Source: Brevundimonas mediterranea (lineage in GTDB: Bacteria; Pseudomonadota; Alphaproteobacteria; Caulobacterales; Caulobacteraceae). Taken from it: DNA of 64,000 nt. Location of the stretch: the NCBI RefSeq assembly GCF_011064825.1, contig NZ_CP048751.1:2976001-3040000 (forward strand). Direction: 5' to 3'. The translations under genes were made by a program, and so were the position numbers. Of this stretch, positions 1 through 64,000 are shown piece by piece. Within the stretch, counting starts at the first letter, position 1, and every line of letters begins with the position of its first letter. Below the pieces are notes generated by a model. It was not told the DNA's origin. It saw only the letters and a list, made by a program, of their open reading frames with translations, and did not search any database.

Positions 1-3000
1 CGACGGACAGGTTCTGGCGATAGCCGATGCGCAGTTCCGGACGGATCCAGCCGTCCTTGCCGAAGCCGTAGCCGACGTTCATCGCCGCAACGGCCGAGAA
101 GATGTGGCTGTCGCGCGAGTCGATATCCAGATCGAAGCCGCTGCCGCCGCCCGATTCGGAGCGGGCGCCTTCCGACAGGCGGAAGTACTCGGCGTACACC
201 TCGGGACGGACGTTCAGGCGACCGTAGTTGCGCTCGTAGGAGGCGCCGCCGGCTGCGGCTGCAGTCCAGCCGTGCCAGTCGGATTTGTTGTTCAGATAGA
301 CGCCGTTGGCGACCAGCGACCGGTCGGCGTTGAAGCTGGCGTAGCCGCCGGCCGCGCGCGCCCAGGTCGTCCAGTACTGGCCCTGCGCACGCCAGTAGAG
401 GCCCAGCTCCAGCAGGTTGGCCGACAGGACTTCCTCTGCCTCGGACTCGGGGTCCTTGATGTCCGACGAGGTGAAGGCGGCGGTCAGGCCGAAGGCGCCC
501 GCGCCGGTGCCCTTTTCGACGCCGCCCGCGACGCCGAAGCCCTCAGAGCGGAAGCCGTAGGAATCGGTCTTGTCCTTGTCGGCGTAGAAGTTGATCTCCT
601 GCACCCAGGCGCTGGTCTCGCCGGGGGCGGCGGAGGCGTTGCGGCCGGTGAGGGCGCGGGTCACCGCGTCGACGCCGGCCGACAGGGACATCAGAGGCCC
701 GCCCGAGTGGTCCGGCAGCATCTGCTCATAGGCGTCGATGAAGCCGTCCCGGTTCGTCTGGCTCAGGAACAGGTTCCGGATCGTCTCATTGCTGCCTAGG
801 GCGGCATAGACGGCGTCGAAGGCCGAGGCCTCGACGGGGATCAGATCGGCCTCCTGGGCGGTGCGGCGACGGGCGTCGACGTAGACCTCCCCTGCGGCTT
901 GATCGACACCCGCCTGAACGACGTAAAGATAGGGGGAATTATCGGTCAGCAGGCTCTGGTTGATGTCACCGACGTTCAGGGCGCCAGCCTTGATCACGCT
1001 GAACCGCTCCGGCGACTCCAGAAGGGACGAGAAGCGGACGCCCAGTTGCGCGCCCGTGGCCAGGGTTGCGGCGCCGCTGACATTGAATCCGCCGGCGCGA
1101 TCGCCTTGAGGGTCGACGGCGACGATCAGGACGCCCTCGGCCCCGACGTTCAGGCTGGAAATGGAAGTGGCGGTCGTCTGGGTCGCGTTCAGCGTGCCCT
1201 TGGAGACGTTGATGTCCAGAGCCCCGTCGCTGTCGGTGACAGCGCCGCTCACCGCCGCGCCGCCGCTGATGGACAGGCGGTCGGCGCCGGCGCCGAAGGA
1301 CATGTCGCCGATGACCGTGCCGTTCTCGACGTTGAAGGCATCCGCGCCCGAACCGAATTTCACCGCGCCGACGATGACGGGTTCGCTGGCGTCAGGGACC
1401 CCGTCCTTGTCCGTATCGGTCGCCGTGCTGCCGGCGGCGGCCGGGATGCCGTACTGACGAACCGTGACGCCGCTGGTGTTGGCCGTCAGGTCGATGGCGG
1501 TCACCGTGCCGTCGATCGCCGTAGTGTCGGTGGAGTCCGCCGACAGCGAGCCGATGATGGAACCGGCGTTGCTCAATTGGGTCAGGGTGCCGGACTGGTC
1601 GCGGATGACCGTCGCGGCGCCGTGGTTTCCGCCGAACGAGGCCACGATATTGCCAGTGTTTGTCAGCGAACCGACATTGGCGCCGGCGCCGATGAGCACG
1701 CCCGTGGCCGTATGGGCCTGTTTGCCGGAGGCGACGGCCTGGATATTGCCCGTGTTCGAGATGGCCGGGGCGGTGACGCCGGCGCCGATCCAGATAGCGG
1801 TGGCGTTGGCGTCCACGGCTGTGGAGGCGATTCCGCCTTCGTTGCGCACCCCGCCCGCGACGGTGACGGTCTGGCCGCCGGCCACGCCCAGCTGCAGGGC
1901 GCGCGATTCGACGCCGGAATAGACGCCGGTCCCGGTGATGGAGCCGCGGTTGATCAGGCCATAGGCGGCGTCGCCGGCGCCTACGGCGCCGAGGGTCACC
2001 GCATTGGTCGCGGAGCCGATGAGCAGGACGGGCGCGCCGCCTACCGATGTCAGGGAGGCGGTCGTTTCGCTGGCGTCCGGCACGCCGTCGCCGTCGCGAT
2101 CCGCATCGTCGCGGTTCTTGACGCCGTCGCCGTCGTCATCCTCGTCGCCGTTCTTGACGCCGTCCTTGTCGTCGTCGCCGTCGATCCCGGCCGAGGAATA
2201 GGCCGGGCCCGTATCCAGCAGGACGCCGCCGGCCACATTGGCGGCCACGCGCACAGCCGGACCGCCCTGCAACAGATCGTCGGCGTCCAGTTCGTCCAAA
2301 AATATGGTCGAGGCGTTGTCGTAGGTGCCCGTCGTCGGGCGGACGGGGGGCGGGGAGGTGTACCGGTAGCCCGTGGTCGTCACGGCCGAATGGATTTTCA
2401 GGGCGCCGCCGACGTTCCCTTCGATCGACACGCCCGAGGCGCCGGCTCCGGTCGCGGACACCGAGCCCGCAAGGTCGACATTGCCCGAGATCGGGCCGGT
2501 CGTGCGGATGCCGACGCTGTTGTCGCCGACGACGCGCACAGTACCGAGGCTCTGCAGCTTGCCGGTCAGTGGCGCTTCGACCGCGAGGCCGTAGGAGTTG
2601 TTGCCTTCCACGGAGATCGAGCCGCTGGATTCGACCAGGACATTGCCGACGAAGGGCGAGGCGCCCGTGACCCGAACGCCGTAGCGGCCGGTCCCGGTGG
2701 CGAATGGCCCGTCAAGGTCGCCGTCGCCGTCCGTGTCCTTGATGTCCGCCGTTTCCTGGCTGTCCGTGATGTTGATCGTTCCGCCCATTGTGACGGAGCC
2801 GGTATTGCCGCCGTTCACTAGGACGCCCGTGGCGCCGTCGGCCGCCTTGGCCATGGTGATGGAGCCGCCGCTGTCGATATCGACCGTATTGTTCGAATCT
2901 AGCGTCATCGCTGCGCCGGAGGTGACGGCGATCGAGCCGCCGCTGGCGATGCGGACATTGTCAGCCGCGGTGCCGGTGGCGTTGGACGTCTGGATCGGCG

Positions 3001-3094
3001 TGGTGCGGGCTGTCGAGACGACGACCTCGGCCTGAACGCCCGTAACAGCCAGCAAGGGGGCGATCGCTACGGCGGTCGCGAGTAGAATACGCAT
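1..3094 (-). CDS. Autotransporter (type V secreted) outer-membrane protein, C-terminus beyond the window
   Basis: An open frame runs from ATG at 3094 to the window edge without a stop (1031 codons visible), so only the end of the barrel is missing. It begins with a signal peptide (MRILLATAVAIAPLLAVTG, then a VQA site). A long Gly/Ser/Thr/Ala-rich passenger follows, with repeated short motifs of the kind found in parallel beta-helix adhesins. From about residue 815 the sequence (SAWVQEINFYADKDK, later GWIRPELRIGYRQN) matches an autotransporter beta-barrel. Three acidic D-x-D-G-D-G type inserts sit near residues 120, 298-346 and 556-570, resembling calcium-binding thrombospondin-3 repeats. An AGGGG ribosome site lies about 10 bases before the start. 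Secretion to the cell surface is known for the family; the ligand is unknown. Confidence 0.85.
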   Translation of the reverse strand, partial: MRILLATAVAIAPLLAVTGVQAEVVVSTARTTPIQTSNATGTAADNVRIASGGSIAVTSGAAMTLDSNNTVDIDSGGSITMAKAADGATGVLVNGGNTGSVTMGGTINITDSQETADIKDTDGDGDLDGPFATGTGRYGVRVTGASPFVGNVLVESSGSISVEGNNSYGLAVEAPLTGKLQSLGTVRVVGDNSVGIRTTGPISGNVDLAGSVSATGAGASGVSIEGNVGGALKIHSAVTTTGYRYTSPPPVRPTTGTYDNASTIFLDELDADDLLQGGPAVRVAANVAGGVLLDTGPAYSSAGIDGDDDKDGVKNGDEDDDGDGVKNRDDADRDGDGVPDASETTASLTSVGGAPVLLIGSATNAVTLGAVGAGDAAYGLINRGSITGTGVYSGVESRALQLGVAGGQTVTVAGGVRNEGGIASTAVDANATAIWIGAGVTAPAISNTGNIQAVASGKQAHTATGVLIGAGANVGSLTNTGNIVASFGGNHGAATVIRDQSGTLTQLSNAGSIIGSLSADSTDTTAIDGTVTAIDLTANTSGVTVRQYGIPAAAGSTATDTDKDGVPDASEPVIVGAVKFGSGADAFNVENGTVIGDMSFGAGADRLSISGGAAVSGAVTDSDGALDINVSKGTLNATQTTATSISSLNVGAEGVLIVAVDPQGDRAGGFNVSGAATLATGAQLGVRFSSLLESPERFSVIKAGALNVGDINQSLLTDNSPYLYVVQAGVDQAAGEVYVDARRRTAQEADLIPVEASAFDAVYAALGSNETIRNLFLSQTNRDGFIDAYEQMLPDHSGGPLMSLSAGVDAVTRALTGRNASAAPGETSAWVQEINFYADKDKTDSYGFRSEGFGVAGGVEKGTGAGAFGLTAAFTSSDIKDPESEAEEVLSANLLELGLYWRAQGQYWTTWARAAGGYASFNADRSLVANGVYLNNKSDWHGWTAAAAGGASYERNYGRLNVRPEVYAEYFRLSEGARSESGGGSGFDLDIDSRDSHIFSAVAAMNVGYGFGKDGWIRPELRIGYRQNLSV

Positions 3095-3418
3095 TCGGAA
3101 GAAAACCCCTGATGGTCACGCGATCACGAAGCAGACGGTCCTTTACAGGATCGACGCTAACCGTGCCCAAGTTTATCGAATTTGAGGCGAATGCAAGGCC
3201 GTGTCCAGTCTGTTGCAAGAGCGTGTCGCAACCGTAGCTTGGATAAGGGGCTGATTTCGCGGTCTATTAGGTGGGGTGCGGAAGGTTTTGGCTCAGAGGT
3301 ATTGAGGTTTCCGACGGCGGGGTTTACGGGCGGAAGAACGGTCCACCGCGTTTCCCCGCGACGCATCCAACCCACGCCCCCCGGCGTTGGTTAGCCCAGA
3401 CCCGGCGAGAACCTCTTC
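3095..3418. other. Divergent intergenic region between autotransporter and glycosyltransferase
   Basis: No convincing gene is seen in these 324 bases; the short open frames crossing it have no family resemblance. It must hold the promoters of two divergent genes. A loose TTGCAT / TAAACT pair with a 15-base spacer can be read on the minus strand near 3165-3195, but it is too weak to call as a promoter. Confidence 0.4.
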
Positions 3419-4669
3419 ATGACACTGACCGACCTCGACGTTCACGAAAGCGAACTCCGGCTGATTCCGGGGTTGGACGTCGAGGTCGCCGACACGTTGA
3501 GAGCGCTGAAGCTGGCGTCGATGGACGACCGGCCCAGGCTGGTGGACACCACCATGCTGTATGCGCCGCGCTCGGGCGGGGTGAAGCGCTATCTTCTGTC
3601 GAAGAAGGCCTGGATCGAGGAGAATCGGCCGGGCGTCAGCCATTCGCTGATCGTCCCGGGCGCGCGGCACAAGGCGCGGGCCGACGGGATCGTGCAACTG
3701 CGGGCGACAAAACTGCCGTTCGGCGATGGCTATCGCTGGCCCAGTTCGGTCAAGCGCTGGAGCGCCTGGGTCGCGGCGATGAAGCCGTCGATCATTGAGG
3801 CCGGCGACCCCTATACGCCGGGTCAGGGCGCGCTGGAGGCCGGTCAGCGGGTCGGGTGTCCGGTCGTCGGCTTCTGTCACTCGGATCCCGCCGGGCTGGC
3901 GGCGCTGCATTTCGGCGAATGGGCCAAGAAGCCGGTTGAGAAACGCTGGGCGCGCCTGTTTTCCCAGTTCGACCGCGTCATCTCGCCCAGCCGTTTCATC
4001 GCCCGTCGACTGGAAGAGGCGGGCGTCACCAATATCGTCATCCGGCCCCTGGGGGTGGAGATCGACACCTTCCGACCCGAACGCCGGGATCGGAAATGGC
4101 TGTTGGGAGAACTGGGCCTGGGCGAGGACGCCCGCCTGCTGTGCTTCGCCGGCCGTCCCGCCAAGGAGAAGAATGTCGATATTCTCATCGAGGCGGTCCA
4201 GAAACTGGGCGCGCCCTATCATCTGGTCCTGGTCGGGGCGGGTTCAGGCATGCCCGCCGAGGACCGGGTGATCTCCATGCCCTATGAGAAGGATCCGCGC
4301 GCGGTGGCGCGGATCATCGCCAGCTGCGACGCCTTCGTCCACGCCAATGACAAGGAGCCCTTCGGTCTGATCGTGCTGGAGGCCATGGCCTGTGGCCGCC
4401 CGGTCGTGGGCGTCAACGCCGGGGGCGTGGCCGAGACTGTGGATGACACGGTCGGCCAGCTGGCGACCAGCGCCGACGCCGACGCCTACGCCCAGGCGGT
4501 CGAGGCCCTGTTTGCGCGCGACATCGAGGCCATCGGCCGCGCCGCCCGCGAAAAGGCCGTCAGCCAGTTCGCCTGGAGCCGCGTGTTCGAGGACCTGTGC
4601 ATGGTTTACGGCGAACTGACGGGCGAGGCCGCCTTTGTTCAGCCCGAAGAGGCGTTCGCCGTTCACTGA
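3419..4669 (+). CDS. Glycosyltransferase family 4 (group 1) protein
   Basis: The 416-residue protein has the two-domain GT-B layout of nucleotide-sugar dependent glycosyltransferases. The N-terminal part carries an APRSGGVKRYL loop (about residues 49-59), typical of the acceptor-side domain. The C-terminal part carries the retaining-enzyme E-x7-E region (KEPFGLIVLEAMACGRPVV, about residues 313-331), which binds the donor sugar nucleotide. It has no signal peptide and probably acts on the cytoplasmic face of the membrane. The donor, acceptor and pathway cannot be read from the sequence, and no other polysaccharide genes are adjacent. The ATG at 3419 has only a weak ribosome site; ATG 3521 (MDDRPRLVDTTM) is an alternative start that keeps the whole fold. 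Confidence 0.85.
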   Translation: MTLTDLDVHESELRLIPGLDVEVADTLRALKLASMDDRPRLVDTTMLYAPRSGGVKRYLLSKKAWIEENRPGVSHSLIVPGARHKARADGIVQLRATKLPFGDGYRWPSSVKRWSAWVAAMKPSIIEAGDPYTPGQGALEAGQRVGCPVVGFCHSDPAGLAALHFGEWAKKPVEKRWARLFSQFDRVISPSRFIARRLEEAGVTNIVIRPLGVEIDTFRPERRDRKWLLGELGLGEDARLLCFAGRPAKEKNVDILIEAVQKLGAPYHLVLVGAGSGMPAEDRVISMPYEKDPRAVARIIASCDAFVHANDKEPFGLIVLEAMACGRPVVGVNAGGVAETVDDTVGQLATSADADAYAQAVEALFARDIEAIGRAAREKAVSQFAWSRVFEDLCMVYGELTGEAAFVQPEEAFAVH

Positions 4670-4760
4670 CGCGTTACGTCGTGATTTCGGGTCGATATCT
4701 GGACGCGAATATCCGGGCCGTCGCGTCAGGTCTGAAGATAGTCGGGAAATGAGGGGCGGC

Positions 4761-4791
4761 GCGCCACTTCTTCGTCTGGAAGAAGTGGCGC
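4761..4791 (-). terminator. 13-bp hairpin at the 3' end of tRNA-Asp (second in transcript)
   Basis: Arms 4761-4773 and 4779-4791 are perfectly complementary over 13 bp around a 5-base loop. The tRNA-side arm includes the last six tRNA bases (two acceptor bases, the discriminator G and CCA). No clear U-tract follows, so this may be a terminator or a 3'-trailer processing signal. Confidence 0.55.
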
Positions 4792-4862
4792 GAGTGACGG
4801 GGCTCGAACCCGCGACCTCCGGCGTGACAGGCCGGCACTCTAACCAACTGAGCTACACCCGC
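4786..4862 (-). tRNA. tRNA-Asp(GTC)
   Basis: A 77-nt cloverleaf is read on the minus strand. The acceptor stem is GCGGGTG with CACTCGC (one G-U pair), the D-arm contains AGCTCAGTTGGTTAGAG, and the anticodon stem is CCGGC/GCCGG with loop CTGTCAC giving anticodon GTC. The T-arm contains GGTTCGAGCC. The discriminator is G and CCA is encoded. It is identical to the copy at 4944-5020 and lies 81 bases downstream of it, so both are probably made from one transcript. Confidence 0.97.
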
Positions 4863-4915
4863 GTATCAGGTCGAAACTTTTGAGTTGTTTCGAAAACTAT
4901 GAAGGGAAGGCGGTA

Positions 4916-4949
4916 GCGCCACTCTGTCTATTTCTAGAAAGAGTGGCGC
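4916..4949 (-). terminator. Hairpin at the 3' end of tRNA-Asp (first in transcript)
   Basis: Arms 4916-4925 and 4940-4949 pair over 10 bp. An inner 4-bp stem (4927-4930 with 4935-4938) closes a TTTC tetraloop. As in the other copy, the last six tRNA bases including CCA form part of one arm. No T-run follows, and the second tRNA lies downstream, so full termination here is doubtful. Confidence 0.5.
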
Positions 4950-5020
4950 GAGTGACGGGGCTCGAACCCGCGACCTCCGGCGTGACAGGCCGGCACTCTA
5001 ACCAACTGAGCTACACCCGC
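4944..5020 (-). tRNA. tRNA-Asp(GTC)
   Basis: This 77-nt tRNA is identical base for base to the one at 4786-4862, with anticodon GTC and encoded CCA. It is the promoter-proximal copy. The bases between the two tRNAs are unusually AT-rich for this genome and contain a CGAAAC/GTTTCG inverted repeat. Confidence 0.97.
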
Positions 5021-5061
5021 GTTTCCCGGCCGAAGCGGCTGTGCGCCCCGGCGAGGGGCGT

Positions 5062-5090
5062 CGTTTAGGCGGGCTGACCCAGCGCGTCAA
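5062..5090 (-). promoter_or_regulatory. Promoter of the tRNA-Asp pair
   Basis: On the minus strand, TTGACG (5090-5085), a 17-base spacer and TAAACG (5067-5062) make a near-consensus housekeeping promoter. Predicted transcription starts about 35 bases before the first tRNA. Confidence 0.65.
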
Positions 5091-5116
5091 GCGGCCTTTT
5101 CCGAGAAAGACCCGCC

Positions 5117-6748
5117 TCAGCGCGGAAGGGGCGTGGACGGAGGGACTGCGGCCGCCTGGGGCGGGCTGTGCGGGCCCGACAGGCCGCCCGTGGCGGGCTC
5201 CTGAGCGGCGACGGCCGGGGCGGGCGGCTCGTAATGAACGCCCACGCCGGGCCCCACCGGCAGGTCGAAGGCCACCCAGGCCGCCACCATGGTCAGGCCG
5301 GCCACCAGGAAGGCCCCGGCGTAAGGCAGCATGGTCGCCATCAGGGAGCCCAGGCCGAAGCGCGGATCCCAGCGCTGGGCGAAGGTCAGGATCAGCGGGA
5401 AATAGCTCATCAGCGGCGTGGCGATGTTCGTCACCGAATCGCCCATGCGATAGGCGGCCGTCGTCATCTCGGGCGAAATCCCCAGCAGCATGAACATCGG
5501 CACGACGATGGGGGCCAGGGCCGACCATTTGGCCGAGGCCGAGCCGATGAACAGATCAAAGAAACAGGACACCAGGACGACGCAGATCAGCAGAAGGGGC
5601 GCGGGCAGGGCCAGGCTCTTCAGCTCGGCGGCGGCGTTGACCGCCAGGATCGGCCCCAGGCCCGACCAGTTGAACATGGCCACGAAATGGGCGGCGAAGA
5701 AGGCCAGGACGATATAGGGCGCCAGCTGGGCGATGCCGTCACGCATCATCCGCACCAGGTCGCGATGGGACTGGATCGAGCCGGATCCCGCCCCATAGGC
5801 CGCGCCCGTGACGAAGAAGACCACGGCGAAGAAGGCGACCAGGGATCGGTACAGGGGATTGAACCTCTGTTCCGGATCGGCGTCGGGGTCCACGAAGGGC
5901 GAACCGGGCAGCAGGGCGATCAGGGTCCACAGACCGATCATGGCCAGGAGGGCCAGGCCGGCGAATTGGAGACCGCGTCTCTGGCCCGCGGTCAGGGGCT
6001 CCTTTTCCGAGGTCGCAGGGGCGGCGACGCCTTCGGACGGGGTCCATTTGCCCAGCCGGGGCTCGATCACCCGGTCGGTCAGGAACCAGACGATGGGGGT
6101 GAAGACGAACACCACCCCGACGATGAAGAACCAGTTGCCGGCGATGTTCACCGAATAGGACGGATCGATCAGGTGGGCGGCGGGCTCGGTGATGCCCAGG
6201 ATCAGGGCGTCGCTGGCGCCGGGGAACAGATTGCCGGCGTAACCGCCCGACACGGCGGCGAAGCCTGCAGCCAGGCCGGCCAGGGGATGACGCCCCGCCG
6301 CCGCGAAAATCACCGCCGCCAGGGGAATCACCACCACATAGGAGGCGTCGGATGCATGGTGCGACACCATGCCGGTGATCACGACGACCGGCGTCAATAT
6401 GGCGCGGGGCGCATTCAGAAGCGCGCCGCGAATCGCCGTGGAGAACATCCCGGTTCTTTCGGCCACCGCCGCGCCGTAGATGATGGTGATGACGATCCCC
6501 AGCGGCGGGAAGTCCGCCAGGGTGCGCGGCATGCCGATGATCAGCCGTTCCAGATTTTCGGGCGACAGCAAGCTTTGCGCGACCAGCTGGTCCCCCGTCA
6601 CCGGATTGACCGCCGACCAGCCCAGTCCGGCCCCGACCAGACTCAGCGCGATCAGGCCCGCGATCAGCCACAGAAACAGGAAGACAGGATCGGGCAGGCG
6701 ATTCCCGACCCGCTCTACGGTGTTCAGGACACGGGCGCCCAGGCTCAT
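5117..6748 (-). CDS. AbgT-family transporter (p-aminobenzoyl-glutamate type)
   Basis: The 543-residue inner-membrane protein starts MSLGARVLNTVERVGNRLPD and is hydrophobic throughout, as expected of the roughly 500-residue AbgT family. Family-typical stretches are HHASDASYVVVIPLAA and YAGNLFPGASDALILGI in the first half, and GSASAKWSALAPIVVPMF in the second. Members import p-aminobenzoyl-glutamate or export sulfonamides using the proton gradient; which applies here is not visible. Longer in-frame starts exist upstream, but their extra residues look like shadow of the intergenic region. The C-terminal 40 residues are Pro/Ala-rich. It is divergent from nuoA across about 205 bases. Confidence 0.88.
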   Translation of the reverse strand: MSLGARVLNTVERVGNRLPDPVFLFLWLIAGLIALSLVGAGLGWSAVNPVTGDQLVAQSLLSPENLERLIIGMPRTLADFPPLGIVITIIYGAAVAERTGMFSTAIRGALLNAPRAILTPVVVITGMVSHHASDASYVVVIPLAAVIFAAAGRHPLAGLAAGFAAVSGGYAGNLFPGASDALILGITEPAAHLIDPSYSVNIAGNWFFIVGVVFVFTPIVWFLTDRVIEPRLGKWTPSEGVAAPATSEKEPLTAGQRRGLQFAGLALLAMIGLWTLIALLPGSPFVDPDADPEQRFNPLYRSLVAFFAVVFFVTGAAYGAGSGSIQSHRDLVRMMRDGIAQLAPYIVLAFFAAHFVAMFNWSGLGPILAVNAAAELKSLALPAPLLLICVVLVSCFFDLFIGSASAKWSALAPIVVPMFMLLGISPEMTTAAYRMGDSVTNIATPLMSYFPLILTFAQRWDPRFGLGSLMATMLPYAGAFLVAGLTMVAAWVAFDLPVGPGVGVHYEPPAPAVAAQEPATGGLSGPHSPPQAAAVPPSTPLPR

Positions 6749-6883
6749 GCGGATGACTTTCGGTTGGGATTTCAAGGCGGCAGTAGGGCCGGGAAGGGGC
6801 CAGAACCGCAAGCGTCGGGGCTGCGACATATGGCCCGGGAACTTGCGATCCGTTCTCAACAAAAAACCAATGGACGCAGGGGT

Positions 6884-6912
6884 TTGAACCTCGCGAACGT
6901 TGGGTCTAAGAA
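6884..6912 (+). promoter_or_regulatory. Possible promoter of the nuo operon
   Basis: TTGAAC at 6884-6889 and TAAGAA at 6907-6912 are separated by 17 bases, 42 bases before nuoA. The -10 match is modest; this is the best candidate in the divergent spacer. Confidence 0.35.
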
Positions 6913-6953
6913 GCGCCGAATCCCGCCTCTCCCCGGCGGCCGAGGTTCTTTGA

Positions 6954-7331
6954 ATGAACGCATTTCTGCTCGAATATCTGCCGGTCATTATCTTCGCCGG
7001 CATCGCCGCCTTCATCGGCGTGCTCTTCATCGCCCTGCCGATGCTGCTGGCGCCCAAGAGCCCCGATTCAGAGAAGCTGTCCGCCTATGAGTGCGGGTTC
7101 AACGCCTTCGACGACGCCCGGATGAAGTTCGACGTGCGCTTCTATCTGGTGTCGATCCTCTTCATCATCTTCGATCTGGAAGTCGCCTTCCTGTTCCCGT
7201 GGGCGGTGTCGATGTTCGACCTGTCGCACGCCGGAATGATCTTCGCCTTCTGGTCGATGATGGTCTTCCTGGGCGTCCTGACCATCGGCTTCATCTACGA
7301 ATGGAAGAAGGGAGCCCTGGAATGGGAATAG
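6954..7331 (+). CDS. nuoA: NADH-quinone oxidoreductase subunit A
   Basis: This 125-residue membrane subunit of respiratory complex I is the first gene of the operon. It has the three-helix layout of the family, with the conserved loop [19 protein letters not shown] (about residues 43-61), which sits at the quinone-site entrance, and then [21 protein letters not shown]. It ends in a short charged tail. The stop overlaps the nuoB start by 10 bases, indicating coupled translation. Length is normal for the family. Confidence 0.97.
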
Positions 7332-7924
7332 TCGCGCCTTCCTCGCCGCTGCCCGGCGTTTCGGCGGGGCCCCTGGTTCCCGCAAATTCGGCCGCGCGTT
7401 CGATGGTCGAGGGGTATGACCCCAAGATCCACGACAAGTTCTTCGAGTCGGTCAACATGGAGCTGGGCGAGCGCGGCTTCCTGACCGCCTCGCTGGACGA
7501 CGTCATCACCTGGGCGCGCACCGGCTCGCTGATGTGGATGACCTTCGGCCTGGCCTGCTGCGCCGTCGAGATGATCCAGATGTCGATGCCGCGCTTCGAC
7601 GTCGAACGGTTCGGCATGGCTCCGCGCGGCAGCCCGCGTCACTCGGACCTGATGATCGTGGCCGGCACCCTGACCAACAAGATGGCTCCGGCCATCCGCA
7701 AGGTCTACGACCAGATGCCCGACCCGCGCTATGTCGTGTCCATGGGCAGCTGCGCCAACGGCGGCGGCTACTATCACTACAGCTACAGCGTCGTTCGCGG
7801 TTGCGACCGCGTGGTGCCGGTGGACGTCTATGTCCCGGGTTGCCCGCCGACGGCCGAGGCCCTGCTGTACGGGCTGCTGCAGCTGCAGAAGAAGATCCGC
7901 CGCACGGGGACCATCGACCGATGA
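7322..7924 (+). CDS. nuoB: NADH-quinone oxidoreductase subunit B
   Basis: This 200-residue peripheral-arm subunit carries the terminal 4Fe-4S cluster N2, which hands electrons to quinone. The four ligands are visible: tandem Cys79-Cys80 in GLACCAVEM, Cys144 in MGSCANGGG and Cys174 in [10 protein letters not shown] 7322 was chosen because it lies inside the nuoA end; the first 30 residues are a low-complexity extension before the conserved [15 protein letters not shown]. It is followed directly by nuoC with a 4-base ATGA overlap. Confidence 0.97.
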
Positions 7925-8550
7925 GCTCGCTGGCTGTTCAAGAACGGTTCGAGGCCGCTTTGACGCCGATGGGCGCCGAGATGGTCGGGGCTCTGGGCGT
8001 CGAGGCGCAGGTCGCCTTCGGCGAACTGACCCTGCTGGCGCCGCGCGAGCGGATCGTCGAGGTCATGACGGCGCTGCGCGACCAGTTCGGCTTCCAGCAG
8101 CTGCTGGATCTGTGCGGCGCCGACTATCCGGATCGCGAGGAGCGGTTCGAGGTCGTCTATCACCTGCTGTCGATGACCCGGAACGCCCGGGTCCGCGTCA
8201 AGGTCGTGACCGACGAGGTCCAGCCCGTCGCCACCGTGACCGGGGTCTATCCGTCGGCCGGCTGGTTCGAGCGCGAAGCCTACGACATGTACGGCGTGAT
8301 CTTTTCGGGGCATCCGGACATGCGCCGTCTGCTGACGGACTATGGCTTCGAAGGCCATCCGCTGCGCAAGGACTTCCCGATGACGGGCTATGTCGAGGTC
8401 CGCTACGACGAAGAGCAGAAGCGGGTCGTCTATGAGCCGGTCAAGCTGACGCAGGAATTCCGGACGTTCGACTTCCTGTCGCCGTGGGAAGGCGCCGACT
8501 ACCCGGCGCCCGTGCTTCCCGGCGACGAAAAGGCTGGAGTGAAGGGCTGA
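7921..8550 (+). CDS. nuoC: NADH-quinone oxidoreductase subunit C
   Basis: The 209-residue hydrophilic subunit C is separate from NuoD here, unlike the NuoCD fusion of E. coli. The family signature is [20 protein letters not shown], followed by [24 protein letters not shown]. The C-terminal tail contains FDFLSPWEG. The start overlaps the nuoB stop (ATGA) and the stop overlaps the nuoD ATG by one base, so translation is coupled on both sides. Confidence 0.97.
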
Positions 8551-9824
8551 TGGCTGACGGAGCCCCCGTAACCGCGCCCGTGAACGGCGCTGTCGATCCG
8601 TTCGAGGACATGCCGGTCGATCACCGCACCGCGCACGCCAAGGACATGGACGACCGCAAGTTCACCATCAACTTCGGCCCGCAACACCCGGCCGCGCACG
8701 GCGTGCTGCGGCTGGTGCTGGAGCTGGACGGCGAGATCGTCGAACGCGTCGATCCGCACATCGGCCTGCTGCACCGCGGCACCGAGAAGCTGATGGAGGC
8801 CCGCACCTATCTGCAGAACGTGCCCTATCTGGACCGGCTCGACTATGTCGCGCCGATGAACCAGGAACACGCCTTCTGCCTGGCCATCGAGAAGCTGCTC
8901 GGCGTTGAGGTTCCCTACCGGGCCCAGCTGATCCGGGTGCTCTATTCGGAAATCGGCCGGATCGGGAACCACCTGCTGAACGCGACCATGCAGGCCATGG
9001 ACGTCGGCGCCCTGACGCCCCCGCTGTGGGGCCACGAAGAGCGCGAAAAGCTGATGGTCTTCTACGAGCGCGCCAGCGGGGCGCGTCTCCACGCCAACTA
9101 TTTCCGTCCCGGCGGCGTCCACCAGGATCTGCCGATGGACCTGATCGACGACATCGGTCGCTGGTGCCACGAATTCCCCAAGGCCCTGACCGATATCGAG
9201 AGCCTGGTCACCGAAAACCGCATCTTCAAGCAGCGCAACGTCGACATCGGCGTGGTGTCCAAGGAACAGGCCCTGGCCTGGGGCTTCACCGGCGTCATGC
9301 TGCGCGGCTCCGACATCGCCTGGGATCTTCGCAAGTCGCAGCCCTATGAGTGCTACGCCGAGCTGGAGTTCGATATTCCGGTCGGCAAGAACGGCGACTG
9401 CTGGGATCGGTACCTCTGCCGCATCGAGGAGATGAAGCAGTCGGTGCGGATCATGGAGCAGTGCATCCACAAGCTGCGCAACTGCCCCGGCGAACCGGTG
9501 ATGCTCGAGGACAACAAGATCGTTCCGCCGCGTCGCGGCGAGATGAAGCGGTCGATGGAATCCCTGATCCATCACTTCAAACTGTATACCGAAGGCTTCA
9601 AGACGCCTGAGGGCGAGGTCTATGCCTCGGTCGAGGCGCCCAAGGGCGAGTTCGGCATCTATCTGGTGTCTGACGGCACCAACAAACCCTATCGCGTCAA
9701 GATCTCGGCGCCGGGCTTCCGTCACCTGCAGGCGATGGACTGGATCAACAGCGGCCACCAGCTGGCCGACGTCTCCGCCATCCTGGGCTCGCTCGACATC
9801 GTTTTCGGAGAAGTGGACCGATGA
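8550..9824 (+). CDS. nuoD: NADH-quinone oxidoreductase subunit D (49 kDa)
   Basis: This 424-residue subunit builds the quinone-binding cavity together with NuoB and is distantly related to the large subunit of [NiFe] hydrogenases. Conserved stretches are [20 protein letters not shown] near residue 35, [18 protein letters not shown] and the C-terminal DIVFGEVDR. The first 25 residues are a variable extension. It starts on TGATG with nuoC and overlaps nuoE by 4 bases. Confidence 0.97.
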
Positions 9825-10498
9825 GCGTTCGTCGTCTCGCCAAGGAACAACCGGCCTCGTTCGCCTTCTCGGCCGATACGACGGCCAAGGCTGAATGGTG
9901 GATCAAGAAGTATCCGGAAAGCCGTCGCCAGTCGGCGGTGATCCCGATCCTGTGGCTGGTCCAGAAGCAGGAAGGCTGGGTCTCCGAGCCCGCCATCCGC
10001 GCCATCGGCGAACTGCTGGGCATGCCCTTCATCCGGGTGCTGGAGGTCGCGACCTTCTACACCATGTTCATGCTGGAGCCGGTCGGCAAGACCGCCCTGA
10101 TCCAGGTGTGCGGCACGACGCCCTGCATGCTGCGCGGCGCCAATGAGCTGATGAAGGTCTGCAAGGAGAAGATCGGTCCCAAGGACCATCTGTCCGCCGA
10201 CGGCCGCTTCACCTGGCAGGAAGTCGAATGCCTGGGCGCCTGTTCGAACGCGCCCATGGCCCAGATCAACGACTATTATTTCGAGGACCTGACGCCCGAG
10301 TCCCTGGCCCAGATCATCGACGACTTCGCCGCCGGCAAGACGCCCAAGCCGGGCTCCTATCAGGGGCGCGCCACGTCCGAGCCGGCCGGCGGGGCCAAGA
10401 CCCTGCTGGATCCGAAACTGTACGACGGTTCGGCCGCCCAGCCGATCGCCAAACTGCCCAACAGCGACCCGGCGCCGGTCGAGAAGGCCCCCGCCTGA
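9821..10498 (+). CDS. nuoE: NADH-quinone oxidoreductase subunit E (24 kDa)
   Basis: This 225-residue peripheral subunit has a thioredoxin-like fold and binds the 2Fe-2S cluster N1a. Ligands are Cys97 and Cys102 (CGTTPC) and Cys137 and Cys141 (CLGAC). After about residue 185 there is an Ala/Pro/Lys-rich tail, longer than the E. coli protein but usual for alphaproteobacteria. The stop codon overlaps the ATG of a small membrane-protein gene rather than leading straight to nuoF. Confidence 0.96.
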
Positions 10499-10779
10499 TG
10501 CCTGCGCCCGACCTCGACAGCGACGAAGGCCGCGCCGCGTACCGCAAGGAGCTGCGCCTTGTCGCACGGCCCCTGCGCGCGGGCGGGCTCGCGCTGGTGG
10601 TCGGCGCGGCCATGCTGATTTTGCTGACCCGTCAGGGGACGCCGGGCCTGGGCGACTGGGCCTTCACCCTGTCCTACGTCATGCTCGGCGCCGGCTGGGC
10701 CTGCGTCATCGGCGCCATCTACGCCCGAAACCGGCACCACAAACGCCGGATGCGCCAGTTGGACGTCATGTCGTCATGA
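10498..10779 (+). CDS. Small two-helix membrane protein inside the nuo operon
   Basis: The protein has 93 residues and I do not recognise a family. An acidic N-terminus is followed by two hydrophobic segments (about residues 28-44 and 54-76) and a basic tail (RNRHHKRRMRQ), suggesting an inner-membrane hairpin with both ends in the cytoplasm. Its ATG overlaps the nuoE stop as TGATG, so it is translationally coupled to complex I genes. Third codon positions are G/C-rich like the neighbours. A role in complex I assembly or stability is inferred only from position. Confidence 0.7.
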   Translation: MPAPDLDSDEGRAAYRKELRLVARPLRAGGLALVVGAAMLILLTRQGTPGLGDWAFTLSYVMLGAGWACVIGAIYARNRHHKRRMRQLDVMSS

Positions 10780-10833
10780 CGCCGTTGATCGATTGTGGTT
10801 CCATGAATTCGATGCAGCGTGCCGGGGGGCGCC

Positions 10834-11173
10834 ATGTCGATGGATCAGAAACGGGCAGGGCGCCGCGCGCCCAAGCGCGGCCGGGGCGGGTGGAGCCCCG
10901 CCGGGACGGGCCGATTGCTGGTCAATCTGGCCGGCGCAGCCAGTCTGTCGCTGAGCGCCGGCCCCGTATCGGCGCAAACCCCGCCAACATCACCTTCGGT
11001 CGCCCCCGCGCCCGCGTCCTCTACGCCTTCACCCGGTCCTGCTGATGCTTCCGAACCGCGTAACAACCCCAGCCCTGAACCGCGTCAGCCGCCGCCCGGC
11101 CAACGCGATCTCGGCCTCGAACGCCAGTCCGCTCTCGGTCCCCCCCGTCGGCGTAGACGGAGGAGCAGCCTGA
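10834..11173 (+). CDS. Putative exported proline-rich protein, apparently frameshifted at a C7 tract
   Basis: From ATG 10834 the frame encodes a basic N-terminus, a hydrophobic core ([20 protein letters not shown]) with a plausible signal-peptidase site before QTPP, and a Pro/Ser/Ala-rich mature part. As written, the frame passes C7 at 11140-11146, then reads an implausible Arg run and continues in frame into nuoF. With one C fewer it would end [11 protein letters not shown] and stop at TGA 11171-11173, overlapping the nuoF ATG by one base like other junctions in this operon. The end given assumes that corrected frame (about 112 residues). I recognise no family. Sequencing error, mutation or slippage are all possible. 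Confidence 0.5.
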
Positions 11174-12486
11174 TGGTCGGCATTCTCGAAGACAAGGACC
11201 GGATCTTCACCAACCTGTACGGCTTCCAGGATTGGACGCTGGACGGGGCGAAGACCCGCGGCGCCTGGAACGCCACCAAGGACATGCTGGACCTTGGCCG
11301 CGACTGGATCATCAACAACGTCAAGGCCTCGGGCCTGCGCGGCCGCGGCGGCGCGGGTTTCTCGACCGGGTTGAAGTGGTCCTTCATGCCCAAGGAAGTG
11401 AAGGATCGTCCTCACTACCTGGTCGTCAACGCCGACGAATCCGAACCCGGCACCTGCAAGGACCGGGAGATCATGCGCCATGATCCCCAGCTGCTGATCG
11501 AAGGCTGCCTGATCGCCAGCTTCGCGATGCAGGCCCACGCCTGCTACATCTATCTGCGCGGCGAATATGTGCTCGAGCGCGAGCGGATGGAGGCTGCGGT
11601 CAAACAGGCCTATGAGGCCCGTCTGATCGGCAAGGACAATGTCCACGGCTGGGACTTTGACGTCTATATCCACCACGGCGCCGGCGCCTATATCTGCGGC
11701 GAAGAGACCGCCCTGCTGGAATCCCTGGAAGGCAAGAAGGGCCAGCCGCGCCTGAAGCCGCCGTTCCCGGCCGGCGCAGGCCTGTACGGCTGCCCCACCA
11801 CGGTGAACAACGTCGAGTCGATCGCCGTCGTCGGCACCATCCTGCGTCGCGGCGCCGGCTGGTTCGCGGGCTTCGGCCGTCCGAACAACACCGGCACCAA
11901 GCTGATGGCCATCTCGGGCCATGTGAACGCGCCCTGCGTGGTCGAAGAGGCCATGTCGATCCCGCTGCGGCAGCTGCTGGAAGAACACTGCGGCGGCGTG
12001 CGCGGCGGCTGGGACAATCTGAAGGCCATCATTCCGGGCGGCTCGTCCGTGCCGCTGATCACGCGCGAAATGTCCGAGACGGCGCTGATGGACTTCGACA
12101 GCCTGCGCGAAATGCGCTCGGGCCTGGGCACCGCCGCCGTCATCGTGATGGACAATTCCACCGACCTGGTGAAGGCCATCGCCCGCATCAGCTATTTCTA
12201 CAAGCACGAGAGCTGCGGCCAGTGCACGCCTTGCCGGGAAGGCACCGGCTGGATGTGGCGCGTGCTGGAGCGGATGTCGGTGGGCGAGGCTGATCCGTCG
12301 GAAATCGACCTGCTGCTGGACGTCGCCGGTCAGGTCGAGGGCCACACCATCTGCGCCCTGGGCGACGCGGCCGCCTGGCCGGTGCAGGGCCTGATCCGTC
12401 ACTTCCGTCACGAGATCGAAGAGCGTATCGCCAACTACCGCAGCCGCCGCGCGAACTTCGCCGGCCACGCGATCGCGGCGGAGTAG
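11173..12486 (+). CDS. nuoF: NADH-quinone oxidoreductase subunit F (51 kDa, NADH/FMN site)
   Basis: This 437-residue subunit oxidises NADH through FMN and carries 4Fe-4S cluster N3. The glycine-rich nucleotide region [16 protein letters not shown] is at about residues 54-69. Cluster ligands are Cys348, Cys351 and Cys354 ([13 protein letters not shown]) and Cys394 (HTICALGD). ATG 11173 is chosen because the family begins with a short leader before [11 protein letters not shown] and an AGGAG site lies just upstream. A much longer frame open back to 10819 exists only because of the C7 tract described for the preceding gene. Confidence 0.96.
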
Positions 12487-12488
12487 GC

Positions 12489-12980
12489 ATGCGCCTTTCA
12501 CCCGCCATCGTGATCGGAGCCTTCGCACTCGCCGCCTGCGGCGAGCGTGAAGCTGCGCCCACGCCTGCGGAAAAGGTTGCGGCTGCGGCGAAGCCTTCCG
12601 ACGCCGTGCAGACGGCGCCCGAGGCCCTGAACGCCGCCGACCTGCGTCGCGTCTGCCGCGCGGGTCTGGCCGCTGTTCACGGGCAAGAGCCGATGGCGAT
12701 CAACGTCGACGGCGTCGACGGCGGAGTGGTTCACGCCTCGTGGCGGGCCCCGGTCGACGGCGGCCGGATGCGCGCCGATTGCCGCGTCGAGAAAGACCTG
12801 ATCGTGTGGAAACCGCTCGATCTGCCCGATCCCACCCTCGTTCGCTGGATGAACCAGTCGGACGATCCCGTGATCCGCTACGTCATGGACGGTCAGGCGA
12901 TCACCATCACCCAGACCCTCCCGGATGGGACGAAGGAACAGGCCGAGTTGGCCGTTCCCGCAGAAGAGGAGGCGCGGTGA
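12489..12980 (+). CDS. Predicted lipoprotein inside the nuo operon
   Basis: This 163-residue protein begins with a signal peptide ending in the lipobox LAAC, so Cys17 should be lipidated. An Ala/Pro/Glu-rich linker precedes a domain from about residue 48 containing two cysteines (RRVCRAG and RADCRVE) that could form a disulfide in the periplasm. No family is recognised. It sits 2 bases after nuoF and its stop overlaps the next ATG, so it is co-translated with the operon. Its place among complex I genes suggests a periplasmic-side partner, which is inference. Confidence 0.75.
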   Translation: MRLSPAIVIGAFALAACGEREAAPTPAEKVAAAAKPSDAVQTAPEALNAADLRRVCRAGLAAVHGQEPMAINVDGVDGGVVHASWRAPVDGGRMRADCRVEKDLIVWKPLDLPDPTLVRWMNQSDDPVIRYVMDGQAITITQTLPDGTKEQAELAVPAEEEAR

Positions 12981-13225
12981 TGGCGGATGAACCCGACAAC
13001 CTCGTCCTTCAAATCCAGCGTCGCGTCGAAGGGCTTTTGACGTCGATGGAAACCAAGATGGATCGCCTCGGTGAGGACATGCACGACCTGAAGGTCCGCA
13101 TGACTCACGTGGGGGAGGGCCTTGCAGGCGTCAATCGTCGCCTGGATCGCCTGGATCAACGTATCGAACGGGTCGAGACACGTCTGACCCTGGTAGACAG
13201 CCCTTACGGCGGAGTTCGAGAATAA
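12980..13225 (+). CDS. Small coiled-coil protein inside the nuo operon
   Basis: The 81-residue protein is hydrophilic and almost wholly helical in appearance, with heptad-like spacing of Leu, Met and Val from about residue 9 to 70 (for example MDRLGEDMHDLKVRM and NRRLDRLDQRIERVE). It has no signal peptide and no membrane segment, so it is cytoplasmic. It overlaps the lipoprotein gene upstream (TGATG) and shares its last base with the nuoG ATG. I do not recognise a named family; similar short coiled-coil proteins are common and their role is unknown. Confidence 0.75.
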   Translation: MADEPDNLVLQIQRRVEGLLTSMETKMDRLGEDMHDLKVRMTHVGEGLAGVNRRLDRLDQRIERVETRLTLVDSPYGGVRE

Positions 13226-15270
13226 TGCCCATCGCCAAGGTCAACGGCGTCGAAGTCGAGTTCGAGCCCGGGATGACCGTGCTCCAGGTCGCCGAGCGCG
13301 CGGGGCAGGAAATCCCGCGCTTCTGCTACCACGAACGCCTGTCCATCGCCGGCAACTGCCGCATGTGCCTGGTCGAGGTGAAGCCCGGACCGCCGAAGCC
13401 CCAGGCTTCGTGCGCCCTGCCGGCCGCCGAAGGTCAGGAAATCTTCACCGACACCCCGATGGTCAAGAAGGCCCGGGAAGGCGTGATGGAATTCCTGCTG
13501 ATCAACCACCCGCTGGATTGCCCGATCTGCGACCAGGGCGGCGAGTGCGATCTGCAGGATCAGTCCATGGCCTATGGCCGCGACGGCTCTCGCTATGCCG
13601 AGAACAAGCGCGCGGTCGAAGAAAAGAACATGGGTCCGACGATCAAGACCTTCATGACGCGGTGCATCCAGTGCACCCGTTGCGTCCGCTTCATCACCGA
13701 GGTCGCCGGCGTGCCGGACATCGGCATGATCTCGCGCGGCGAGGACGCCGAGATCACGACCTATCTGGAGAAGTCGGTCGCGTCGGAACTGTCGGGCAAC
13801 GTCAATGACCTGTGCCCGGTCGGCGCCCTGACGCACCGCCCCTGGCAGTACCACTATCGTCCGTGGGAACTGAAGAAGACCGAGACCATCGACGTCATGG
13901 ACGCCCTGGGCTCGAACATCCGCGCCGACTTCCGCGGCTCCGAGGTCATGCGGGTCCTGCCGCGCGTCAACGAGGGCATCAACGAGGAGTGGCTGTCGGA
14001 CAAGAGCCGCTATGTCGTCGACGGCCTGACCGCCCGCCGCCTGGACCGCCCGTGGATCCGCGAGAACGGCAAGCTGCGCGCCGCCTCGTGGAACGAGGCC
14101 CTGGACGCCGTCGCCGCCAAGCTGAAGGCCGCCCCTGCCGACCGCATCGGCGTGATCGCCGGCGACCTGCAGGACGCTGAGTCGATGAAGGCGACCCTGG
14201 ACCTGTTCCGCGCCCTGGGCTCGAAGAACACCGACTGCCGCCAGGACGGCGCTGCGCTCGGCTATGGCCCGCGCGAGAGCTGGCTGTTCAACTCCGGCCT
14301 GGAAGGTATTGAAAAGGCTGACGCCATTCTGATCGTGGGTGTGAATCCGCGTATCGAGGCGCCGCTGCTGAACGCCCGCCTGCGCAAGAGCTGGATCAAG
14401 GGCGGGGTCGAGATCGGCGTCATCGGCGAACAGGCCGACCTGACCTTCGACTACGCCTATCTGGGCGCCGGTTCGAAGACCCTGGCCAAGCTGCCGAAGT
14501 CGGCGATGGACTTCCTGACCAAGGCCGAGCGTCCGGCGATCATCGTCGGCTCCGGCGCGCTGAACGGGGAGGGCGGCGCCGCCGTCCTGAACGCCCTGGG
14601 CGCCCTGGCCAAGAAGGTCGGCGTCATCGGCGAAGGCTGGAACGGCTTCAACGTCCTGCACCACGCCGCCGCGCGCGTCGGCGGCCTGGACATGGGCTTC
14701 GTGCCGGTTGAAGGCGGTCTGACGGTCTCGGACATGCTGAAGCCCGGCGCGCTGGACGTGCTGTTCCTGCTGGGCGCCGACGAGGTCGATCCGACCGGTT
14801 CGAACGCCTTCCGTGTCTATCTGGGCAGCCACGGCGACCGCGGCGCGCACGGCGCCGACGTCATCCTGCCCGGCGCGGCCTATACCGAGAAGTCGGGCCT
14901 GTACGTCAACACCGAGGGCCGGGTGCAGATGGCCGAACGCGTCGTCTTCCCCAAGGGCGAGGCCAAGGAAGACTGGGCCATCATTCGCGCCCTGTCCGCC
15001 CGCGTCGACCAGACCCTGCCTTACGACACCCTGGATCAGCTGCGCGCCCGGCTGATGGCCGATCATCCGACCTTCGGCCGGATCGACTATCTGCCCGCGC
15101 CGGCCGCCTTCGATCCGTCCAAGCTGGGCGTCAAGGGCGACCTGGGCGACCGGGTCTTCGCCTCGGCGATCACGGACCCCTATCTTTCCAACCCGATCGC
15201 GCGCGCCAGCGCGACCATGGCCGAGCTGTCCGCCCTGCGGATCGCCCCGGTCGCGATGGCGGCGGAGTAA
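13225..15270 (+). CDS. nuoG: NADH-quinone oxidoreductase subunit G (75 kDa)
   Basis: This 681-residue iron-sulfur subunit relays electrons along the peripheral arm. The N-terminal 2Fe-2S ligands are Cys34, Cys45, Cys48 and Cys63. The His-coordinated 4Fe-4S motif follows in HPLDCPICDQGGECDLQD, then a further cluster in MTRCIQCTRCVRF with NDLCPVGALT. The rest is a molybdopterin-oxidoreductase-like domain without cofactor. Its length matches the shorter alphaproteobacterial and mitochondrial form rather than the roughly 900-residue E. coli one. It is followed by nuoH after 3 bases. Confidence 0.97.
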   Translation: MPIAKVNGVEVEFEPGMTVLQVAERAGQEIPRFCYHERLSIAGNCRMCLVEVKPGPPKPQASCALPAAEGQEIFTDTPMVKKAREGVMEFLLINHPLDCPICDQGGECDLQDQSMAYGRDGSRYAENKRAVEEKNMGPTIKTFMTRCIQCTRCVRFITEVAGVPDIGMISRGEDAEITTYLEKSVASELSGNVNDLCPVGALTHRPWQYHYRPWELKKTETIDVMDALGSNIRADFRGSEVMRVLPRVNEGINEEWLSDKSRYVVDGLTARRLDRPWIRENGKLRAASWNEALDAVAAKLKAAPADRIGVIAGDLQDAESMKATLDLFRALGSKNTDCRQDGAALGYGPRESWLFNSGLEGIEKADAILIVGVNPRIEAPLLNARLRKSWIKGGVEIGVIGEQADLTFDYAYLGAGSKTLAKLPKSAMDFLTKAERPAIIVGSGALNGEGGAAVLNALGALAKKVGVIGEGWNGFNVLHHAAARVGGLDMGFVPVEGGLTVSDMLKPGALDVLFLLGADEVDPTGSNAFRVYLGSHGDRGAHGADVILPGAAYTEKSGLYVNTEGRVQMAERVVFPKGEAKEDWAIIRALSARVDQTLPYDTLDQLRARLMADHPTFGRIDYLPAPAAFDPSKLGVKGDLGDRVFASAITDPYLSNPIARASATMAELSALRIAPVAMAAE

Positions 15271-15273
15271 GTC

Positions 15274-16353
15274 ATGGACGCTGCTGTTTCCTTTTGGGCC
15301 ACGCCGGGCGGCTGGACGCTGATCACCGTCGGTCAGATCCTGCTGATCACGGTCGGCGTGCTGATCGCCGTCGCCTTCCTGCTGCTGGCCGACCGCAAGG
15401 TCTGGGCTTCGGTGCAGATGCGCAAGGGGCCGAACGTCGTCGGCCCCTTCGGTCTGCTTCAATCCTTCGCGGACATGATCAAGTTCGTGCTCAAGGAGGT
15501 GGTCATCCCCTCCGGCGCCGACAAGGCGGTCTTCATCCTGGCGCCGATCATCACCGTGGTCCTGGCCTTCATGGCCTGGGCGGTGATCCCGTTCGCGCCG
15601 GGCTGGGTGGTGTCGGACCTGAACGTCGGCATCCTGTACATTTTCGCCGTCTCGTCGTTGGGCGTGTACGGCATCATCATGGGCGGCTGGGCTTCGAACT
15701 CGAAGTATCCGTTCCTGGGTTCGCTGCGTTCGGCGGCGCAGATGGTGTCCTATGAAGTCTCGCTGGGCCTGATCATCATCAATGTGATCCTGCTGGCCGG
15801 CACGATGAACCTGTCGCAGATCGTCGAGGGGCAGAGCGGCTATTTCTGGAACTGGTACGCCTTCGGCGGCGGGCAGGGCACCTGGCCCCTGATCGTGGTC
15901 CTGTTCCCGATGTCGATTGTCTTCTTCGTTTCGGCCCTGGCCGAAACCAACCGTCCGCCGTTCGACCTGCCTGAAGCCGAGTCCGAACTGGTGGCCGGCT
16001 ATCAGGTCGAATACAGCTCGACGACCTATCTGCTGTTCATGATGGGCGAGTACGTCAACATCGTCTTCATGTCGGCGATGATCAGCATCCTGTTCTTCGG
16101 CGGCTGGAACCCCGGCTTCCTGTCGCAGGAGACGCTGGACGGCCTGCCGGCCTGGATCGCCTACACCATCTATCTGCTGACCTTCCTCACCAAGACGGTG
16201 TTCTGGTTCCTGGCCATCGCCCTGGTGAAGGCCTTCGTGCCCCGCTACCGCTACGACCAGCTGATGCGCCTCGGCTGGAAGATCTTCCTGCCCGCGTCGC
16301 TGGTGGCCGTGGTCATCACCGCCGCCTGGCGCGTCTTCGCGGTGGGTGCGTAG
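15274..16353 (+). CDS. nuoH: NADH-quinone oxidoreductase subunit H
   Basis: This 359-residue membrane subunit links the peripheral arm to the proton pumps and lines the quinone tunnel. Family blocks are [20 protein letters not shown] (about residues 36-55), the acidic loop [20 protein letters not shown] (about 227-246) and the C-terminal [14 protein letters not shown]. About eight hydrophobic segments are visible. Its stop is followed immediately by the ATG of a small lipoprotein gene, so the usual nuoH-nuoI junction is split here by two inserted genes. Confidence 0.97.
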
Positions 16354-16587
16354 ATGAGCCCACGCACCGTCATCCTGGCCCTGGTCGCGTCGTGGGGCCT
16401 CGCCGCCTGCACATTCGCGCCCATCGCCGCTCCGGCGCCGACCGATCCGGCCGCGTCCCTGGAGCGGCGCGAGGATGACGCGCGCCGCGGCGGCGAACGG
16501 GTCAACCTGTGCCGGATGATGAACCGGGACGATCCGCGCTATAAGGACATGGACTGCAAGGACGTGCTGCGGGGAGGCGGGGCATGA
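16354..16587 (+). CDS. Small predicted lipoprotein between nuoH and nuoI (first)
   Basis: The 77-residue product has a signal peptide with lipobox GLAAC, so Cys19 is the likely lipidated residue. The mature part is short and charged, with CRMMNRDDPRYKDMDC flanked by two cysteines about 15 residues apart. No family is recognised. It begins at the base after the nuoH stop and overlaps the next small gene by 4 bases, so all four genes are read together. It may act at the periplasmic face near complex I, by position only. Confidence 0.7.
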   Translation: MSPRTVILALVASWGLAACTFAPIAAPAPTDPAASLERREDDARRGGERVNLCRMMNRDDPRYKDMDCKDVLRGGGA

Positions 16588-16808
16588 ACCGTCTGAGCCT
16601 CATGCTGCTGGCGTTCGCCCCCCTGACGACGGCTTGTGCGCCCGATACGCGCATGCCCGAGTCCGGCTATCAATGGGAACGCCGCCAGGAGCGCATCGAG
16701 CGTGAATGGCGCGACGGCCAGGCCAAAGGCCAGACTCAGGGAGCGGCCCCGGCCGCGCCCGCCCAGACTTCAACCAACGGCGCCCCGGCGCCAGAGGATC
16801 GCTTCTGA
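16584..16808 (+). CDS. Small predicted lipoprotein between nuoH and nuoI (second)
   Basis: The 74-residue product has a short signal peptide ending LTTAC, predicting lipidation at Cys18. The mature part has a charged segment ([18 protein letters not shown]) that looks helical, then a Gln/Ala/Pro/Thr-rich tail. No family is recognised. It overlaps the preceding lipoprotein gene (ATGA) and its final base is the first base of the nuoI ATG. G/C-rich third positions and tight coupling on both sides argue that it is a real gene. Confidence 0.7.
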
Positions 16809-17299
16809 TGTTCACTCGTATCGCCCAGGCCGCCAAGGGCGCGATGATGCTCGACGCCATCGGCGCCATCGGCCTGACCCTGAAGTACATGGCCCGCCCC
16901 AAGGCGACCGTGAACTATCCGTTCGAGCGGAACCCGCAGTCGCCGCGCTTCCGCGGCGAACACGCCCTGCGCCGTTATCCGAGCGGCGAGGAACGCTGCA
17001 TCGCCTGCAAGCTGTGCGAGGCCATCTGCCCCGCCCAGGCCATCACCATCGAGGCCGAACCGCGCGCCGACGGCAGCCGCCGCACGACCCGCTACGACAT
17101 CGACATGGTCAAGTGCATCTACTGCGGCCTGTGCCAGGAGGCCTGCCCGGTGGACGCCATCGTCGAGGGGCCGAACTCCGAATACGCCGTCGAAACGCGC
17201 GAGGAGCTGCTGTTCGACAAGGCCCGACTGCTCGACAATGGGGATCGCTGGGAACGGCAGATCGCCAAGAATCTGGAACTCGACGCGCCTTACCGCTAA
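16808..17299 (+). CDS. nuoI: NADH-quinone oxidoreductase subunit I (ferredoxin-like)
   Basis: This 163-residue peripheral subunit carries two 4Fe-4S clusters (N6a and N6b) that pass electrons to NuoB. Two C-x2-C-x2-C-x3-C-P motifs are seen: Cys64, 67, 70, 74 and Cys103, 106, 109, 113. An N-terminal amphipathic segment ([15 protein letters not shown]) anchors it to the membrane arm. ATG 16808 overlaps the upstream lipoprotein gene; a longer in-frame start at 16706 would lie entirely within that gene and is rejected. A 72-base gap follows before nuoJ. Confidence 0.97.
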
Positions 17300-17371
17300 G
17301 GCGCTCACGCTAACGGGTCGGCGATTCCCAAACGGGGGTCGCGGCCGCTACGAAAGGGGCTTCGTCCCGAC

Positions 17372-17998
17372 ATGCTGCAAGGCATAGCCTTCTATCTGCT
17401 GGCGGCGACCGCCGTGGTGTCCGGCCTTCTGGTCGTGACCGCGCGCAATCCGGTGCACAGCGTGCTGTGGTTGATCCTCGCCTTCTTCTCGGCGGCGGGT
17501 CTGTTCGTCCTGCTGGGGGCCGAGTTCCTGGCCATGCTGCTGGTCGTCGTCTACGTCGGCGCGGTCGCCGTGCTGTTCCTGTTCGTCGTCATGATGCTGG
17601 ACGTCGACTTCCTGAAGCTGCGCGAGGGCTACGCCCGATACCTGCCCATCGGGGCCGTCATCGCCGCCGTTCTGCTGGCCGAGATGATCCTGGTGTCCAG
17701 CGCCGTCATCCAGGGCGGGGCGACCGCCGGTCTGGCCGGGCCGGGCGCGCCCGATCCCGACATGAGCAATGTCGAGGCCATCGGCCGGGTGCTCTACACC
17801 GACTATATCTACTTCTTCCAGGCGGCCGGGATCGTGCTGCTGATCGCCATGATCGGGGCCATCACCCTGACCCTGCGCCACAAGCCGCATATCAAGCGCC
17901 AGAACATCACCGACCAGGTCAACCGCTCCGCCGCCAAGGCGATGGAGGTCAAATCGGTCCAGACCGGGCAGGGCGTCTCGCCCGAGGAGCTTCTCTGA
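17372..17998 (+). CDS. nuoJ: NADH-quinone oxidoreductase subunit J
   Basis: This 208-residue membrane subunit has about five hydrophobic segments. The conserved third helix region [26 protein letters not shown] (about residues 51-76) contains the pi-bulge important for coupling quinone chemistry to proton pumping. The C-terminus is a hydrophilic tail. It starts 72 bases after nuoI, the widest gap inside the operon, with an AAGGGG-like ribosome site about 14 bases upstream. Its stop overlaps the nuoK ATG by one base. Confidence 0.96.
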
Positions 17999-18306
17999 TG
18001 GACATCGGTCTCATCCATTATCTCAGTGTGGCGGCGATCCTGTTCACCATCGGGGTCTTCGGCATCTTCGTGAACCGCAAGAACGTCATCATCATCCTGA
18101 TGTCTATCGAGCTGATCCTGCTGGCCGTGAACATCAACTTCGTCGCCTTCTCGACCTATCTGAACGACATCAGCGGGCAGATCATGGCCATGTTCGTCCT
18201 GACCGTCGCCGCGGCCGAGGCCGCCGTCGGCCTGGCCATCCTGGTGACCTTCTTCCGTAACCGCGGCGACATCGCCGTCGACGACGCCTCCGTGATGAAG
18301 GGCTGA
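17998..18306 (+). CDS. nuoK: NADH-quinone oxidoreductase subunit K
   Basis: The 102-residue three-helix subunit K of the membrane arm has normal length. Conserved acidic residues used in proton translocation are in [14 protein letters not shown] (Glu at about residue 38) and [13 protein letters not shown] (Glu at about 74). It shares one base with the nuoJ stop and is followed by nuoL after two bases. Confidence 0.97.
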
Positions 18307-18308
18307 GC

Positions 18309-20402
18309 GTGAACCTCCACACCCTTATCATTCTCGGGATTTTCGCCCCCCTGCTGGGCGCGACCGTCGCCGGCCTGTTCGGCCGCCGCATCGGCGACAT
18401 CCCGTCGCAGACCCTCACGACCGGTCTGCTGTTCTTCTCGTGCGCCGTCGCCTGGACGGTGTTCGGCCAGTGGACCTGGGGCCATCTGGAGCCCTTCACC
18501 ATCCGCCTGGCGCCTTTCATCAATGTGGGCGACTTCCAGTCGTCCTGGTCGATCCGCATCGACGCCTTGTCGGCGACCATGCTGATCGTGGTCACCAGCG
18601 TCTCGTCGCTGGTCCACCTGTATTCCTGGGGCTATATGGCCGAGGACGACAGCCGGCCGCGCTTCTTCGCCTATCTGTCCCTGTTCACCTTCATGATGCT
18701 GGCGCTGGTGACAGCCGCCGACTTCATGCAGCTGTTCTTCGGCTGGGAAGGCGTGGGTCTGGCCTCGTATCTGCTGATCGGTTTCTGGTTCAAGAAGCCG
18801 ACCGCCAGCGCCGCCGCCATCAAGGCCTTCGTCGTCAACCGCGTCGGCGACTTCGGCTTCGTGCTGGGCATCATCACCATCTTCTGGATGTACGGCACGA
18901 TCGAGTTCTCGGAACTGTTCCCGTTGGTGGCCACAAAGGCCGGCACGACCTGGGAGTTCCTGGGCGTCCAGTGGTCCGCGCTCGACCTGGCCGGCTTCCT
19001 GCTGTTCATCGGCGCCATGGGCAAGTCGGCCCAGTTCTTCCTGCACACCTGGCTGCCGGACGCGATGGAAGGCCCGACCCCGGTCTCGGCCCTGATCCAC
19101 GCCGCCACCATGGTGACCGCCGGCGTCTATATGGTCTGCCTGCTGTCGCCCATCTATGAGTATGCGCCGGGCGCCTCGCAGATCATCGCCATCATCGGCG
19201 CGATCACGGCCCTGTTCGCCGCCACGGTCGGCCTGACCCAGAACGACATCAAGCGGGTCATCGCCTATTCGACCTGTTCGCAACTGGGCTACATGTTCTT
19301 CGCGGCGGGCGTCGGCGCCTATCAGGCGGCCATGTTCCACCTGTTCACCCACGCCTTCTTCAAGGCCCTGCTGTTCCTGGGCGCCGGTTCGGTGATCCAC
19401 GGCATGCACCACGAGCAGGACATGCGGAAGATGGGCGGGCTGTGGAAGCTGCTGCCGATCACCTATGCCGTCATGACCATCGGCACCATCGCCATCACCG
19501 GCCTGGGCATCCCCGGCGTCGGCGGCTTCGCGGGCTTCTATTCGAAGGACTCGATCATCGAGAGCGCCTTCGCCTCGGCGGCCTCGGGCCATTCGGCGGT
19601 AGGCATGTTCGCTTTCTCCATCGGCCTGATCGCGGCCGGTCTGACGGCCTACTACTCCTGGCGCCTGATCTTCATGACCTTCCACAACAAGCCGGTGTGG
19701 AAGGAAGAGGGCGACGCCCATCATGCCGACGATCACGCCTCGCACGCCCAGCTGGAAACCCATTCCGAGCCGGTCTCCGATGCGCACGCCCATGACGACC
19801 ATGCGCATGACGATCATGGCCATCACGGCCCGCTGCAACCGCACGAGAGCCCCTGGGTCATGCTGGTTCCGCTGATCCTGCTGTCGGTCGGCGCCGTCGC
19901 CGCGGGCTTCGTGTTCGCGCCACACTTCATCGGCCATCACGAGCATGAGTTCTGGCGCGGGGCCATCTTCACCGGCGAGCACAACCATGTGCTTCACGAA
20001 AGCCACGACGTCCCGACCTGGGTGAAGTGGTCGCCGCTGATCCTGACCCTGACCGGTACGGCCTTCGCCTACTGGATCTATGTCGCCCGCGAAGGCATGG
20101 GCCGTCGCATGGCAGAGCGGGGCGGGTTCCTGTACAACTTCCTGTACAACAAGTGGTATTTCGACGAGTTGTACGACTTCGTCTTCGTGCGCGGCTTCAA
20201 GGCCGTGGGCGACGTCTTCTGGAAGATCGTCGACGTGAAGATCATCGACGGCCTCGGCCCGAACGGCGCCGCCTGGGCGTCGCTGAAATCCGCCGCACGA
20301 CTGGGCAAGCTCCAGTCCGGCTTCGTCTATCATTATGCCTTCGTGATGCTGCTCGGGGTGGCCGGTCTGCTCACCTTCGCCATCCTCGCGTGGGGAGCCT
20401 GA
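18309..20402 (+). CDS. nuoL: NADH-quinone oxidoreductase subunit L (antiporter-like, lateral helix)
   Basis: The distal proton-pumping subunit has 697 residues and starts with GTG two bases after nuoK. Antiporter-family blocks include [50 protein letters not shown] in part, and [21 protein letters not shown]. The C-terminal third provides the long lateral helix along the membrane arm. Between about residues 471 and 515 it carries a hydrophilic loop with many His and Asp residues, followed by [11 protein letters not shown]. The loop type recurs in alphaproteobacterial NuoL proteins and may bind metal. Confidence 0.97.
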
Positions 20403-20406
20403 GCCC

Positions 20407-21891
20407 GTGCCCTACATCCTGAGCCTCGTTACATTCCTGCCGCTGGCCGGCGCCCTGGCGATCTTCCTCGCCCGGCTGGCGTCCAAGTCCCAGGACGCCG
20501 CCGCTCCGGCCGCGCGCTGGATCGCCCTGATCACGACCCTGGTCGTGCTGGCGGTCTCGGTCGTGCTGGTCGCCGGTTTCGATCCGTCGAACCCCGGATA
20601 TCAGTTCGTTGAAATGGTCCCCTGGTTCGCCGGGGCCAGCTATCATCTGGGCGTCGACGGGATCTCGATCCTGTTCGTCCTGCTGACCGCCTTCCTGATG
20701 CCGATCTGCATCCTGGCCAGCTGGAAATCGGTCGAGACGCGCGTCGTCGAATATATGATCGCCTTCCTGGTGCTGGAGACCCTGGTCATCGGCGTCTTCA
20801 CGGCGCTGGACCTGTATCTCTTCTACATCTTCTTCGAAGGCACCCTGGTGCCGATGTTCCTGATCATCGGCATCTGGGGCGGCGCCAACCGGATCTACGC
20901 CGCCTACAAGTTCTTCCTCTACACCCTGCTGGGGTCGGTGCTGATGCTGCTGGCCATGCTGTGGATGTCGCACACCGCCGGCACCACCAGCATTCCCGAG
21001 CTGAAGCAGTACGCCTTCGACCCGGCCGTTCAGCCCCTGTTGTGGCTGGCCTTCTTCGCCTCCTTCGCGGTGAAGATGCCGATGTGGCCGGTCCACACCT
21101 GGCTGCCCGACGCCCACGTTCAAGCGCCGACGGCGGGTTCGGTCATCCTGGCCGGCATCCTGCTGAAGCTGGGCGGTTACGGCTTCATCCTGTTCAACGT
21201 GCCGATGTTCCCGGTCGCGTCCGAGATGTTCCGCCCGCTGGTCTTCACCCTGTCGGTCATCGCCATCGTCTATACCTCGCTGGTCGCCTGGCGTCAGACG
21301 GACATGAAGAAGCTGATCGCCTATTCGTCGATCGCCCACATGGGCTTCGTCACCCTGGGCATCTTCTCGGGCAACTATCAGGGCATGCAGGGCGCGGTGT
21401 TCCAGATGATCAGCCACGGTCTGATCTCGGGCGCGCTGTTCCTGTGCGTCGGCGTCGTCTACGACCGGATGCATACGCGTGAGATCGCCTTCTACGGCGG
21501 CCTGACCTCGCGCATGCCCTGGTTCGCCGCCATCTTCCTGATGTTCACCATGGCCAACGTCGGCCTGCCGGGCACCTCGGGCTTCATCGGCGAAGTCCTG
21601 ACCATGACGGGCGCCTATCAGGCCTCGACCTGGGCGGCCCTGGTGGCGGCCTCGGGCGTCATCTTCTCGGCCGTCTATGCCCTGACCCTGTATCGGGCGG
21701 TCATGTTCGGCGAGATCACCAATCCGAAGCTGATGACCATCGCCGACATCGACAAGCGTGAGCTGCTGCTGTTCGTGCCGCTGATCCTCGGCACCCTGTG
21801 GCTGGGCGTCCATCCGGCCGCCGTCCTCGATTACACCGGGCCCGCCGTCGAGGCCCTGACCAATGCCTATCGCGTCGCGATCGGCGGGTGA
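20407..21891 (+). CDS. nuoM: NADH-quinone oxidoreductase subunit M (antiporter-like)
   Basis: The 494-residue proton-pumping subunit M starts with GTG four bases after nuoL. Family-defining stretches are [23 protein letters not shown] (with the key Glu), [33 protein letters not shown] in part, and [17 protein letters not shown]. About 14 hydrophobic helices are visible. It is separated from nuoN by 8 bases. Confidence 0.97.
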
Positions 21892-21899
21892 GACCAAGC

Positions 21900-23342
21900 A
21901 TGCCTGATCTGTCCTCCGCCCTGCACCTCGCCGCCTCGGAGCTGACCCTCGCGGTCGGCGCCCTGGTCCTGCTGATGGTCGGCGCCTTCATCGGCGACAA
22001 GAGCGCCCGGCTGGTGTCCATCCTGTCGGTCCTGCTGCTGATCGCCGCCGCCGTCCTCGCCTTCATGGGACCGTGGGGCGTCGCCTTCAACGGCGCCTAT
22101 GTGGCCGATCCGCTGGCCATCTACGGCAAGAGCGTCATCTATCTGTCCGCCGCCGTGGCCATCGTCCTGGGCGACGGCTGGATGAAACGCACCCACATCG
22201 CCAAGTTCGAATATCCGGTCCTGATCGTGCTGGCCTCGGTCGGCATGGGGATGATGGCGTCCTCGGGCGACCTGATCTCCATGTATGTCGGCATCGAGCT
22301 GCATTCGCTGGCTCTGTACGTCCTGGCCGCCTTCCACCGCGACGACGTCAAGGCGTCGGAAGCGGGCCTGAAGTATTTCGTCCTCGGCGCCCTGTCGTCG
22401 GGCCTGCTGCTGTACGGCTCCAGCCTGATCTACGGCTTCGCCGGTTCGATGCGGTTCGAGGACATCGCCGCCTTTGCCGTCGATCACCCCAGCCCCGGCC
22501 TGGTGTTCGGTCTGGTCTTCCTGATCTGCGGTCTGGCGTTCAAGGTCTCTGCCGCGCCCTTCCACATGTGGACGCCCGACGTGTACGAAGGCGCCCCGAC
22601 CCCGGTCGTGGCCCTGTTCGCCACGGCGCCCAAGGTCGCCGCCATGGTCCTGATCGCCCGCGCCCTGGAGGGCGGCTTCAGCGAGGCCCACGCCCAGTGG
22701 TCGCAGGTCCTGGTCGCCATTTCCCTGATCAGCTTCGTCGTCGGCGCCTTCGGCGGCCTGGTGCAGAAGGATGTCCAGCGCCTGCTGGCCTATTCGTCGA
22801 TCGCCAACATCGGCTACGCCCTGCTGGGCATCGCGGCCGGCACCAGCGAAGGCCTGCAGGCCATGCTGATGTTCATGACCCTGTATGTCATCGACCAACT
22901 GGGCTTCTTCGCCATCCTGCTCAGCCTGTCCAAGTCGGGCCGGCCGATCCGCCGCATCGCCGATCTGGCGGGTCTGAAGAAGGATCGTCCGGTCACGGCC
23001 GTGGCCCTGACCGTCCTGTCGCTGTCGGTCCTGGGCATGCCGCCGTTCTCGGGCTTCTGGGGCAAGTATTATGTCTTCGGCGCCGCCGCCGACGCCGGCC
23101 TGTGGCCGGTGGCTGCGGCCGGTCTGGTCGCCTCGGTCGTCGCCGCCTTCTATTATCTGCGCATCATCAAGCTGATGTGGTTCGACGCACCCGTGGACGA
23201 CATCCAGATGGACAAGTCCTCGCCGGAGACCAGCATCATCGGCTGGGCCTGCGCCGCCTTCGCCTTCCCGCTGGTGATTGTCGGTCTGACCTGGCTGGAG
23301 CCGCTGACCAAGGTTGCGAGCGCCGGCTTCGGGAACGGTTAG
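21900..23342 (+). CDS. nuoN: NADH-quinone oxidoreductase subunit N (antiporter-like)
   Basis: The 480-residue subunit N is the last complex I gene. Conserved blocks are SMYVGIELHSLALYVLAAF, FHMWTPDVYEGAPTPVVALF and VQKDVQRLLAYSSIANIGYAL. ATG 21900 gives the usual hydrophobic start MPDLSSALHLAASELTL; the longer frame back to 21798 lies within nuoM and is rejected. birA begins 4 bases after its stop, so the operon probably continues. Confidence 0.97.
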   Translation: MPDLSSALHLAASELTLAVGALVLLMVGAFIGDKSARLVSILSVLLLIAAAVLAFMGPWGVAFNGAYVADPLAIYGKSVIYLSAAVAIVLGDGWMKRTHIAKFEYPVLIVLASVGMGMMASSGDLISMYVGIELHSLALYVLAAFHRDDVKASEAGLKYFVLGALSSGLLLYGSSLIYGFAGSMRFEDIAAFAVDHPSPGLVFGLVFLICGLAFKVSAAPFHMWTPDVYEGAPTPVVALFATAPKVAAMVLIARALEGGFSEAHAQWSQVLVAISLISFVVGAFGGLVQKDVQRLLAYSSIANIGYALLGIAAGTSEGLQAMLMFMTLYVIDQLGFFAILLSLSKSGRPIRRIADLAGLKKDRPVTAVALTVLSLSVLGMPPFSGFWGKYYVFGAAADAGLWPVAAAGLVASVVAAFYYLRIIKLMWFDAPVDDIQMDKSSPETSIIGWACAAFAFPLVIVGLTWLEPLTKVASAGFGNG

Positions 23343-23346
23343 GGCG

Positions 23347-24096
23347 TTGACGCCCGCCCCTCTGGTCATCCTCGACGAGATCGACTCGACGCTGTCGGAA
23401 GCCCGGCGGCTGGCGGAGGCGGGCGAGGTCGGCCCGAAGTGGATCATCGCGCGCCGCCAGACGGCGGGGCGTGGCCGGCGCGGCCGAAGCTGGGTGGACA
23501 AGCCAGGCAATCTGGCCGCGACCTTGCTGATCCGGGTTCATGCGTCGCCGCGCGAGGCCGCTCAGGCGACCTTCATCGCCGCCCTGGCCGTCGCCGACCT
23601 GCTGGACGTCTTCGTCTCGCCGGCCCTGGTCTCGATCAAATGGCCGAACGACGTCCTGCTGGACGGCCGCAAGGCGTGCGGCATCCTGGTTGAAAGCGGC
23701 GCGCATGCGTCCGGCGGGCTCTGGCTGGCCGTCGGCATCGGCGTCAACCTGGCCCATGCGCCCGAGGGAACCGAGAAGGCCTCGGCGGCGATCGCGGAAA
23801 GACTGCGCGAGGACCTCGCCTTCGCCCCGCCGGTCGAAGCCGCCGCCGAGATCCTGGCCGAGACCTTCGCCGTCTGGTGGGGGCGCTGGCAGACGATGGG
23901 CTTCGAGCCGGTGCTGGACGCCTGGACCAGCCGTCTGACCGGGCTGAACGGCCCGTGCACCGCGCGTCTGGACAACGAAACGATCGAGGGCCTGGCCGAG
24001 GGTGTGGAGCCTGACGGGGCCTTGCGCCTGCGCCTCGCCGACGGCTCCGTGCGATTGATTTCCGCAGGCGACGTCTTCTTCGGCAAGGCGGCCTGA
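23347..24096 (+). CDS. birA: Biotin--[acetyl-CoA-carboxylase] ligase
   Basis: The enzyme activates biotin with ATP and transfers it to the biotin carrier protein of acetyl-CoA carboxylase. This 249-residue form has only the catalytic and C-terminal domains, without the N-terminal DNA-binding domain of E. coli BirA, so it should not be a repressor. The biotinyl-AMP loop GRGRRG is at residues 41-46 and [19 protein letters not shown] starts near residue 98. TTG 23347 was chosen because it follows the nuoN stop; an in-frame TTG at 23314 inside nuoN is the alternative. It overlaps coaX by one base. Confidence 0.92.
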
Positions 24097-24872
24097 TGCT
24101 GCTCGCCATCGAACAGGGCAACACCAATACGCTGTTCGCCGTCCACGACGGTTCGGACTGGATCGCCCAGTGGCGCGCCGCCACCGAGGCCAGCCGCACC
24201 GCCGACGAATACGCCGTCTGGCTGAACCAGTTGATGGTCATGAAGGGGCTGGAGTTCGCCGCCCTGACCGGCTGCATCATCTCCAGCGTCGTGCCCCAGT
24301 CGATCTTCAACCTGCGCAATCTGTCGCGCCGCTATCTGAACATCGAACCCCTGGTGATCGGCGAGAACGCCCAACTGGGCATAGAGGTGCGGATCGCCAA
24401 GCCCAGCGAGGCCGGCGCCGACCGCCTGGTCAACGCCATCGGGGCCAAGCTGGTCTATCCGGGCGACCTGATCGTCATCGACAGCGGCACGGCCACCACC
24501 TTCGACATCGTCGCCGATGACGGCGCCTTCGAAGGCGGCCTGATCGCCCCCGGCATCAATCTGTCGCTCCAGGCCCTGCACGAGGCGGCGGCCAAATTGC
24601 CGCGCATCGCCATCCAGCGCCCCGACCACGTCATCGGCAAGGGCACGGTCGAGGCCATGCAGTCCGGCGTCTTCTGGGGCTATATTTCGTTGATCGAAGG
24701 CCTGGTCGCGCGCATCAAGGCGGAATGGGCGCGGCCCATGACCGTCATCGGCACCGGCGGCGTCGCCAGCCTGTTCGAAGGCGCGACCGACAGCATCGAT
24801 CACTTCGATCCCGACCTGACTATTCGCGGCCTCCTGGAAATCTGGCGTCGTAACGCCCAAATGACTGACTGA
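24096..24872 (+). CDS. coaX: Type III pantothenate kinase
   Basis: It phosphorylates pantothenate in the first step of coenzyme A synthesis. The 258-residue length is normal. Family motifs are visible: the nucleotide site [10 protein letters not shown] at the N-terminus, [18 protein letters not shown] near residue 107, [11 protein letters not shown] near 129 and [10 protein letters not shown] toward the end. The first motif has Glu6 where most characterised enzymes have the catalytic Asp (D-x-G-N-T). It sits directly between birA and rnj, an arrangement common in alphaproteobacteria. Confidence 0.94.
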
Positions 24873-26546
24873 ATGAAAAAGCAAAACCAAGACGAACTCG
24901 TTTTCCTGCCGCTGGGCGGCTCGGACGAGGTCGGTATGAACCTCAACGCCTATGGCTTCGGGCCAGAGGCTGATCGTGAATGGCTGATCGTCGATGTCGG
25001 CGTCACCTTCGGCGACCTGTCCACGCCCGGCGTGGACGTGATCGTGCCCGATCCTTCCTATCTGGAAGGCGAGACGATCAAGGGCATCGTCCTGACCCAC
25101 GCGCACGAGGACCATATCGGCGCCCTGGGCTGGCTGTGGCCGCGCATCAAGGCGCCGATCTACGCCACCCCCTTCACCGCCTATCTGATCCGGGACAAGC
25201 TGCGCGAGCGCGGCATCCTGGACGAGGTGCAGTTGATCGAGGTGCCGCTGGGCGGCACGGTCGACATCGGCTCGTTCGGCGTGACCTTCGTCAACATGAG
25301 CCACTCGATCGCCGAGCCGAGCGGCCTGGCCATCGACACCCCCCTGGGCGTGGTGTTCCACACCGGCGACTGGAAGATCGACGACCAGCCGATCATCGGT
25401 GAGAAGACCGACGCCCCCGCCATTCGCGCCATGGGCGACGAGGGCGTGCTGGCCATGGTCTGCGATTCGACCAATGTCTTCGTGCCGGGCGTCGCCGGGT
25501 CCGAGGGCGATGTGGCCGTCGCCATCACCAAACTGATCTCCAGCCTCAAGGGCCGGGTCGCCGTGGGCTGTTTCGCCTCCAACGTCGCCCGGATGGACAG
25601 CGTCATTCGCGCCGCCGAGGCCTGCGGGCGTCGCGTGTCGCTCGCCGGCCGCTCGATGCACCGGATCACGGCTGCGGCCAAACACGTCGGCATGCTGCAG
25701 GACGTGAAGCCCTTCCTGTCGGACGAGGAGGCCCGCGTCTGGCCCGCCGACCAGATCCTGTACCTGTGCACCGGCAGCCAGGGCGAGGCCCGCGCGGCCC
25801 TGTCGCGCGTCGCCGACGGCACCCATCCGGTCGTCAAACTGGGCCTGGGCGACCACTGCATCTTCTCGTCGCGCCAGATCCCCGGCAATGAACTGGCCAT
25901 CGGCAATCTGCAGGACCGCCTCGCGGACCGGGGCGTGCGCCTCTACACCGAGAAGGATCACCCCGGCATCCACGTCTCGGGCCACCCGTGCCGCGACGAG
26001 CTGAAGCAGATGTACGAATGGGTGCGGCCGCAGATCGCGGTGCCCACCCATGGCGTGCGTCGCTTCCTGCTGGAACACGCCAATCTGGCCAAGGACATCG
26101 GCGTCAAGGAAACCGTCACCCCGCGCAACGGCGACATGGTTCGCCTGGCCCCCGGACCGGCCAAGATCATCGACGAAGTGCCCAACGGTCGCCTCTACGT
26201 CGACGGCGGCATGCTGGTGACCGAACAGGGCGAGGCCCTGAAGGAACGTCGCCACGCCTCGACCAACGGCGTGCTGATCGTCAGCTTCGCCCTGGACAAG
26301 CGCGGCCGCATCGCCAGCGACATCGACATCCGCAGCGTCGGCCTGCCCGGCGACACCGCCACGCCGCTGGGCGACGCCCTGGATAATCTGGCCGAGCGCG
26401 TCGAGCAGGTGATCAAGAGCCTGAAGGGCGACGCCCTGGACGACGAAATGGTCATCGAACAGGCTGTCGCCCGCGTGCTGAAGAAGGCAAGCCAGCAGAT
26501 CTGGGACCGACGCCCCATCGTCGAGACGGTCGTCCTGCGGGTCTGA
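24873..26546 (+). CDS. rnj: Ribonuclease J
   Basis: This 557-residue metallo-beta-lactamase/beta-CASP ribonuclease combines 5'-3' exonuclease and endonuclease activity in RNA maturation and decay. The zinc motif H-x-H-x-D-H is at His76, His78, Asp80 and His81 (THAHEDHIGALG). Further metal ligands lie in FVNMSHSIAEPSG and FHTGDWKIDD. The beta-CASP region contains CTGSQGE and the C-terminal part HVSGHPCRDELK. It starts on the base after the coaX stop, and a strong hairpin follows its own stop. Confidence 0.96.
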   Translation: MKKQNQDELVFLPLGGSDEVGMNLNAYGFGPEADREWLIVDVGVTFGDLSTPGVDVIVPDPSYLEGETIKGIVLTHAHEDHIGALGWLWPRIKAPIYATPFTAYLIRDKLRERGILDEVQLIEVPLGGTVDIGSFGVTFVNMSHSIAEPSGLAIDTPLGVVFHTGDWKIDDQPIIGEKTDAPAIRAMGDEGVLAMVCDSTNVFVPGVAGSEGDVAVAITKLISSLKGRVAVGCFASNVARMDSVIRAAEACGRRVSLAGRSMHRITAAAKHVGMLQDVKPFLSDEEARVWPADQILYLCTGSQGEARAALSRVADGTHPVVKLGLGDHCIFSSRQIPGNELAIGNLQDRLADRGVRLYTEKDHPGIHVSGHPCRDELKQMYEWVRPQIAVPTHGVRRFLLEHANLAKDIGVKETVTPRNGDMVRLAPGPAKIIDEVPNGRLYVDGGMLVTEQGEALKERRHASTNGVLIVSFALDKRGRIASDIDIRSVGLPGDTATPLGDALDNLAERVEQVIKSLKGDALDDEMVIEQAVARVLKKASQQIWDRRPIVETVVLRV

Positions 26547-26556
26547 TGCAACCTTG

Positions 26557-26589
26557 ACCGTTCAGGCGCATTTCTTGCGCCTGAACGGT
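26557..26589 (+). terminator. Perfect 14-bp hairpin after rnj
   Basis: Arms 26557-26570 and 26576-26589 are fully complementary around the loop TTTCT. It lies 10 bases after the rnj stop and 11 bases before the next start codon. No T-run follows, so it could end nuo-rnj transcription, protect an RNA end, or affect translation of the next gene. Confidence 0.65.
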
Positions 26590-26600
26590 TGGGGAAACTC

Positions 26601-27509
26601 ATGTCAGACAAGCCCACGCGCGGCCGCCGTCTGCTGGAACGGGTGCGCCACGCCCGTTATCCGTTGCACGGTTGGCGGCGCTGGGCTGTGATCGCAGGGC
26701 AGGGGACGGCGGGCTTCGTCGCCCTCTTCGCCGCAGTGAACCTGGCGCTCAGCCTTTCGACCTTTCGCGGCGACGAGCCTTTGTCGCGCACCGTCCACGA
26801 ACTGCGCGTCCTGTGGTTCAGTCCGCCGGACGGACAGCCGATGTCGCCGACCGCCTTTCCGACCGTCTATGGCCGCGACCTCGGCCCCGCGCCCGACACC
26901 GCCGCCATCCACGCCTATCTGGAACGGGAGGCCGAGGACGGGGTCTTTCTGCTGGACCATGTGATGGTGGACCGGATCCTGACGCTGAACGGACGGATCG
27001 ACGCGCGCAGCCTGCCGTCCGGCGTCTATGTCGGCGCCCACGCCCTGGGGCCGGACCGCCCGCCGCTGGTGCCCGTGACCAAATACATGGGCCACTATCT
27101 GCTGTTCCCGCGCCACGCCTATATTCTGGTCGTGCCGCAGACGGGCCCGGCCATCGCTTTTTCCGCCAGCCAGAACGCCAAGTTCGGCGTCACGGATCAC
27201 CCCGACCGTCTCTCGGCCGAGATCGCCCCCTATACGCCCGACGCCTATGACTTCCCCAGTTCGGGCGAGGCCCTGCACGAGATGACGCGGATCACCAGAG
27301 ACCCAGCCCGCGTCGCCGAGGCGGTCGAGGCCCTGAAGGGCGCCCAGGCCCGACTGGAGGCCGAGGGCCTGACCTACGGCCTGCTGGCCCCGAACTCGAA
27401 CACCGCCGTCGGCTGCGTGCTGGAACGGTCCGGCTCCATCACCCAGGCGGAGCGGTCATCCATCCTGTTGGCGTTACGCGCGCCGGGCTTCGGCGCAGCC
27501 TGCGAATAG
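26601..27509 (+). CDS. Membrane-anchored protein of unknown function
   Basis: The 302-residue protein has a basic cytoplasmic N-terminus, one membrane segment (about residues 32-52, AVIAGQGTAGFVALFAAVNLA in part) and a large periplasmic domain. It is not recognised as a named family. Near the C-terminus, LLAPNSNTAVGCVLERSG has an Asn-Ser-Asn-Thr motif and a nearby Cys that could be active-site-like, but this is speculation. ATG 26601 has GGGGAA about 5 bases upstream and lies just after the rnj hairpin. Codon usage matches its neighbours. Confidence 0.7.
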   Translation: MSDKPTRGRRLLERVRHARYPLHGWRRWAVIAGQGTAGFVALFAAVNLALSLSTFRGDEPLSRTVHELRVLWFSPPDGQPMSPTAFPTVYGRDLGPAPDTAAIHAYLEREAEDGVFLLDHVMVDRILTLNGRIDARSLPSGVYVGAHALGPDRPPLVPVTKYMGHYLLFPRHAYILVVPQTGPAIAFSASQNAKFGVTDHPDRLSAEIAPYTPDAYDFPSSGEALHEMTRITRDPARVAEAVEALKGAQARLEAEGLTYGLLAPNSNTAVGCVLERSGSITQAERSSILLALRAPGFGAACE

Positions 27510-27548
27510 ACGTCTCGGAATCCGGCGGAGGTCCGCTATATCCCGTCC

Positions 27549-27887
27549 ATGACCGAACGACTCTTCCTGCTGAATCCCGACTGGCATGACGACCAGGGCG
27601 GTCCCTGGTTCTGCCCGGCCGGCGCCTATGTGGAGGGCGTGCTGGCCTTCTATCCCCGGCTGAGGGACGTTCTTGATATCGTCTATCTGGACCACCCCCG
27701 GCCGCGCCCGCTGGTCATCGCCGAGGTCGGCGAAGCGCATCAGAGCTGCCCCATCCTGATCCTCGACGGCGAACTGGACTGGCCCGAGGCTCAGGTCAGC
27801 GAAACGACGGGGCGTCGCTTCCTGCAGGATCACGCCATCGCCCCCTATCTCGCGGCGCGCTACGGCGTCGGCCGGCCGCATCCCTGA
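27549..27887 (+). CDS. DUF3088 family protein
   Basis: The 112-residue cytoplasmic protein matches what I know of DUF3088: an N-terminal LFLLNPDW, then WFCPAGAYVEGVLAFYP, LDIVYLDHPRPRPLVIAEVGE and HQSCPILILDG. The layout suggests a thioredoxin-like fold with a single CP motif, but no activity is established. It is a small stand-alone gene, convergent with the isomerase gene at 27912. Confidence 0.82.
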   Translation: MTERLFLLNPDWHDDQGGPWFCPAGAYVEGVLAFYPRLRDVLDIVYLDHPRPRPLVIAEVGEAHQSCPILILDGELDWPEAQVSETTGRRFLQDHAIAPYLAARYGVGRPHP

Positions 27888-27911
27888 GGCGCGACCGACC
27901 GCGATGTCGTC

Positions 27912-28265
27912 TCAGCCGAGCGTGGCCTTGCGATAGGTCTCGTTCAGTTCGAACACCTCGGCCGACACCTCGACCTTGCCGGCCGTGCGAGCCAGGGCGG
28001 CGGTCAGGATCTCCAGCACCTTTTCGCTCAGCGCGCTCTTCTGCTGCGGCGTGCGGCCCAGCATCAGGCCGACGCGGCAGGCCAGCATGGCGGTCTCGGG
28101 CGCGCCGTCGGCGATGACGACGTGATCCAGGGCGATCAGCCGGGTCTTGCAGGCCGACAGGGCGGCGCCGGCGATCTCGACTGCGGCCTGATGGATCTCC
28201 AGGGCGACCGGGGTCCAGTCGGCGTCCGCCAGGTGGCGGGTGTATTCCAGGGTGATCTGCGGCAT
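27912..28265 (-). CDS. 5-carboxymethyl-2-hydroxymuconate delta-isomerase family protein
   Basis: The 117-residue protein belongs to the tautomerase-like CHMI family, which uses an N-terminal proline as catalytic base. It begins Met-Pro-Gln-Ile-Thr-Leu-Glu-Tyr, so Pro2 is exposed after Met removal as required. In aromatic degraders the enzyme acts in homoprotocatechuate breakdown; no other genes of that pathway are near, so the true substrate is uncertain. It is divergent from the DUF1467 gene across 76 bases. Confidence 0.82.
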   Translation of the reverse strand: MPQITLEYTRHLADADWTPVALEIHQAAVEIAGAALSACKTRLIALDHVVIADGAPETAMLACRVGLMLGRTPQQKSALSEKVLEILTAALARTAGKVEVSAEVFELNETYRKATLG

Positions 28266-28341
28266 GTCGGGGACTCGTCCAGAGGAGGCCGATCCTCTAG
28301 ACCGGTTTCAACCGGGCGCCAAAGCCCGGACAGGAGGTCCC

Positions 28342-28608
28342 ATGCCCATCGGCCCCATCACCATGTTCGGCATCTACATCATCGTCTGGTGGACGGTGTT
28401 GTTCGGCGTGCTGCCGCTGGGAACCTCCCGCGAGACCCACGAGCCGCCGACGGACGGCGCCCAATGGGGTGCGCCGACGACGCCGAACCTGAAGCGCAAA
28501 TTCATCACCACCACCTGGGTCGCGGCCCTGGTTTGGGTCTTCGTCATGGTGCTGATCTTCACCGGCTGGCTGCCCCTGCCGGACTTCTCGCGCGCGCCGG
28601 CGGTCTAA
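28342..28608 (+). CDS. DUF1467 family small membrane protein
   Basis: The 88-residue protein has two hydrophobic segments (TMFGIYIIVWWTVLFGVLPL near residues 6-25 and TWVAALVWVFVMVLIFTGWL near 57-76) joined by a polar loop, as in DUF1467. Members are typically found just upstream of proS in alphaproteobacteria, as here. ATG 28342 has an excellent GGAGG site 6 bases upstream; the longer frame from 28240 is rejected. Function is unknown. Confidence 0.85.
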   Translation: MPIGPITMFGIYIIVWWTVLFGVLPLGTSRETHEPPTDGAQWGAPTTPNLKRKFITTTWVAALVWVFVMVLIFTGWLPLPDFSRAPAV

Positions 28609-28685
28609 TCCCCATCCCGGCCTAGCTTTCGCCCCGGTCCAGCGGCTAAAGCCTTGGTCTGTCTCTACGCCTAGGATTCCCCATC

Positions 28686-30002
28686 ATGCGCCTGTCGCGC
28701 TTTTTCCTGCCCACGCTGAAGGAAGCCCCTTCGGACGCCCAGATTGTTTCGCACCAGCTGATGCTGCGCGCCGGCATGATCAAGCAGGAGGCCGCCGGCA
28801 TCTACGCCTGGCTGCCGCTGGGCCTGCGGGTGCTGCGCAAGATCGAGCAGATCGTGCGCGAAGAGCAGCAGCGGGCTGGTGCGGTCGAGCTGCTGATGCC
28901 GACCCTGCAACTGGCCGACCTGTGGCGTGAGAGCGGCCGCTATGACGCCTACGGTCCCGAGATGCTGCGCATCACCGACCGGCACGAGCGCGAGCTTCTG
29001 TACGGGCCCACCAATGAGGAGATGATCACCGACATCTTCCGGGCCTATGTGAAGTCCTACAAGTCGCTGCCGCTGAACCTGTTTCACATCCAGTGGAAGT
29101 TCCGCGACGAGCGCCGCCCCCGGTTCGGCGTTATGCGCGGCCGTGAGTTCCTGATGAAGGACGCCTATTCCTTCGACGTGGACGAGGCCTCGGCCCGCAA
29201 GGCCTACAACCGCATGTTCGTGGCCTATCTGAACACCTTCGCCCGCATGGGCCTGAAGGCCGTGCCGATGCGCGCCGACACCGGCCCGATCGGCGGCGAC
29301 CTGAGCCACGAATTCATCGTCCTGGCCGAGACGGGCGAGAGCGCGGTCTTCTGCGACAAGGCCCTGGTCGAAATGCCGGCGCCCGGCGCGGATGTGGACT
29401 GGGACGATCTTCAGTCAATCGTTGATCAACGAACCGCGCTCTACGCCGCAACCGAGGAAATGCACGACGAGGCCCGGTTCGAGGCCGAGACCGCCGAGGG
29501 CGACCGCCTGTCGGCGCGCGGCATCGAGGTCGGCCACATCTTCTATTTCGGCGAGAAATATTCGGCCCCTATGAAGGCCAAGGTCGCCGGGCCGGACGGT
29601 CAGGACGCTGAGGTCCATATGGGCAGCTACGGCGTCGGCGTGTCGCGTCTGCTGGGCGCCATCATCGAGGCCAGCCACGACGAGGGCGGCATCATCTGGC
29701 CCGACGCCGTGGCCCCGTTCGACGTGGTGGTGATCAATCTGCGCGCCAATGACGCCGCCGTCTCCGCCGCCTGCGAGGACGCGGTGGCCCAGCTGGAGAA
29801 ACTGGGCAAGGACGTGCTGTACGACGACACCGACGAACGGCCGGGCGGCAAGTTCGCCACCGCCGACCTGATCGGCGTGCCGTGGCAACTGACCATCGGT
29901 CCCAAGGGCCTGGCCGACGGCGTGGTCGAGCTGAAGCGCCGCGCCACCGGCGAGAAGGTCTCCGTGCCCCTGGCTGAAGCCATCGAAAGGTTGACTGCTT
30001 GA
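28686..30002 (+). CDS. proS: Prolyl-tRNA synthetase
   Basis: It charges tRNA-Pro. The 438-residue form is the short class found in alphaproteobacteria, without the editing insertion of the E. coli enzyme. Class II motifs are visible: motif 1 region [17 protein letters not shown], motif 2 [21 protein letters not shown] in part, and motif 3 [16 protein letters not shown]. The C-terminal anticodon-binding domain begins near residue 345 ([11 protein letters not shown]). The start [13 protein letters not shown] is standard. Its stop overlaps the TTG start of the downstream lolC/E gene. Confidence 0.96.
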
Positions 30003-31285
30003 ACCTGCCGTCCCGTCCTTCCGGCGCCTTCTCCTCGTGGGAGATCGGCCTGGCCCTCCGCTACCTGCGCGCCAAGCGCAAGGAGGGCGGGGTGGCGACC
30101 ATCGCGGTGATCAGCTTCATCGGCATCATGCTGGCTGTCGCGGTCCTGATCAGCGTCATGAGCATCATGGCCGGCTTCCGCTCGGAACTGCTGGGCCGGA
30201 TGCTGTCGTTCAACGGCCATATGTACGTCCAGGGGCCGGTGCTGGCGTCGGAAGACCGGGACGCCGCCCTGAAACGGATCGCCGCCGTGCCCGGCGTGGT
30301 CAGCGTCACCCCGCTGAACGAGAGCCAGAGCCTGGTCCGGGTCGGCAACTTCACCACGGGCGCCATGGTGCGCGGCGTGCGGCCCCAGGACCTGGCCACC
30401 ACCAAATACGTCTTCGACAGCCTGACGCCCAAGGAACGCGCCGACTTCGGCAAGGGCGCATACGGCGGCGACCGCATCCTGATGGGCGCGGCCCTGGCCA
30501 ACTCCCTGGGCCTGCGGGTCGGGGATCCCGTCACCCTCTATTCCCCGACAGGCGCCGACAGCGCTTTCGGCAATCTGGGCGGTCTGGAAAAGACCTATTT
30601 CGTCGGCGGCCTGTTCCGCTCGGGCACGGCCGACTTCGACCGCGCCTTCCTGTTCATGCCGCTGGAGCAGCAGCAGCTGTTCTTCGGCAAGGAGGGGGTC
30701 TGGGACGCCATCGAGATCAAGGTCGACGACCCCGACCGCGTCGGCGAGCTGACCCCCGCCATCCGCGACGCCGCCGGCCCCGGATCTGTCATCAGCGACT
30801 GGCGCGAACGCCTGGCCGCCTTCTACGGCGCCCTGCGGGTCGAGCGGGTGGCCATGAGCATCATCCTGGGCCTGGTCGTCGCCATCGCCGCAATGAACAT
30901 CATCTCCGGCATCGTCATGCTGGTGAAGAACAAGACGCGCGACATCGCCATCCTGCGCACCGTGGGCGCCAGTCCGTCGGCCATCCTGCGCATCTTCTTC
31001 ATGTCCGGCGCCATGATCGGCGTGGCGGGCACCCTGGCGGGCCTCGCCCTGGGCCTGCTGTTCTGCTGGAACATCGGCACGATCCAGCATGCCATCGAGG
31101 CCGTGTTGGGGGTGCAACTGTTCAACGCCGACGTCTATCAGCTGGACGCCATCCCGGCCCTGGTCGATCCGATGGACGTGGCCTGGGTCGCCCTGCTGTC
31201 CTTCAGCATGAGCTGCCTGGCCAGCCTGCCGCCGTCCTGGACGGCCTCTCGCATCGATCCCGTGGAGGCGCTCCGCTATGAGTAG
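29999..31285 (+). CDS. lolC: Lipoprotein-releasing ABC transporter permease (LolC/LolE family)
   Basis: It releases outer-membrane lipoproteins from the inner membrane to the LolA chaperone. The 428-residue protein has one N-terminal helix (about residues 35-58), a large periplasmic domain, and three C-terminal helices including [26 protein letters not shown] in part. The family opening [14 protein letters not shown] is clear. A TTG start at 29999 overlaps the proS stop. Only one permease gene accompanies lolD, so the permease is probably a homodimer of the hybrid LolF type; the symbol is therefore approximate. Confidence 0.93.
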
Positions 31286-31982
31286 GTCTCCGATCCTGTC
31301 GGTGCGCGGCCTGACCCGAACCTATGACACCGCCAACGGCGGCCTGACCGTGCTGAAGGGCGTGGATCTGGACGTCATGCCGGGCGAGATGGTCGGGCTG
31401 ATCGGCCCCTCCGGCTCGGGCAAGTCCAGCCTGCTGCACGCCGCCGGCCTGCTGGAGAAGCCGACCGAGGGCACGGTCGCCATCGACGGCGAAATGGTGG
31501 GCGACCTCGACGAGCGCGCCCGCACCCGCCTGCGCCTGTCGCGCATCGGCTTCGTCTATCAGTTCCACCATCTGCTGGCCGAGTTCGACGCCCGCGACAA
31601 TGTCGCCCTGCCGATGCGGATCGCGGGCATGAGCCTGGCCCAGGCGCGCCGTCAGGCCGAGGAGACGCTGACGACCCTCGGTCTGGGCGAGCGGCTGACC
31701 CACCAGCCGGCCCAGCTGTCGGGCGGCGAGAAGCAGCGTGTCGCCATCGCCCGGTCCCTGGCCAACAAGCCCCGCCTGCTGCTGGCCGACGAACCGACCG
31801 GCAACCTGGACCCGACCACCAGCCAGTCGGTGTTCGAATCCCTGCGTGACCTGGCCAAGACCACGGGCGTCGCCGCCCTGATCGCCACCCACAATATGGA
31901 GCTGGCCGGCCACATGGACCGCGTCTTCGCCCTGAAGGACGGCCATCTGGAAGAACGGGCGGCCCAAAGTCAGGCTTATTGA
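31278..31982 (+). CDS. lolD: Lipoprotein-releasing ABC transporter ATP-binding protein
   Basis: This 234-residue ATPase powers lipoprotein extraction with the adjacent permease. It has the Walker A motif GPSGSGKSS (about residues 43-51), the ABC signature LSGGEKQRVAIARSL and Walker B LLLADEPTGNLD. The Lol-specific region FVYQFHHLLAEFDARDNVALP follows Walker A. It overlaps the permease gene by 8 bases, so the two are made together. The gene ends 30 bases from the convergent msrA. Confidence 0.95.
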   Translation: MSRSPILSVRGLTRTYDTANGGLTVLKGVDLDVMPGEMVGLIGPSGSGKSSLLHAAGLLEKPTEGTVAIDGEMVGDLDERARTRLRLSRIGFVYQFHHLLAEFDARDNVALPMRIAGMSLAQARRQAEETLTTLGLGERLTHQPAQLSGGEKQRVAIARSLANKPRLLLADEPTGNLDPTTSQSVFESLRDLAKTTGVAALIATHNMELAGHMDRVFALKDGHLEERAAQSQAY

Positions 31983-32012
31983 GCCAGGCCTAATGACATC
32001 TGGCGGACGCCG

Positions 32013-32651
32013 TCACCCAACGGCCGCGTCGCCCCAGATGGCGCGCAGCTGCTGGGGCCGGCGGCAGCCCTGGCGATAGGCCTCGTAATGGGCGCGGTTG
32101 CGGCGGGCGTAGTCCTGATGCTCAGGCCCGGCGGGCCAGAACCGCTGGACCCCGACGACCGGGGTGGTGAAGCTCTTGCCCAGAACGCGCATGGCCGCAT
32201 CCCGTGACGCCACAGCGGCCGCCCGCTGATCCGCCGTGGCGAAGACCGCCGCGCGATAGGACGGCCCCTGGTCGCAGAACTGCCCGTTCGGATCGGTCGG
32301 GTCTATGGTGCGCCAGTAGCGGTCCACCAGGGCGCGATAGCTGACGACGCGGGGATCGAACGTGACCTGGACCGCCTCCATATGGCCGGTCCCGCCGCGC
32401 ACCACCTGCTCATAGGTCGGGTTGGCCGTCTGGCCGCCGACGAAGCCTGATACGGCGGAGCGCACCCCCGGCAGGCCGTCGAACGCCTTTTCCTCGGACC
32501 AGAAACAACCGCCGGCGAAGACGGCCGTCTGAAGCACTGACCGGGCGGGCTGGGCCTGGGCGCGGTCGGTCCGGGGCAGGGCGGCGGTCGTCACGACGAC
32601 CAGGGCGGCCGCAATCGCCGCGCCAGCCAGGAATTTCAGAGACTTGGGCAT
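32013..32651 (-). CDS. msrA: Exported peptide methionine sulfoxide reductase A
   Basis: It reduces methionine-S-sulfoxide in oxidised proteins. The catalytic motif GGCFWSEE contains Cys49, and two later cysteines (FCDQGPSY and QGCRRPQQ) may resolve the disulfide. Unlike the cytoplasmic E. coli enzyme, this 212-residue form begins with a signal peptide (MPKSLKFLAGAAIAAALVVV), so it probably works in the periplasm. ATG 32651 is preceded by AAGGGAG at good spacing; a longer frame to 32696 adds implausible residues. It is divergent from the SOS-box gene at 32801. Confidence 0.92.
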   Translation of the reverse strand: MPKSLKFLAGAAIAAALVVVTTAALPRTDRAQAQPARSVLQTAVFAGGCFWSEEKAFDGLPGVRSAVSGFVGGQTANPTYEQVVRGGTGHMEAVQVTFDPRVVSYRALVDRYWRTIDPTDPNGQFCDQGPSYRAAVFATADQRAAAVASRDAAMRVLGKSFTTPVVGVQRFWPAGPEHQDYARRNRAHYEAYRQGCRRPQQLRAIWGDAAVG

Positions 32652-32736
32652 GGGGACATCTCCCTTTCTCCACAGGCATACGATGCGCCGCTGCAAATGG
32701 TTTCAGACCGTCTCGCCCCTTGGGATAAGACCGGGG

Positions 32737-32765
32737 TTGACGAGAACAATGAGCGAACATAGAAC
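32737..32765 (+). promoter_or_regulatory. Promoter of the 31-codon SOS gene
   Basis: TTGACG at 32737-32742 and TAGAAC at 32760-32765 are 17 bases apart, with the likely start near 32772. The two LexA boxes overlap the spacer, the -10 hexamer and the start site, so bound repressor would block polymerase. Confidence 0.65.
32744..32758 (+). promoter_or_regulatory. LexA box (GAAC-N7-GAAC), upstream copy
   Basis: GAAC at 32744-32747 and GAAC at 32755-32758 are separated by exactly 7 bases, a perfect match to the alphaproteobacterial SOS operator. It lies in the promoter spacer. Confidence 0.88.
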
Positions 32766-32776
32766 AAGGCAAGAAC
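32762..32776 (+). promoter_or_regulatory. LexA box (GAAC-N7-GAAC), downstream copy
   Basis: GAAC at 32762-32765 and GAAC at 32773-32776 are separated by exactly 7 bases, three bases after the first box. Its left half forms part of the -10 hexamer. Confidence 0.88.
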
Positions 32777-32800
32777 ATTCATGTCTGGGGATAAGTCGCC

Positions 32801-32896
32801 ATGCCGCGTTTGATGAGAGATATGCTGTCGCTGGCCTCGTGCAGCGGTTTCGTCTGGATGGTCTGGACCCTGGCCATCAGCGTGACGGCCGCCTGA
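32801..32896 (+). CDS. 31-residue SOS-regulated membrane peptide, candidate SidA-like division inhibitor
   Basis: The frame encodes 31 residues: a short basic head (MPRLMRDM) followed by a single hydrophobic segment with two tryptophans (SGFVWMVWTLAISV) and a tiny tail, so it should sit in the inner membrane. Its ATG is 25 bases after the second of two perfect LexA boxes and a housekeeping promoter, and a hairpin follows its stop. In Caulobacter crescentus SidA is a 29-residue SOS-induced membrane peptide that inhibits division through FtsW/FtsN; size, topology, control and location beside dnaE all fit. Orthology is inferred, not shown, so no symbol is given. A GGGGA ribosome site lies about 9 bases upstream. 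Confidence 0.72.
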   Translation: MPRLMRDMLSLASCSGFVWMVWTLAISVTAA

Positions 32897-32898
32897 TT

Positions 32899-32925
32899 TT
32901 CAGACTCGCACCGACAGAGTCTGAA
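32899..32925 (+). terminator. Hairpin after the SOS peptide gene
   Basis: Arms 32899-32907 and 32917-32925 pair perfectly over 9 bp around a 9-base loop, beginning two bases after the stop codon. Only a short T-containing stretch follows, so it is a probable but weak intrinsic terminator. Confidence 0.5.
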
Positions 32926-33135
32926 TTCGCATTATGTAAAATCAATCGCTTATGAATAATTCTAGACTATTTGGACTGTGTTTTTTCGCCGTGACGGTCT
33001 GAAGCCTCTATCCACAGCGGATCGATGATCGCGCGGCCCGGCTGAAGGTTTGCGGTGTTCCGGCGGGCGGTGATGTGAGACTCGGTCCAGGATGATGCGC
33101 GGCCTCCCTCCGGAGGCGCGACAGGCGGAGGTCCA
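32926..33135 (+). promoter_or_regulatory. dnaE upstream region with an AT-rich patch and a start-proximal hairpin
   Basis: No gene is seen. About 32926-32990 is markedly AT-rich for this genome and includes a TTTTTT run, suggesting the dnaE promoter lies here, though no clear -35/-10 pair stands out. A hairpin (33102-33107 with 33112-33117, loop CTCC) sits 18 bases before the dnaE GTG and could influence access to the GGCGGAGG ribosome site. Confidence 0.4.
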
Positions 33136-36596
<3,461 letters not shown>

Positions 36597-36597
<1 letters not shown>

Positions 36598-37103
36598 TGA
36601 CCGCGCTTGTGCTGGCCGCCGCGCTGGCTTCGTCTGTGATCGGACCCCAACCCGCCCCCCAATCTGCCGCCGCTGCTGCGGCCGTCGTCCGGAGCCCCGC
36701 CATGTCTCACGCCGCCGGAACCTTCGAGGTCAAGATCACGCCGGTCGCGCCCGAGCCGGACGCGCCTGCCGACGCCCCCGCCGACGTCCACGGCCGAATG
36801 AAGCTCGCCAAGACCTTCCACGGCGATCTTGAAGGAACCGGCGTGGGGGAGATGCTGGGGGTCATGGCCGGCCAGTCCGGCGCCTATGTCGCCCTGGAGC
36901 GGGTGACGGGCGTGCTGAACGGTCGCCAGGGCGGTTTCTCCATGGTCCATCGCGGCGTCATGAACGCGGGGTCGCAGGAGCTTCTGATCACCATCGTGCC
37001 GGGCTCAGGCAGTGGTGATCTGGCGGGAGTAAGCGGGGTCTTCCACCTGACCATCGCCGACGGGGAGCATCGTTATGTCCTGGACTACAGCCTGCCTGAA
37101 TGA
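36597..37103 (+). CDS. DUF3224 domain protein
   Basis: The 168-residue frame from ATG 36597 overlaps the dnaE stop. The DUF3224 domain, about 130 residues, starts at SHAAGTFEVKITPVAPEPD and contains GRMKLAKTFHGDLEGTGVGEML and GGFSMVHRGVMNAGS. Upstream of it lies a hydrophobic Ala-rich leader resembling a signal peptide. ATG 36702, with a GGAG site upstream, would give the usual domain-only protein, so export is uncertain. The family fold resembles a lipocalin or allene-oxide-cyclase barrel; function is unknown. Confidence 0.78.
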
Positions 37104-37199
37104 CGCTCCGAGGGTGGGTTGCATATGGTCAAGCTATTGTAATTGCGGAACCGCATGAGCCGTGAAGGGTTGGTTCAGTCTACAAGGGAGACTGTTCCA

Positions 37200-37796
37200 A
37201 TGAAAAATCTCGTTCTCGCCGGCGTCGCTTCGGTCGCTTTGCTCGGCGCCTGCAATCAGGGCGGCGACACTGCAGCCCAGAACGCCGACGAAGCCGTCAA
37301 TGCGACCCAGGACGCCGCTTCCGGCGTCGTCGGCCAGACCTCCGCCACCACCATGGGCGCCAACACCGTCGAGGGCTTCGTCACCAGCCTTGCGGTCGGC
37401 AACATGTATGAAATCGAGGCCGCAAAGGTCGCCGCCGCCAAATCGACCAACGCCGACGTCAAGGCCCTGGCGGCCATGATCGACAAGGATCACACGGCTG
37501 CGGGCGAGAAGATGACCTCGGTCGTCGCGACGGCGGCTCCGAACGTCACGGTTCCCACCACGCTGGACGAACGTCGCCAGGGGCTGATCGACAATCTGAA
37601 GGCCGCCACGCCGGCTGATTTCGACAAGGTCTATCTGGAGCAGCAGGTCGCCGCTCATAACGAGACCCTGACCCTGCTGAACGGTTTCGACGACAACACC
37701 GACGCCCCGGCCCTGGCCGGTCTGGCCCGGGAGCTGATCCCGACCATCACGGCCCACCGCGATCGCGCCCAGGCCCTGATGGATGCGATGAACTAA
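37200..37796 (+). CDS. DUF4142 family lipoprotein
   Basis: The 198-residue product begins MKNLVLAGVASVALLGAC, a lipoprotein signal with predicted lipidation at Cys18. An Ala/Asn/Thr-rich linker leads to the DUF4142 domain from about residue 55 (FVTSLAVGNMYEIEAAKVAAAKS, DVKALAAMIDKDHTAA, LEQQVAAHNETLTLL), a ferritin-like helical bundle. Conserved His residues are present, but metal binding is not proven. ATG 37200 has an AGGGAGA site 9 bases upstream. A good intrinsic terminator follows. Function unknown; probably in the periplasm. Confidence 0.85.
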   Translation: MKNLVLAGVASVALLGACNQGGDTAAQNADEAVNATQDAASGVVGQTSATTMGANTVEGFVTSLAVGNMYEIEAAKVAAAKSTNADVKALAAMIDKDHTAAGEKMTSVVATAAPNVTVPTTLDERRQGLIDNLKAATPADFDKVYLEQQVAAHNETLTLLNGFDDNTDAPALAGLARELIPTITAHRDRAQALMDAMN

Positions 37797-37818
37797 GGGC
37801 GACGAATTTCGCCCACGA

Positions 37819-37854
37819 AAGGCGGTCCCGAAAGGGGCCGCCTTCTGTGTTTTG
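37819..37854 (+). terminator. Intrinsic terminator after the DUF4142 gene
   Basis: Arms 37819-37829 and 37834-37844 form an 11-bp stem (one G-T pair) closed by a GAAA tetraloop, followed by CTGTGTTTTG. It lies 23 bases after the stop codon. Confidence 0.85.
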
Positions 37855-37865
37855 TCAGGCGGCGC

Positions 37866-37894
37866 TTGCTATTCGGGCCTATCCCGCCTACATG
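37866..37894 (+). promoter_or_regulatory. Possible rpsB promoter
   Basis: TTGCTA at 37866-37871 and TACATG at 37889-37894 are 17 bases apart, giving a leader of about 120 bases before rpsB. That leader contains short inverted repeats (for example GGTC-TTGT-GACC near 37962-37973), which could serve S2 autoregulation. Confidence 0.35.
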
Positions 37895-38019
37895 GCCCCC
37901 GCATTTCGCAACGCGGGCGAGGCGCGTTTCGGGGAGACATCCCGATCCGCTCCATTCCGAGGGTCTTGTGACCTTTAATCCCCCGCGCCACGTTTGATCG
38001 GAAAAAGGACTGAACGATC

Positions 38020-38928
38020 ATGGCTCTGCCTGAATTCTCGATGCGCACCCTGCTTGAAGCGGGCGCCCACTTCGGCCACCAGACGCACCGGTGGAACCCG
38101 AAGATGGACCGCTACATCTTCGGCTCGCGCTCGAACATCCACATCATCGACCTGTCGCAGACGATGCCGCTGTTCCACCAGGCTCTGGTGGCCGTGCGCG
38201 ACGTCGCCGCCAAGGGCGGCCGCGTCCTGTTCGTCGGCACCAAGCGCCAGGCCTCCGAGCCGGTCGCCGAAGCCGCCAAGCGCTGCGCCCAGTACTACAT
38301 GAACAACCGTTGGCTGGGCGGCACCCTGACCAACTGGCGCACCGTCTCGGGCTCGATCGCCCGTCTGCGTGAACTGGAAGGCATCCTCGAGAACGGCGGC
38401 GAAGGCCGCGTCAAGAAGGAACTGCTGAACCTGCAGCGCGAGAAGGACAAGCTGGAGCTGTCGCTGGGCGGCATCAAGGACATGGGTTCGATCCCGGACA
38501 TCATGTTCGTGATCGACACCAACAAGGAAGCGATCGCGATCCAGGAAGCCCGCAAGCTGAACATCCCGATCATCGCCATCCTGGACACCAACTCGGACCC
38601 GGACGGCATCACCTATCCGGTCCCCGGCAACGACGACGCCGCCCGCGCCATCCAGACCTACTGCGACCTGATCGCCGACGCGGTCCTGGACGGTCTGGCC
38701 GCCGGCGCCTCGGCCTCGGGCGTGGACCTGGGTGCTGCGATCAATCCGGAAGAGCCCATGCTGCGTGAAGCCTCGACCCCGGTCGAAGCCGACGCCGCTC
38801 CGGCCGGCACGGAAGACGTCGCCGCTGAACTGGTCGCCGCCGCTGAACCGGCTGTCGCCGATGAAGCTGCTCAGGCCGCCACTTCGGAAGCGAACGACGC
38901 CGTCGAAACCGAGAAGGCCACGGGCTGA
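38020..38928 (+). CDS. rpsB: 30S ribosomal protein S2
   Basis: S2 binds 16S rRNA at the back of the small subunit. The 302-residue protein has the conserved opening [19 protein letters not shown], the helical hairpin after [12 protein letters not shown], and [24 protein letters not shown]. After about residue 245 it has an Ala/Glu/Val-rich acidic tail of roughly 55 residues not found in the E. coli protein but typical of alphaproteobacteria. It heads the translation-factor and envelope cluster. Confidence 0.97.
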
Positions 38929-38947
38929 TCGCCCGACGGCCCTCCTT

Positions 38948-38992
38948 TTGACGCTAAGCTTGCCGCGCGGCGGCTCGCTACTTGAGCGTCAA
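38948..38992 (+). terminator. Inverted repeat after rpsB
   Basis: TTGACGCT at 38948-38955 pairs with AGCGTCAA at 38985-38992, enclosing a smaller GCCGC/GCGGC stem. It begins 20 bases after the rpsB stop. It may lower transcription into tsf rather than end it. Confidence 0.4.
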
Positions 38993-39019
38993 TCCGAAGG
39001 CCGTGCGTTGAACTGACAC

Positions 39020-39046
39020 ACGGCCGGGCTAAATCAGCCCGGCCGT
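39020..39046 (+). terminator. Hairpin between rpsB and tsf
   Basis: An 11-bp GC-rich perfect stem (39020-39030 with 39036-39046) encloses the loop AAATC, 31 bases before the tsf ATG. No T-run follows, so partial termination or an RNA-processing role is likely. Confidence 0.55.
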
Positions 39047-39077
39047 TCCCACATACGAATCCCCCAAGGAGAAGAAC

Positions 39078-40019
39078 ATGGCCGAGATCACTGCCGCCCT
39101 CGTGAAGGAACTCCGCGAGCGTTCGGGCGTCGGCATGATGGACTGCAAGAAGGCGCTGGTCGAAAACGACGGCAACATCGAAGCAGCAATCGACTGGCTC
39201 CGCGCCAAGGGCCTGTCCAAGGCCGCCAAGAAGGCCGACCGCGTCGCCGCCGAGGGCCTGGTCGCCGTGGCGTCCAAGGAAGACGGCAAGGGCGAAGTCG
39301 CCGCCGCCATCGAGTTCAACGCGGAAACCGACTTCGTCGCCCGTAACGAACTGTTCCAGAACGCCGCCAAGTCGTTCGCCCAGCTGGGCCTGGAGCATCA
39401 CACCGTCGAGGCCCTGCACGGCGCCGAACTGGAAGCCGGCAAGACGGTCCAGGACGAAGTGACCAACATGATCGCCACCATCGGCGAGAACATGCAGCTG
39501 CGCCGCGCCGCCCGCCTGTCGGTGTCGGAAGGCGTCGTCTCGACCTATGTCCACAACGCGGTTTCGCCCGGCGTGGGCCGTATCGGCGTGCTGGTCGCCC
39601 TGGAAGGCGAGGGCGACAAGACCGCCCTGCGCGAACTGGGCCGCAAGATCGCCATGCACGTCGCCGCCACGGCGCCGCTGTCGCTGAACACGGACGACCT
39701 GGACCCCGCCGCCATCGAGAAGGAACGCACCGTCCTGACCGAAAAGGCCAAGGAAGAAGGCCGTCCCGAAGCCATGATCGCCAAGATCGTGGAAGGCCAG
39801 ATCAACAAGTTCCAGAAGGACGTGGTGCTGTCCAAGCAGCCCTTCGTCATGGACCCGGACGTGACCATCGAACAACTGGTCGCCAACTCGGCCAAGGAAC
39901 TGGGCTCCTCCAACCTGCACCTGGCCGGCTTCGTCCGTCTGGCGCTGGGTGAAGGCGTCGAGAAGGTCGAAGGCCCCGACTTCGCGTCGGAAGTCGCCTC
40001 GATGATGGGCGGCAACTAA
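39078..40019 (+). CDS. tsf: Elongation factor Ts
   Basis: EF-Ts releases GDP from EF-Tu. The 313-residue protein has the N-terminal UBA-like domain with [15 protein letters not shown] and [10 protein letters not shown], then the core with [13 protein letters not shown] second dimerisation part contains [15 protein letters not shown] and [14 protein letters not shown] 39078 follows a strong AAGGAGAAG site. Length is normal for the family. Confidence 0.97.
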
Positions 40020-40028
40020 GCAGTCTTC

Positions 40029-40048
40029 CCCTCATTCGTGAGGGTTTT
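40029..40048 (+). terminator. Intrinsic terminator after tsf
   Basis: A 6-bp stem (40029-40034 with 40039-40044) has the stable TTCG tetraloop and is followed by TTTTG. It lies 9 bases after the tsf stop. Confidence 0.75.
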
Positions 40049-40054
40049 GTATCA

Positions 40055-40092
40055 GAAGGGCGCGTTCGGCTTTGATGGCCGGCGCGCCCTTC
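40055..40092 (+). terminator. Second hairpin between tsf and pyrH
   Basis: Arms 40055-40064 and 40083-40092 form a perfect 10-bp stem with an 18-base inner region. It comes 7 bases after the tsf terminator, so the pair may act as a double stop between tsf and pyrH. Confidence 0.55.
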
Positions 40093-40148
40093 GTCTATAA
40101 GAAGTCGCCTGATTCAAAAGGCGCCGCATTCAAACGGACCCCCGCCGC

Positions 40149-40883
40149 ATGCCCGACGCCCCCGCCAATTTTCGCTACAAGCGCGTCCTGCTCAAGGTTT
40201 CCGGCGAAGTCCTGATGGGCGATCAGGCCTTCGGCGTCGACATGAAGACCGTGGACACCGTGGCCAAGGCCGTGGCCCAGGTCGCGGCCGAGGGCGTGGA
40301 AATCTGTCTGGTGATCGGCGGCGGCAACATCTTCCGTGGCCTGTCCAAGGCGGCGGCGGGCATGGAGCGCGCCCAGGCCGACTATATGGGCATGCTGGCC
40401 ACCATCATGAACGCCCTGGCCATGCAGTCGGCGCTGGAGAAGATCGGCGTCTCGACCCGCGTGCAGAGCGCCATTCCTATGGCCGCCATCGCCGAACCCT
40501 ACATCCGCCGCCGCGCCCTGCGTCATCTCGAGAAGGGCCGCGTGGTCATCTTCGCCGCCGGCGTCGGCGCGCCCTTCTTCACGACGGATTCGGGCGCCGC
40601 CCTTCGCGCGGCCGAAATGGGCTGCGACGCCCTGCTGAAGGGCACCAGCGTTGACGGCGTCTATACTGCGGACCCCAAGAAGGATCCGACCGCGACCCGC
40701 TACGAGACCCTGACCTATCAGGAAGTTCTGGCCCAGGATCTGCGGGTGATGGACGCTTCCGCCATCGCCATGATGCGCGACACGGGTATTCCGATCGTGG
40801 TCTTCTCGATCCGCGAAGACGACTCCCTGCGCCGCGCCCTGACCGGCGAGGGCACCTGCACCATCATCCAGGACCGCGCCTGA
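40149..40883 (+). CDS. pyrH: Uridylate kinase
   Basis: It makes UDP from UMP in pyrimidine nucleotide synthesis. The 244-residue amino-acid-kinase-family protein has [16 protein letters not shown] near the N-terminus (usually K-x-SGE), [10 protein letters not shown] for UMP binding, and [41 protein letters not shown] is the family's ATP-site loop. It belongs to the conserved tsf-pyrH-frr string and lies 39 bases before frr. Confidence 0.96.
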
Positions 40884-40922
40884 TCGTTCGACGATCCGTT
40901 CAAGACAAGAGAGACCAAGACC

Positions 40923-41480
40923 ATGGCCAAGCCCGAAGTGAAAACCTATCGCGACCGCATGGAGAAGGCGGTCGTGGCGCTGAAGGAAGAGTTCAGCGGC
41001 CTGCGCACCGGACGGGCCAACGCCGGCTTGCTGGAGCCCGTGCGGGTCGAGGCCTATGGATCGGCCTCGCCGCTGTCGGCCGTCGCCGCCATCAGCGTGC
41101 CCGAGCCGCGGATGATCTCCGTCAACGTCTGGGACAAGGGCATGGTGGTCGCGGTCGAAAAGGCCATTCGCAACGCCAACCTGGGCCTGAACCCCATCGT
41201 TGACGGACAGACCCTGCGCATCCCCGTGCCGCCGCTGACCGAGGAGCGCCGCAAGGACCTGGTCAAGCTGGCCGGCAAGTACACCGAGCAACAGAAGATC
41301 GCCGTGCGCAACGTGCGCCGCGACGCCAACGACGATCTGAAGAAGGCCGAGAAGGCGGGCGAGATCAGCCAGGACGAACAGAAGAAGCTGGAGGCGGACA
41401 TCCAGAAGGAGACGGACGCCGCCATCAAGCGCATCGACGAGGCCTTGAAGACCAAGGAACAAGAGATCATGCAGGTCTGA
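40923..41480 (+). CDS. frr: Ribosome recycling factor
   Basis: RRF splits post-termination ribosomes with EF-G. The 185-residue length is standard. Visible family stretches are [49 protein letters not shown] in part, and the C-terminal three-helix bundle with [16 protein letters not shown]. It is followed by uppS after 37 bases. Confidence 0.97.
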
Positions 41481-41517
41481 GGCGGAACGGCTTGGGCCTG
41501 AAGGGACGGAACGACAG

Positions 41518-42276
41518 ATGACGGCAGACCGCGCCGCGCCTTCGAGCTCGCGTTCCGATGGACCACGCCATGTCGCCATCATCATGGACGGCAACGGCCG
41601 CTGGGCGAGCGCCCGGGGCCTGCCGCGCACCATGGGACATCGCGAGGGGGTCCAGGCGCTGAAGCGCACGATCCAGGCCGCGCCCGATTTCGGCATCCAA
41701 TGCCTGACCGTCTTCGGCTTCTCGACCGAGAACTGGAGCCGTCCGGCCGAGGAGGTCTCGGACCTGATGGGGCTGGTGCGGACCTATGTGGCCAGTGATC
41801 TGGCGCGGCTGGAGAAGGCGGGCGTGCGCCTGCGCATTCTCGGCCGCCGCGACGGACTGCCGTCCGACATCGCCGCCATCATCGAAAAGGCCGAGCGCCA
41901 GACCGCCCACAACGACCGGTTCATGCTTCAGGTCGCCTTCAACTATGGCGGCCGGGCCGATCTGGTCGACGCCGCGCGTCGCCACATGCAAAGGCTGCTG
42001 GCGGGCGAGACGGTCGAGCCGATCGATGAAGACACCCTGGCCGCCGGCCTGGCCACGGCGGGATCGCCGCCGCTGGATCTGATCGTCCGCACCTCGGGCG
42101 AGCAGCGCCTGTCGAACTTCCTGCTGTGGGAAGCCGCCTACGCCGAACTGGTGTTTCAGGACATCCTGTGGCCCGACTATGGGCCGAAGGCGCTGGGGGA
42201 GGCGGTCGCCGCCTTCGCTCAACGCGAACGCCGCTACGGCGGGCGAGAGGACGCGCCTGCGCGCGTGTCGGCCTGA
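41518..42276 (+). CDS. uppS: Undecaprenyl (isoprenyl) diphosphate synthase
   Basis: It extends farnesyl diphosphate with isopentenyl units to make the C55 lipid carrier for cell-wall and polysaccharide synthesis. The 252-residue protein has the catalytic Asp24 in [11 protein letters not shown], then [24 protein letters not shown] and the C-terminal [24 protein letters not shown] in part. The last base of its stop is the first base of the cdsA ATG. Confidence 0.95.
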
Positions 42277-43097
42277 TGGCGGTCAAGGGGCGGGATATCG
42301 CCTTGAGGGCGGCCTCGGCCGCCGTCCTGGCGCCGGCGGCGGTGGCCGCCACCTGGTTCGGGGGCGTCTGGTTCCTGGCGCTGATGCTGGCCGCCTGCGT
42401 CGTCCTGGCCTTCGAATGGGGCGCCATGAGCGCGCCCAAGGCTCCGCGTCCCGTCGGTTTCGCGGTGGCCCTGGCCGTCGTGGCCGCCGTCGTCAGCGCC
42501 TATTTCGGCGTCATGTCCGTGGCCTTCGTCATCCTGGTGTTCGGCGCCGCCGCTGCGGGGCTCTATGCCCGAAGCCGAGGCCAGCAGGCCGTGGATGCGG
42601 CCTATGGCGTGCTTTATCTGGGTTGGCCCTCGGTGCTGCTGATCTGGCTGCGCGACGGGGACGGCGCGGTCGGTCTGCACTGGACGGCGCTTGTCTTCGC
42701 TGTGACCTGGTCGGCGGACATCCTGGCCTATCTGGCGGGTTCGACCCTGGGCGGGCCGAAGCTGTGGCCGCGTTATTCGCCCAACAAGACCTGGTCCGGC
42801 TTCGTCGGCGGCATTCTGGCGGGCGCGGTCGCCGGTGCGGCGCTGACGGCCTGGTTCGACATGGGCCGCCTGACCATCTTCTGGGGCGCGATCCTGGGCC
42901 TGGCGGCCGCGCTGGCCACCATGGGCGGCGATCTGTGGGAGTCGGGGCTGAAGCGCCGGTTCGGCGTCAAGGACGCGGGCAACACCATCCCCGGCCACGG
43001 CGGCCTGCTGGACCGGGTGGACGGGTTGATGTTCGCGGTCGTGGTGGTGGCGGCGGGACGTCTGCTGGTGGTTCTGCTGGAAAAGGGCGCGTCTTGA
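42276..43097 (+). CDS. cdsA: Phosphatidate cytidylyltransferase
   Basis: It makes CDP-diacylglycerol, the precursor of all phospholipids. The 273-residue multi-spanning membrane protein carries the family signature near residues 226-248: [19 protein letters not shown] followed by LLDRVDG. About seven hydrophobic segments precede it. ATG 42276 is chosen from the overlap with uppS; the longer frame from 42126 lies inside uppS. It overlaps dxr by 4 bases. Confidence 0.95.
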
Positions 43098-44290
43098 TCC
43101 GTCGCCGCGTCACGGTTCTGGGCTCTACCGGCTCGGTCGGCTCGTCGACCCTGGACCTGATGGAACAGGCCGAGGCCACCGGCACGGGGGCCTTCGAGGT
43201 CGAGGCCCTGACGGGCGGCGCCAATATCGCCAAACTGGCCGAACAGGCGCGGCGCTGGAAGCCGAAACTGGCGGTGACGGCCGACCCGAAGAGGCTGACC
43301 GATCTGCGCGACGCCCTGGCGGGAACCGGCGTGGCGGCGGCGGCGGGCGAGGACGCCATTGTGGAGGCGGCGACGCGGCCGGCCGACTGGATCATGGCGT
43401 CCATCGTCGGGGCCGCAGGGTTGAAGTCGGCCTGGGCGGCGGCCGAAACGGGCGCCATCCTGGCCTTGGCCAACAAGGAAAGCCTGGTCTGCTGCGGCCC
43501 GGCCCTGATCGAGCGCGTTCGACGGGCCGGGGGGCGGCTGATCCCGGTCGATTCCGAACATTCCGCCATCTTCCAGGTGTTTCCGGCCGATGCGCCCGAG
43601 CAGGTGTCGAAACTGGTGCTCACCGCCTCGGGCGGGCCGTTCCGCCAGACCCCGCGCGCCCAGATGACCGGGATCACGCCCGAACAGGCCGTCGCCCATC
43701 CGAACTGGAGCATGGGGGCCAAGATTTCGGTCGACAGCGCCACCATGGCCAACAAGGGCCTGGAGATGATCGAGGCGGCCTATCTGTTCGCCATGCCTGC
43801 GGATCGGATCGACGTCGTGGTCCACCCCGAATCGATCATCCACAGCCTTGTGGAATATGTGGATGGTTCGACTCTGGCCCAGATGGGGCCGCCGGACATG
43901 CGCACGCCGATCGCCTGCGCCCTGGCCTGGCCCCATCGCATCGCCTGGCCCGCGCCGAAGCTGGACCTGGCGGCTCTGGGTCGATTGACGTTCGAAGCGC
44001 CCGATCTGGCGCGGTTCCCGGCCCTGGATCTGGCGCGTCAGGCCTTGCAGGCAGGGGGGGCGGCGCCCGCCGTGTTCAACGCCGCCAACGAGGTCGCGGC
44101 CTTTGCATTTCTTGACCGCAAGCTGGCCTTTCTCAATATTGCCGCAGTCGTCGCCGAAACCCTTGATCGTGCGACGAAGGCGGGGATGGTTTTCGGCTCT
44201 GGAGACGCCTGTGGCGCGGCCCTTTCGGTCGACGCCCAGACCCGTCTGATGGCCGGAACCATAATCGCCGGACTGGCGAACGCGGCCTGA
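43094..44290 (+). CDS. dxr: 1-deoxy-D-xylulose 5-phosphate reductoisomerase
   Basis: It converts DXP to MEP using NADPH, the committed step of isoprenoid synthesis that feeds uppS. The 398-residue protein has the N-terminal [13 protein letters not shown] (NADPH site), [10 protein letters not shown], the metal and substrate region [10 protein letters not shown], and [26 protein letters not shown] in split form (written [20 protein letters not shown]). TTG 43094 starts the gene inside the cdsA stop (TTGA); no suitable ATG is closer. Length is normal. Confidence 0.94.
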
Positions 44291-44314
44291 TCGGCCAGGG
44301 GAGACGATTTTACA

Positions 44315-45532
44315 ATGCTGGGCGCTCTGGGTCAGATCCTGATCTACATCGTGCCGTTCCTGCTGGTGCTGACCTTCATCGTCACCATTCATGAGCTGGG
44401 TCACTTCCTCGTCGCCCGCGCCTTCGGCGTGAAGGTGGACCGTTTCGCCATCGGTTTCGGCAAGGCGATCTTCAGCCGCACCGACCGGCACGGCATCGAA
44501 TGGCGGCTCGGCTGGATGCCGCTGGGCGGGTATGTCAAATTCTCGGGCGATCTGGACGCTTCCAGCGTGCCGGATCAGGCGGGCCTGGCCGAACTGCGCC
44601 AGCGGGTGATCGCCGAGGGCGGGCCGGGGGCTGAGCGCGACTATTTCCACTTCAAGCCCGTTTGGCAGCGCGCCCTGATCGTCGTGGCCGGGCCCGCCGC
44701 CAACTTCCTGCTGGCCATCACCATTTTCGCGATCGTCTTCATGAGCGTGGGCACGCAACTACGGCCCGCCCGCGTGGCCCAGGTCCAGGCCGGTTCGCCC
44801 GCCGCCGCCGCCGGCTTCCAGGTCGGCGACCTGATCACCGGGGTGAACGGCAAGGCGATCAAGGACGGCGGAGAGGTGACGCGCACCGTCATGCTGTCGA
44901 CCGGCGATCCCGTCCGATTCACCGTCGAACGTGCGCAGCAGGTGGTGGAGCTGACCGCCGTTCCCGAGCGTCGCGAAGAGAACGATCCCATCGCCGGGCG
45001 GGTCAAGGTCGGCCGGATCGGCCTGGGGCTCGCGCCTGCGCCGGGCGATCTGCGTCATGTTCGCTATGGGCCTGTGGACGCCGTGGTCGAAGGCGTGCGC
45101 CAGACCCGCGACGTCGTCGGTTCGACCCTGACCTACCTGGGGCGTCTGGCGACGGGTCGGGAGTCGGGCGACCAGTTCAGCGGTCCGTTGGGCATCGCCA
45201 AGGCGACCGGTTCGCTGACGACGGCGGCGGTGGAGGCCAATCCGGCGCCCGAGGCCATCGCAATCAACCTTCTGCTCACCCTGACAACCTTCGCCGCCAT
45301 ACTTTCGATCGGAATCGGCTTTCTAAATCTCTTGCCCATCCCTGTGCTGGACGGCGGACATCTGCTTTTCTACGGCTATGAAGCCATAGTGCGGCGGCCC
45401 GTTGCGGCGCGGTATCAGGAGATGGGCTATCGCGCAGGTCTTGCGCTTCTGGCGGGATTTATGTTGTTCGCGACGTGGAACGACCTACAGAAGCTCAACA
45501 TCTTCCAATTCCTCGGCGGGCTCGTCTCGTGA
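44315..45532 (+). CDS. rseP: Site-2 protease RseP (MmpA-like)
   Basis: This intramembrane zinc metalloprotease of 405 residues has the HExxH motif at His26-Glu27-His30 (TIHELGHFLVAR). A PDZ-like domain lies at about residues 150-225 (VQAGSPAAAAGFQVGDLITGVNG in part), and a second conserved site is LLPIPVLDGGHLLFYGYE in the C-terminal membrane region. RseP enzymes cleave anti-sigma factors and signal-peptide remnants; the Caulobacter relative MmpA cleaves PodJ. Substrates here are unknown. It lies directly before bamA with overlapping ends. Confidence 0.95.
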   Translation: MLGALGQILIYIVPFLLVLTFIVTIHELGHFLVARAFGVKVDRFAIGFGKAIFSRTDRHGIEWRLGWMPLGGYVKFSGDLDASSVPDQAGLAELRQRVIAEGGPGAERDYFHFKPVWQRALIVVAGPAANFLLAITIFAIVFMSVGTQLRPARVAQVQAGSPAAAAGFQVGDLITGVNGKAIKDGGEVTRTVMLSTGDPVRFTVERAQQVVELTAVPERREENDPIAGRVKVGRIGLGLAPAPGDLRHVRYGPVDAVVEGVRQTRDVVGSTLTYLGRLATGRESGDQFSGPLGIAKATGSLTTAAVEANPAPEAIAINLLLTLTTFAAILSIGIGFLNLLPIPVLDGGHLLFYGYEAIVRRPVAARYQEMGYRAGLALLAGFMLFATWNDLQKLNIFQFLGGLVS

Positions 45533-45561
45533 GCCGACGCCAGCCCCCGATGGTTTCCAGA

Positions 45562-47976
45562 ATGAACGACATGACATCACGCGCCGCCGTCCGACTGGGC
45601 GCCCGATCCAGCCTCCTCGCGCTGGCTGTCGCCGCAGGCTTCGCCGCCCCGGCCCTGGCCCAGACCGCAGGGGCTCCTGCGGCGCCCGCGCCCGCCGGCG
45701 AACAGCCGCCGCGCGTCGAGATCGCCGCGCCCCAGTCGCTGACGGTCAATCGCATCCTGGTTCAGGGCGCGCAGCGGATCGACCAGACCACGGTCCTGTC
45801 CTATCTGCCGATCCGCCCCGGCGACACGGTCGACGCCGCCGTTCTGGATGTCGCGGTTCGCACCCTGTCACGCACCGGCCTGTTCGCCGACGTGCAGCTG
45901 GGCGTGCAGAACGGCGACCTTATCGTCCAGATCGTCGAGAACCCGATCATCAACCAGGTGGTGTTCGAGGGGAACAGCGCCCTGTCGCAGGACAAGCTGA
46001 CCAAGGAAGTCACGCTTCAGCCGCGCGGCATCTACACCCGCGCCAAGGTGCAGGAAGATGTCGGCGCCATCGTCGAACTGTATCGCCTGCAGGGCCGCAT
46101 CTCGGCGACCGTGACGCCGAAACTGGTTCAGCTGGAACAGAACCGCGTCGATGTGATCTTCGAGATCAACGAAGGCCCCCAGACCGGCATCAGCGCCATC
46201 AACATCCTGGGCAACCACGCGTTTTCCGACAACGACGTGCGCGGCGTCATGGTGACCGAGCGGTCGCAGTGGTGGAAGTTCTTCTCCAGCAACGACAACT
46301 ATGATCCGAACCGCCTGGATTACGACCAGGAGCAGCTGCGGAAATTCTATACGAACCGCGGCTACTACGACTTCCGCATCGTCTCGTCGGTGGCCGAGCT
46401 GCAGCCTGACGATCAGGCGTTCCAGCTGACCCTGACCCTGAACGAGGGCGACAAGTACAACTTCGGCAAGGTCGACGTCATCACCCAGAATGACCGCCTC
46501 AACGCCGAATTCCTCAAGGCGCTTGTGCCGATCCGCGAAGGCCAGCTCTACGAGAGCGACAAGATCGAACAGGCGGTCGACGCCCTGACCTTCGCCGCCG
46601 GTTCGGCCGGCTACGCCTTCGTCGAGATCAATCCGACCTATCGCGCCAACCCCGACACCGACACGGTGGATGTGACCTTCAATGTGTCCGAGGGCCAGCG
46701 CGTCTATATCGACCGCATCAATGTGGTCGGAAACACCCGCACCATCGACCCGGTCATCCGCCGCGAACTGATGCTGACCGAAGGCGACGCCTTCAACCGC
46801 GCCCTGATGGAGCGCTCGCGCAACAATCTGCGCGCGCTCGGCTTCTTCAAGGACGTGACGATCGAGGAAACGCGCGGCAGCGCGCCCGACCGTTCGGTCA
46901 TCAACGTCAACGTCCAGGAACAGCCGACGGGGGAACTGTCCGTCGGCGCAGGCTTCAGCTCGGTCGACTCCTTCACGGTCAACCTGGGCATTTCCGAGCG
47001 GAATTTCCGCGGGCGCGGCCAGAACGTCGTCGCGCGTCTTGAATGGGGCTCGCTGCGTCAGCAGGTCGATTTCCGCTTCACCGAACCCAAGTTCCTGGGG
47101 CGCGACCTTCGGGCGGGCTGGGATCTGTTCCACTCGCGATATGACCTGAGCAAATATTCGTCCTACGACTACCGTTCGACCGGGGGCGGCCTGCGCCTGT
47201 CCTATCCGTTGAACGGCAATATGCTGCTCAGCACCCGCTACTTCCTGAAATCGGACGAGATCATCGTCCCGACCGGCTACTGCAACGCGACCGGCAGCGG
47301 CTCTTCGGCCCTGTGCGACCAGGTCGGCAGCTATATCAACTCTTCCGTCGGCTATACGCTTCAGATGAACTACACCAACGACCCGGTTCGCCCGACGCGC
47401 GGCTGGTCGGGCTCGCTGCGTCAGGACCTGGCCGGTCTCGGCGGCGACGTGAACTATGTGAAGACCGAAGCCGACGCAGCCTGGTACTATGGCTTCTCGC
47501 CGCGCTGGGTCGTCAGCGTCCAGGGCTCGACCGGCTATGTCAGCGGCTGGAACGGCGATCCGATCCGGATCAACGACCGCTTCTTCAAGGGCGGCAACAG
47601 CTTCCGCGGCTTCGAGACCGCCGGGATGGGGCCGCGCGACCTGCGGACGACCGACGCCCTGGGCGGCAACTTCTACGCCATCGGCACCGTCGAACTGACC
47701 CTGCCGAACTATCTGCCCGAGCAGTACGGCATCAAGACTTCGCTGTTCGCCGACGTCGGCACCCTGGGCGTGCTGGATGATCGCTACAAGTTGACAACGA
47801 CCGGCACGGTCAACACCAATATCGCCGATGAGTTGTCTCTGCGGGCGTCGGCCGGCGTCAGCATCCACTGGAAATCGCCGATGGGCCCCATCCGGTTCGA
47901 CATCTCCAAGGTCCTGTCCAAGGAAGACTACGACAAGACGGAATCCTTCCGCTTCTCGACCTCCACCCAGTTCTAA
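45562..47976 (+). CDS. bamA: Outer membrane protein assembly factor BamA
   Basis: BamA inserts beta-barrel proteins into the outer membrane. The 804-residue protein has a signal peptide (LLALAVAAGFAAPALAQ), five POTRA domains to about residue 420 (the first begins VNRILVQGAQRIDQTTVLSYL) and a C-terminal 16-strand barrel. The barrel includes the conserved loop region FFKGGNSFRGFETAGMGPRD and ends with SFRFSTSTQF, the usual aromatic terminus. The start is uncertain: GTG 45529 overlaps the rseP stop and ATG 45550 is also in frame. ATG 45562 gives the most normal signal peptide. Confidence 0.95.
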   Translation: MNDMTSRAAVRLGARSSLLALAVAAGFAAPALAQTAGAPAAPAPAGEQPPRVEIAAPQSLTVNRILVQGAQRIDQTTVLSYLPIRPGDTVDAAVLDVAVRTLSRTGLFADVQLGVQNGDLIVQIVENPIINQVVFEGNSALSQDKLTKEVTLQPRGIYTRAKVQEDVGAIVELYRLQGRISATVTPKLVQLEQNRVDVIFEINEGPQTGISAINILGNHAFSDNDVRGVMVTERSQWWKFFSSNDNYDPNRLDYDQEQLRKFYTNRGYYDFRIVSSVAELQPDDQAFQLTLTLNEGDKYNFGKVDVITQNDRLNAEFLKALVPIREGQLYESDKIEQAVDALTFAAGSAGYAFVEINPTYRANPDTDTVDVTFNVSEGQRVYIDRINVVGNTRTIDPVIRRELMLTEGDAFNRALMERSRNNLRALGFFKDVTIEETRGSAPDRSVINVNVQEQPTGELSVGAGFSSVDSFTVNLGISERNFRGRGQNVVARLEWGSLRQQVDFRFTEPKFLGRDLRAGWDLFHSRYDLSKYSSYDYRSTGGGLRLSYPLNGNMLLSTRYFLKSDEIIVPTGYCNATGSGSSALCDQVGSYINSSVGYTLQMNYTNDPVRPTRGWSGSLRQDLAGLGGDVNYVKTEADAAWYYGFSPRWVVSVQGSTGYVSGWNGDPIRINDRFFKGGNSFRGFETAGMGPRDLRTTDALGGNFYAIGTVELTLPNYLPEQYGIKTSLFADVGTLGVLDDRYKLTTTGTVNTNIADELSLRASAGVSIHWKSPMGPIRFDISKVLSKEDYDKTESFRFSTSTQF

Positions 47977-48012
47977 GCCCGCGACGCAAAAGCGCACGCA
48001 CGAGGAAGTCCC

Positions 48013-48618
48013 ATGAAAGCTCTGATCATCGCCGCCACGGCCGCCGCCACCCTGGTCGCCACCGCCGCCTCGGCCCAACAGGCCGCTGCGCCCGCCAACC
48101 CCGGTCCGGTCATCCCGGGCGTCTGCGTCTATTACAACGCCCGTCTGCTGGCGCAGTCGGCCGCCGGCCAGGCCGTCGAGGCGCGCATGCAGCAACTGGC
48201 GCAGGAAGTTCAGGGCGAACTCCAGCCCTACGCCACCGCGCTTCAGACCGAAGCCCAGCAGCTTCAGACCTCGGGCGCCAGCCTGCCGGCCGACCAGTTG
48301 CAACAGCGCCGTCAGGCCCTGCAGCAGCGCGCCCAGGAAGCGCAACAGCTGGAAGGCACGCGCGAAAACGAACTGCGCTACACCCTGGCCATGCAACGCC
48401 AGGCCATCACCGAGGCCGTGTCGCCGATCCTGACCGCCCTGTACCAGGAGAAGGGCTGCGGCCTGCTGCTGGACCGCGAGAGCGTCTTCATGATGAACCC
48501 GGCCATGGATCTGACCGATACGGCGATCCAGCGCCTGAACACGGCCCTGCCGACCCTGTCGTTCAACCGTATGGCCGTCCCGGCCCAGCAGCCGCAACAG
48601 CCGGCCGCCGCCAACTAA
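48013..48618 (+). CDS. skp: OmpH/Skp-family periplasmic chaperone
   Basis: The 201-residue exported protein has a signal peptide ending ATAASAQQ. After a Pro-rich spacer it shows the Skp pattern: an N-terminal strand (GVCVYYNARLLAQSAAGQAVEARMQQ in part), long helices rich in Gln and Ala that form the jellyfish tentacles, and a C-terminal strand region GCGLLLDRESVFMMNPAMDLT. It escorts unfolded outer-membrane proteins to BamA, whose gene is directly upstream. A GGAAG site precedes the ATG. Confidence 0.88.
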   Translation: MKALIIAATAAATLVATAASAQQAAAPANPGPVIPGVCVYYNARLLAQSAAGQAVEARMQQLAQEVQGELQPYATALQTEAQQLQTSGASLPADQLQQRRQALQQRAQEAQQLEGTRENELRYTLAMQRQAITEAVSPILTALYQEKGCGLLLDRESVFMMNPAMDLTDTAIQRLNTALPTLSFNRMAVPAQQPQQPAAAN

Positions 48619-48625
48619 GTTCGAC

Positions 48626-49639
48626 ATGCCCGACACCCGCTTCTTTCAAACCCTGTCTCCTCTGACCGTCGCCGAACTGGCGGCCCAGATCGGGGGCGAG
48701 GTCGAGAGGGGCGGGGACCGGACCATCGCCTCGGTCGCGCCCCTGTCCTCTGCGGACGGGGGCGCGATCGCGTTTCTGGGCGACCGCAAATTCGTCGCGG
48801 CGCTGGCGGGGACCCGAGCGGGTTGCGTGATCGTGCCGGCCGAAGCCGTGGCGTCGGCGCCTGCGGAAGCCGCCGTCATCATCTCACGCACGCCCCAGGC
48901 GTCCTGGGCCATGGCCTCGGCCTTGCTGCACCGTCCGGTGACGCTGGACCGGGCTATCCAGGCCTCCGAGGCGGCCGAGGACGACAGCGTCGTCATCGAG
49001 CCGGGCGTCGTGCTGGGCGAGGGCGTCCGCATCGGACGCGGCACGCGCATCTGCGCCAACACCGTCATCGGTCCGGGCGTTCAGATCGGCCGCGACTGCG
49101 TCATCGGTTCGAACGTCACCGTCGGCTTCGCCCTGATCGGCGACCGGGTGAAACTGTACGCCGGCGCGCGGATCGGCGAGGCGGGCTTCGGCGCCACCGG
49201 CACGGCCGCCGGCGCCATGGATATTCCCCAGCTGGGCCGCGTCATCCTGCAGGACGGGGTGACGGTCGGCGCCAACTCCTGCATCGACCGCGGGGCCTAT
49301 GACGACACGGTCATCGGCGAAAACACCAAGATCGATAATCTGGTCATGGTCGGCCACAACTGCGTCATCGGCCGCAACAATCTGATGGCCGCCAACACCG
49401 GGATTTCCGGCTCCGTGACCAGCGGCGACAACGTCATCTTCGGCGGCAAGGCGGGGATCGGCGATCACATCACCATCGGCGAAGGCGCGCGGGTCGCGGC
49501 CGGCGCCGGGGTGCTGGCGAACATTCCGGCGGGCGAGACCTGGTCCGGTTATCCGGCCCGTCCGATCCGACAGTTCTTGCGCGAAACCATCTGGCTCGCC
49601 AAACAGGCCTCTTCAAAGAAGGCCCCGAAGGAATCATAG
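48626..49639 (+). CDS. lpxD: UDP-3-O-acylglucosamine N-acyltransferase
   Basis: It adds the N-linked hydroxyacyl chain in the third step of lipid A synthesis. The 337-residue protein has a uridine-binding N-terminal domain and a left-handed beta-helix of hexapeptide repeats from about residue 105. The catalytic-His region is VMVGHNCVIGRNN, after NSCIDRGAYDDTVIGENTKIDN in part. A C-terminal helix closes the protein. It is followed after 2 bases by fabZ. Confidence 0.95.
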   Translation: MPDTRFFQTLSPLTVAELAAQIGGEVERGGDRTIASVAPLSSADGGAIAFLGDRKFVAALAGTRAGCVIVPAEAVASAPAEAAVIISRTPQASWAMASALLHRPVTLDRAIQASEAAEDDSVVIEPGVVLGEGVRIGRGTRICANTVIGPGVQIGRDCVIGSNVTVGFALIGDRVKLYAGARIGEAGFGATGTAAGAMDIPQLGRVILQDGVTVGANSCIDRGAYDDTVIGENTKIDNLVMVGHNCVIGRNNLMAANTGISGSVTSGDNVIFGGKAGIGDHITIGEGARVAAGAGVLANIPAGETWSGYPARPIRQFLRETIWLAKQASSKKAPKES

Positions 49640-49641
49640 GG

Positions 49642-50118
49642 ATGAGCGCAGACGGCAAGATCGATTACGCCGAGGTGATGCGGCGGCTGCCGCACCGTTA
49701 TCCCTTCCTGCTGGTGGACAAGGCTGAGGCCTTCGTGCCCCGGACCTCCATCGTGGGCATCAAGAACGTCAGCCATAACGAGCCCTTCTTCCAGGGGCAT
49801 TTCCCGATCGATCCGGTCATGCCCGGCGTGCTGATCGTCGAGGCCATGGCCCAGACGGGCGCCCTGCTGATGTCCAAGACCCTGGACGTGGCCGTGGCCG
49901 ACAAGGTCATCATGTTCATGTCCATCGACGGCGTGCGCTTCCGCAAACCGGCGCGGCCGGGCGACCAGCTGCGCATGGAGGTCAAGGTGATCAAGGCGCG
50001 CGGCGACGCCTACAAGTTCCGCGGCGAGACCTTCATCGACGGCAAACTGGCCGCCGAGGCCGAATTCATGGCCATGGTCGTGACCGTGCCCACTCCAGCG
50101 ACAGAGCCCGCCGCCTGA
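49642..50118 (+). CDS. fabZ: 3-hydroxyacyl-ACP dehydratase FabZ
   Basis: It dehydrates 3-hydroxyacyl-ACP in fatty acid elongation, competing with LpxA and LpxD for the same substrates. The 158-residue hot-dog-fold enzyme has catalytic His53 in FFQGHFPIDPVMPGV and Glu67 in IVEAMAQTGAL. The conserved N-terminal RLPHRYPFLLVDK is present. Its last base is the first base of the lpxA ATG. Confidence 0.96.
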   Translation: MSADGKIDYAEVMRRLPHRYPFLLVDKAEAFVPRTSIVGIKNVSHNEPFFQGHFPIDPVMPGVLIVEAMAQTGALLMSKTLDVAVADKVIMFMSIDGVRFRKPARPGDQLRMEVKVIKARGDAYKFRGETFIDGKLAAEAEFMAMVVTVPTPATEPAA

Positions 50119-50906
50119 TGACCATTCACCCCACCGCCCTGATCGACGCCACGGCGAGCCTGGCCGACGGGGTCGAGGTCGGGCCCTGGTGCACCGTCGG
50201 GCCGAACGTGGTCCTGGGCGAGGGCGTGCGTCTGGTCAGCCATGTGGTGGTTCAGCAGGATACGACCGTCGGGGCGGGAACGACGATCCATCCGTTCGCC
50301 GTCATCGGCGGCGACCCGCAGCACAACGGCTACAAGGGCGAGCCGGTGCGGCTGGAGATCGGGGAGAACAACCTGATCCGCGAGCATTGCACCTTCAACC
50401 GGGGCACGCCGCAGGGGACGGGCGTGACCGTCGTCGGCTCCAACAACCTGTTCATGACCGGCGCCCACGTGGGCCATGACTGCGTGGTCGGAAGCAATCT
50501 GGTCATGGCCAATAACGCCACCCTGGGCGGCCATGCTCATATCGGCGACAAGGTCTTCCTGGGGGGGCTGTGCGCCGTCCACCAGAACGGCCGTGTGGGG
50601 CAGGGGGCGATCATCGGCGGTCTGGCCGCCGTGACCCGCGACGTCATCCCCTATGGCTCGGCCTGGGGCAATCATGCGCGGCTGCGCGGGCTGAACCTGA
50701 TCGGACTGAAGCGCAAAGGCTACGGCAAGGACCAGGTGCGGCGGCTGTTGGCCGCCTATCGCGACCTGTTCGAGGGCCAGGGCGAGTTCGCCGGCCGGAT
50801 CGACGGCGTGGCCCAGGCCTATGCCGACCTGCCCGAGATCATGGAGATCATCGCCTTCATCCGCGACGGCGGGCGGCGTCCGCTGTGTCTGCCGAACGCG
50901 GAATGA
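50118..50906 (+). CDS. lpxA: UDP-N-acetylglucosamine acyltransferase
   Basis: It catalyses the first step of lipid A synthesis, moving a hydroxyacyl chain from ACP to UDP-GlcNAc. The 262-residue protein begins with IHPTALIDATASLADGVEVG, has left-handed beta-helix repeats, the HNGYKGEPVRLEIG loop and the catalytic-His stretch MTGAHVGHDCVVGSN. The C-terminal helical domain contains GLNLIGLKRKGY. It overlaps the lpxI start by 4 bases. Confidence 0.96.
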   Translation: MTIHPTALIDATASLADGVEVGPWCTVGPNVVLGEGVRLVSHVVVQQDTTVGAGTTIHPFAVIGGDPQHNGYKGEPVRLEIGENNLIREHCTFNRGTPQGTGVTVVGSNNLFMTGAHVGHDCVVGSNLVMANNATLGGHAHIGDKVFLGGLCAVHQNGRVGQGAIIGGLAAVTRDVIPYGSAWGNHARLRGLNLIGLKRKGYGKDQVRRLLAAYRDLFEGQGEFAGRIDGVAQAYADLPEIMEIIAFIRDGGRRPLCLPNAE

Positions 50907-51742
50907 GCGCGCCCGGCAAGCTGGGCCTGATCGCCGGCGGCGGCGACCTGCCGGCGGCCGTCGCGGCGCGGTGCGACGCCGAGGGGCGGCCAGTCTTCAT
51001 CATCCGTCTGGCCGGGTTCGCCGCCCCCCATCTGACCCGCTGGCCGGGCGCCGAGTTCGGCATGGCCCAGATCGGGGCCATACTGAAGGCGCTGAAGGCC
51101 GAGGCCTGCACGACCGTCTGTCTGGCGGGAATCGTCAACCGGCCGGATTTCAAGAGCTTGAAGCCGGACTTCAAGGGCGCGACCCTGCTGCCGGGGATCG
51201 TCGCTGCGGCGACGCAAGGCGACGACGCCCTGTTGCGCAAGATCCTGTCGGTGTTCGAGGCCGAAGGGTTTGCGGTGGAAGGCGCCGATGACGTCCTGGG
51301 CGGCGAAACCCTGGCGTCGGGGGCCTTGGGCGCGGTTTCGCCGACGCCCGACCAGATCGCCGATCTGAAGAAGGCGCTGCATGTCGCCGAAAAGTCGGGC
51401 GAACTGGACATCGGTCAGGGCGCGGTCGTCTGCGACGGTCTGGTGCTGGCGGTCGAGGCCCAGGAGGGCACAGACGCCATGTTGCACCGGGTGGCGGGCC
51501 TGCCGGCCGATCTCCGCGGTTCGGCGTCAGCCCCCAAGGGGGCGCTGGGCAAGGCGCCCAAACCGATCCAGGACCTGCGTGTGGACATGCCGGTGATCGG
51601 GCCGCGCACGGTCGAGCTGGCGGCGGCGGCGGGCCTGGCGGGCATCGCCGGCGTGACCGGGCGGCTGATCCTGATCGACCGTCCGGCTATAGTGGCGGCT
51701 GCGGACCGGCTGGGTCTGTTCGTCTGGGGGGAAGACCGATGA
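50903..51742 (+). CDS. lpxI: UDP-2,3-diacylglucosamine pyrophosphatase LpxI
   Basis: It hydrolyses UDP-2,3-diacylglucosamine to lipid X, replacing LpxH of E. coli; lpxI was characterised in Caulobacter. The 279-residue protein (former DUF1009) starts KLGLIAGGGDLPAAVAARC, has TTVCLAGIVNRPDFKSLKPD near residue 72, and in the C-terminal half DIGQGAVVCDGLVLAVEAQEGT in part and DMPVIGPRTVELAAAAGL. Its position between lpxA and lpxB supports the call. ATG overlaps the lpxA stop and its own stop overlaps lpxB. Confidence 0.94.
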   Translation: MSAPGKLGLIAGGGDLPAAVAARCDAEGRPVFIIRLAGFAAPHLTRWPGAEFGMAQIGAILKALKAEACTTVCLAGIVNRPDFKSLKPDFKGATLLPGIVAAATQGDDALLRKILSVFEAEGFAVEGADDVLGGETLASGALGAVSPTPDQIADLKKALHVAEKSGELDIGQGAVVCDGLVLAVEAQEGTDAMLHRVAGLPADLRGSASAPKGALGKAPKPIQDLRVDMPVIGPRTVELAAAAGLAGIAGVTGRLILIDRPAIVAAADRLGLFVWGEDR

Positions 51743-52908
51743 GCCGTCCATTGAAGATCATGCTGGTGGCGGCCGAGGCCTCGGGCGATGCGCTCGGCGC
51801 CGGTCTGGCCCAGGCGCTCCGGAAGCGGCTTGGCGACACGGTGAGTTTCGTCGGCGTCGGCGGGCCCCGCATGGCGGCGGAGGGCGTCGTCAGTCCGTTC
51901 GATATCGCCGAGCTGTCGATCCTGGGCTGGATCGAGGGCCTGCGCGCCTATGGCATGGTCCGGCGCCGGGTTCGGGAGACGGCGGCCCTGGCCGCGCGCG
52001 AACAGCCGGACGCGGTGGTGCTGATCGACAGCTGGGGCTTCACCATCCGGGTGGCCGAGGCGATCCGCGCCGCCCGGCCGGACGTGCCGCTGATCAAATA
52101 TGTCGGCCCCCAGGTCTGGGCGTCGCGCCCCAGTCGGGCCAAGACCCTGGCGGGCGCCGTGGATCACCTGCTGGCGCTGTACAGCTTCGATGCGCCCTGG
52201 TTCGAGCGTGCGGGCCTGCCCACGACGGTCGTCGGCTCTTCGGCCCTGCATGTGGATATGGACAGCGCGGACGGCGCCGCCTTCCGCGCACGGCGGGGAA
52301 TCGCCGCCGATGCAAAACTGCTGCTGATCCTGCCGGGCAGTCGGCCCGCCGAGATCGCGCGCATGACGCCCGTCTATGAGGCGACGATCCGCAGGTTGAA
52401 GGCCGCCGATCCTGGCCTGGCTGTGGCCGTGGTGGCTGCGGGCACCGTGGCCAAGGATGTCACCAGCCGCGTCGCCGCCTGGCCGTTTCGGGTCCATCTG
52501 GTCGATGAGGCCGAGAAATATGACGCCATGCGGGCCGCGACGGCCGCCCTGGCCACAAGCGGAACGGTCTCGACGGAACTGGCGCTGGCCGGAACGCCGA
52601 TGGTCATCGCCTATCGGATCGGCGCGCTCAGCTATGAGCTGATGAAGCGGGTGGTGACGGCGAAACACATCACCCTGTTCAATATCGCCGCCGACGCGCG
52701 CATCGCGCCCGAGTTCATCCAGAACGAAGCGTCGCCGGATATCCTGGCGCCTGCGGTCCAACGGCTTCTGGCCGACCATGAGGCGGCGGCCGATCAGGCG
52801 CGGCGTCAGACCGCGGCGCTGGATCTGATGGGCCGCGGCGGCCCGGATCCGTCGGCCCTGGCCGCTGACGCGGTCCTGCAGGTCATTGAAGCCAAGCGGG
52901 GCGGCTGA
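51739..52908 (+). CDS. lpxB: Lipid-A-disaccharide synthase
   Basis: It joins lipid X to UDP-diacylglucosamine to form the lipid A disaccharide. The 389-residue GT19 enzyme has MLVAAEASGDALGAGLAQAL at the start (membrane and acceptor side), FVGVGGPRMAAEG, KYVGPQVWASRPSRAK near residue 118 and LLILPGSRPAEIARM near 194. SGTVSTELALAGTPMV is in the donor site. It ends the envelope cluster; a bidirectional terminator follows. Confidence 0.96.
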   Translation: MSRPLKIMLVAAEASGDALGAGLAQALRKRLGDTVSFVGVGGPRMAAEGVVSPFDIAELSILGWIEGLRAYGMVRRRVRETAALAAREQPDAVVLIDSWGFTIRVAEAIRAARPDVPLIKYVGPQVWASRPSRAKTLAGAVDHLLALYSFDAPWFERAGLPTTVVGSSALHVDMDSADGAAFRARRGIAADAKLLLILPGSRPAEIARMTPVYEATIRRLKAADPGLAVAVVAAGTVAKDVTSRVAAWPFRVHLVDEAEKYDAMRAATAALATSGTVSTELALAGTPMVIAYRIGALSYELMKRVVTAKHITLFNIAADARIAPEFIQNEASPDILAPAVQRLLADHEAAADQARRQTAALDLMGRGGPDPSALAADAVLQVIEAKRGG

Positions 52909-52931
52909 TCTCGGGGCGGCCGCCCCACAAA

Positions 52932-52960
52932 CAAAAACGCCGGGGATGTCTCCCCGGCGT
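52932..52960. terminator. Bidirectional terminator between lpxB and gltA
   Basis: Arms 52937-52946 and 52951-52960 form a perfect 10-bp GC-rich stem with a TGTC loop. An A-run on its left side gives a U-run for gltA transcripts from the minus strand, and CTTGCATTT follows for lpxB. Confidence 0.85.
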
Positions 52961-52987
52961 CTTGCATTTCAGGCCTGTGGCGCTCGA

Positions 52988-54289
52988 TCAGCCGCGCTGG
53001 TCGATCGCCACATAATCGCGTTGGGTCGGGCCCGTGTAGAGCTGGCGCGGACGGCCGATCTTCTGCGACGGATCCGCCATCATTTCCTGCCACTGGGCGA
53101 TCCAGCCCACGGTGCGGGCCAGGGCGAACAGGACGGTGAACATGGTGGTGGGGAAGCCCATGGCCGACAGGGTGATGCCCGAATAGAAGTCGACGTTCGG
53201 GAACAGCTTGCGCGAGGTGAAGTATTCGTCCGACAGGGCGACCTTCTCCAGCTCCTTGGCGACCAGGAACAGCGGGTCGTTCTCGCGGCCCGTGGCGGCC
53301 AGGACTTCATAGGCCGACTGCTGCATGACCTTGGCGCGCGGGTCGTAGTTCTTGTACACGCGGTGGCCGAAGCCCATCAGCTTGTACTTGCGGTCCTTCA
53401 CGCCCTGGATGAACTCGGGAATCTTGTCGGGCGTGCCGATTTCCTTGAGCATGTTGAGCGCCTCTTCATTGGCGCCGCCGTGCGACGGGCCCCACAGGCA
53501 GGCGATGCCGGCGGCGATACAGGCGAACGGGTTCGCGCCCGACGAACCGGCCAGGCGGACGGTCGAGGTCGACGCGTTCTGCTCGTGGTCGGCGTGCAGG
53601 GTGAAGATGCGGTCCATGGCGCGAACCAGGGCCGGATCGACGTTATAGTCCTCGGCCGGCACGGCGAAGCACATGCGCAGGAAGTTCTCGGCGTAGGACA
53701 GGTCGTTGCGCGGCGAGATGAACGGCTGGCCGACGTGGTACTTGTAGGCGCGGGCCGCGATGGTCGGCATCTTGGCGATCAGGCGGATGGCCGAGATGTC
53801 GCGCTGGACCGGATCATGGATGTCCAGGCTGTCATGATAGAAGGCCGACAGGGCCCCCACGGTGCCGACCATGATCGCCATGGGATGGGCGTCGCGGCGG
53901 AAGCCCTCGAAGAAGCGGTCGAACTGGGCGTGCAGCATCGTGTGCATGGTGATGCTGTTTTCGAACTTTTCGTACTGCGCCGCAGTCGGCAGTTCGCCGT
54001 GCAGCAGCAGGTGGCAGACCTCCACGAAGTTCGACTTCGACGCCAACTGGTCGATCGGGTAGCCGCGGTGCAGAAGCACGCCGGCGTCGCCGTCGATATA
54101 GGTCAGGGCTGACTCGCACGCGGCGGTGGAGGTGAAGCCCGGGTCGAAGGTGAAGGCGCCCGTACCCGCGTACATCTTGCGGATATCGATGACATCCGGG
54201 CCGGTGGAGCCCGAAAGGACCGGAAGCTCGATGGTCTTGCCCTCGAAGGACAGGGTCGCCGAGCCGGCGGTTTTGGCTTGTTCAGTCAT
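52988..54289 (-). CDS. gltA: Citrate synthase
   Basis: It condenses oxaloacetate and acetyl-CoA at the entry to the TCA cycle. The 433-residue length fits the hexameric, NADH-sensitive proteobacterial type. Catalytic stretches are [20 protein letters not shown] (with His), [16 protein letters not shown] and [16 protein letters not shown], with a later Asp in [12 protein letters not shown]. It lies 66 bases downstream of gltX on the same strand. Confidence 0.97.
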
Positions 54290-54355
54290 GAATGCCCCTT
54301 TGCATCACACGTCCAGGCGCGGGGAGGCGTCGGCCGCTTTTTTGGTTGTGGGTGA

Positions 54356-55771
54356 TCACTTAGTCTGTTGCAGCGCATCATCCAAGCGCCCGAGACTTTC
54401 GTCGCGCCCAAGAGCGGACAAAGTTCGCGCGATATCGGGTGAAGTTGACCCTGCGGTAAGGGCCGTTCGCACCGGCGGACCGATCTTGCCGAAGCCGACC
54501 TCTTCGGATTCGGCGAAGCTCTTGAGCTCGGCTTCCAGGGCGAAGACATCCCAGGACTGGAACAGCGTCAGCCGGTCCCGCAGACGGCCGAGGCGGTCCA
54601 GGGTTTCGCCCGAGAGCAGGACGCGCGCCTTGTCGTCCAGCGCGAGGGGGCGGCTCTTCAGCACGAATTCGGTCTGGTCGGCCAGGTCCAGCACGGTCTT
54701 GGCGCGGTCCTTGACGAAGGGCATGGCGCGTTGGAGCCTGGCCTCGTCGTCTTCGGCGATGACGCGACCGCGTTGCAGGTGGACATCCAGGGTCAGCTTG
54801 GCGAGGCGTTCGTCCGCCGCGAGACGCAGCCAGTGGGAATTGACGTGGGCCAGCTTGTCGAAATCGAGCCGGGCCGGGGCCTTGCCGATGCCGGCCAGGT
54901 CGAACCATTCCACCGCCTGGGCGTCGCTGAACAGTTCGTCGTCGCCATGGGCCCAGCCCAGCCGGGCCAGATAGTTGCGCATGGCCTCGGGCAGATAGCC
55001 CATCTCGGCGTATTCATGAACCGCCTGGGCGCCGTGGCGCTTCGACAGTTTGGCGCCGTCGGGGCCGTGAATCAGCGGGATGTGGGCGAAGGTCGGCCGG
55101 GTCCAGCCCAGGGCGTCGTAGATCAGGCTCTGGCGCGCGGCGTTGTTCAGGTGGTCGTCGCCGCGGATGACGTGGGTCACGCCCATATCGTGGTCATCGA
55201 CCACGACGGCGAGATTGTAGGTCGGGGCCCCGTCCGAGCGCAGAAGGACCAGGTCGTCGAGATCGTTCGTCGACCAACTGACCGCGCCCTGAACCTCGTC
55301 CGCCACGGTGACGGTCGTGGACTGGGGGCGGCGAAAACGCACGACGTGAGGCAGGGCCAGGTCGTCGACGGTCGGCGCGCGGTCGCGCCACGGCGACTCG
55401 AAGGCGCGACGTTCGGCCTTGGCGGCGTCCCGCAGTCGGCCGGTCTCCTCGGCCGTGGTGAAATCGCGATAGGCGTGGCCGGTCTCAAGCAACTGGTCCA
55501 CCACCTCGCGGTGGCGGTCGGCGCGGCTGTACTGGAAAACCGGTTCCTCGTCGGCGAACAGCTCCAACCAGCTCAGCCCGTCGAAGATGGCCTTGACGGC
55601 GTCGTCGGTGGACCGCTCGCGGTCCGTGTCCTCGACCCGGATCAGGAAACGCCCTGCGTGTCGTTTGGCGTACAGCCAGTTGAACAAGGCGGTTCTCGCC
55701 CCGCCGATATGCAGATAGCCTGTCGGCGAGGGGGCGAAGCGCGTGACGACAGTCGAGGAAGGTGAGGTCAT
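54356..55771 (-). CDS. gltX: Glutamyl-tRNA synthetase
   Basis: This class I aminoacyl-tRNA synthetase of 471 residues has HIGGARTALFNWLYAK (HIGH motif, His21) and KLSKRHGAQAVHEYAEMGY (KMSKS-like motif, about residue 240). The C-terminal helical domain binds the anticodon. It may charge tRNA-Glu only or also tRNA-Gln; the sequence alone does not decide, and alphaproteobacteria often carry two copies. Its ATG overlaps the divergent comEC ATG in the four bases CATG. Confidence 0.95.
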   Translation of the reverse strand: MTSPSSTVVTRFAPSPTGYLHIGGARTALFNWLYAKRHAGRFLIRVEDTDRERSTDDAVKAIFDGLSWLELFADEEPVFQYSRADRHREVVDQLLETGHAYRDFTTAEETGRLRDAAKAERRAFESPWRDRAPTVDDLALPHVVRFRRPQSTTVTVADEVQGAVSWSTNDLDDLVLLRSDGAPTYNLAVVVDDHDMGVTHVIRGDDHLNNAARQSLIYDALGWTRPTFAHIPLIHGPDGAKLSKRHGAQAVHEYAEMGYLPEAMRNYLARLGWAHGDDELFSDAQAVEWFDLAGIGKAPARLDFDKLAHVNSHWLRLAADERLAKLTLDVHLQRGRVIAEDDEARLQRAMPFVKDRAKTVLDLADQTEFVLKSRPLALDDKARVLLSGETLDRLGRLRDRLTLFQSWDVFALEAELKSFAESEEVGFGKIGPPVRTALTAGSTSPDIARTLSALGRDESLGRLDDALQQTK

Positions 55772-57947
55772 GGGGGAAGGGTCCGTAAGCGAGGCCCTTA
55801 TACGCCCCGAGACGACAAAGCCTACCCCCGGCGCGCGATTGCGGGCCTGGTTGGAGGACGAGGCTGCGGCGCAGAGGCTGAGATGGCGGCTGTGGGCGCC
55901 GGTGGCCTTTGGCGGAGGCGGGGCGATCTATTTCGCCCTGCGGTCGGAGCCGGCCCTGTGGCCGCTGCTGCTCGGGGCGATCGTCTCCGGCGCGGGCTGG
56001 CTGGCGGCGCGACGGCGGGGATGGGCGCGGCGCCTGACCTGGCCGCTGATGATGCTGGCCTGTCTGGCCGGCGGGCTGGCGGCGGCCAAGATTCGCACGG
56101 AGATGGTGGCGGCGCCCATCGCTCCAGCCCTGGGTGAAGCGACGGTGATCGAGGCCTGGGTGGTGGATGTGGACAGCCCCGGCCAGAGGGGCGCGCGGAT
56201 CGTGGTCGCGCCGGTCAGGATTCGGGGGCTGGCGCCGGACCGGACGCCGGTTCGGCTCAGGGCCACGGTGCGGGGTGATCCGCCCCGGCCCGGCGAGGCG
56301 GTCCGTCTGTTCGCCATTCTCAATCCGCCGCCCGCACCGGCCAGCCCCGGCGCCTATGACTTCGGCCGCAACGCCTTTTTCCAGGGCATGGGCGGGATCG
56401 CCTTCGCCCTGGGGGAGACGCGACGGCTCGACCTGCCGTCGGCGCCGTGGCGGCTGCGCCTGGAAATGGCGGTGAACAGCGCCCGCTACGCCCTGGCCGA
56501 AAGGATCGTGGCGCGGCTGGGCGAACGGACGGGCGGGATCGCGGCGGCCATGACCACCAGCCATGAGACCTGGATCAGCCAGGAGGACATGGACGTGATG
56601 CGGGATTCGGGCCTGGCGCACATTCTGTCGGTGTCGGGCCTGCACATGGCCATCGTCGGCGGCTTCGTCTTTTTCGCGGCCCGACTGGGCGTGGCGGCCT
56701 GGCCGTGGCTGGCGTTGCGGGTTCCCGGCAAGAAGGTCGCGGCCCTGGCCGGACTGACGGCGGTCGGCGCCTATCTGGTCGTGTCGGGCGCGCCGCCGCC
56801 GGCCGAGCGGGCCGCGATCACGGCCTCCATCGCCTTTCTGGCCATACTGCTGGATCGGCAGGCGGTGACGATGCATGGCCTGGCTGTGGCGGCCTTTGTG
56901 GTGTTGGCCATCCAGCCCGAGGCCATCGTCACGCCGGGCTTCCAGATGTCCTTTGCGGCCACGGCGGCCCTGGTGGCCCTGGTCGAGGTCTGGCCGCAGC
57001 GGATGCGAGAGATTTCGGCGCCCTGGCCCATCGTGGCGGTGCAGAGGTTCGGCGGCTGGTTGACGGCGGCGGTGGCGGCCAGCGTCGTGGCCGGACTGGC
57101 GACGGGGCCGTTCGCCATGCAGCATTTCAACCGCACGGCCATGTACGGGCTTCTGGCCAATCTGGGCACGGCGCCGGTCGCGGATTTCGTCCTGATGCCG
57201 GCTCTGGCTCTGGGAGCGGCGTTGGAGCCCTTGGGCCTTGGCGGGCCTTTCCTGGCGGTGGCGGGGTGGGGCGTCGATCTGATGCTGGCGATCGGGGCTT
57301 GGACGGCGGGGCTGCCGGGTGCGGTGCAGACGGTGGCCAGCGCGCCGGACTATGTGCTGCCCATGGCCTTTCTGGGGGTGTTGTTCGTCTGTCTGTGGCA
57401 GGGGCGGCTGAGGTGGCTGGGCCTGCCGCTGGCGGCGGCGGTTCTGGTCTGGCCCAGGGCGCCGACGCCGGATCTCTGGATCGGGGACGGCGGGACCAAC
57501 GCCGCTTTTCATCACCAGGCCCAGGCTGTCGTGATCCGGCCCGGCGTGCGCGCCTTCGCCGTTGATCTTTGGTCGCGGCGGCGGGGCCTGACGACGGCGG
57601 ATCGGCCGGAGGCGGGCTGGACGTGCGACCGGTCTTCCTGTCGGCCGGAGACGCCGGAAGCCGGGCCGGTCGCCCTGTGGTGGGGGCGCGAGGCCCCGGA
57701 TGCGGAGCAGATGGCCGACCTGTGTCGGGCGGCGTCCGTCGTCAGCGTGCGGGCTGCGGTCGCCGCCCTGCCGGCCTCATGCGACGGCCGTCTGGTGCTC
57801 GACGGCGTCGATTTCACGCGCGGCGGGGCGGTGGAGTTGTGGCGGGACGGAGTGGACCGCTGGAAGGCGGTGTGGACGGCCGACGTGCGCGGGGATCGCC
57901 CCTGGGCGCGTCAGCCGGATCCGGACCTCAGTGATAGCGGCGCATGA
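55770..57947 (+). CDS. comEC: ComEC/Rec2-family DNA-uptake channel
   Basis: It is the inner-membrane channel through which single-stranded DNA enters during natural transformation. The 725-residue protein has N-terminal helices with a DUF4131-type soluble part (about residues 35-190) and a competence domain (about 230-500) with [19 protein letters not shown] and [18 protein letters not shown]. The C-terminal region lacks the H-x-H-x-D-H of the metallo-beta-lactamase domain present in Bacillus ComEC. ATG 55770 has an AAGGTGAGG site; an in-frame start at 55743 lies deeper in gltX. Its end overlaps lexA by 20 bases. Confidence 0.9.
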
Positions 57948-58629
57948 GGCCGACCAGCTTGCCCTGGACCTCGACCTGGTCGGGACCGAAGATTCGGGTC
58001 TCGTAGTTGCGGTTGGCGGGCTCCAGGGCGATGGAGCCGCCCTTGCGACGCAGACGCTTCAACGTGGCCTCTTCGCCCTCGACCAAGGCCACGACGATCT
58101 CGCCGTTGTTGGCCGTGTCGCCGCGACGGATGACCACCAGATCGCCGTTCAGGATGCCGGCCTCGATCATCGAGTCGCCCTCGATCTCGAGGAGGTAATG
58201 ATCGCCCTTGCCCAGCATGGATTCGGGCACCGACAGGCGCTCCTGCTCGTGCTGGATGGCGGCGATGGGGGTGCCGGCGGCGATCTTGCCCAGCAGGGGC
58301 AGTTCGCGGGTGTCGTTGGCGGCCGAGACCGCAGCGGGGCGTGGCGCGCCGCCGCCGCCTTCGATGACGTCGGGTTTGAAGCCGGCCCGGCCGCGCGGTG
58401 CGCCGGCGGTGGCCTGTTCCGGCAGTTTGGTCACTTCCAGGGCGCGGGCGCGGTGGGCGAGGCGGCGGATGAAGCCGCGTTCCTCCAGCGCCGTGATCAG
58501 CCGGTGGATGCCCGACTTGGACGCCAGATCCAGCGCCTCCTTCATCTCGTCGAACGAGGGGGAGACGCCGGTCTCCTGGATCCGTTCGTGGATGAACATC
58601 AGCAGTTCGTGCTGCTTGCGCGTGAGCAT
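57928..58629 (-). CDS. lexA: SOS repressor LexA
   Basis: The 233-residue repressor has an N-terminal winged-helix domain ([20 protein letters not shown], then [16 protein letters not shown] in the recognition region), a linker rich in Gly/Pro/Ala and a C-terminal S24 autoprotease. The self-cleavage site is Ala118-Gly119 in GKIAAGTPI, and the catalytic dyad is Ser153 (GDSM) and Lys191 (ATLKRL). RecA-stimulated cleavage derepresses the SOS regulon. Two GAAC-N7-GAAC-type operators lie in its own promoter, so it should be autoregulated; the gene at 32801 is a predicted target. Confidence 0.97.
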
Positions 58630-58662
58630 CGCCAGGCCCTCATGAGCCCTTTCCTCGAATCG

Positions 58663-58677
58663 GAACGGGCCGTGAAC
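58663..58677 (+). promoter_or_regulatory. LexA box in the lexA leader
   Basis: GAAC at 58663-58666 and GAAC at 58674-58677 are separated by exactly 7 bases. On the lexA strand it reads GTTC-N7-GTTC and lies about 34-48 bases before the lexA start codon. Confidence 0.85.
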
Positions 58678-58686
58678 ATTGACGAT

Positions 58687-58701
58687 GTTCTGTAAGTGTT
58701 C
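58687..58701 (-). promoter_or_regulatory. LexA box overlapping the lexA -10 element
   Basis: On the lexA strand, GAAC-N7-GAAC runs from 58701 to 58687. Its second half forms most of the CAGAAC -10 hexamer, 9 bases from the other box, which is in opposite orientation. Confidence 0.88.
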
Positions 58702-58715
58702 CTTCCTAATGTCAA
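58687..58715 (-). promoter_or_regulatory. lexA promoter
   Basis: On the minus strand TTGACA (58715-58710), a 17-base spacer and CAGAAC (58692-58687) form the likely promoter. The -35 matches consensus exactly; the weak -10 embeds a LexA half-site. Confidence 0.6.
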
Positions 58716-58752
58716 CTTAACGGCGTCGCTTCACCGCGCGCGTCGGGTTGAA

Positions 58753-59547
58753 TCAGGCGGCCAGCAGTTTGCGCGTGGCGGCTTCGACGTCGGCCTGACG
58801 CATCAGGCTTTCGCCCACCAGAATGGCCTGGGCGTGGGCGGCGGAGACGCGTGCGACGTCCTCGGGCGTGGAGATGCCGCTCTCGGCGACCAGCAGGGCG
58901 CGGACGGGGCTGAGCATCGACAGGCGCTCGGTGACCTCCAGATCGACCTCGAAGGTGCGAAGCGAGCGGTTGTTGATCCCCACCAGATCGCCGCCCAAGG
59001 CGCAGGCGCGCGCCATTTCGGCCTCGTCGTGGGTTTCGATCAGGGCGTCCATGCCGAATCGTTCGGCCTCGGCCAGCAGTTCGGCGGCGAGCCGATCGTC
59101 GATCATGGCCAGGATGATCAGGATACAGTCGGCGCCCAGGGCCCGGCTCTCGGCCACCTGCCAGGGATCGACCAGGAAGTCCTTGCGCAGGCAGGGCAGG
59201 GCCGTGGCGGTGCGGGCCTGGCCCAGATAGGCGTCGTCGCCCTGGAAACTGGGGCCGTCGGTCAGGACCGACAGGCAGGAGGCGCCGCCGGCCTGGTAGG
59301 CGATGGCCAGGGCGGTCGGGTCGAAGTCAGGACGAATCAGGCCCTTGGACGGGCTGGCCTTCTTGATCTCGGCGATCAGGGCGGGGCGGCCGGTGTCCTC
59401 GACAGTCCGGTCCAGAGCGGCGCGGAAGCCGCGCGGCGCCGAGGCGGCCCGGGCCAGGGCCTCGATGGCGTCCTGGGTGGTCGCGGCCTTGCGGGCGGCG
59501 ACATCCTCGCGCTTGTAGGCGGCGATGCGGTCCAGGACGTCGGTCAT
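58753..59547 (-). CDS. trpC: Indole-3-glycerol phosphate synthase
   Basis: It closes the indole ring in tryptophan synthesis. The 264-residue TIM-barrel protein has [20 protein letters not shown] with the catalytic Glu60 and Lys62, [21 protein letters not shown] in part, [16 protein letters not shown] and [13 protein letters not shown]. No phosphoribosylanthranilate isomerase is fused. It overlaps trpD by 4 bases and is the last trp gene; lexA follows after 123 bases. Confidence 0.96.
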
Positions 59548-60581
59548 GCTTTGTCTTCGGTATCCAGCGGCGTGGAGGTGATGCGGGCCAGACGCTCCAG
59601 CGCCTGGGCGGCCCGACCGTCGTCAATGGCGGCGGCGGCGAGGACGGCGCCTTCCGCGAGGCCCGTCGCCCGATCCGACACCACGAGGGCGGCGGCGGCG
59701 TTCAGCAACACGATGTCGCGATAGGGGCCGGTCTGACCCGCCAGCAGGGCGCGCAGGGCCGCGGCGTTCTCCTCGGCGTCGCCGCCGCGGATGGCGTCGA
59801 TGGAGGCGCGGGGCAGGCCGGCGTCTTCGGGCGTGACCTGGAAGCGGCGGACGGCGCCGTCTTTCCATTCTGCGACTTCCGTCGGGCCGGAGGTGGCCAG
59901 TTCGTCCAGGCCCTGGCCATGGACCGTCCAGGCGCGGGTCGCGCCCAGCCGGCCCAGCACCTCGACCAGGGGCTCCAGCAGACGCGGGTCATAGACGCCC
60001 ATGACCTGGCGTTTCGCCTGGGCCGGGTTGGACAGCGGGCCGAGCAGGTTGAACACGGTGCGGAAACCGATCTCGGCCCGTACCGGCCCGACGTGGCGCA
60101 TGGCGCCGTGATAGGCGGGGGCGAACAGGAAACAGATTCCGGCCTCGTCCAGCGCCTTGCGCTGCTGATCCGGGCTGGCGGCCAGGTTGACGCCCAGGAT
60201 CGACAGGACGTCGGAAGAGCCGGATTTCGAGGATATGGCCCGGTTGCCGTGCTTGGCGACCTTCAGGCCTGCGCCGGCCAGGACCAGGGCGGCGGCGGTT
60301 GAGATGTTGTAGGTGTGCTGGCCGTCGCCGCCGGTGCCGCAGGTGTCAATCACCTCGTACGGATGGTCCAGCGTCAGGGCGGCGTCGCGCATGGCCTGGG
60401 CGAAGGCCGCGATCTCGTCCACCGTCTCGCCGCGGATCCGCAGGGCGGTGACGGCGGCCGCGACCTGTGACGGGGTCGGTTCGCCGCGCAGGCAGGCGGC
60501 GAAGAAGTCGTGCGCCTGCTCGGACGTCAGGGGGTGCCCCTCGACCAGGCGGGCGAGGATCGGCTTGAAACCGTCGGCCAT
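59544..60581 (-). CDS. trpD: Anthranilate phosphoribosyltransferase
   Basis: It transfers phosphoribose from PRPP to anthranilate. The 345-residue protein has the PRPP loop [17 protein letters not shown] (residues 79-95), [17 protein letters not shown], and the metal-site region around [16 protein letters not shown]. The glutamine amidotransferase is encoded separately by trpG, 16 bases upstream. It overlaps trpC. Confidence 0.96.
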
Positions 60582-60597
60582 GATCAGGCGGCCACGA

Positions 60598-61188
60598 TCA
60601 GGCGGCCGCGAGGCGCTTCACGCCGGCGATCTCGAGGAAGTTGGCCAGCATGTCGTGGCCGTGTTCGGTGGCGATGGATTCCGGGTGGAACTGGACGCCA
60701 TGGATCGGGCGGCTGCGGTGCTGGAGCCCCATGATCTCGCCGTCGGCGGTCCAGGCGGTCACCTCGAGGCAGTCAGGCAGGGTTTCGCGCTTCACGGCCA
60801 GCGAATGATAGCGGGTGGCGGTGAAGGGCGACGGCAGGCCGGCGAAGACGCTCTTGCCGTCGTGCAGAATCGGCGAGGTCTTGCCGTGCATCAGGGTCTT
60901 GGCGCGGATCACGTCGCCGCCGAAGGCCTGGCCGATGGCCTGGTGGCCCAGGCAGACGCCCAGGATCGGCATGGAGGCCGGGGCGCTCTCGATCAGCGGC
61001 AGGCAGATGCCGGCCTGGTCCGGCGCGCAGGGGCCGGGCGACAGCAGGACGGCGGCGGGGTTCAGCGCCCAGGCCTCGTCCGCGGTCAGGTCGTCGTTGC
61101 GCACCACATGGGTCGGCGCGCCCAACTCCGCGAGGTAGTGGACGAGGTTGTAGGTAAAGCTGTCGTAGTTATCGACGACGAGGATCAT
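60598..61188 (-). CDS. trpG: Anthranilate synthase component II (glutamine amidotransferase)
   Basis: It supplies ammonia from glutamine to TrpE. The 196-residue class I amidotransferase has the nucleophile Cys79 in [15 protein letters not shown] and the His-Glu pair in [24 protein letters not shown] forms the oxyanion region. ATG 61188 ([16 protein letters not shown]) is the family start; the frame reaching 61224 adds implausible residues. It is separated from trpE by about 290 bases, which hold an opposite-strand gene. Confidence 0.95.
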
Positions 61189-61213
61189 GATCTGGCTTCT
61201 AGGCGTGACAAGC

Positions 61214-61236
61214 CGCCGCGCCAAGCGTGCGCGGCG
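61214..61236. repeat. Perfect 8-bp inverted repeat upstream of trpG
   Basis: CGCCGCGC (61214-61221) and GCGCGGCG (61229-61236) pair around a 7-base loop, 25 bases before the trpG start codon on the minus strand. It could be a partial terminator within the trp transcript or a leader structure. No leader peptide with Trp codons is seen. Confidence 0.45.
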
Positions 61237-61267
61237 TTAAAGCGCATCTTAACATTGGTGCGGGCAG

Positions 61268-61483
61268 ATGGGGGTCGTGAAACTGAGCGCCGAAAAAGAC
61301 ATCGCCGACAAGATCGCCGCCGCCAAGGCGAAGCTGGTCGTGGTCGAACCGAAGCCGATCAGCCCCTATGCGGCCCTAGGCGCCGCCGCCCTGGCCGCCA
61401 CGGCGGCCGTGGTCATGGCCGGCGTGGTGGTGCTGGGACCGGGCGTCCGCTTTGACGAACCCCCGGCGACCTACGGGCCCTAG
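61268..61483 (+). CDS. Small single-helix membrane protein on the opposite strand between trpG and trpE
   Basis: The 71-residue frame has a charged N-terminal half (DIADKIAAAKAKLVVVEPK), one membrane segment (AALGAAALAATAAVVMAGVVVL in part, about residues 36-58) and a short tail. G/C at nearly all third positions argues that it is coding. It is transcribed against the trp operon and its stop overlaps the trpE stop by 4 bases. No family is recognised. GTG 61274 after GGGGGT is an alternative start. Confidence 0.6.
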   Translation: MGVVKLSAEKDIADKIAAAKAKLVVVEPKPISPYAALGAAALAATAAVVMAGVVVLGPGVRFDEPPATYGP

Positions 61484-63012
61484 CGATTGCCTGTGCGGAA
61501 GCGCCAGGCGTCGTCGGCGGCCCGCATCGGCGCGCGCGCCTTGTGCTGGGTCTCGGCGTATTCAGCCGCTGGATCACTGTCAGAGACCACGCCCGCGCCG
61601 GCCTGGACGAAGATCTGGTCGTCCGCAAACAGGGCGGTGCGCAGGGTGATGCAGATGTCCGCCTCGCCGCCCGCCGAAATATAGCCGACGCCGCCGCCGT
61701 AACCGACGCCGCGCTTCTCGGTCTCCAGCTCGTCGATGACTTCCATGGCCCGCACCTTGGGCGCGCCCGACAGGGTGCCGGCGGGAAGGGCGGCCAGCAG
61801 GGTGTCGACGGCGTCCAGTTTCGGATCGGCCTTGCCGCGCACATTGGAGACGATGTGCATGACCTGGCTGTAGCGTTCGACGACGAAGCTCTCGGTCACC
61901 TCGACCGTGCCCGGCGCGGCGACGCGGCCGACGTCGTTGCGGCCCAGGTCCAGCAGCATCAGATGTTCGGCCCGCTCCTTGGGATCGGCCAGCAGCTCCG
62001 CCTCCAGGGCCTTGTCCGCCTCGGGCGTGGCGCCGCGCCTGCGGGTTCCCGCCAGCGGCCGGATAGTGACCTGGCCGTCCTTGAGCCGGACCAGGATCTC
62101 CGGGCTGGACCCGGCCAGCTGGAAGCCCTCGAAGTTCAGATAGAACAGATAGGGCGACGGGTTCTGGCGACGCAGGGAGCGGTAGAAGGCGAAGGGATCT
62201 TCGGTCCAGGGGGCCGAGAAGCGGTGGCTGAGCACGACCTGGAAGATGTCGCCGGCGGCGATATAGTCCTTGGCCCTGGCCACCATCTCGCCGAAGCCGG
62301 CCTCGTCCACGGGCGAAGCGAAGGTCGGGGCGGGCGTCGGCTGCGGCGCGGCGCGCACCGGCAGGGGGTCGCGCAGGCCCGTCTCGAACGCGTCCAGCCG
62401 GGCGACGGCGGCGTCGAAAGCCTCACGCGGCGCGGCGCCAGCGTCGGGATAGGCGGCCGAGACCAGGATGATCTCCTGCCCGACGGAATCGAAGATGGCG
62501 ACCAGGGACGGACGGGTGAGCACGGCGTCCGGCAGATCCAGCGGATCCGGATTGGGCTCGCCCAGCGGCTCGAGCAGGCGCACCATGTCATAGCCGAAGA
62601 CGCCGAACAGACCGGCGGCCATCGGCGGGAGGTCCTGCGGCAGGTCGAACTTCGACGCGGCGATCAGGGCGCGCAGGGACTGAAGCGTGGGCAGGGGCTC
62701 GGCTATGAACCGCCCCTCGACCACCGCCGGGCCACGCGCCAGTTCCGCCGCGTTCGCCCGGCAACGCCAGACCACGTCCGGGTCCAGCGTCAGGATCGAA
62801 TAGCGGCCCTTCACGGCGCCGCCTTCGACGGATTCCAGCAGACAGGCGTAGGGGCGATGGCGACCCAGCTTCAGATAGGCCGAAACCGGCGTCTCAAGGT
62901 CGTCGATGACGCGCCGGACCAGCACCTGCGGCCGACCGGCCGAAAGGCCGGCGGCGAAGGCGTCGTAGTCGGCCCCGTTGAAACCCGAGGCGTCTTGGCC
63001 GGCCGTGGTCAT
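61480..63012 (-). CDS. trpE: Anthranilate synthase component I
   Basis: It converts chorismate to anthranilate with TrpG. The 510-residue protein has the N-terminal region with LLESVEGG (feedback tryptophan site, near residue 58), and the chorismate-binding core from about residue 230: YIAAGDIFQVVLSHRFSA, PYLFYLNFEGFQLAGSSPEI and RPLAGTRRRG. The C-terminal LSGAPKVRAMEVIDELE and YGGGVGYISAGGEAD follow. Its start overlaps the upstream ppiD-like gene by 4 bases, so the chaperone heads the same transcript. Confidence 0.96.
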   Translation of the reverse strand: MTTAGQDASGFNGADYDAFAAGLSAGRPQVLVRRVIDDLETPVSAYLKLGRHRPYACLLESVEGGAVKGRYSILTLDPDVVWRCRANAAELARGPAVVEGRFIAEPLPTLQSLRALIAASKFDLPQDLPPMAAGLFGVFGYDMVRLLEPLGEPNPDPLDLPDAVLTRPSLVAIFDSVGQEIILVSAAYPDAGAAPREAFDAAVARLDAFETGLRDPLPVRAAPQPTPAPTFASPVDEAGFGEMVARAKDYIAAGDIFQVVLSHRFSAPWTEDPFAFYRSLRRQNPSPYLFYLNFEGFQLAGSSPEILVRLKDGQVTIRPLAGTRRRGATPEADKALEAELLADPKERAEHLMLLDLGRNDVGRVAAPGTVEVTESFVVERYSQVMHIVSNVRGKADPKLDAVDTLLAALPAGTLSGAPKVRAMEVIDELETEKRGVGYGGGVGYISAGGEADICITLRTALFADDQIFVQAGAGVVSDSDPAAEYAETQHKARAPMRAADDAWRFRTGNR

Positions 63013-64000
63013 TGCGCCGGTGCGGCGGGAGCGGTCGGCTCGGCGGACAGGCCCAGGGCCTGACGCGCCAGGGCGACGTCGTTCTTGGCCTTGGAGCGCT
63101 GGGCGCCGGCGGTCATCTCGGTCTGGACCATGGCCTGGACCAGTTCCTGGGTGATGCGCGGACGGGCCTGTTCAGCCAGAGGACCGGCGACGGCCGGATT
63201 GGCGGCGTGGACGCCATCGACGCGGCCAACCAGATAACCGCCTTCACCCGGTTGGGAGAAGACCTGGCCCTTGGCCTGACCGAACAGGCCCTGAAGCACG
63301 CCCTGGCCCAGCGATTCCTGGGTGGCCTGGTCGCGGACCACGCCGGTCCGGACGGTCAGGGGCGCGTTCACCGAACGGGCCACGGCGGCGATGTCCTGGC
63401 CCTGGCGGACGCGGCTCGCCAGCTCTTCAGCCTTGGCGGCGAGACGGCGCGAGATTTCGCGCTGGGTCCACTGGGCGGCCAGGGGCGCGCGGACTTCGGC
63501 CAGGGTCGGCAGGGCCGAGGGACGGATGTCGTTCACACGGACGGCGAAATACTGGCCCTGGCCGGCGTCGATCACGTCGCTTTCACCGCCCTTGGTCAGG
63601 CTCCAGGCCGTCTCGAAGACTTGCGGGGGGGCGTTCAGGGCCTGGCCGTTGGGCAGTTTGCCGTCCTTGGTGAAGGGGGGCAGGTCGATGACGCGGCCGC
63701 CGGCCTCGCGGGCGGCGTCGGCCAGGTTCTTGCCGGCGGTGCGGGCGGCCTCATACTTCTCGACCTTGGCGTAGGTCTGGCCCTTGACGTCCTCGGCGCG
63801 CAGTTCCGCGACGATCTGCTCACGCGAGTTTTCCAGGGTCGCGGGCTGACCGGGCTGGATGGCGGTGACCTTGGCGACGGCGAAGCCGACGCCGGCCTGG
63901 ACCGGGTCTGAGACCTGGTTGACCTGCAGGCCGAACACGGCGGCGGCGGTGGCCGCGTCGCCGACCGCGGCGCGGGGCGTGACGTTGAAACTCGCCGGCT
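63009..64000 (-). CDS. PpiD/SurA-like peptidyl-prolyl isomerase chaperone, N-terminus beyond the window
   Basis: Only the C-terminal 330 or so codons are inside the window; the frame is open to the edge. Visible features are a parvulin-like region (LTKGGESDVIDAGQGQYFAVRV), long helices of the SurA/PpiD chaperone type (WTQREISRRLAAKAEELAS) and an Ala/Pro-rich end. PpiD is anchored in the inner membrane and helps newly exported proteins fold; the anchor would be in the missing part. It overlaps trpE, an arrangement seen in related alphaproteobacteria. PpiD is favoured over SurA from this context. Confidence 0.8.
   Translation of the reverse strand, partial: PASFNVTPRAAVGDAATAAAVFGLQVNQVSDPVQAGVGFAVAKVTAIQPGQPATLENSREQIVAELRAEDVKGQTYAKVEKYEAARTAGKNLADAAREAGGRVIDLPPFTKDGKLPNGQALNAPPQVFETAWSLTKGGESDVIDAGQGQYFAVRVNDIRPSALPTLAEVRAPLAAQWTQREISRRLAAKAEELASRVRQGQDIAAVARSVNAPLTVRTGVVRDQATQESLGQGVLQGLFGQAKGQVFSQPGEGGYLVGRVDGVHAANPAVAGPLAEQARPRITQELVQAMVQTEMTAGAQRSKAKNDVALARQALGLSAEPTAPAAPAQ

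Follow-up and report, generated by a model that had tools for sequence, protein, structure and literature searches.

Organisation of the locus

The DNA analysed here, hereafter the window, is a stretch of 64,000 nucleotides from the chromosome of Brevundimonas mediterranea. Near its middle lies a short reading frame of 31 codons, preceded by two GAAC-N7-GAAC motifs and by promoter-like hexamers, and followed by an inverted repeat and by a gene for the alpha subunit of DNA polymerase III (Table 1). We take this last gene to be dnaE from recognition of its protein, no family search being behind the name. An earlier sequence-only reading of this DNA had described the two boxes, the TTGACG-N17-TAGAAC element, the ATG, the 31 codons and the stop, and all of them are located correctly to the base. 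That reading also placed a hairpin after the stop codon: an inverted repeat is indeed present, but it has no T-run, and a scan of 32650-33200 returned neither a canonical terminator nor a terminator-like site after the gene. By eye, repeats resembling it are recognised in several near relatives, one of which (L065) has different paired bases, and an exact pair of arms of at least 6 bases was not found in most of the 25 gap loci listed. A described structured RNA was also considered and discarded, as a search of 32600-33200 against Rfam returned nothing at E ≤ 1.

Table 1. Position of the features discussed (coordinates of the window, except for the first line)
Feature	Position	Strand	Remarks
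Window	2976001-3040000		Part of the 3.38 Mb chromosome of Brevundimonas mediterranea
Gene on the other side of sidA	32013-32696		Near sidA in part of the loci only
-35-like hexamer TTGACG	32737-32742	+	Kept, together with TAGAAC, in 68 of 99 distinct Brevundimonas regions
Putative LexA box 1, GAACAATGAGCGAAC	32744-32758	+	GAAC-N7-GAAC; part of conserved array; same motif before lexA and recA
-10-like hexamer TAGAAC	32760-32765	+	Overlaps LexA box 2; 17 bases after TTGACG
Putative LexA box 2, GAACAAGGCAAGAAC	32762-32776	+	GAAC-N7-GAAC; part of conserved array
sidA ortholog	32801-32896	+	31 codons and TGA (32894-32896); peptide MPRLMRDMLSLASCSGFVWMVWTLAISVTAA
Inverted repeat	32899-32925	+	9-bp arms (32899-32907 and 32917-32925), 9-base loop, no T-run
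dnaE (DNA polymerase III alpha)	33136-36597	+	Syntenic partner downstream
lexA, repressor of the SOS regulon	57928-58629	-	TIGR00498, 187.8 bits, above cut-off
Two GAAC-N7-GAAC boxes before lexA	58663-58677 and 58687-58701	+ and -	Internal control for the operator motif

Conservation of the 31-codon frame

Taken alone, the frame is unremarkable, and its length gives no evidence for a gene: at 483 of 1200 random points an ATG-initiated frame of at least 31 codons starts within 60 bp. The reality of the gene follows instead from its conservation. Of 37 genomes of the genus, that of the window included, 36 have the peptide, the only miss being a 70% complete assembly (G025); in a second sample, drawn from the family and searched with a 20-row alignment, it was found in all 40 genomes of the genus. 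The sequence-only reading depended on a frame kept in related genomes, and the frame is kept. B. mediterranea has an identical peptide, and relatives of it are encoded at at least 80 named loci, most of them titled Brevundimonas, the others being one MAG under the title Bordetella and unplaced assemblies labelled Caulobacterales, Alphaproteobacteria or bacterium.

The pattern of substitutions points in the same direction. Over the first 29 codons of 92 distinct coding sequences, a set from which sequences with a stop or with fewer than 29 codons had been dropped, dN/dS was 0.30 in frame, the other two frames giving 0.99 and 2.25; over the 21 closest coding sequences it was 0.20. A chance reading frame is rejected on conservation together with dN/dS, and the 31-codon frame is a real gene, which the sequence-only reading had recognised correctly. 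A candidate second copy in the same genome (G000:C1:2235561, E 0.02) lies inside a 143-residue frame and was taken as a chance match. Relatives on plasmids or phages were sought by tblastn with the window peptide, a single 31-residue query to which such a search is insensitive, and none appeared at E ≤ 1 in either collection.

Relationship to SidA

The NCBIfam model NF033228.1 (div_inhib_SidA) matches residues 1-25 of the peptide to model positions 1-25 of 29, with an E-value of 8.4e-6. The score of 25.6 bits is lower than the curated NCBI equivalog cut-off of 35, a naming threshold and not a biological trait. The sequence-only reading had supposed that the gene was missed because of its length; the sub-threshold profile score offers a more specific reason and would be a likelier cause of a missing label. 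The model matches 19 of 20 diverse Brevundimonas members at E ≤ 1. Among 199 Caulobacteraceae genomes, 176 have a SidA-profile match at E ≤ 0.1 and 118 a match above the cut-off, the corresponding figures for the window's genus being 37/40 and 1/40 (36.4 bits). The SidA search also matches four of 14 control genomes, E. coli, B. subtilis and Caulobacter vibrioides among them, with one passing the cut-off; E-values near 0.1 per genome therefore mean little, and the identity of the peptide leans on locus and conservation.

Peptides encoded in the same genus and at the same locus bridge the distance between the window peptide and the Caulobacter type, represented for example by L144. Specifically, MGKVVRETLSLASCCGFVWMVCIVAQYAA (L230) scores 36.4 bits, above the cut-off, and MARVVRESLSLASVGAFVWMVWSVAAIVA (L232) scores 32.4 bits. 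In a 21-row alignment of the family, F17, V18 and M20 are invariant, and M1, R6, L9, L11, S13 and W19 nearly so. SidA of Caulobacter crescentus (CCNA_02004; NF033228) is presented in the accessible text of PMC4211646 as a small single-helix peptide of 29 amino acids. The window peptide, with its 31 residues and FVWMVW in the middle, is two residues longer, differs from the Caulobacter type in its last third (residues 21-31) and stays below the NCBI cut-off. Its predicted structure agrees with that description, AlphaFold2 giving one helix over residues 2-30 (mean pLDDT 92.4), and the best 19-residue Kyte-Doolittle mean is 1.67, at residues 8-26. The two arginines R3 and R6 suggest that the N-terminus is probably inside.

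Promoter and operator array

The two boxes of the window are separated by three bases, and the sidA ATG lies 24 bases past box 2. The -35-like hexamer abuts box 1 and the -10-like hexamer overlaps box 2, so that bound LexA should cover both hexamers. A strict TTGACA/TATAAT sigma-70 rule predicts no promoter in 32650-33200; TAGAAC departs from TATAAT and conforms to TANAWC, the housekeeping -10 consensus of Caulobacter. GAAC-N7-GAAC occurs six times in the window against 1.48 expected, a number reached in none of 100 shuffles. The exact tandem of boxes occurs once, and in none of 300 first-order Markov windows; similarly, there is one pair of boxes on the same strand within 60 bp, against a mean of 0.003. 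Two more exact sites are found at 39348-39362 (+) and 7936-7950 (-).

The motif is shared with the SOS genes of the same genome. Besides the boxes before lexA, the box GAACATCTTGTGAAC lies at 1971503-1971517 ahead of recA, whose match starts at G000:C1:1971664. The published Caulobacter LexA box, given as GTTC-N7-GTTC in the available part of PMC9578287, is the same motif read on the opposite strand. At the level of the sequence, the locus thus has a LexA-type operator over its promoter, with exact boxes, a conserved array and the boxes of lexA and recA all concurring.

Across the family, the unit that is conserved is an array of four half-sites, GAAC-N7-GAAC-N(2-5)-GAAC-N7-GAAC, with 16 scored bases. 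Allowing two mismatches in 16 at most, we find it upstream of the gene in 96 of 99 distinct Brevundimonas regions, 44 of which have a perfect array, and in 55 of 62 non-Brevundimonas ones, of which one is perfect; base-shuffled controls give 0.1 and 0, respectively. The 99 regions derive from 143 loci of the genus after removal of those too short or identical, and a second copy in one genome (L215, see below) is excluded from the other count. Counted on sites with no more than four mismatches, the middle gap is of three bases in 96/98 Brevundimonas sites and in 44/57 of the others. Among the 57 non-Brevundimonas sites, half-site 2 reads GAAT in 46, and half-site 4 reads CAAC in 22, GAAA in 12 and GAAC in 12; among the 98 of the genus, half-site 2 reads GAAC in 46 and CAAC in 42, and half-site 4 reads GAAC in 86. 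Both hexamers, TTGACG and TAGAAC, stand at the offsets seen in the window in 68 of 99 distinct Brevundimonas regions; TAGAAC alone does so in 95, four of its six bases being those of the third half-site.

The sequence-only reading had proposed to check whether homologs next to dnaE keep the boxes: the four-half-site array is kept family-wide, but exact boxes are less universal. An exact GAAC-N7-GAAC is absent within 70 bases in 12 of 99 Brevundimonas regions. Whereas the window has two exact boxes, the 30 loci fetched among those above the SidA cut-off (L138-L167) mostly have a degenerate array: 14 of them have no exact box within 150 bases and carry the degenerate array only, and in 14 of 30 the strong, identical 15-mer GAACATCTTGTGAAC lies further upstream of the peptide. 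These sequences lead us to infer that the double operator was imperfect in the ancestor and became sharper in some Brevundimonas, the window included. With the array conserved, it is plausible that the double operator would serve for tight repression, as the sequence-only reading had suggested.

Linkage to dnaE

At 205 of 206 loci (143 of the window's genus), dnaE lies directly downstream of the sidA-like frame and on the same strand, in a set picked by profile match that includes some genomes twice and is not a random sample for synteny. The 30 fetched loci above the cut-off, out of 118 such genomes, are all placed upstream of dnaE as in the window; in addition, they have LexA-type boxes upstream and share the FVWM core. 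The gene on the other side of sidA accompanies it in part of the loci only, so the linkage to dnaE is not a mere consequence of the closeness of the genomes. The exception is L215 (G081:C3:315102-315185, minus strand), the second of two copies in genome G081; the other one, L214, does precede dnaE. L215 encodes the SidA-like peptide MTRLIRETLAFAAAATFVWAVCVGALVVGDLFRSLPA away from dnaE, has no exact LexA box within 150 bases upstream, and is possibly a paralog.

In C. crescentus the two genes are presumably adjacent as well, judging from the gene numbering. The published tags, CCNA_02004 for sidA (PMC10769358) and CC1926 for dnaE (PMC1839093), as they read in the excerpts of the two papers, agree with this arrangement. 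The portions of the literature available on Brevundimonas SidA, SOS and LexA box and on Caulobacter dnaE and SidA contain no description of the window gene or of the pairing of sidA with dnaE, and the pairing may be in print in the original work on SidA and the SOS regulon. Likewise, the portions available of the literature naming Brevundimonas hold no expression or binding data on the sidA ortholog.

Outside Brevundimonas, 61 of the 62 loci have a gap of 10-59 bases between the two genes, counted to the aligned start of dnaE, and the remaining one has 123 bases; in Brevundimonas the gap ranges from 29 to 454 bases, with 239 in the window. In 12 aligned Brevundimonas loci with a long gap, GGTTT (33047-33051) and most of GATGTGAGACTC (33072-33083) are invariant, an indication that in this lineage dnaE is served by a regulated promoter of its own. 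The second element holds a GANTC site, which we take to be of the CcrM type. The strongly conserved block 33047-33083 is a probable dnaE promoter or regulator site, and in the lineage of the window dnaE appears to have a conserved upstream block of its own. As a separate observation, one-mismatch DnaA-box-like sites (TTATCCACA) are found at 33008-33016 (+), before dnaE, and at 32786-32794 (-), in the sidA leader; as the window has seven sites of this kind where 3.4 are expected, they are weak candidates.

Taken together, the profile match, the locus next to dnaE, the shared operator array and the bridging sequences argue for orthology with SidA, as the sequence-only reading had proposed. It is highly probable that the locus is the positional ortholog of Caulobacter sidA with a SidA-type role, a confidence that covers both the orthology and the type of role.

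Distribution in the Caulobacteraceae

With a 21-row profile and E ≤ 0.001, 41 of 200 genomes of the order were positive, all 41 in Caulobacteraceae, together with three of 289 genomes of the class, all in the window's genus; the first search had returned only weak matches outside the genus (best E 0.02). In these partial samples, SidA is likely restricted to Caulobacteraceae. Twenty-four genomes were followed up, namely 17 without a SidA-profile match (taken from 20 such genomes outside the genus; G101 and G160 weakly match the other profile) and seven with matches at E 0.06-0.09 only. A dnaE locus was retrieved at E ≤ 1e-50 in 18 of them, and the other six had no dnaE match at that threshold.

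In genus g24, all 14 loci have the array and a peptide of 28-29 residues upstream of dnaE, for example MVSAVHNVLSFAAVAGFVVVMCHLMSLAA, where the array is a relaxed pattern that has no shuffle control and the peptides were chosen by eye among candidate frames. In the window, the relaxed pattern has a single match, which falls at sidA. As the g24 loci carry both array and peptide, their negative results are misses of the profile. Neither array nor peptide was seen within about 330 bases at L272, L276 and L278 (genera g27, g26 and g27), and the locus L277 is truncated where its contig stops. The g24 peptides look like a very diverged form of SidA, with LSFASVAGFVW in L218-L222 and an LSFAAVAGFV-like stretch, which does not have that W, in L261-L271 and L273-L275; L264, L274 and L275 have a further, overlapping copy of the array upstream. 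Separately, an assembly that is 66% complete has a second peptide match at G005:C128:3446-3529 (61% identity, E 9.5e-8), possibly a contamination or a paralog.

Comparison with known systems

TisB is a short, SOS-induced, single-helix peptide of the inner membrane, toxic and controlled by an antisense RNA, and SulA of E. coli, an SOS-induced inhibitor of division like SidA, is not a short membrane peptide. E. coli DinQ is also a short SOS-induced single-helix inner-membrane peptide but, according to the accessible text of PMC3567139, it is toxic and antisense-RNA controlled, whereas the window peptide has no Pfam match. The target of SulA differs too, since it disrupts FtsZ polymerisation (PMC4211646, in part). 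DidA of Caulobacter is, in the same excerpt, a small membrane inhibitor of division acting on FtsW/FtsI/FtsN; it is, however, SOS-independent (DriD) and binds FtsN, while the window gene has LexA boxes and the sequence of SidA. Bacillus YneA and Staphylococcus SosA are SOS-induced division inhibitors of another phylum (excerpts of PMC13396833 and, for SosA, PMC6851548), likened here by function and not by sequence; YneA is reported to act through FtsW (PMC13396833, in part). The window gene is an ortholog of a known family, of interest for its linkage to dnaE, for the conservation of its double operator and for the gap in annotation.

Proposed action and alternative explanations

In undamaged cells, LexA bound to the two tandem operators would keep sidA off. 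Upon DNA damage, RecA-stimulated cleavage of LexA would free the promoter and the 31-residue single-helix peptide would be made and inserted in the inner membrane. There, it would hold the assembled FtsW/FtsI/FtsN complex in an inactive state, and septal wall synthesis and division would halt until repair is done. We infer LexA binding, induction by damage, topology, binding to FtsW/FtsN and division arrest from the sequence. As regards the partner, in the available part of PMC4211646 the FtsW substitution A31K suppresses SidA and not DidA, and F145L and A246T suppress both. In FtsW of the window's own genome (L245), the positions that align with A31, F145 and A246, as numbered by hand on L238, are occupied by A, F and A; in a relative (L243), position 31 is G. 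The partner site is thus present, which is compatible with the same mechanism and no proof of it; being conserved anyway, FtsW makes the agreement of three residues weak evidence.

This agreement nevertheless bears on the possibility that the peptide is SidA by descent with a shifted main target, either FtsN/FtsI first or another membrane protein. Such a shift would fit a peptide in which F17, V18 and M20 are invariant and W19 is nearly so, with residues 21-31 unlike the Caulobacter type, but the three suppressor-site residues of its own FtsW are kept and both the locus and the operator array are unchanged, and we regard the shift as unlikely. It would share the orthology of the preferred SidA-type reading and differ from it in the target. 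A toxin of the TisB or DinQ kind, induced by the SOS response and damaging or depolarising the inner membrane without acting via the divisome, would also fit the size, the single hydrophobic helix and the SOS operators. Sequence and locus match SidA instead, whose interaction with FtsW is published, and the traits of a type I toxin-antitoxin system that were looked for did not appear: no Pfam family is matched at E ≤ 1, and the Rfam search reported above gave no described antisense RNA nearby, though one not yet described may exist. We consider a toxin of this kind very improbable.

The most different explanation does away with the peptide, the conserved unit being a LexA-controlled dnaE promoter and the frame an incidental part of a leader RNA. 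In the loci studied the array does precede dnaE, and a frame of such size arises by chance at about 40% of points. Yet the frame, its start, a length of about 28-31 residues and the hydrophobic core are kept over many genera, and synonymous changes prevail in frame 0 only, leaving a leader RNA with next to no probability. A SidA-type inhibitor of division is, among these explanations, the one retained here.

Implications

The locus extends SidA to a diverged and mostly sub-threshold branch. For annotation, in a genus where the gene turned up in 40 of 40 genomes, the SidA model scores below its cut-off in 39 of 40, a gap that can be corrected. For the study of the inhibitor, the branch offers naturally occurring SidA variants in which some positions are fixed and others changed, a series useful for finding the contacts with FtsW.

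The pairing of the two genes behind a four-half-site array raises the question of whether SOS control extends to the replicative polymerase in this group. A tentative scenario, to which we give a minor share of probability, is that sidA and dnaE of the Caulobacteraceae formed an ancestral LexA-controlled unit with one SOS promoter, and that the two genes have since come apart in the lineage of the window. If this were true, DNA damage would raise the supply of polymerase and stop cell division from one switch.
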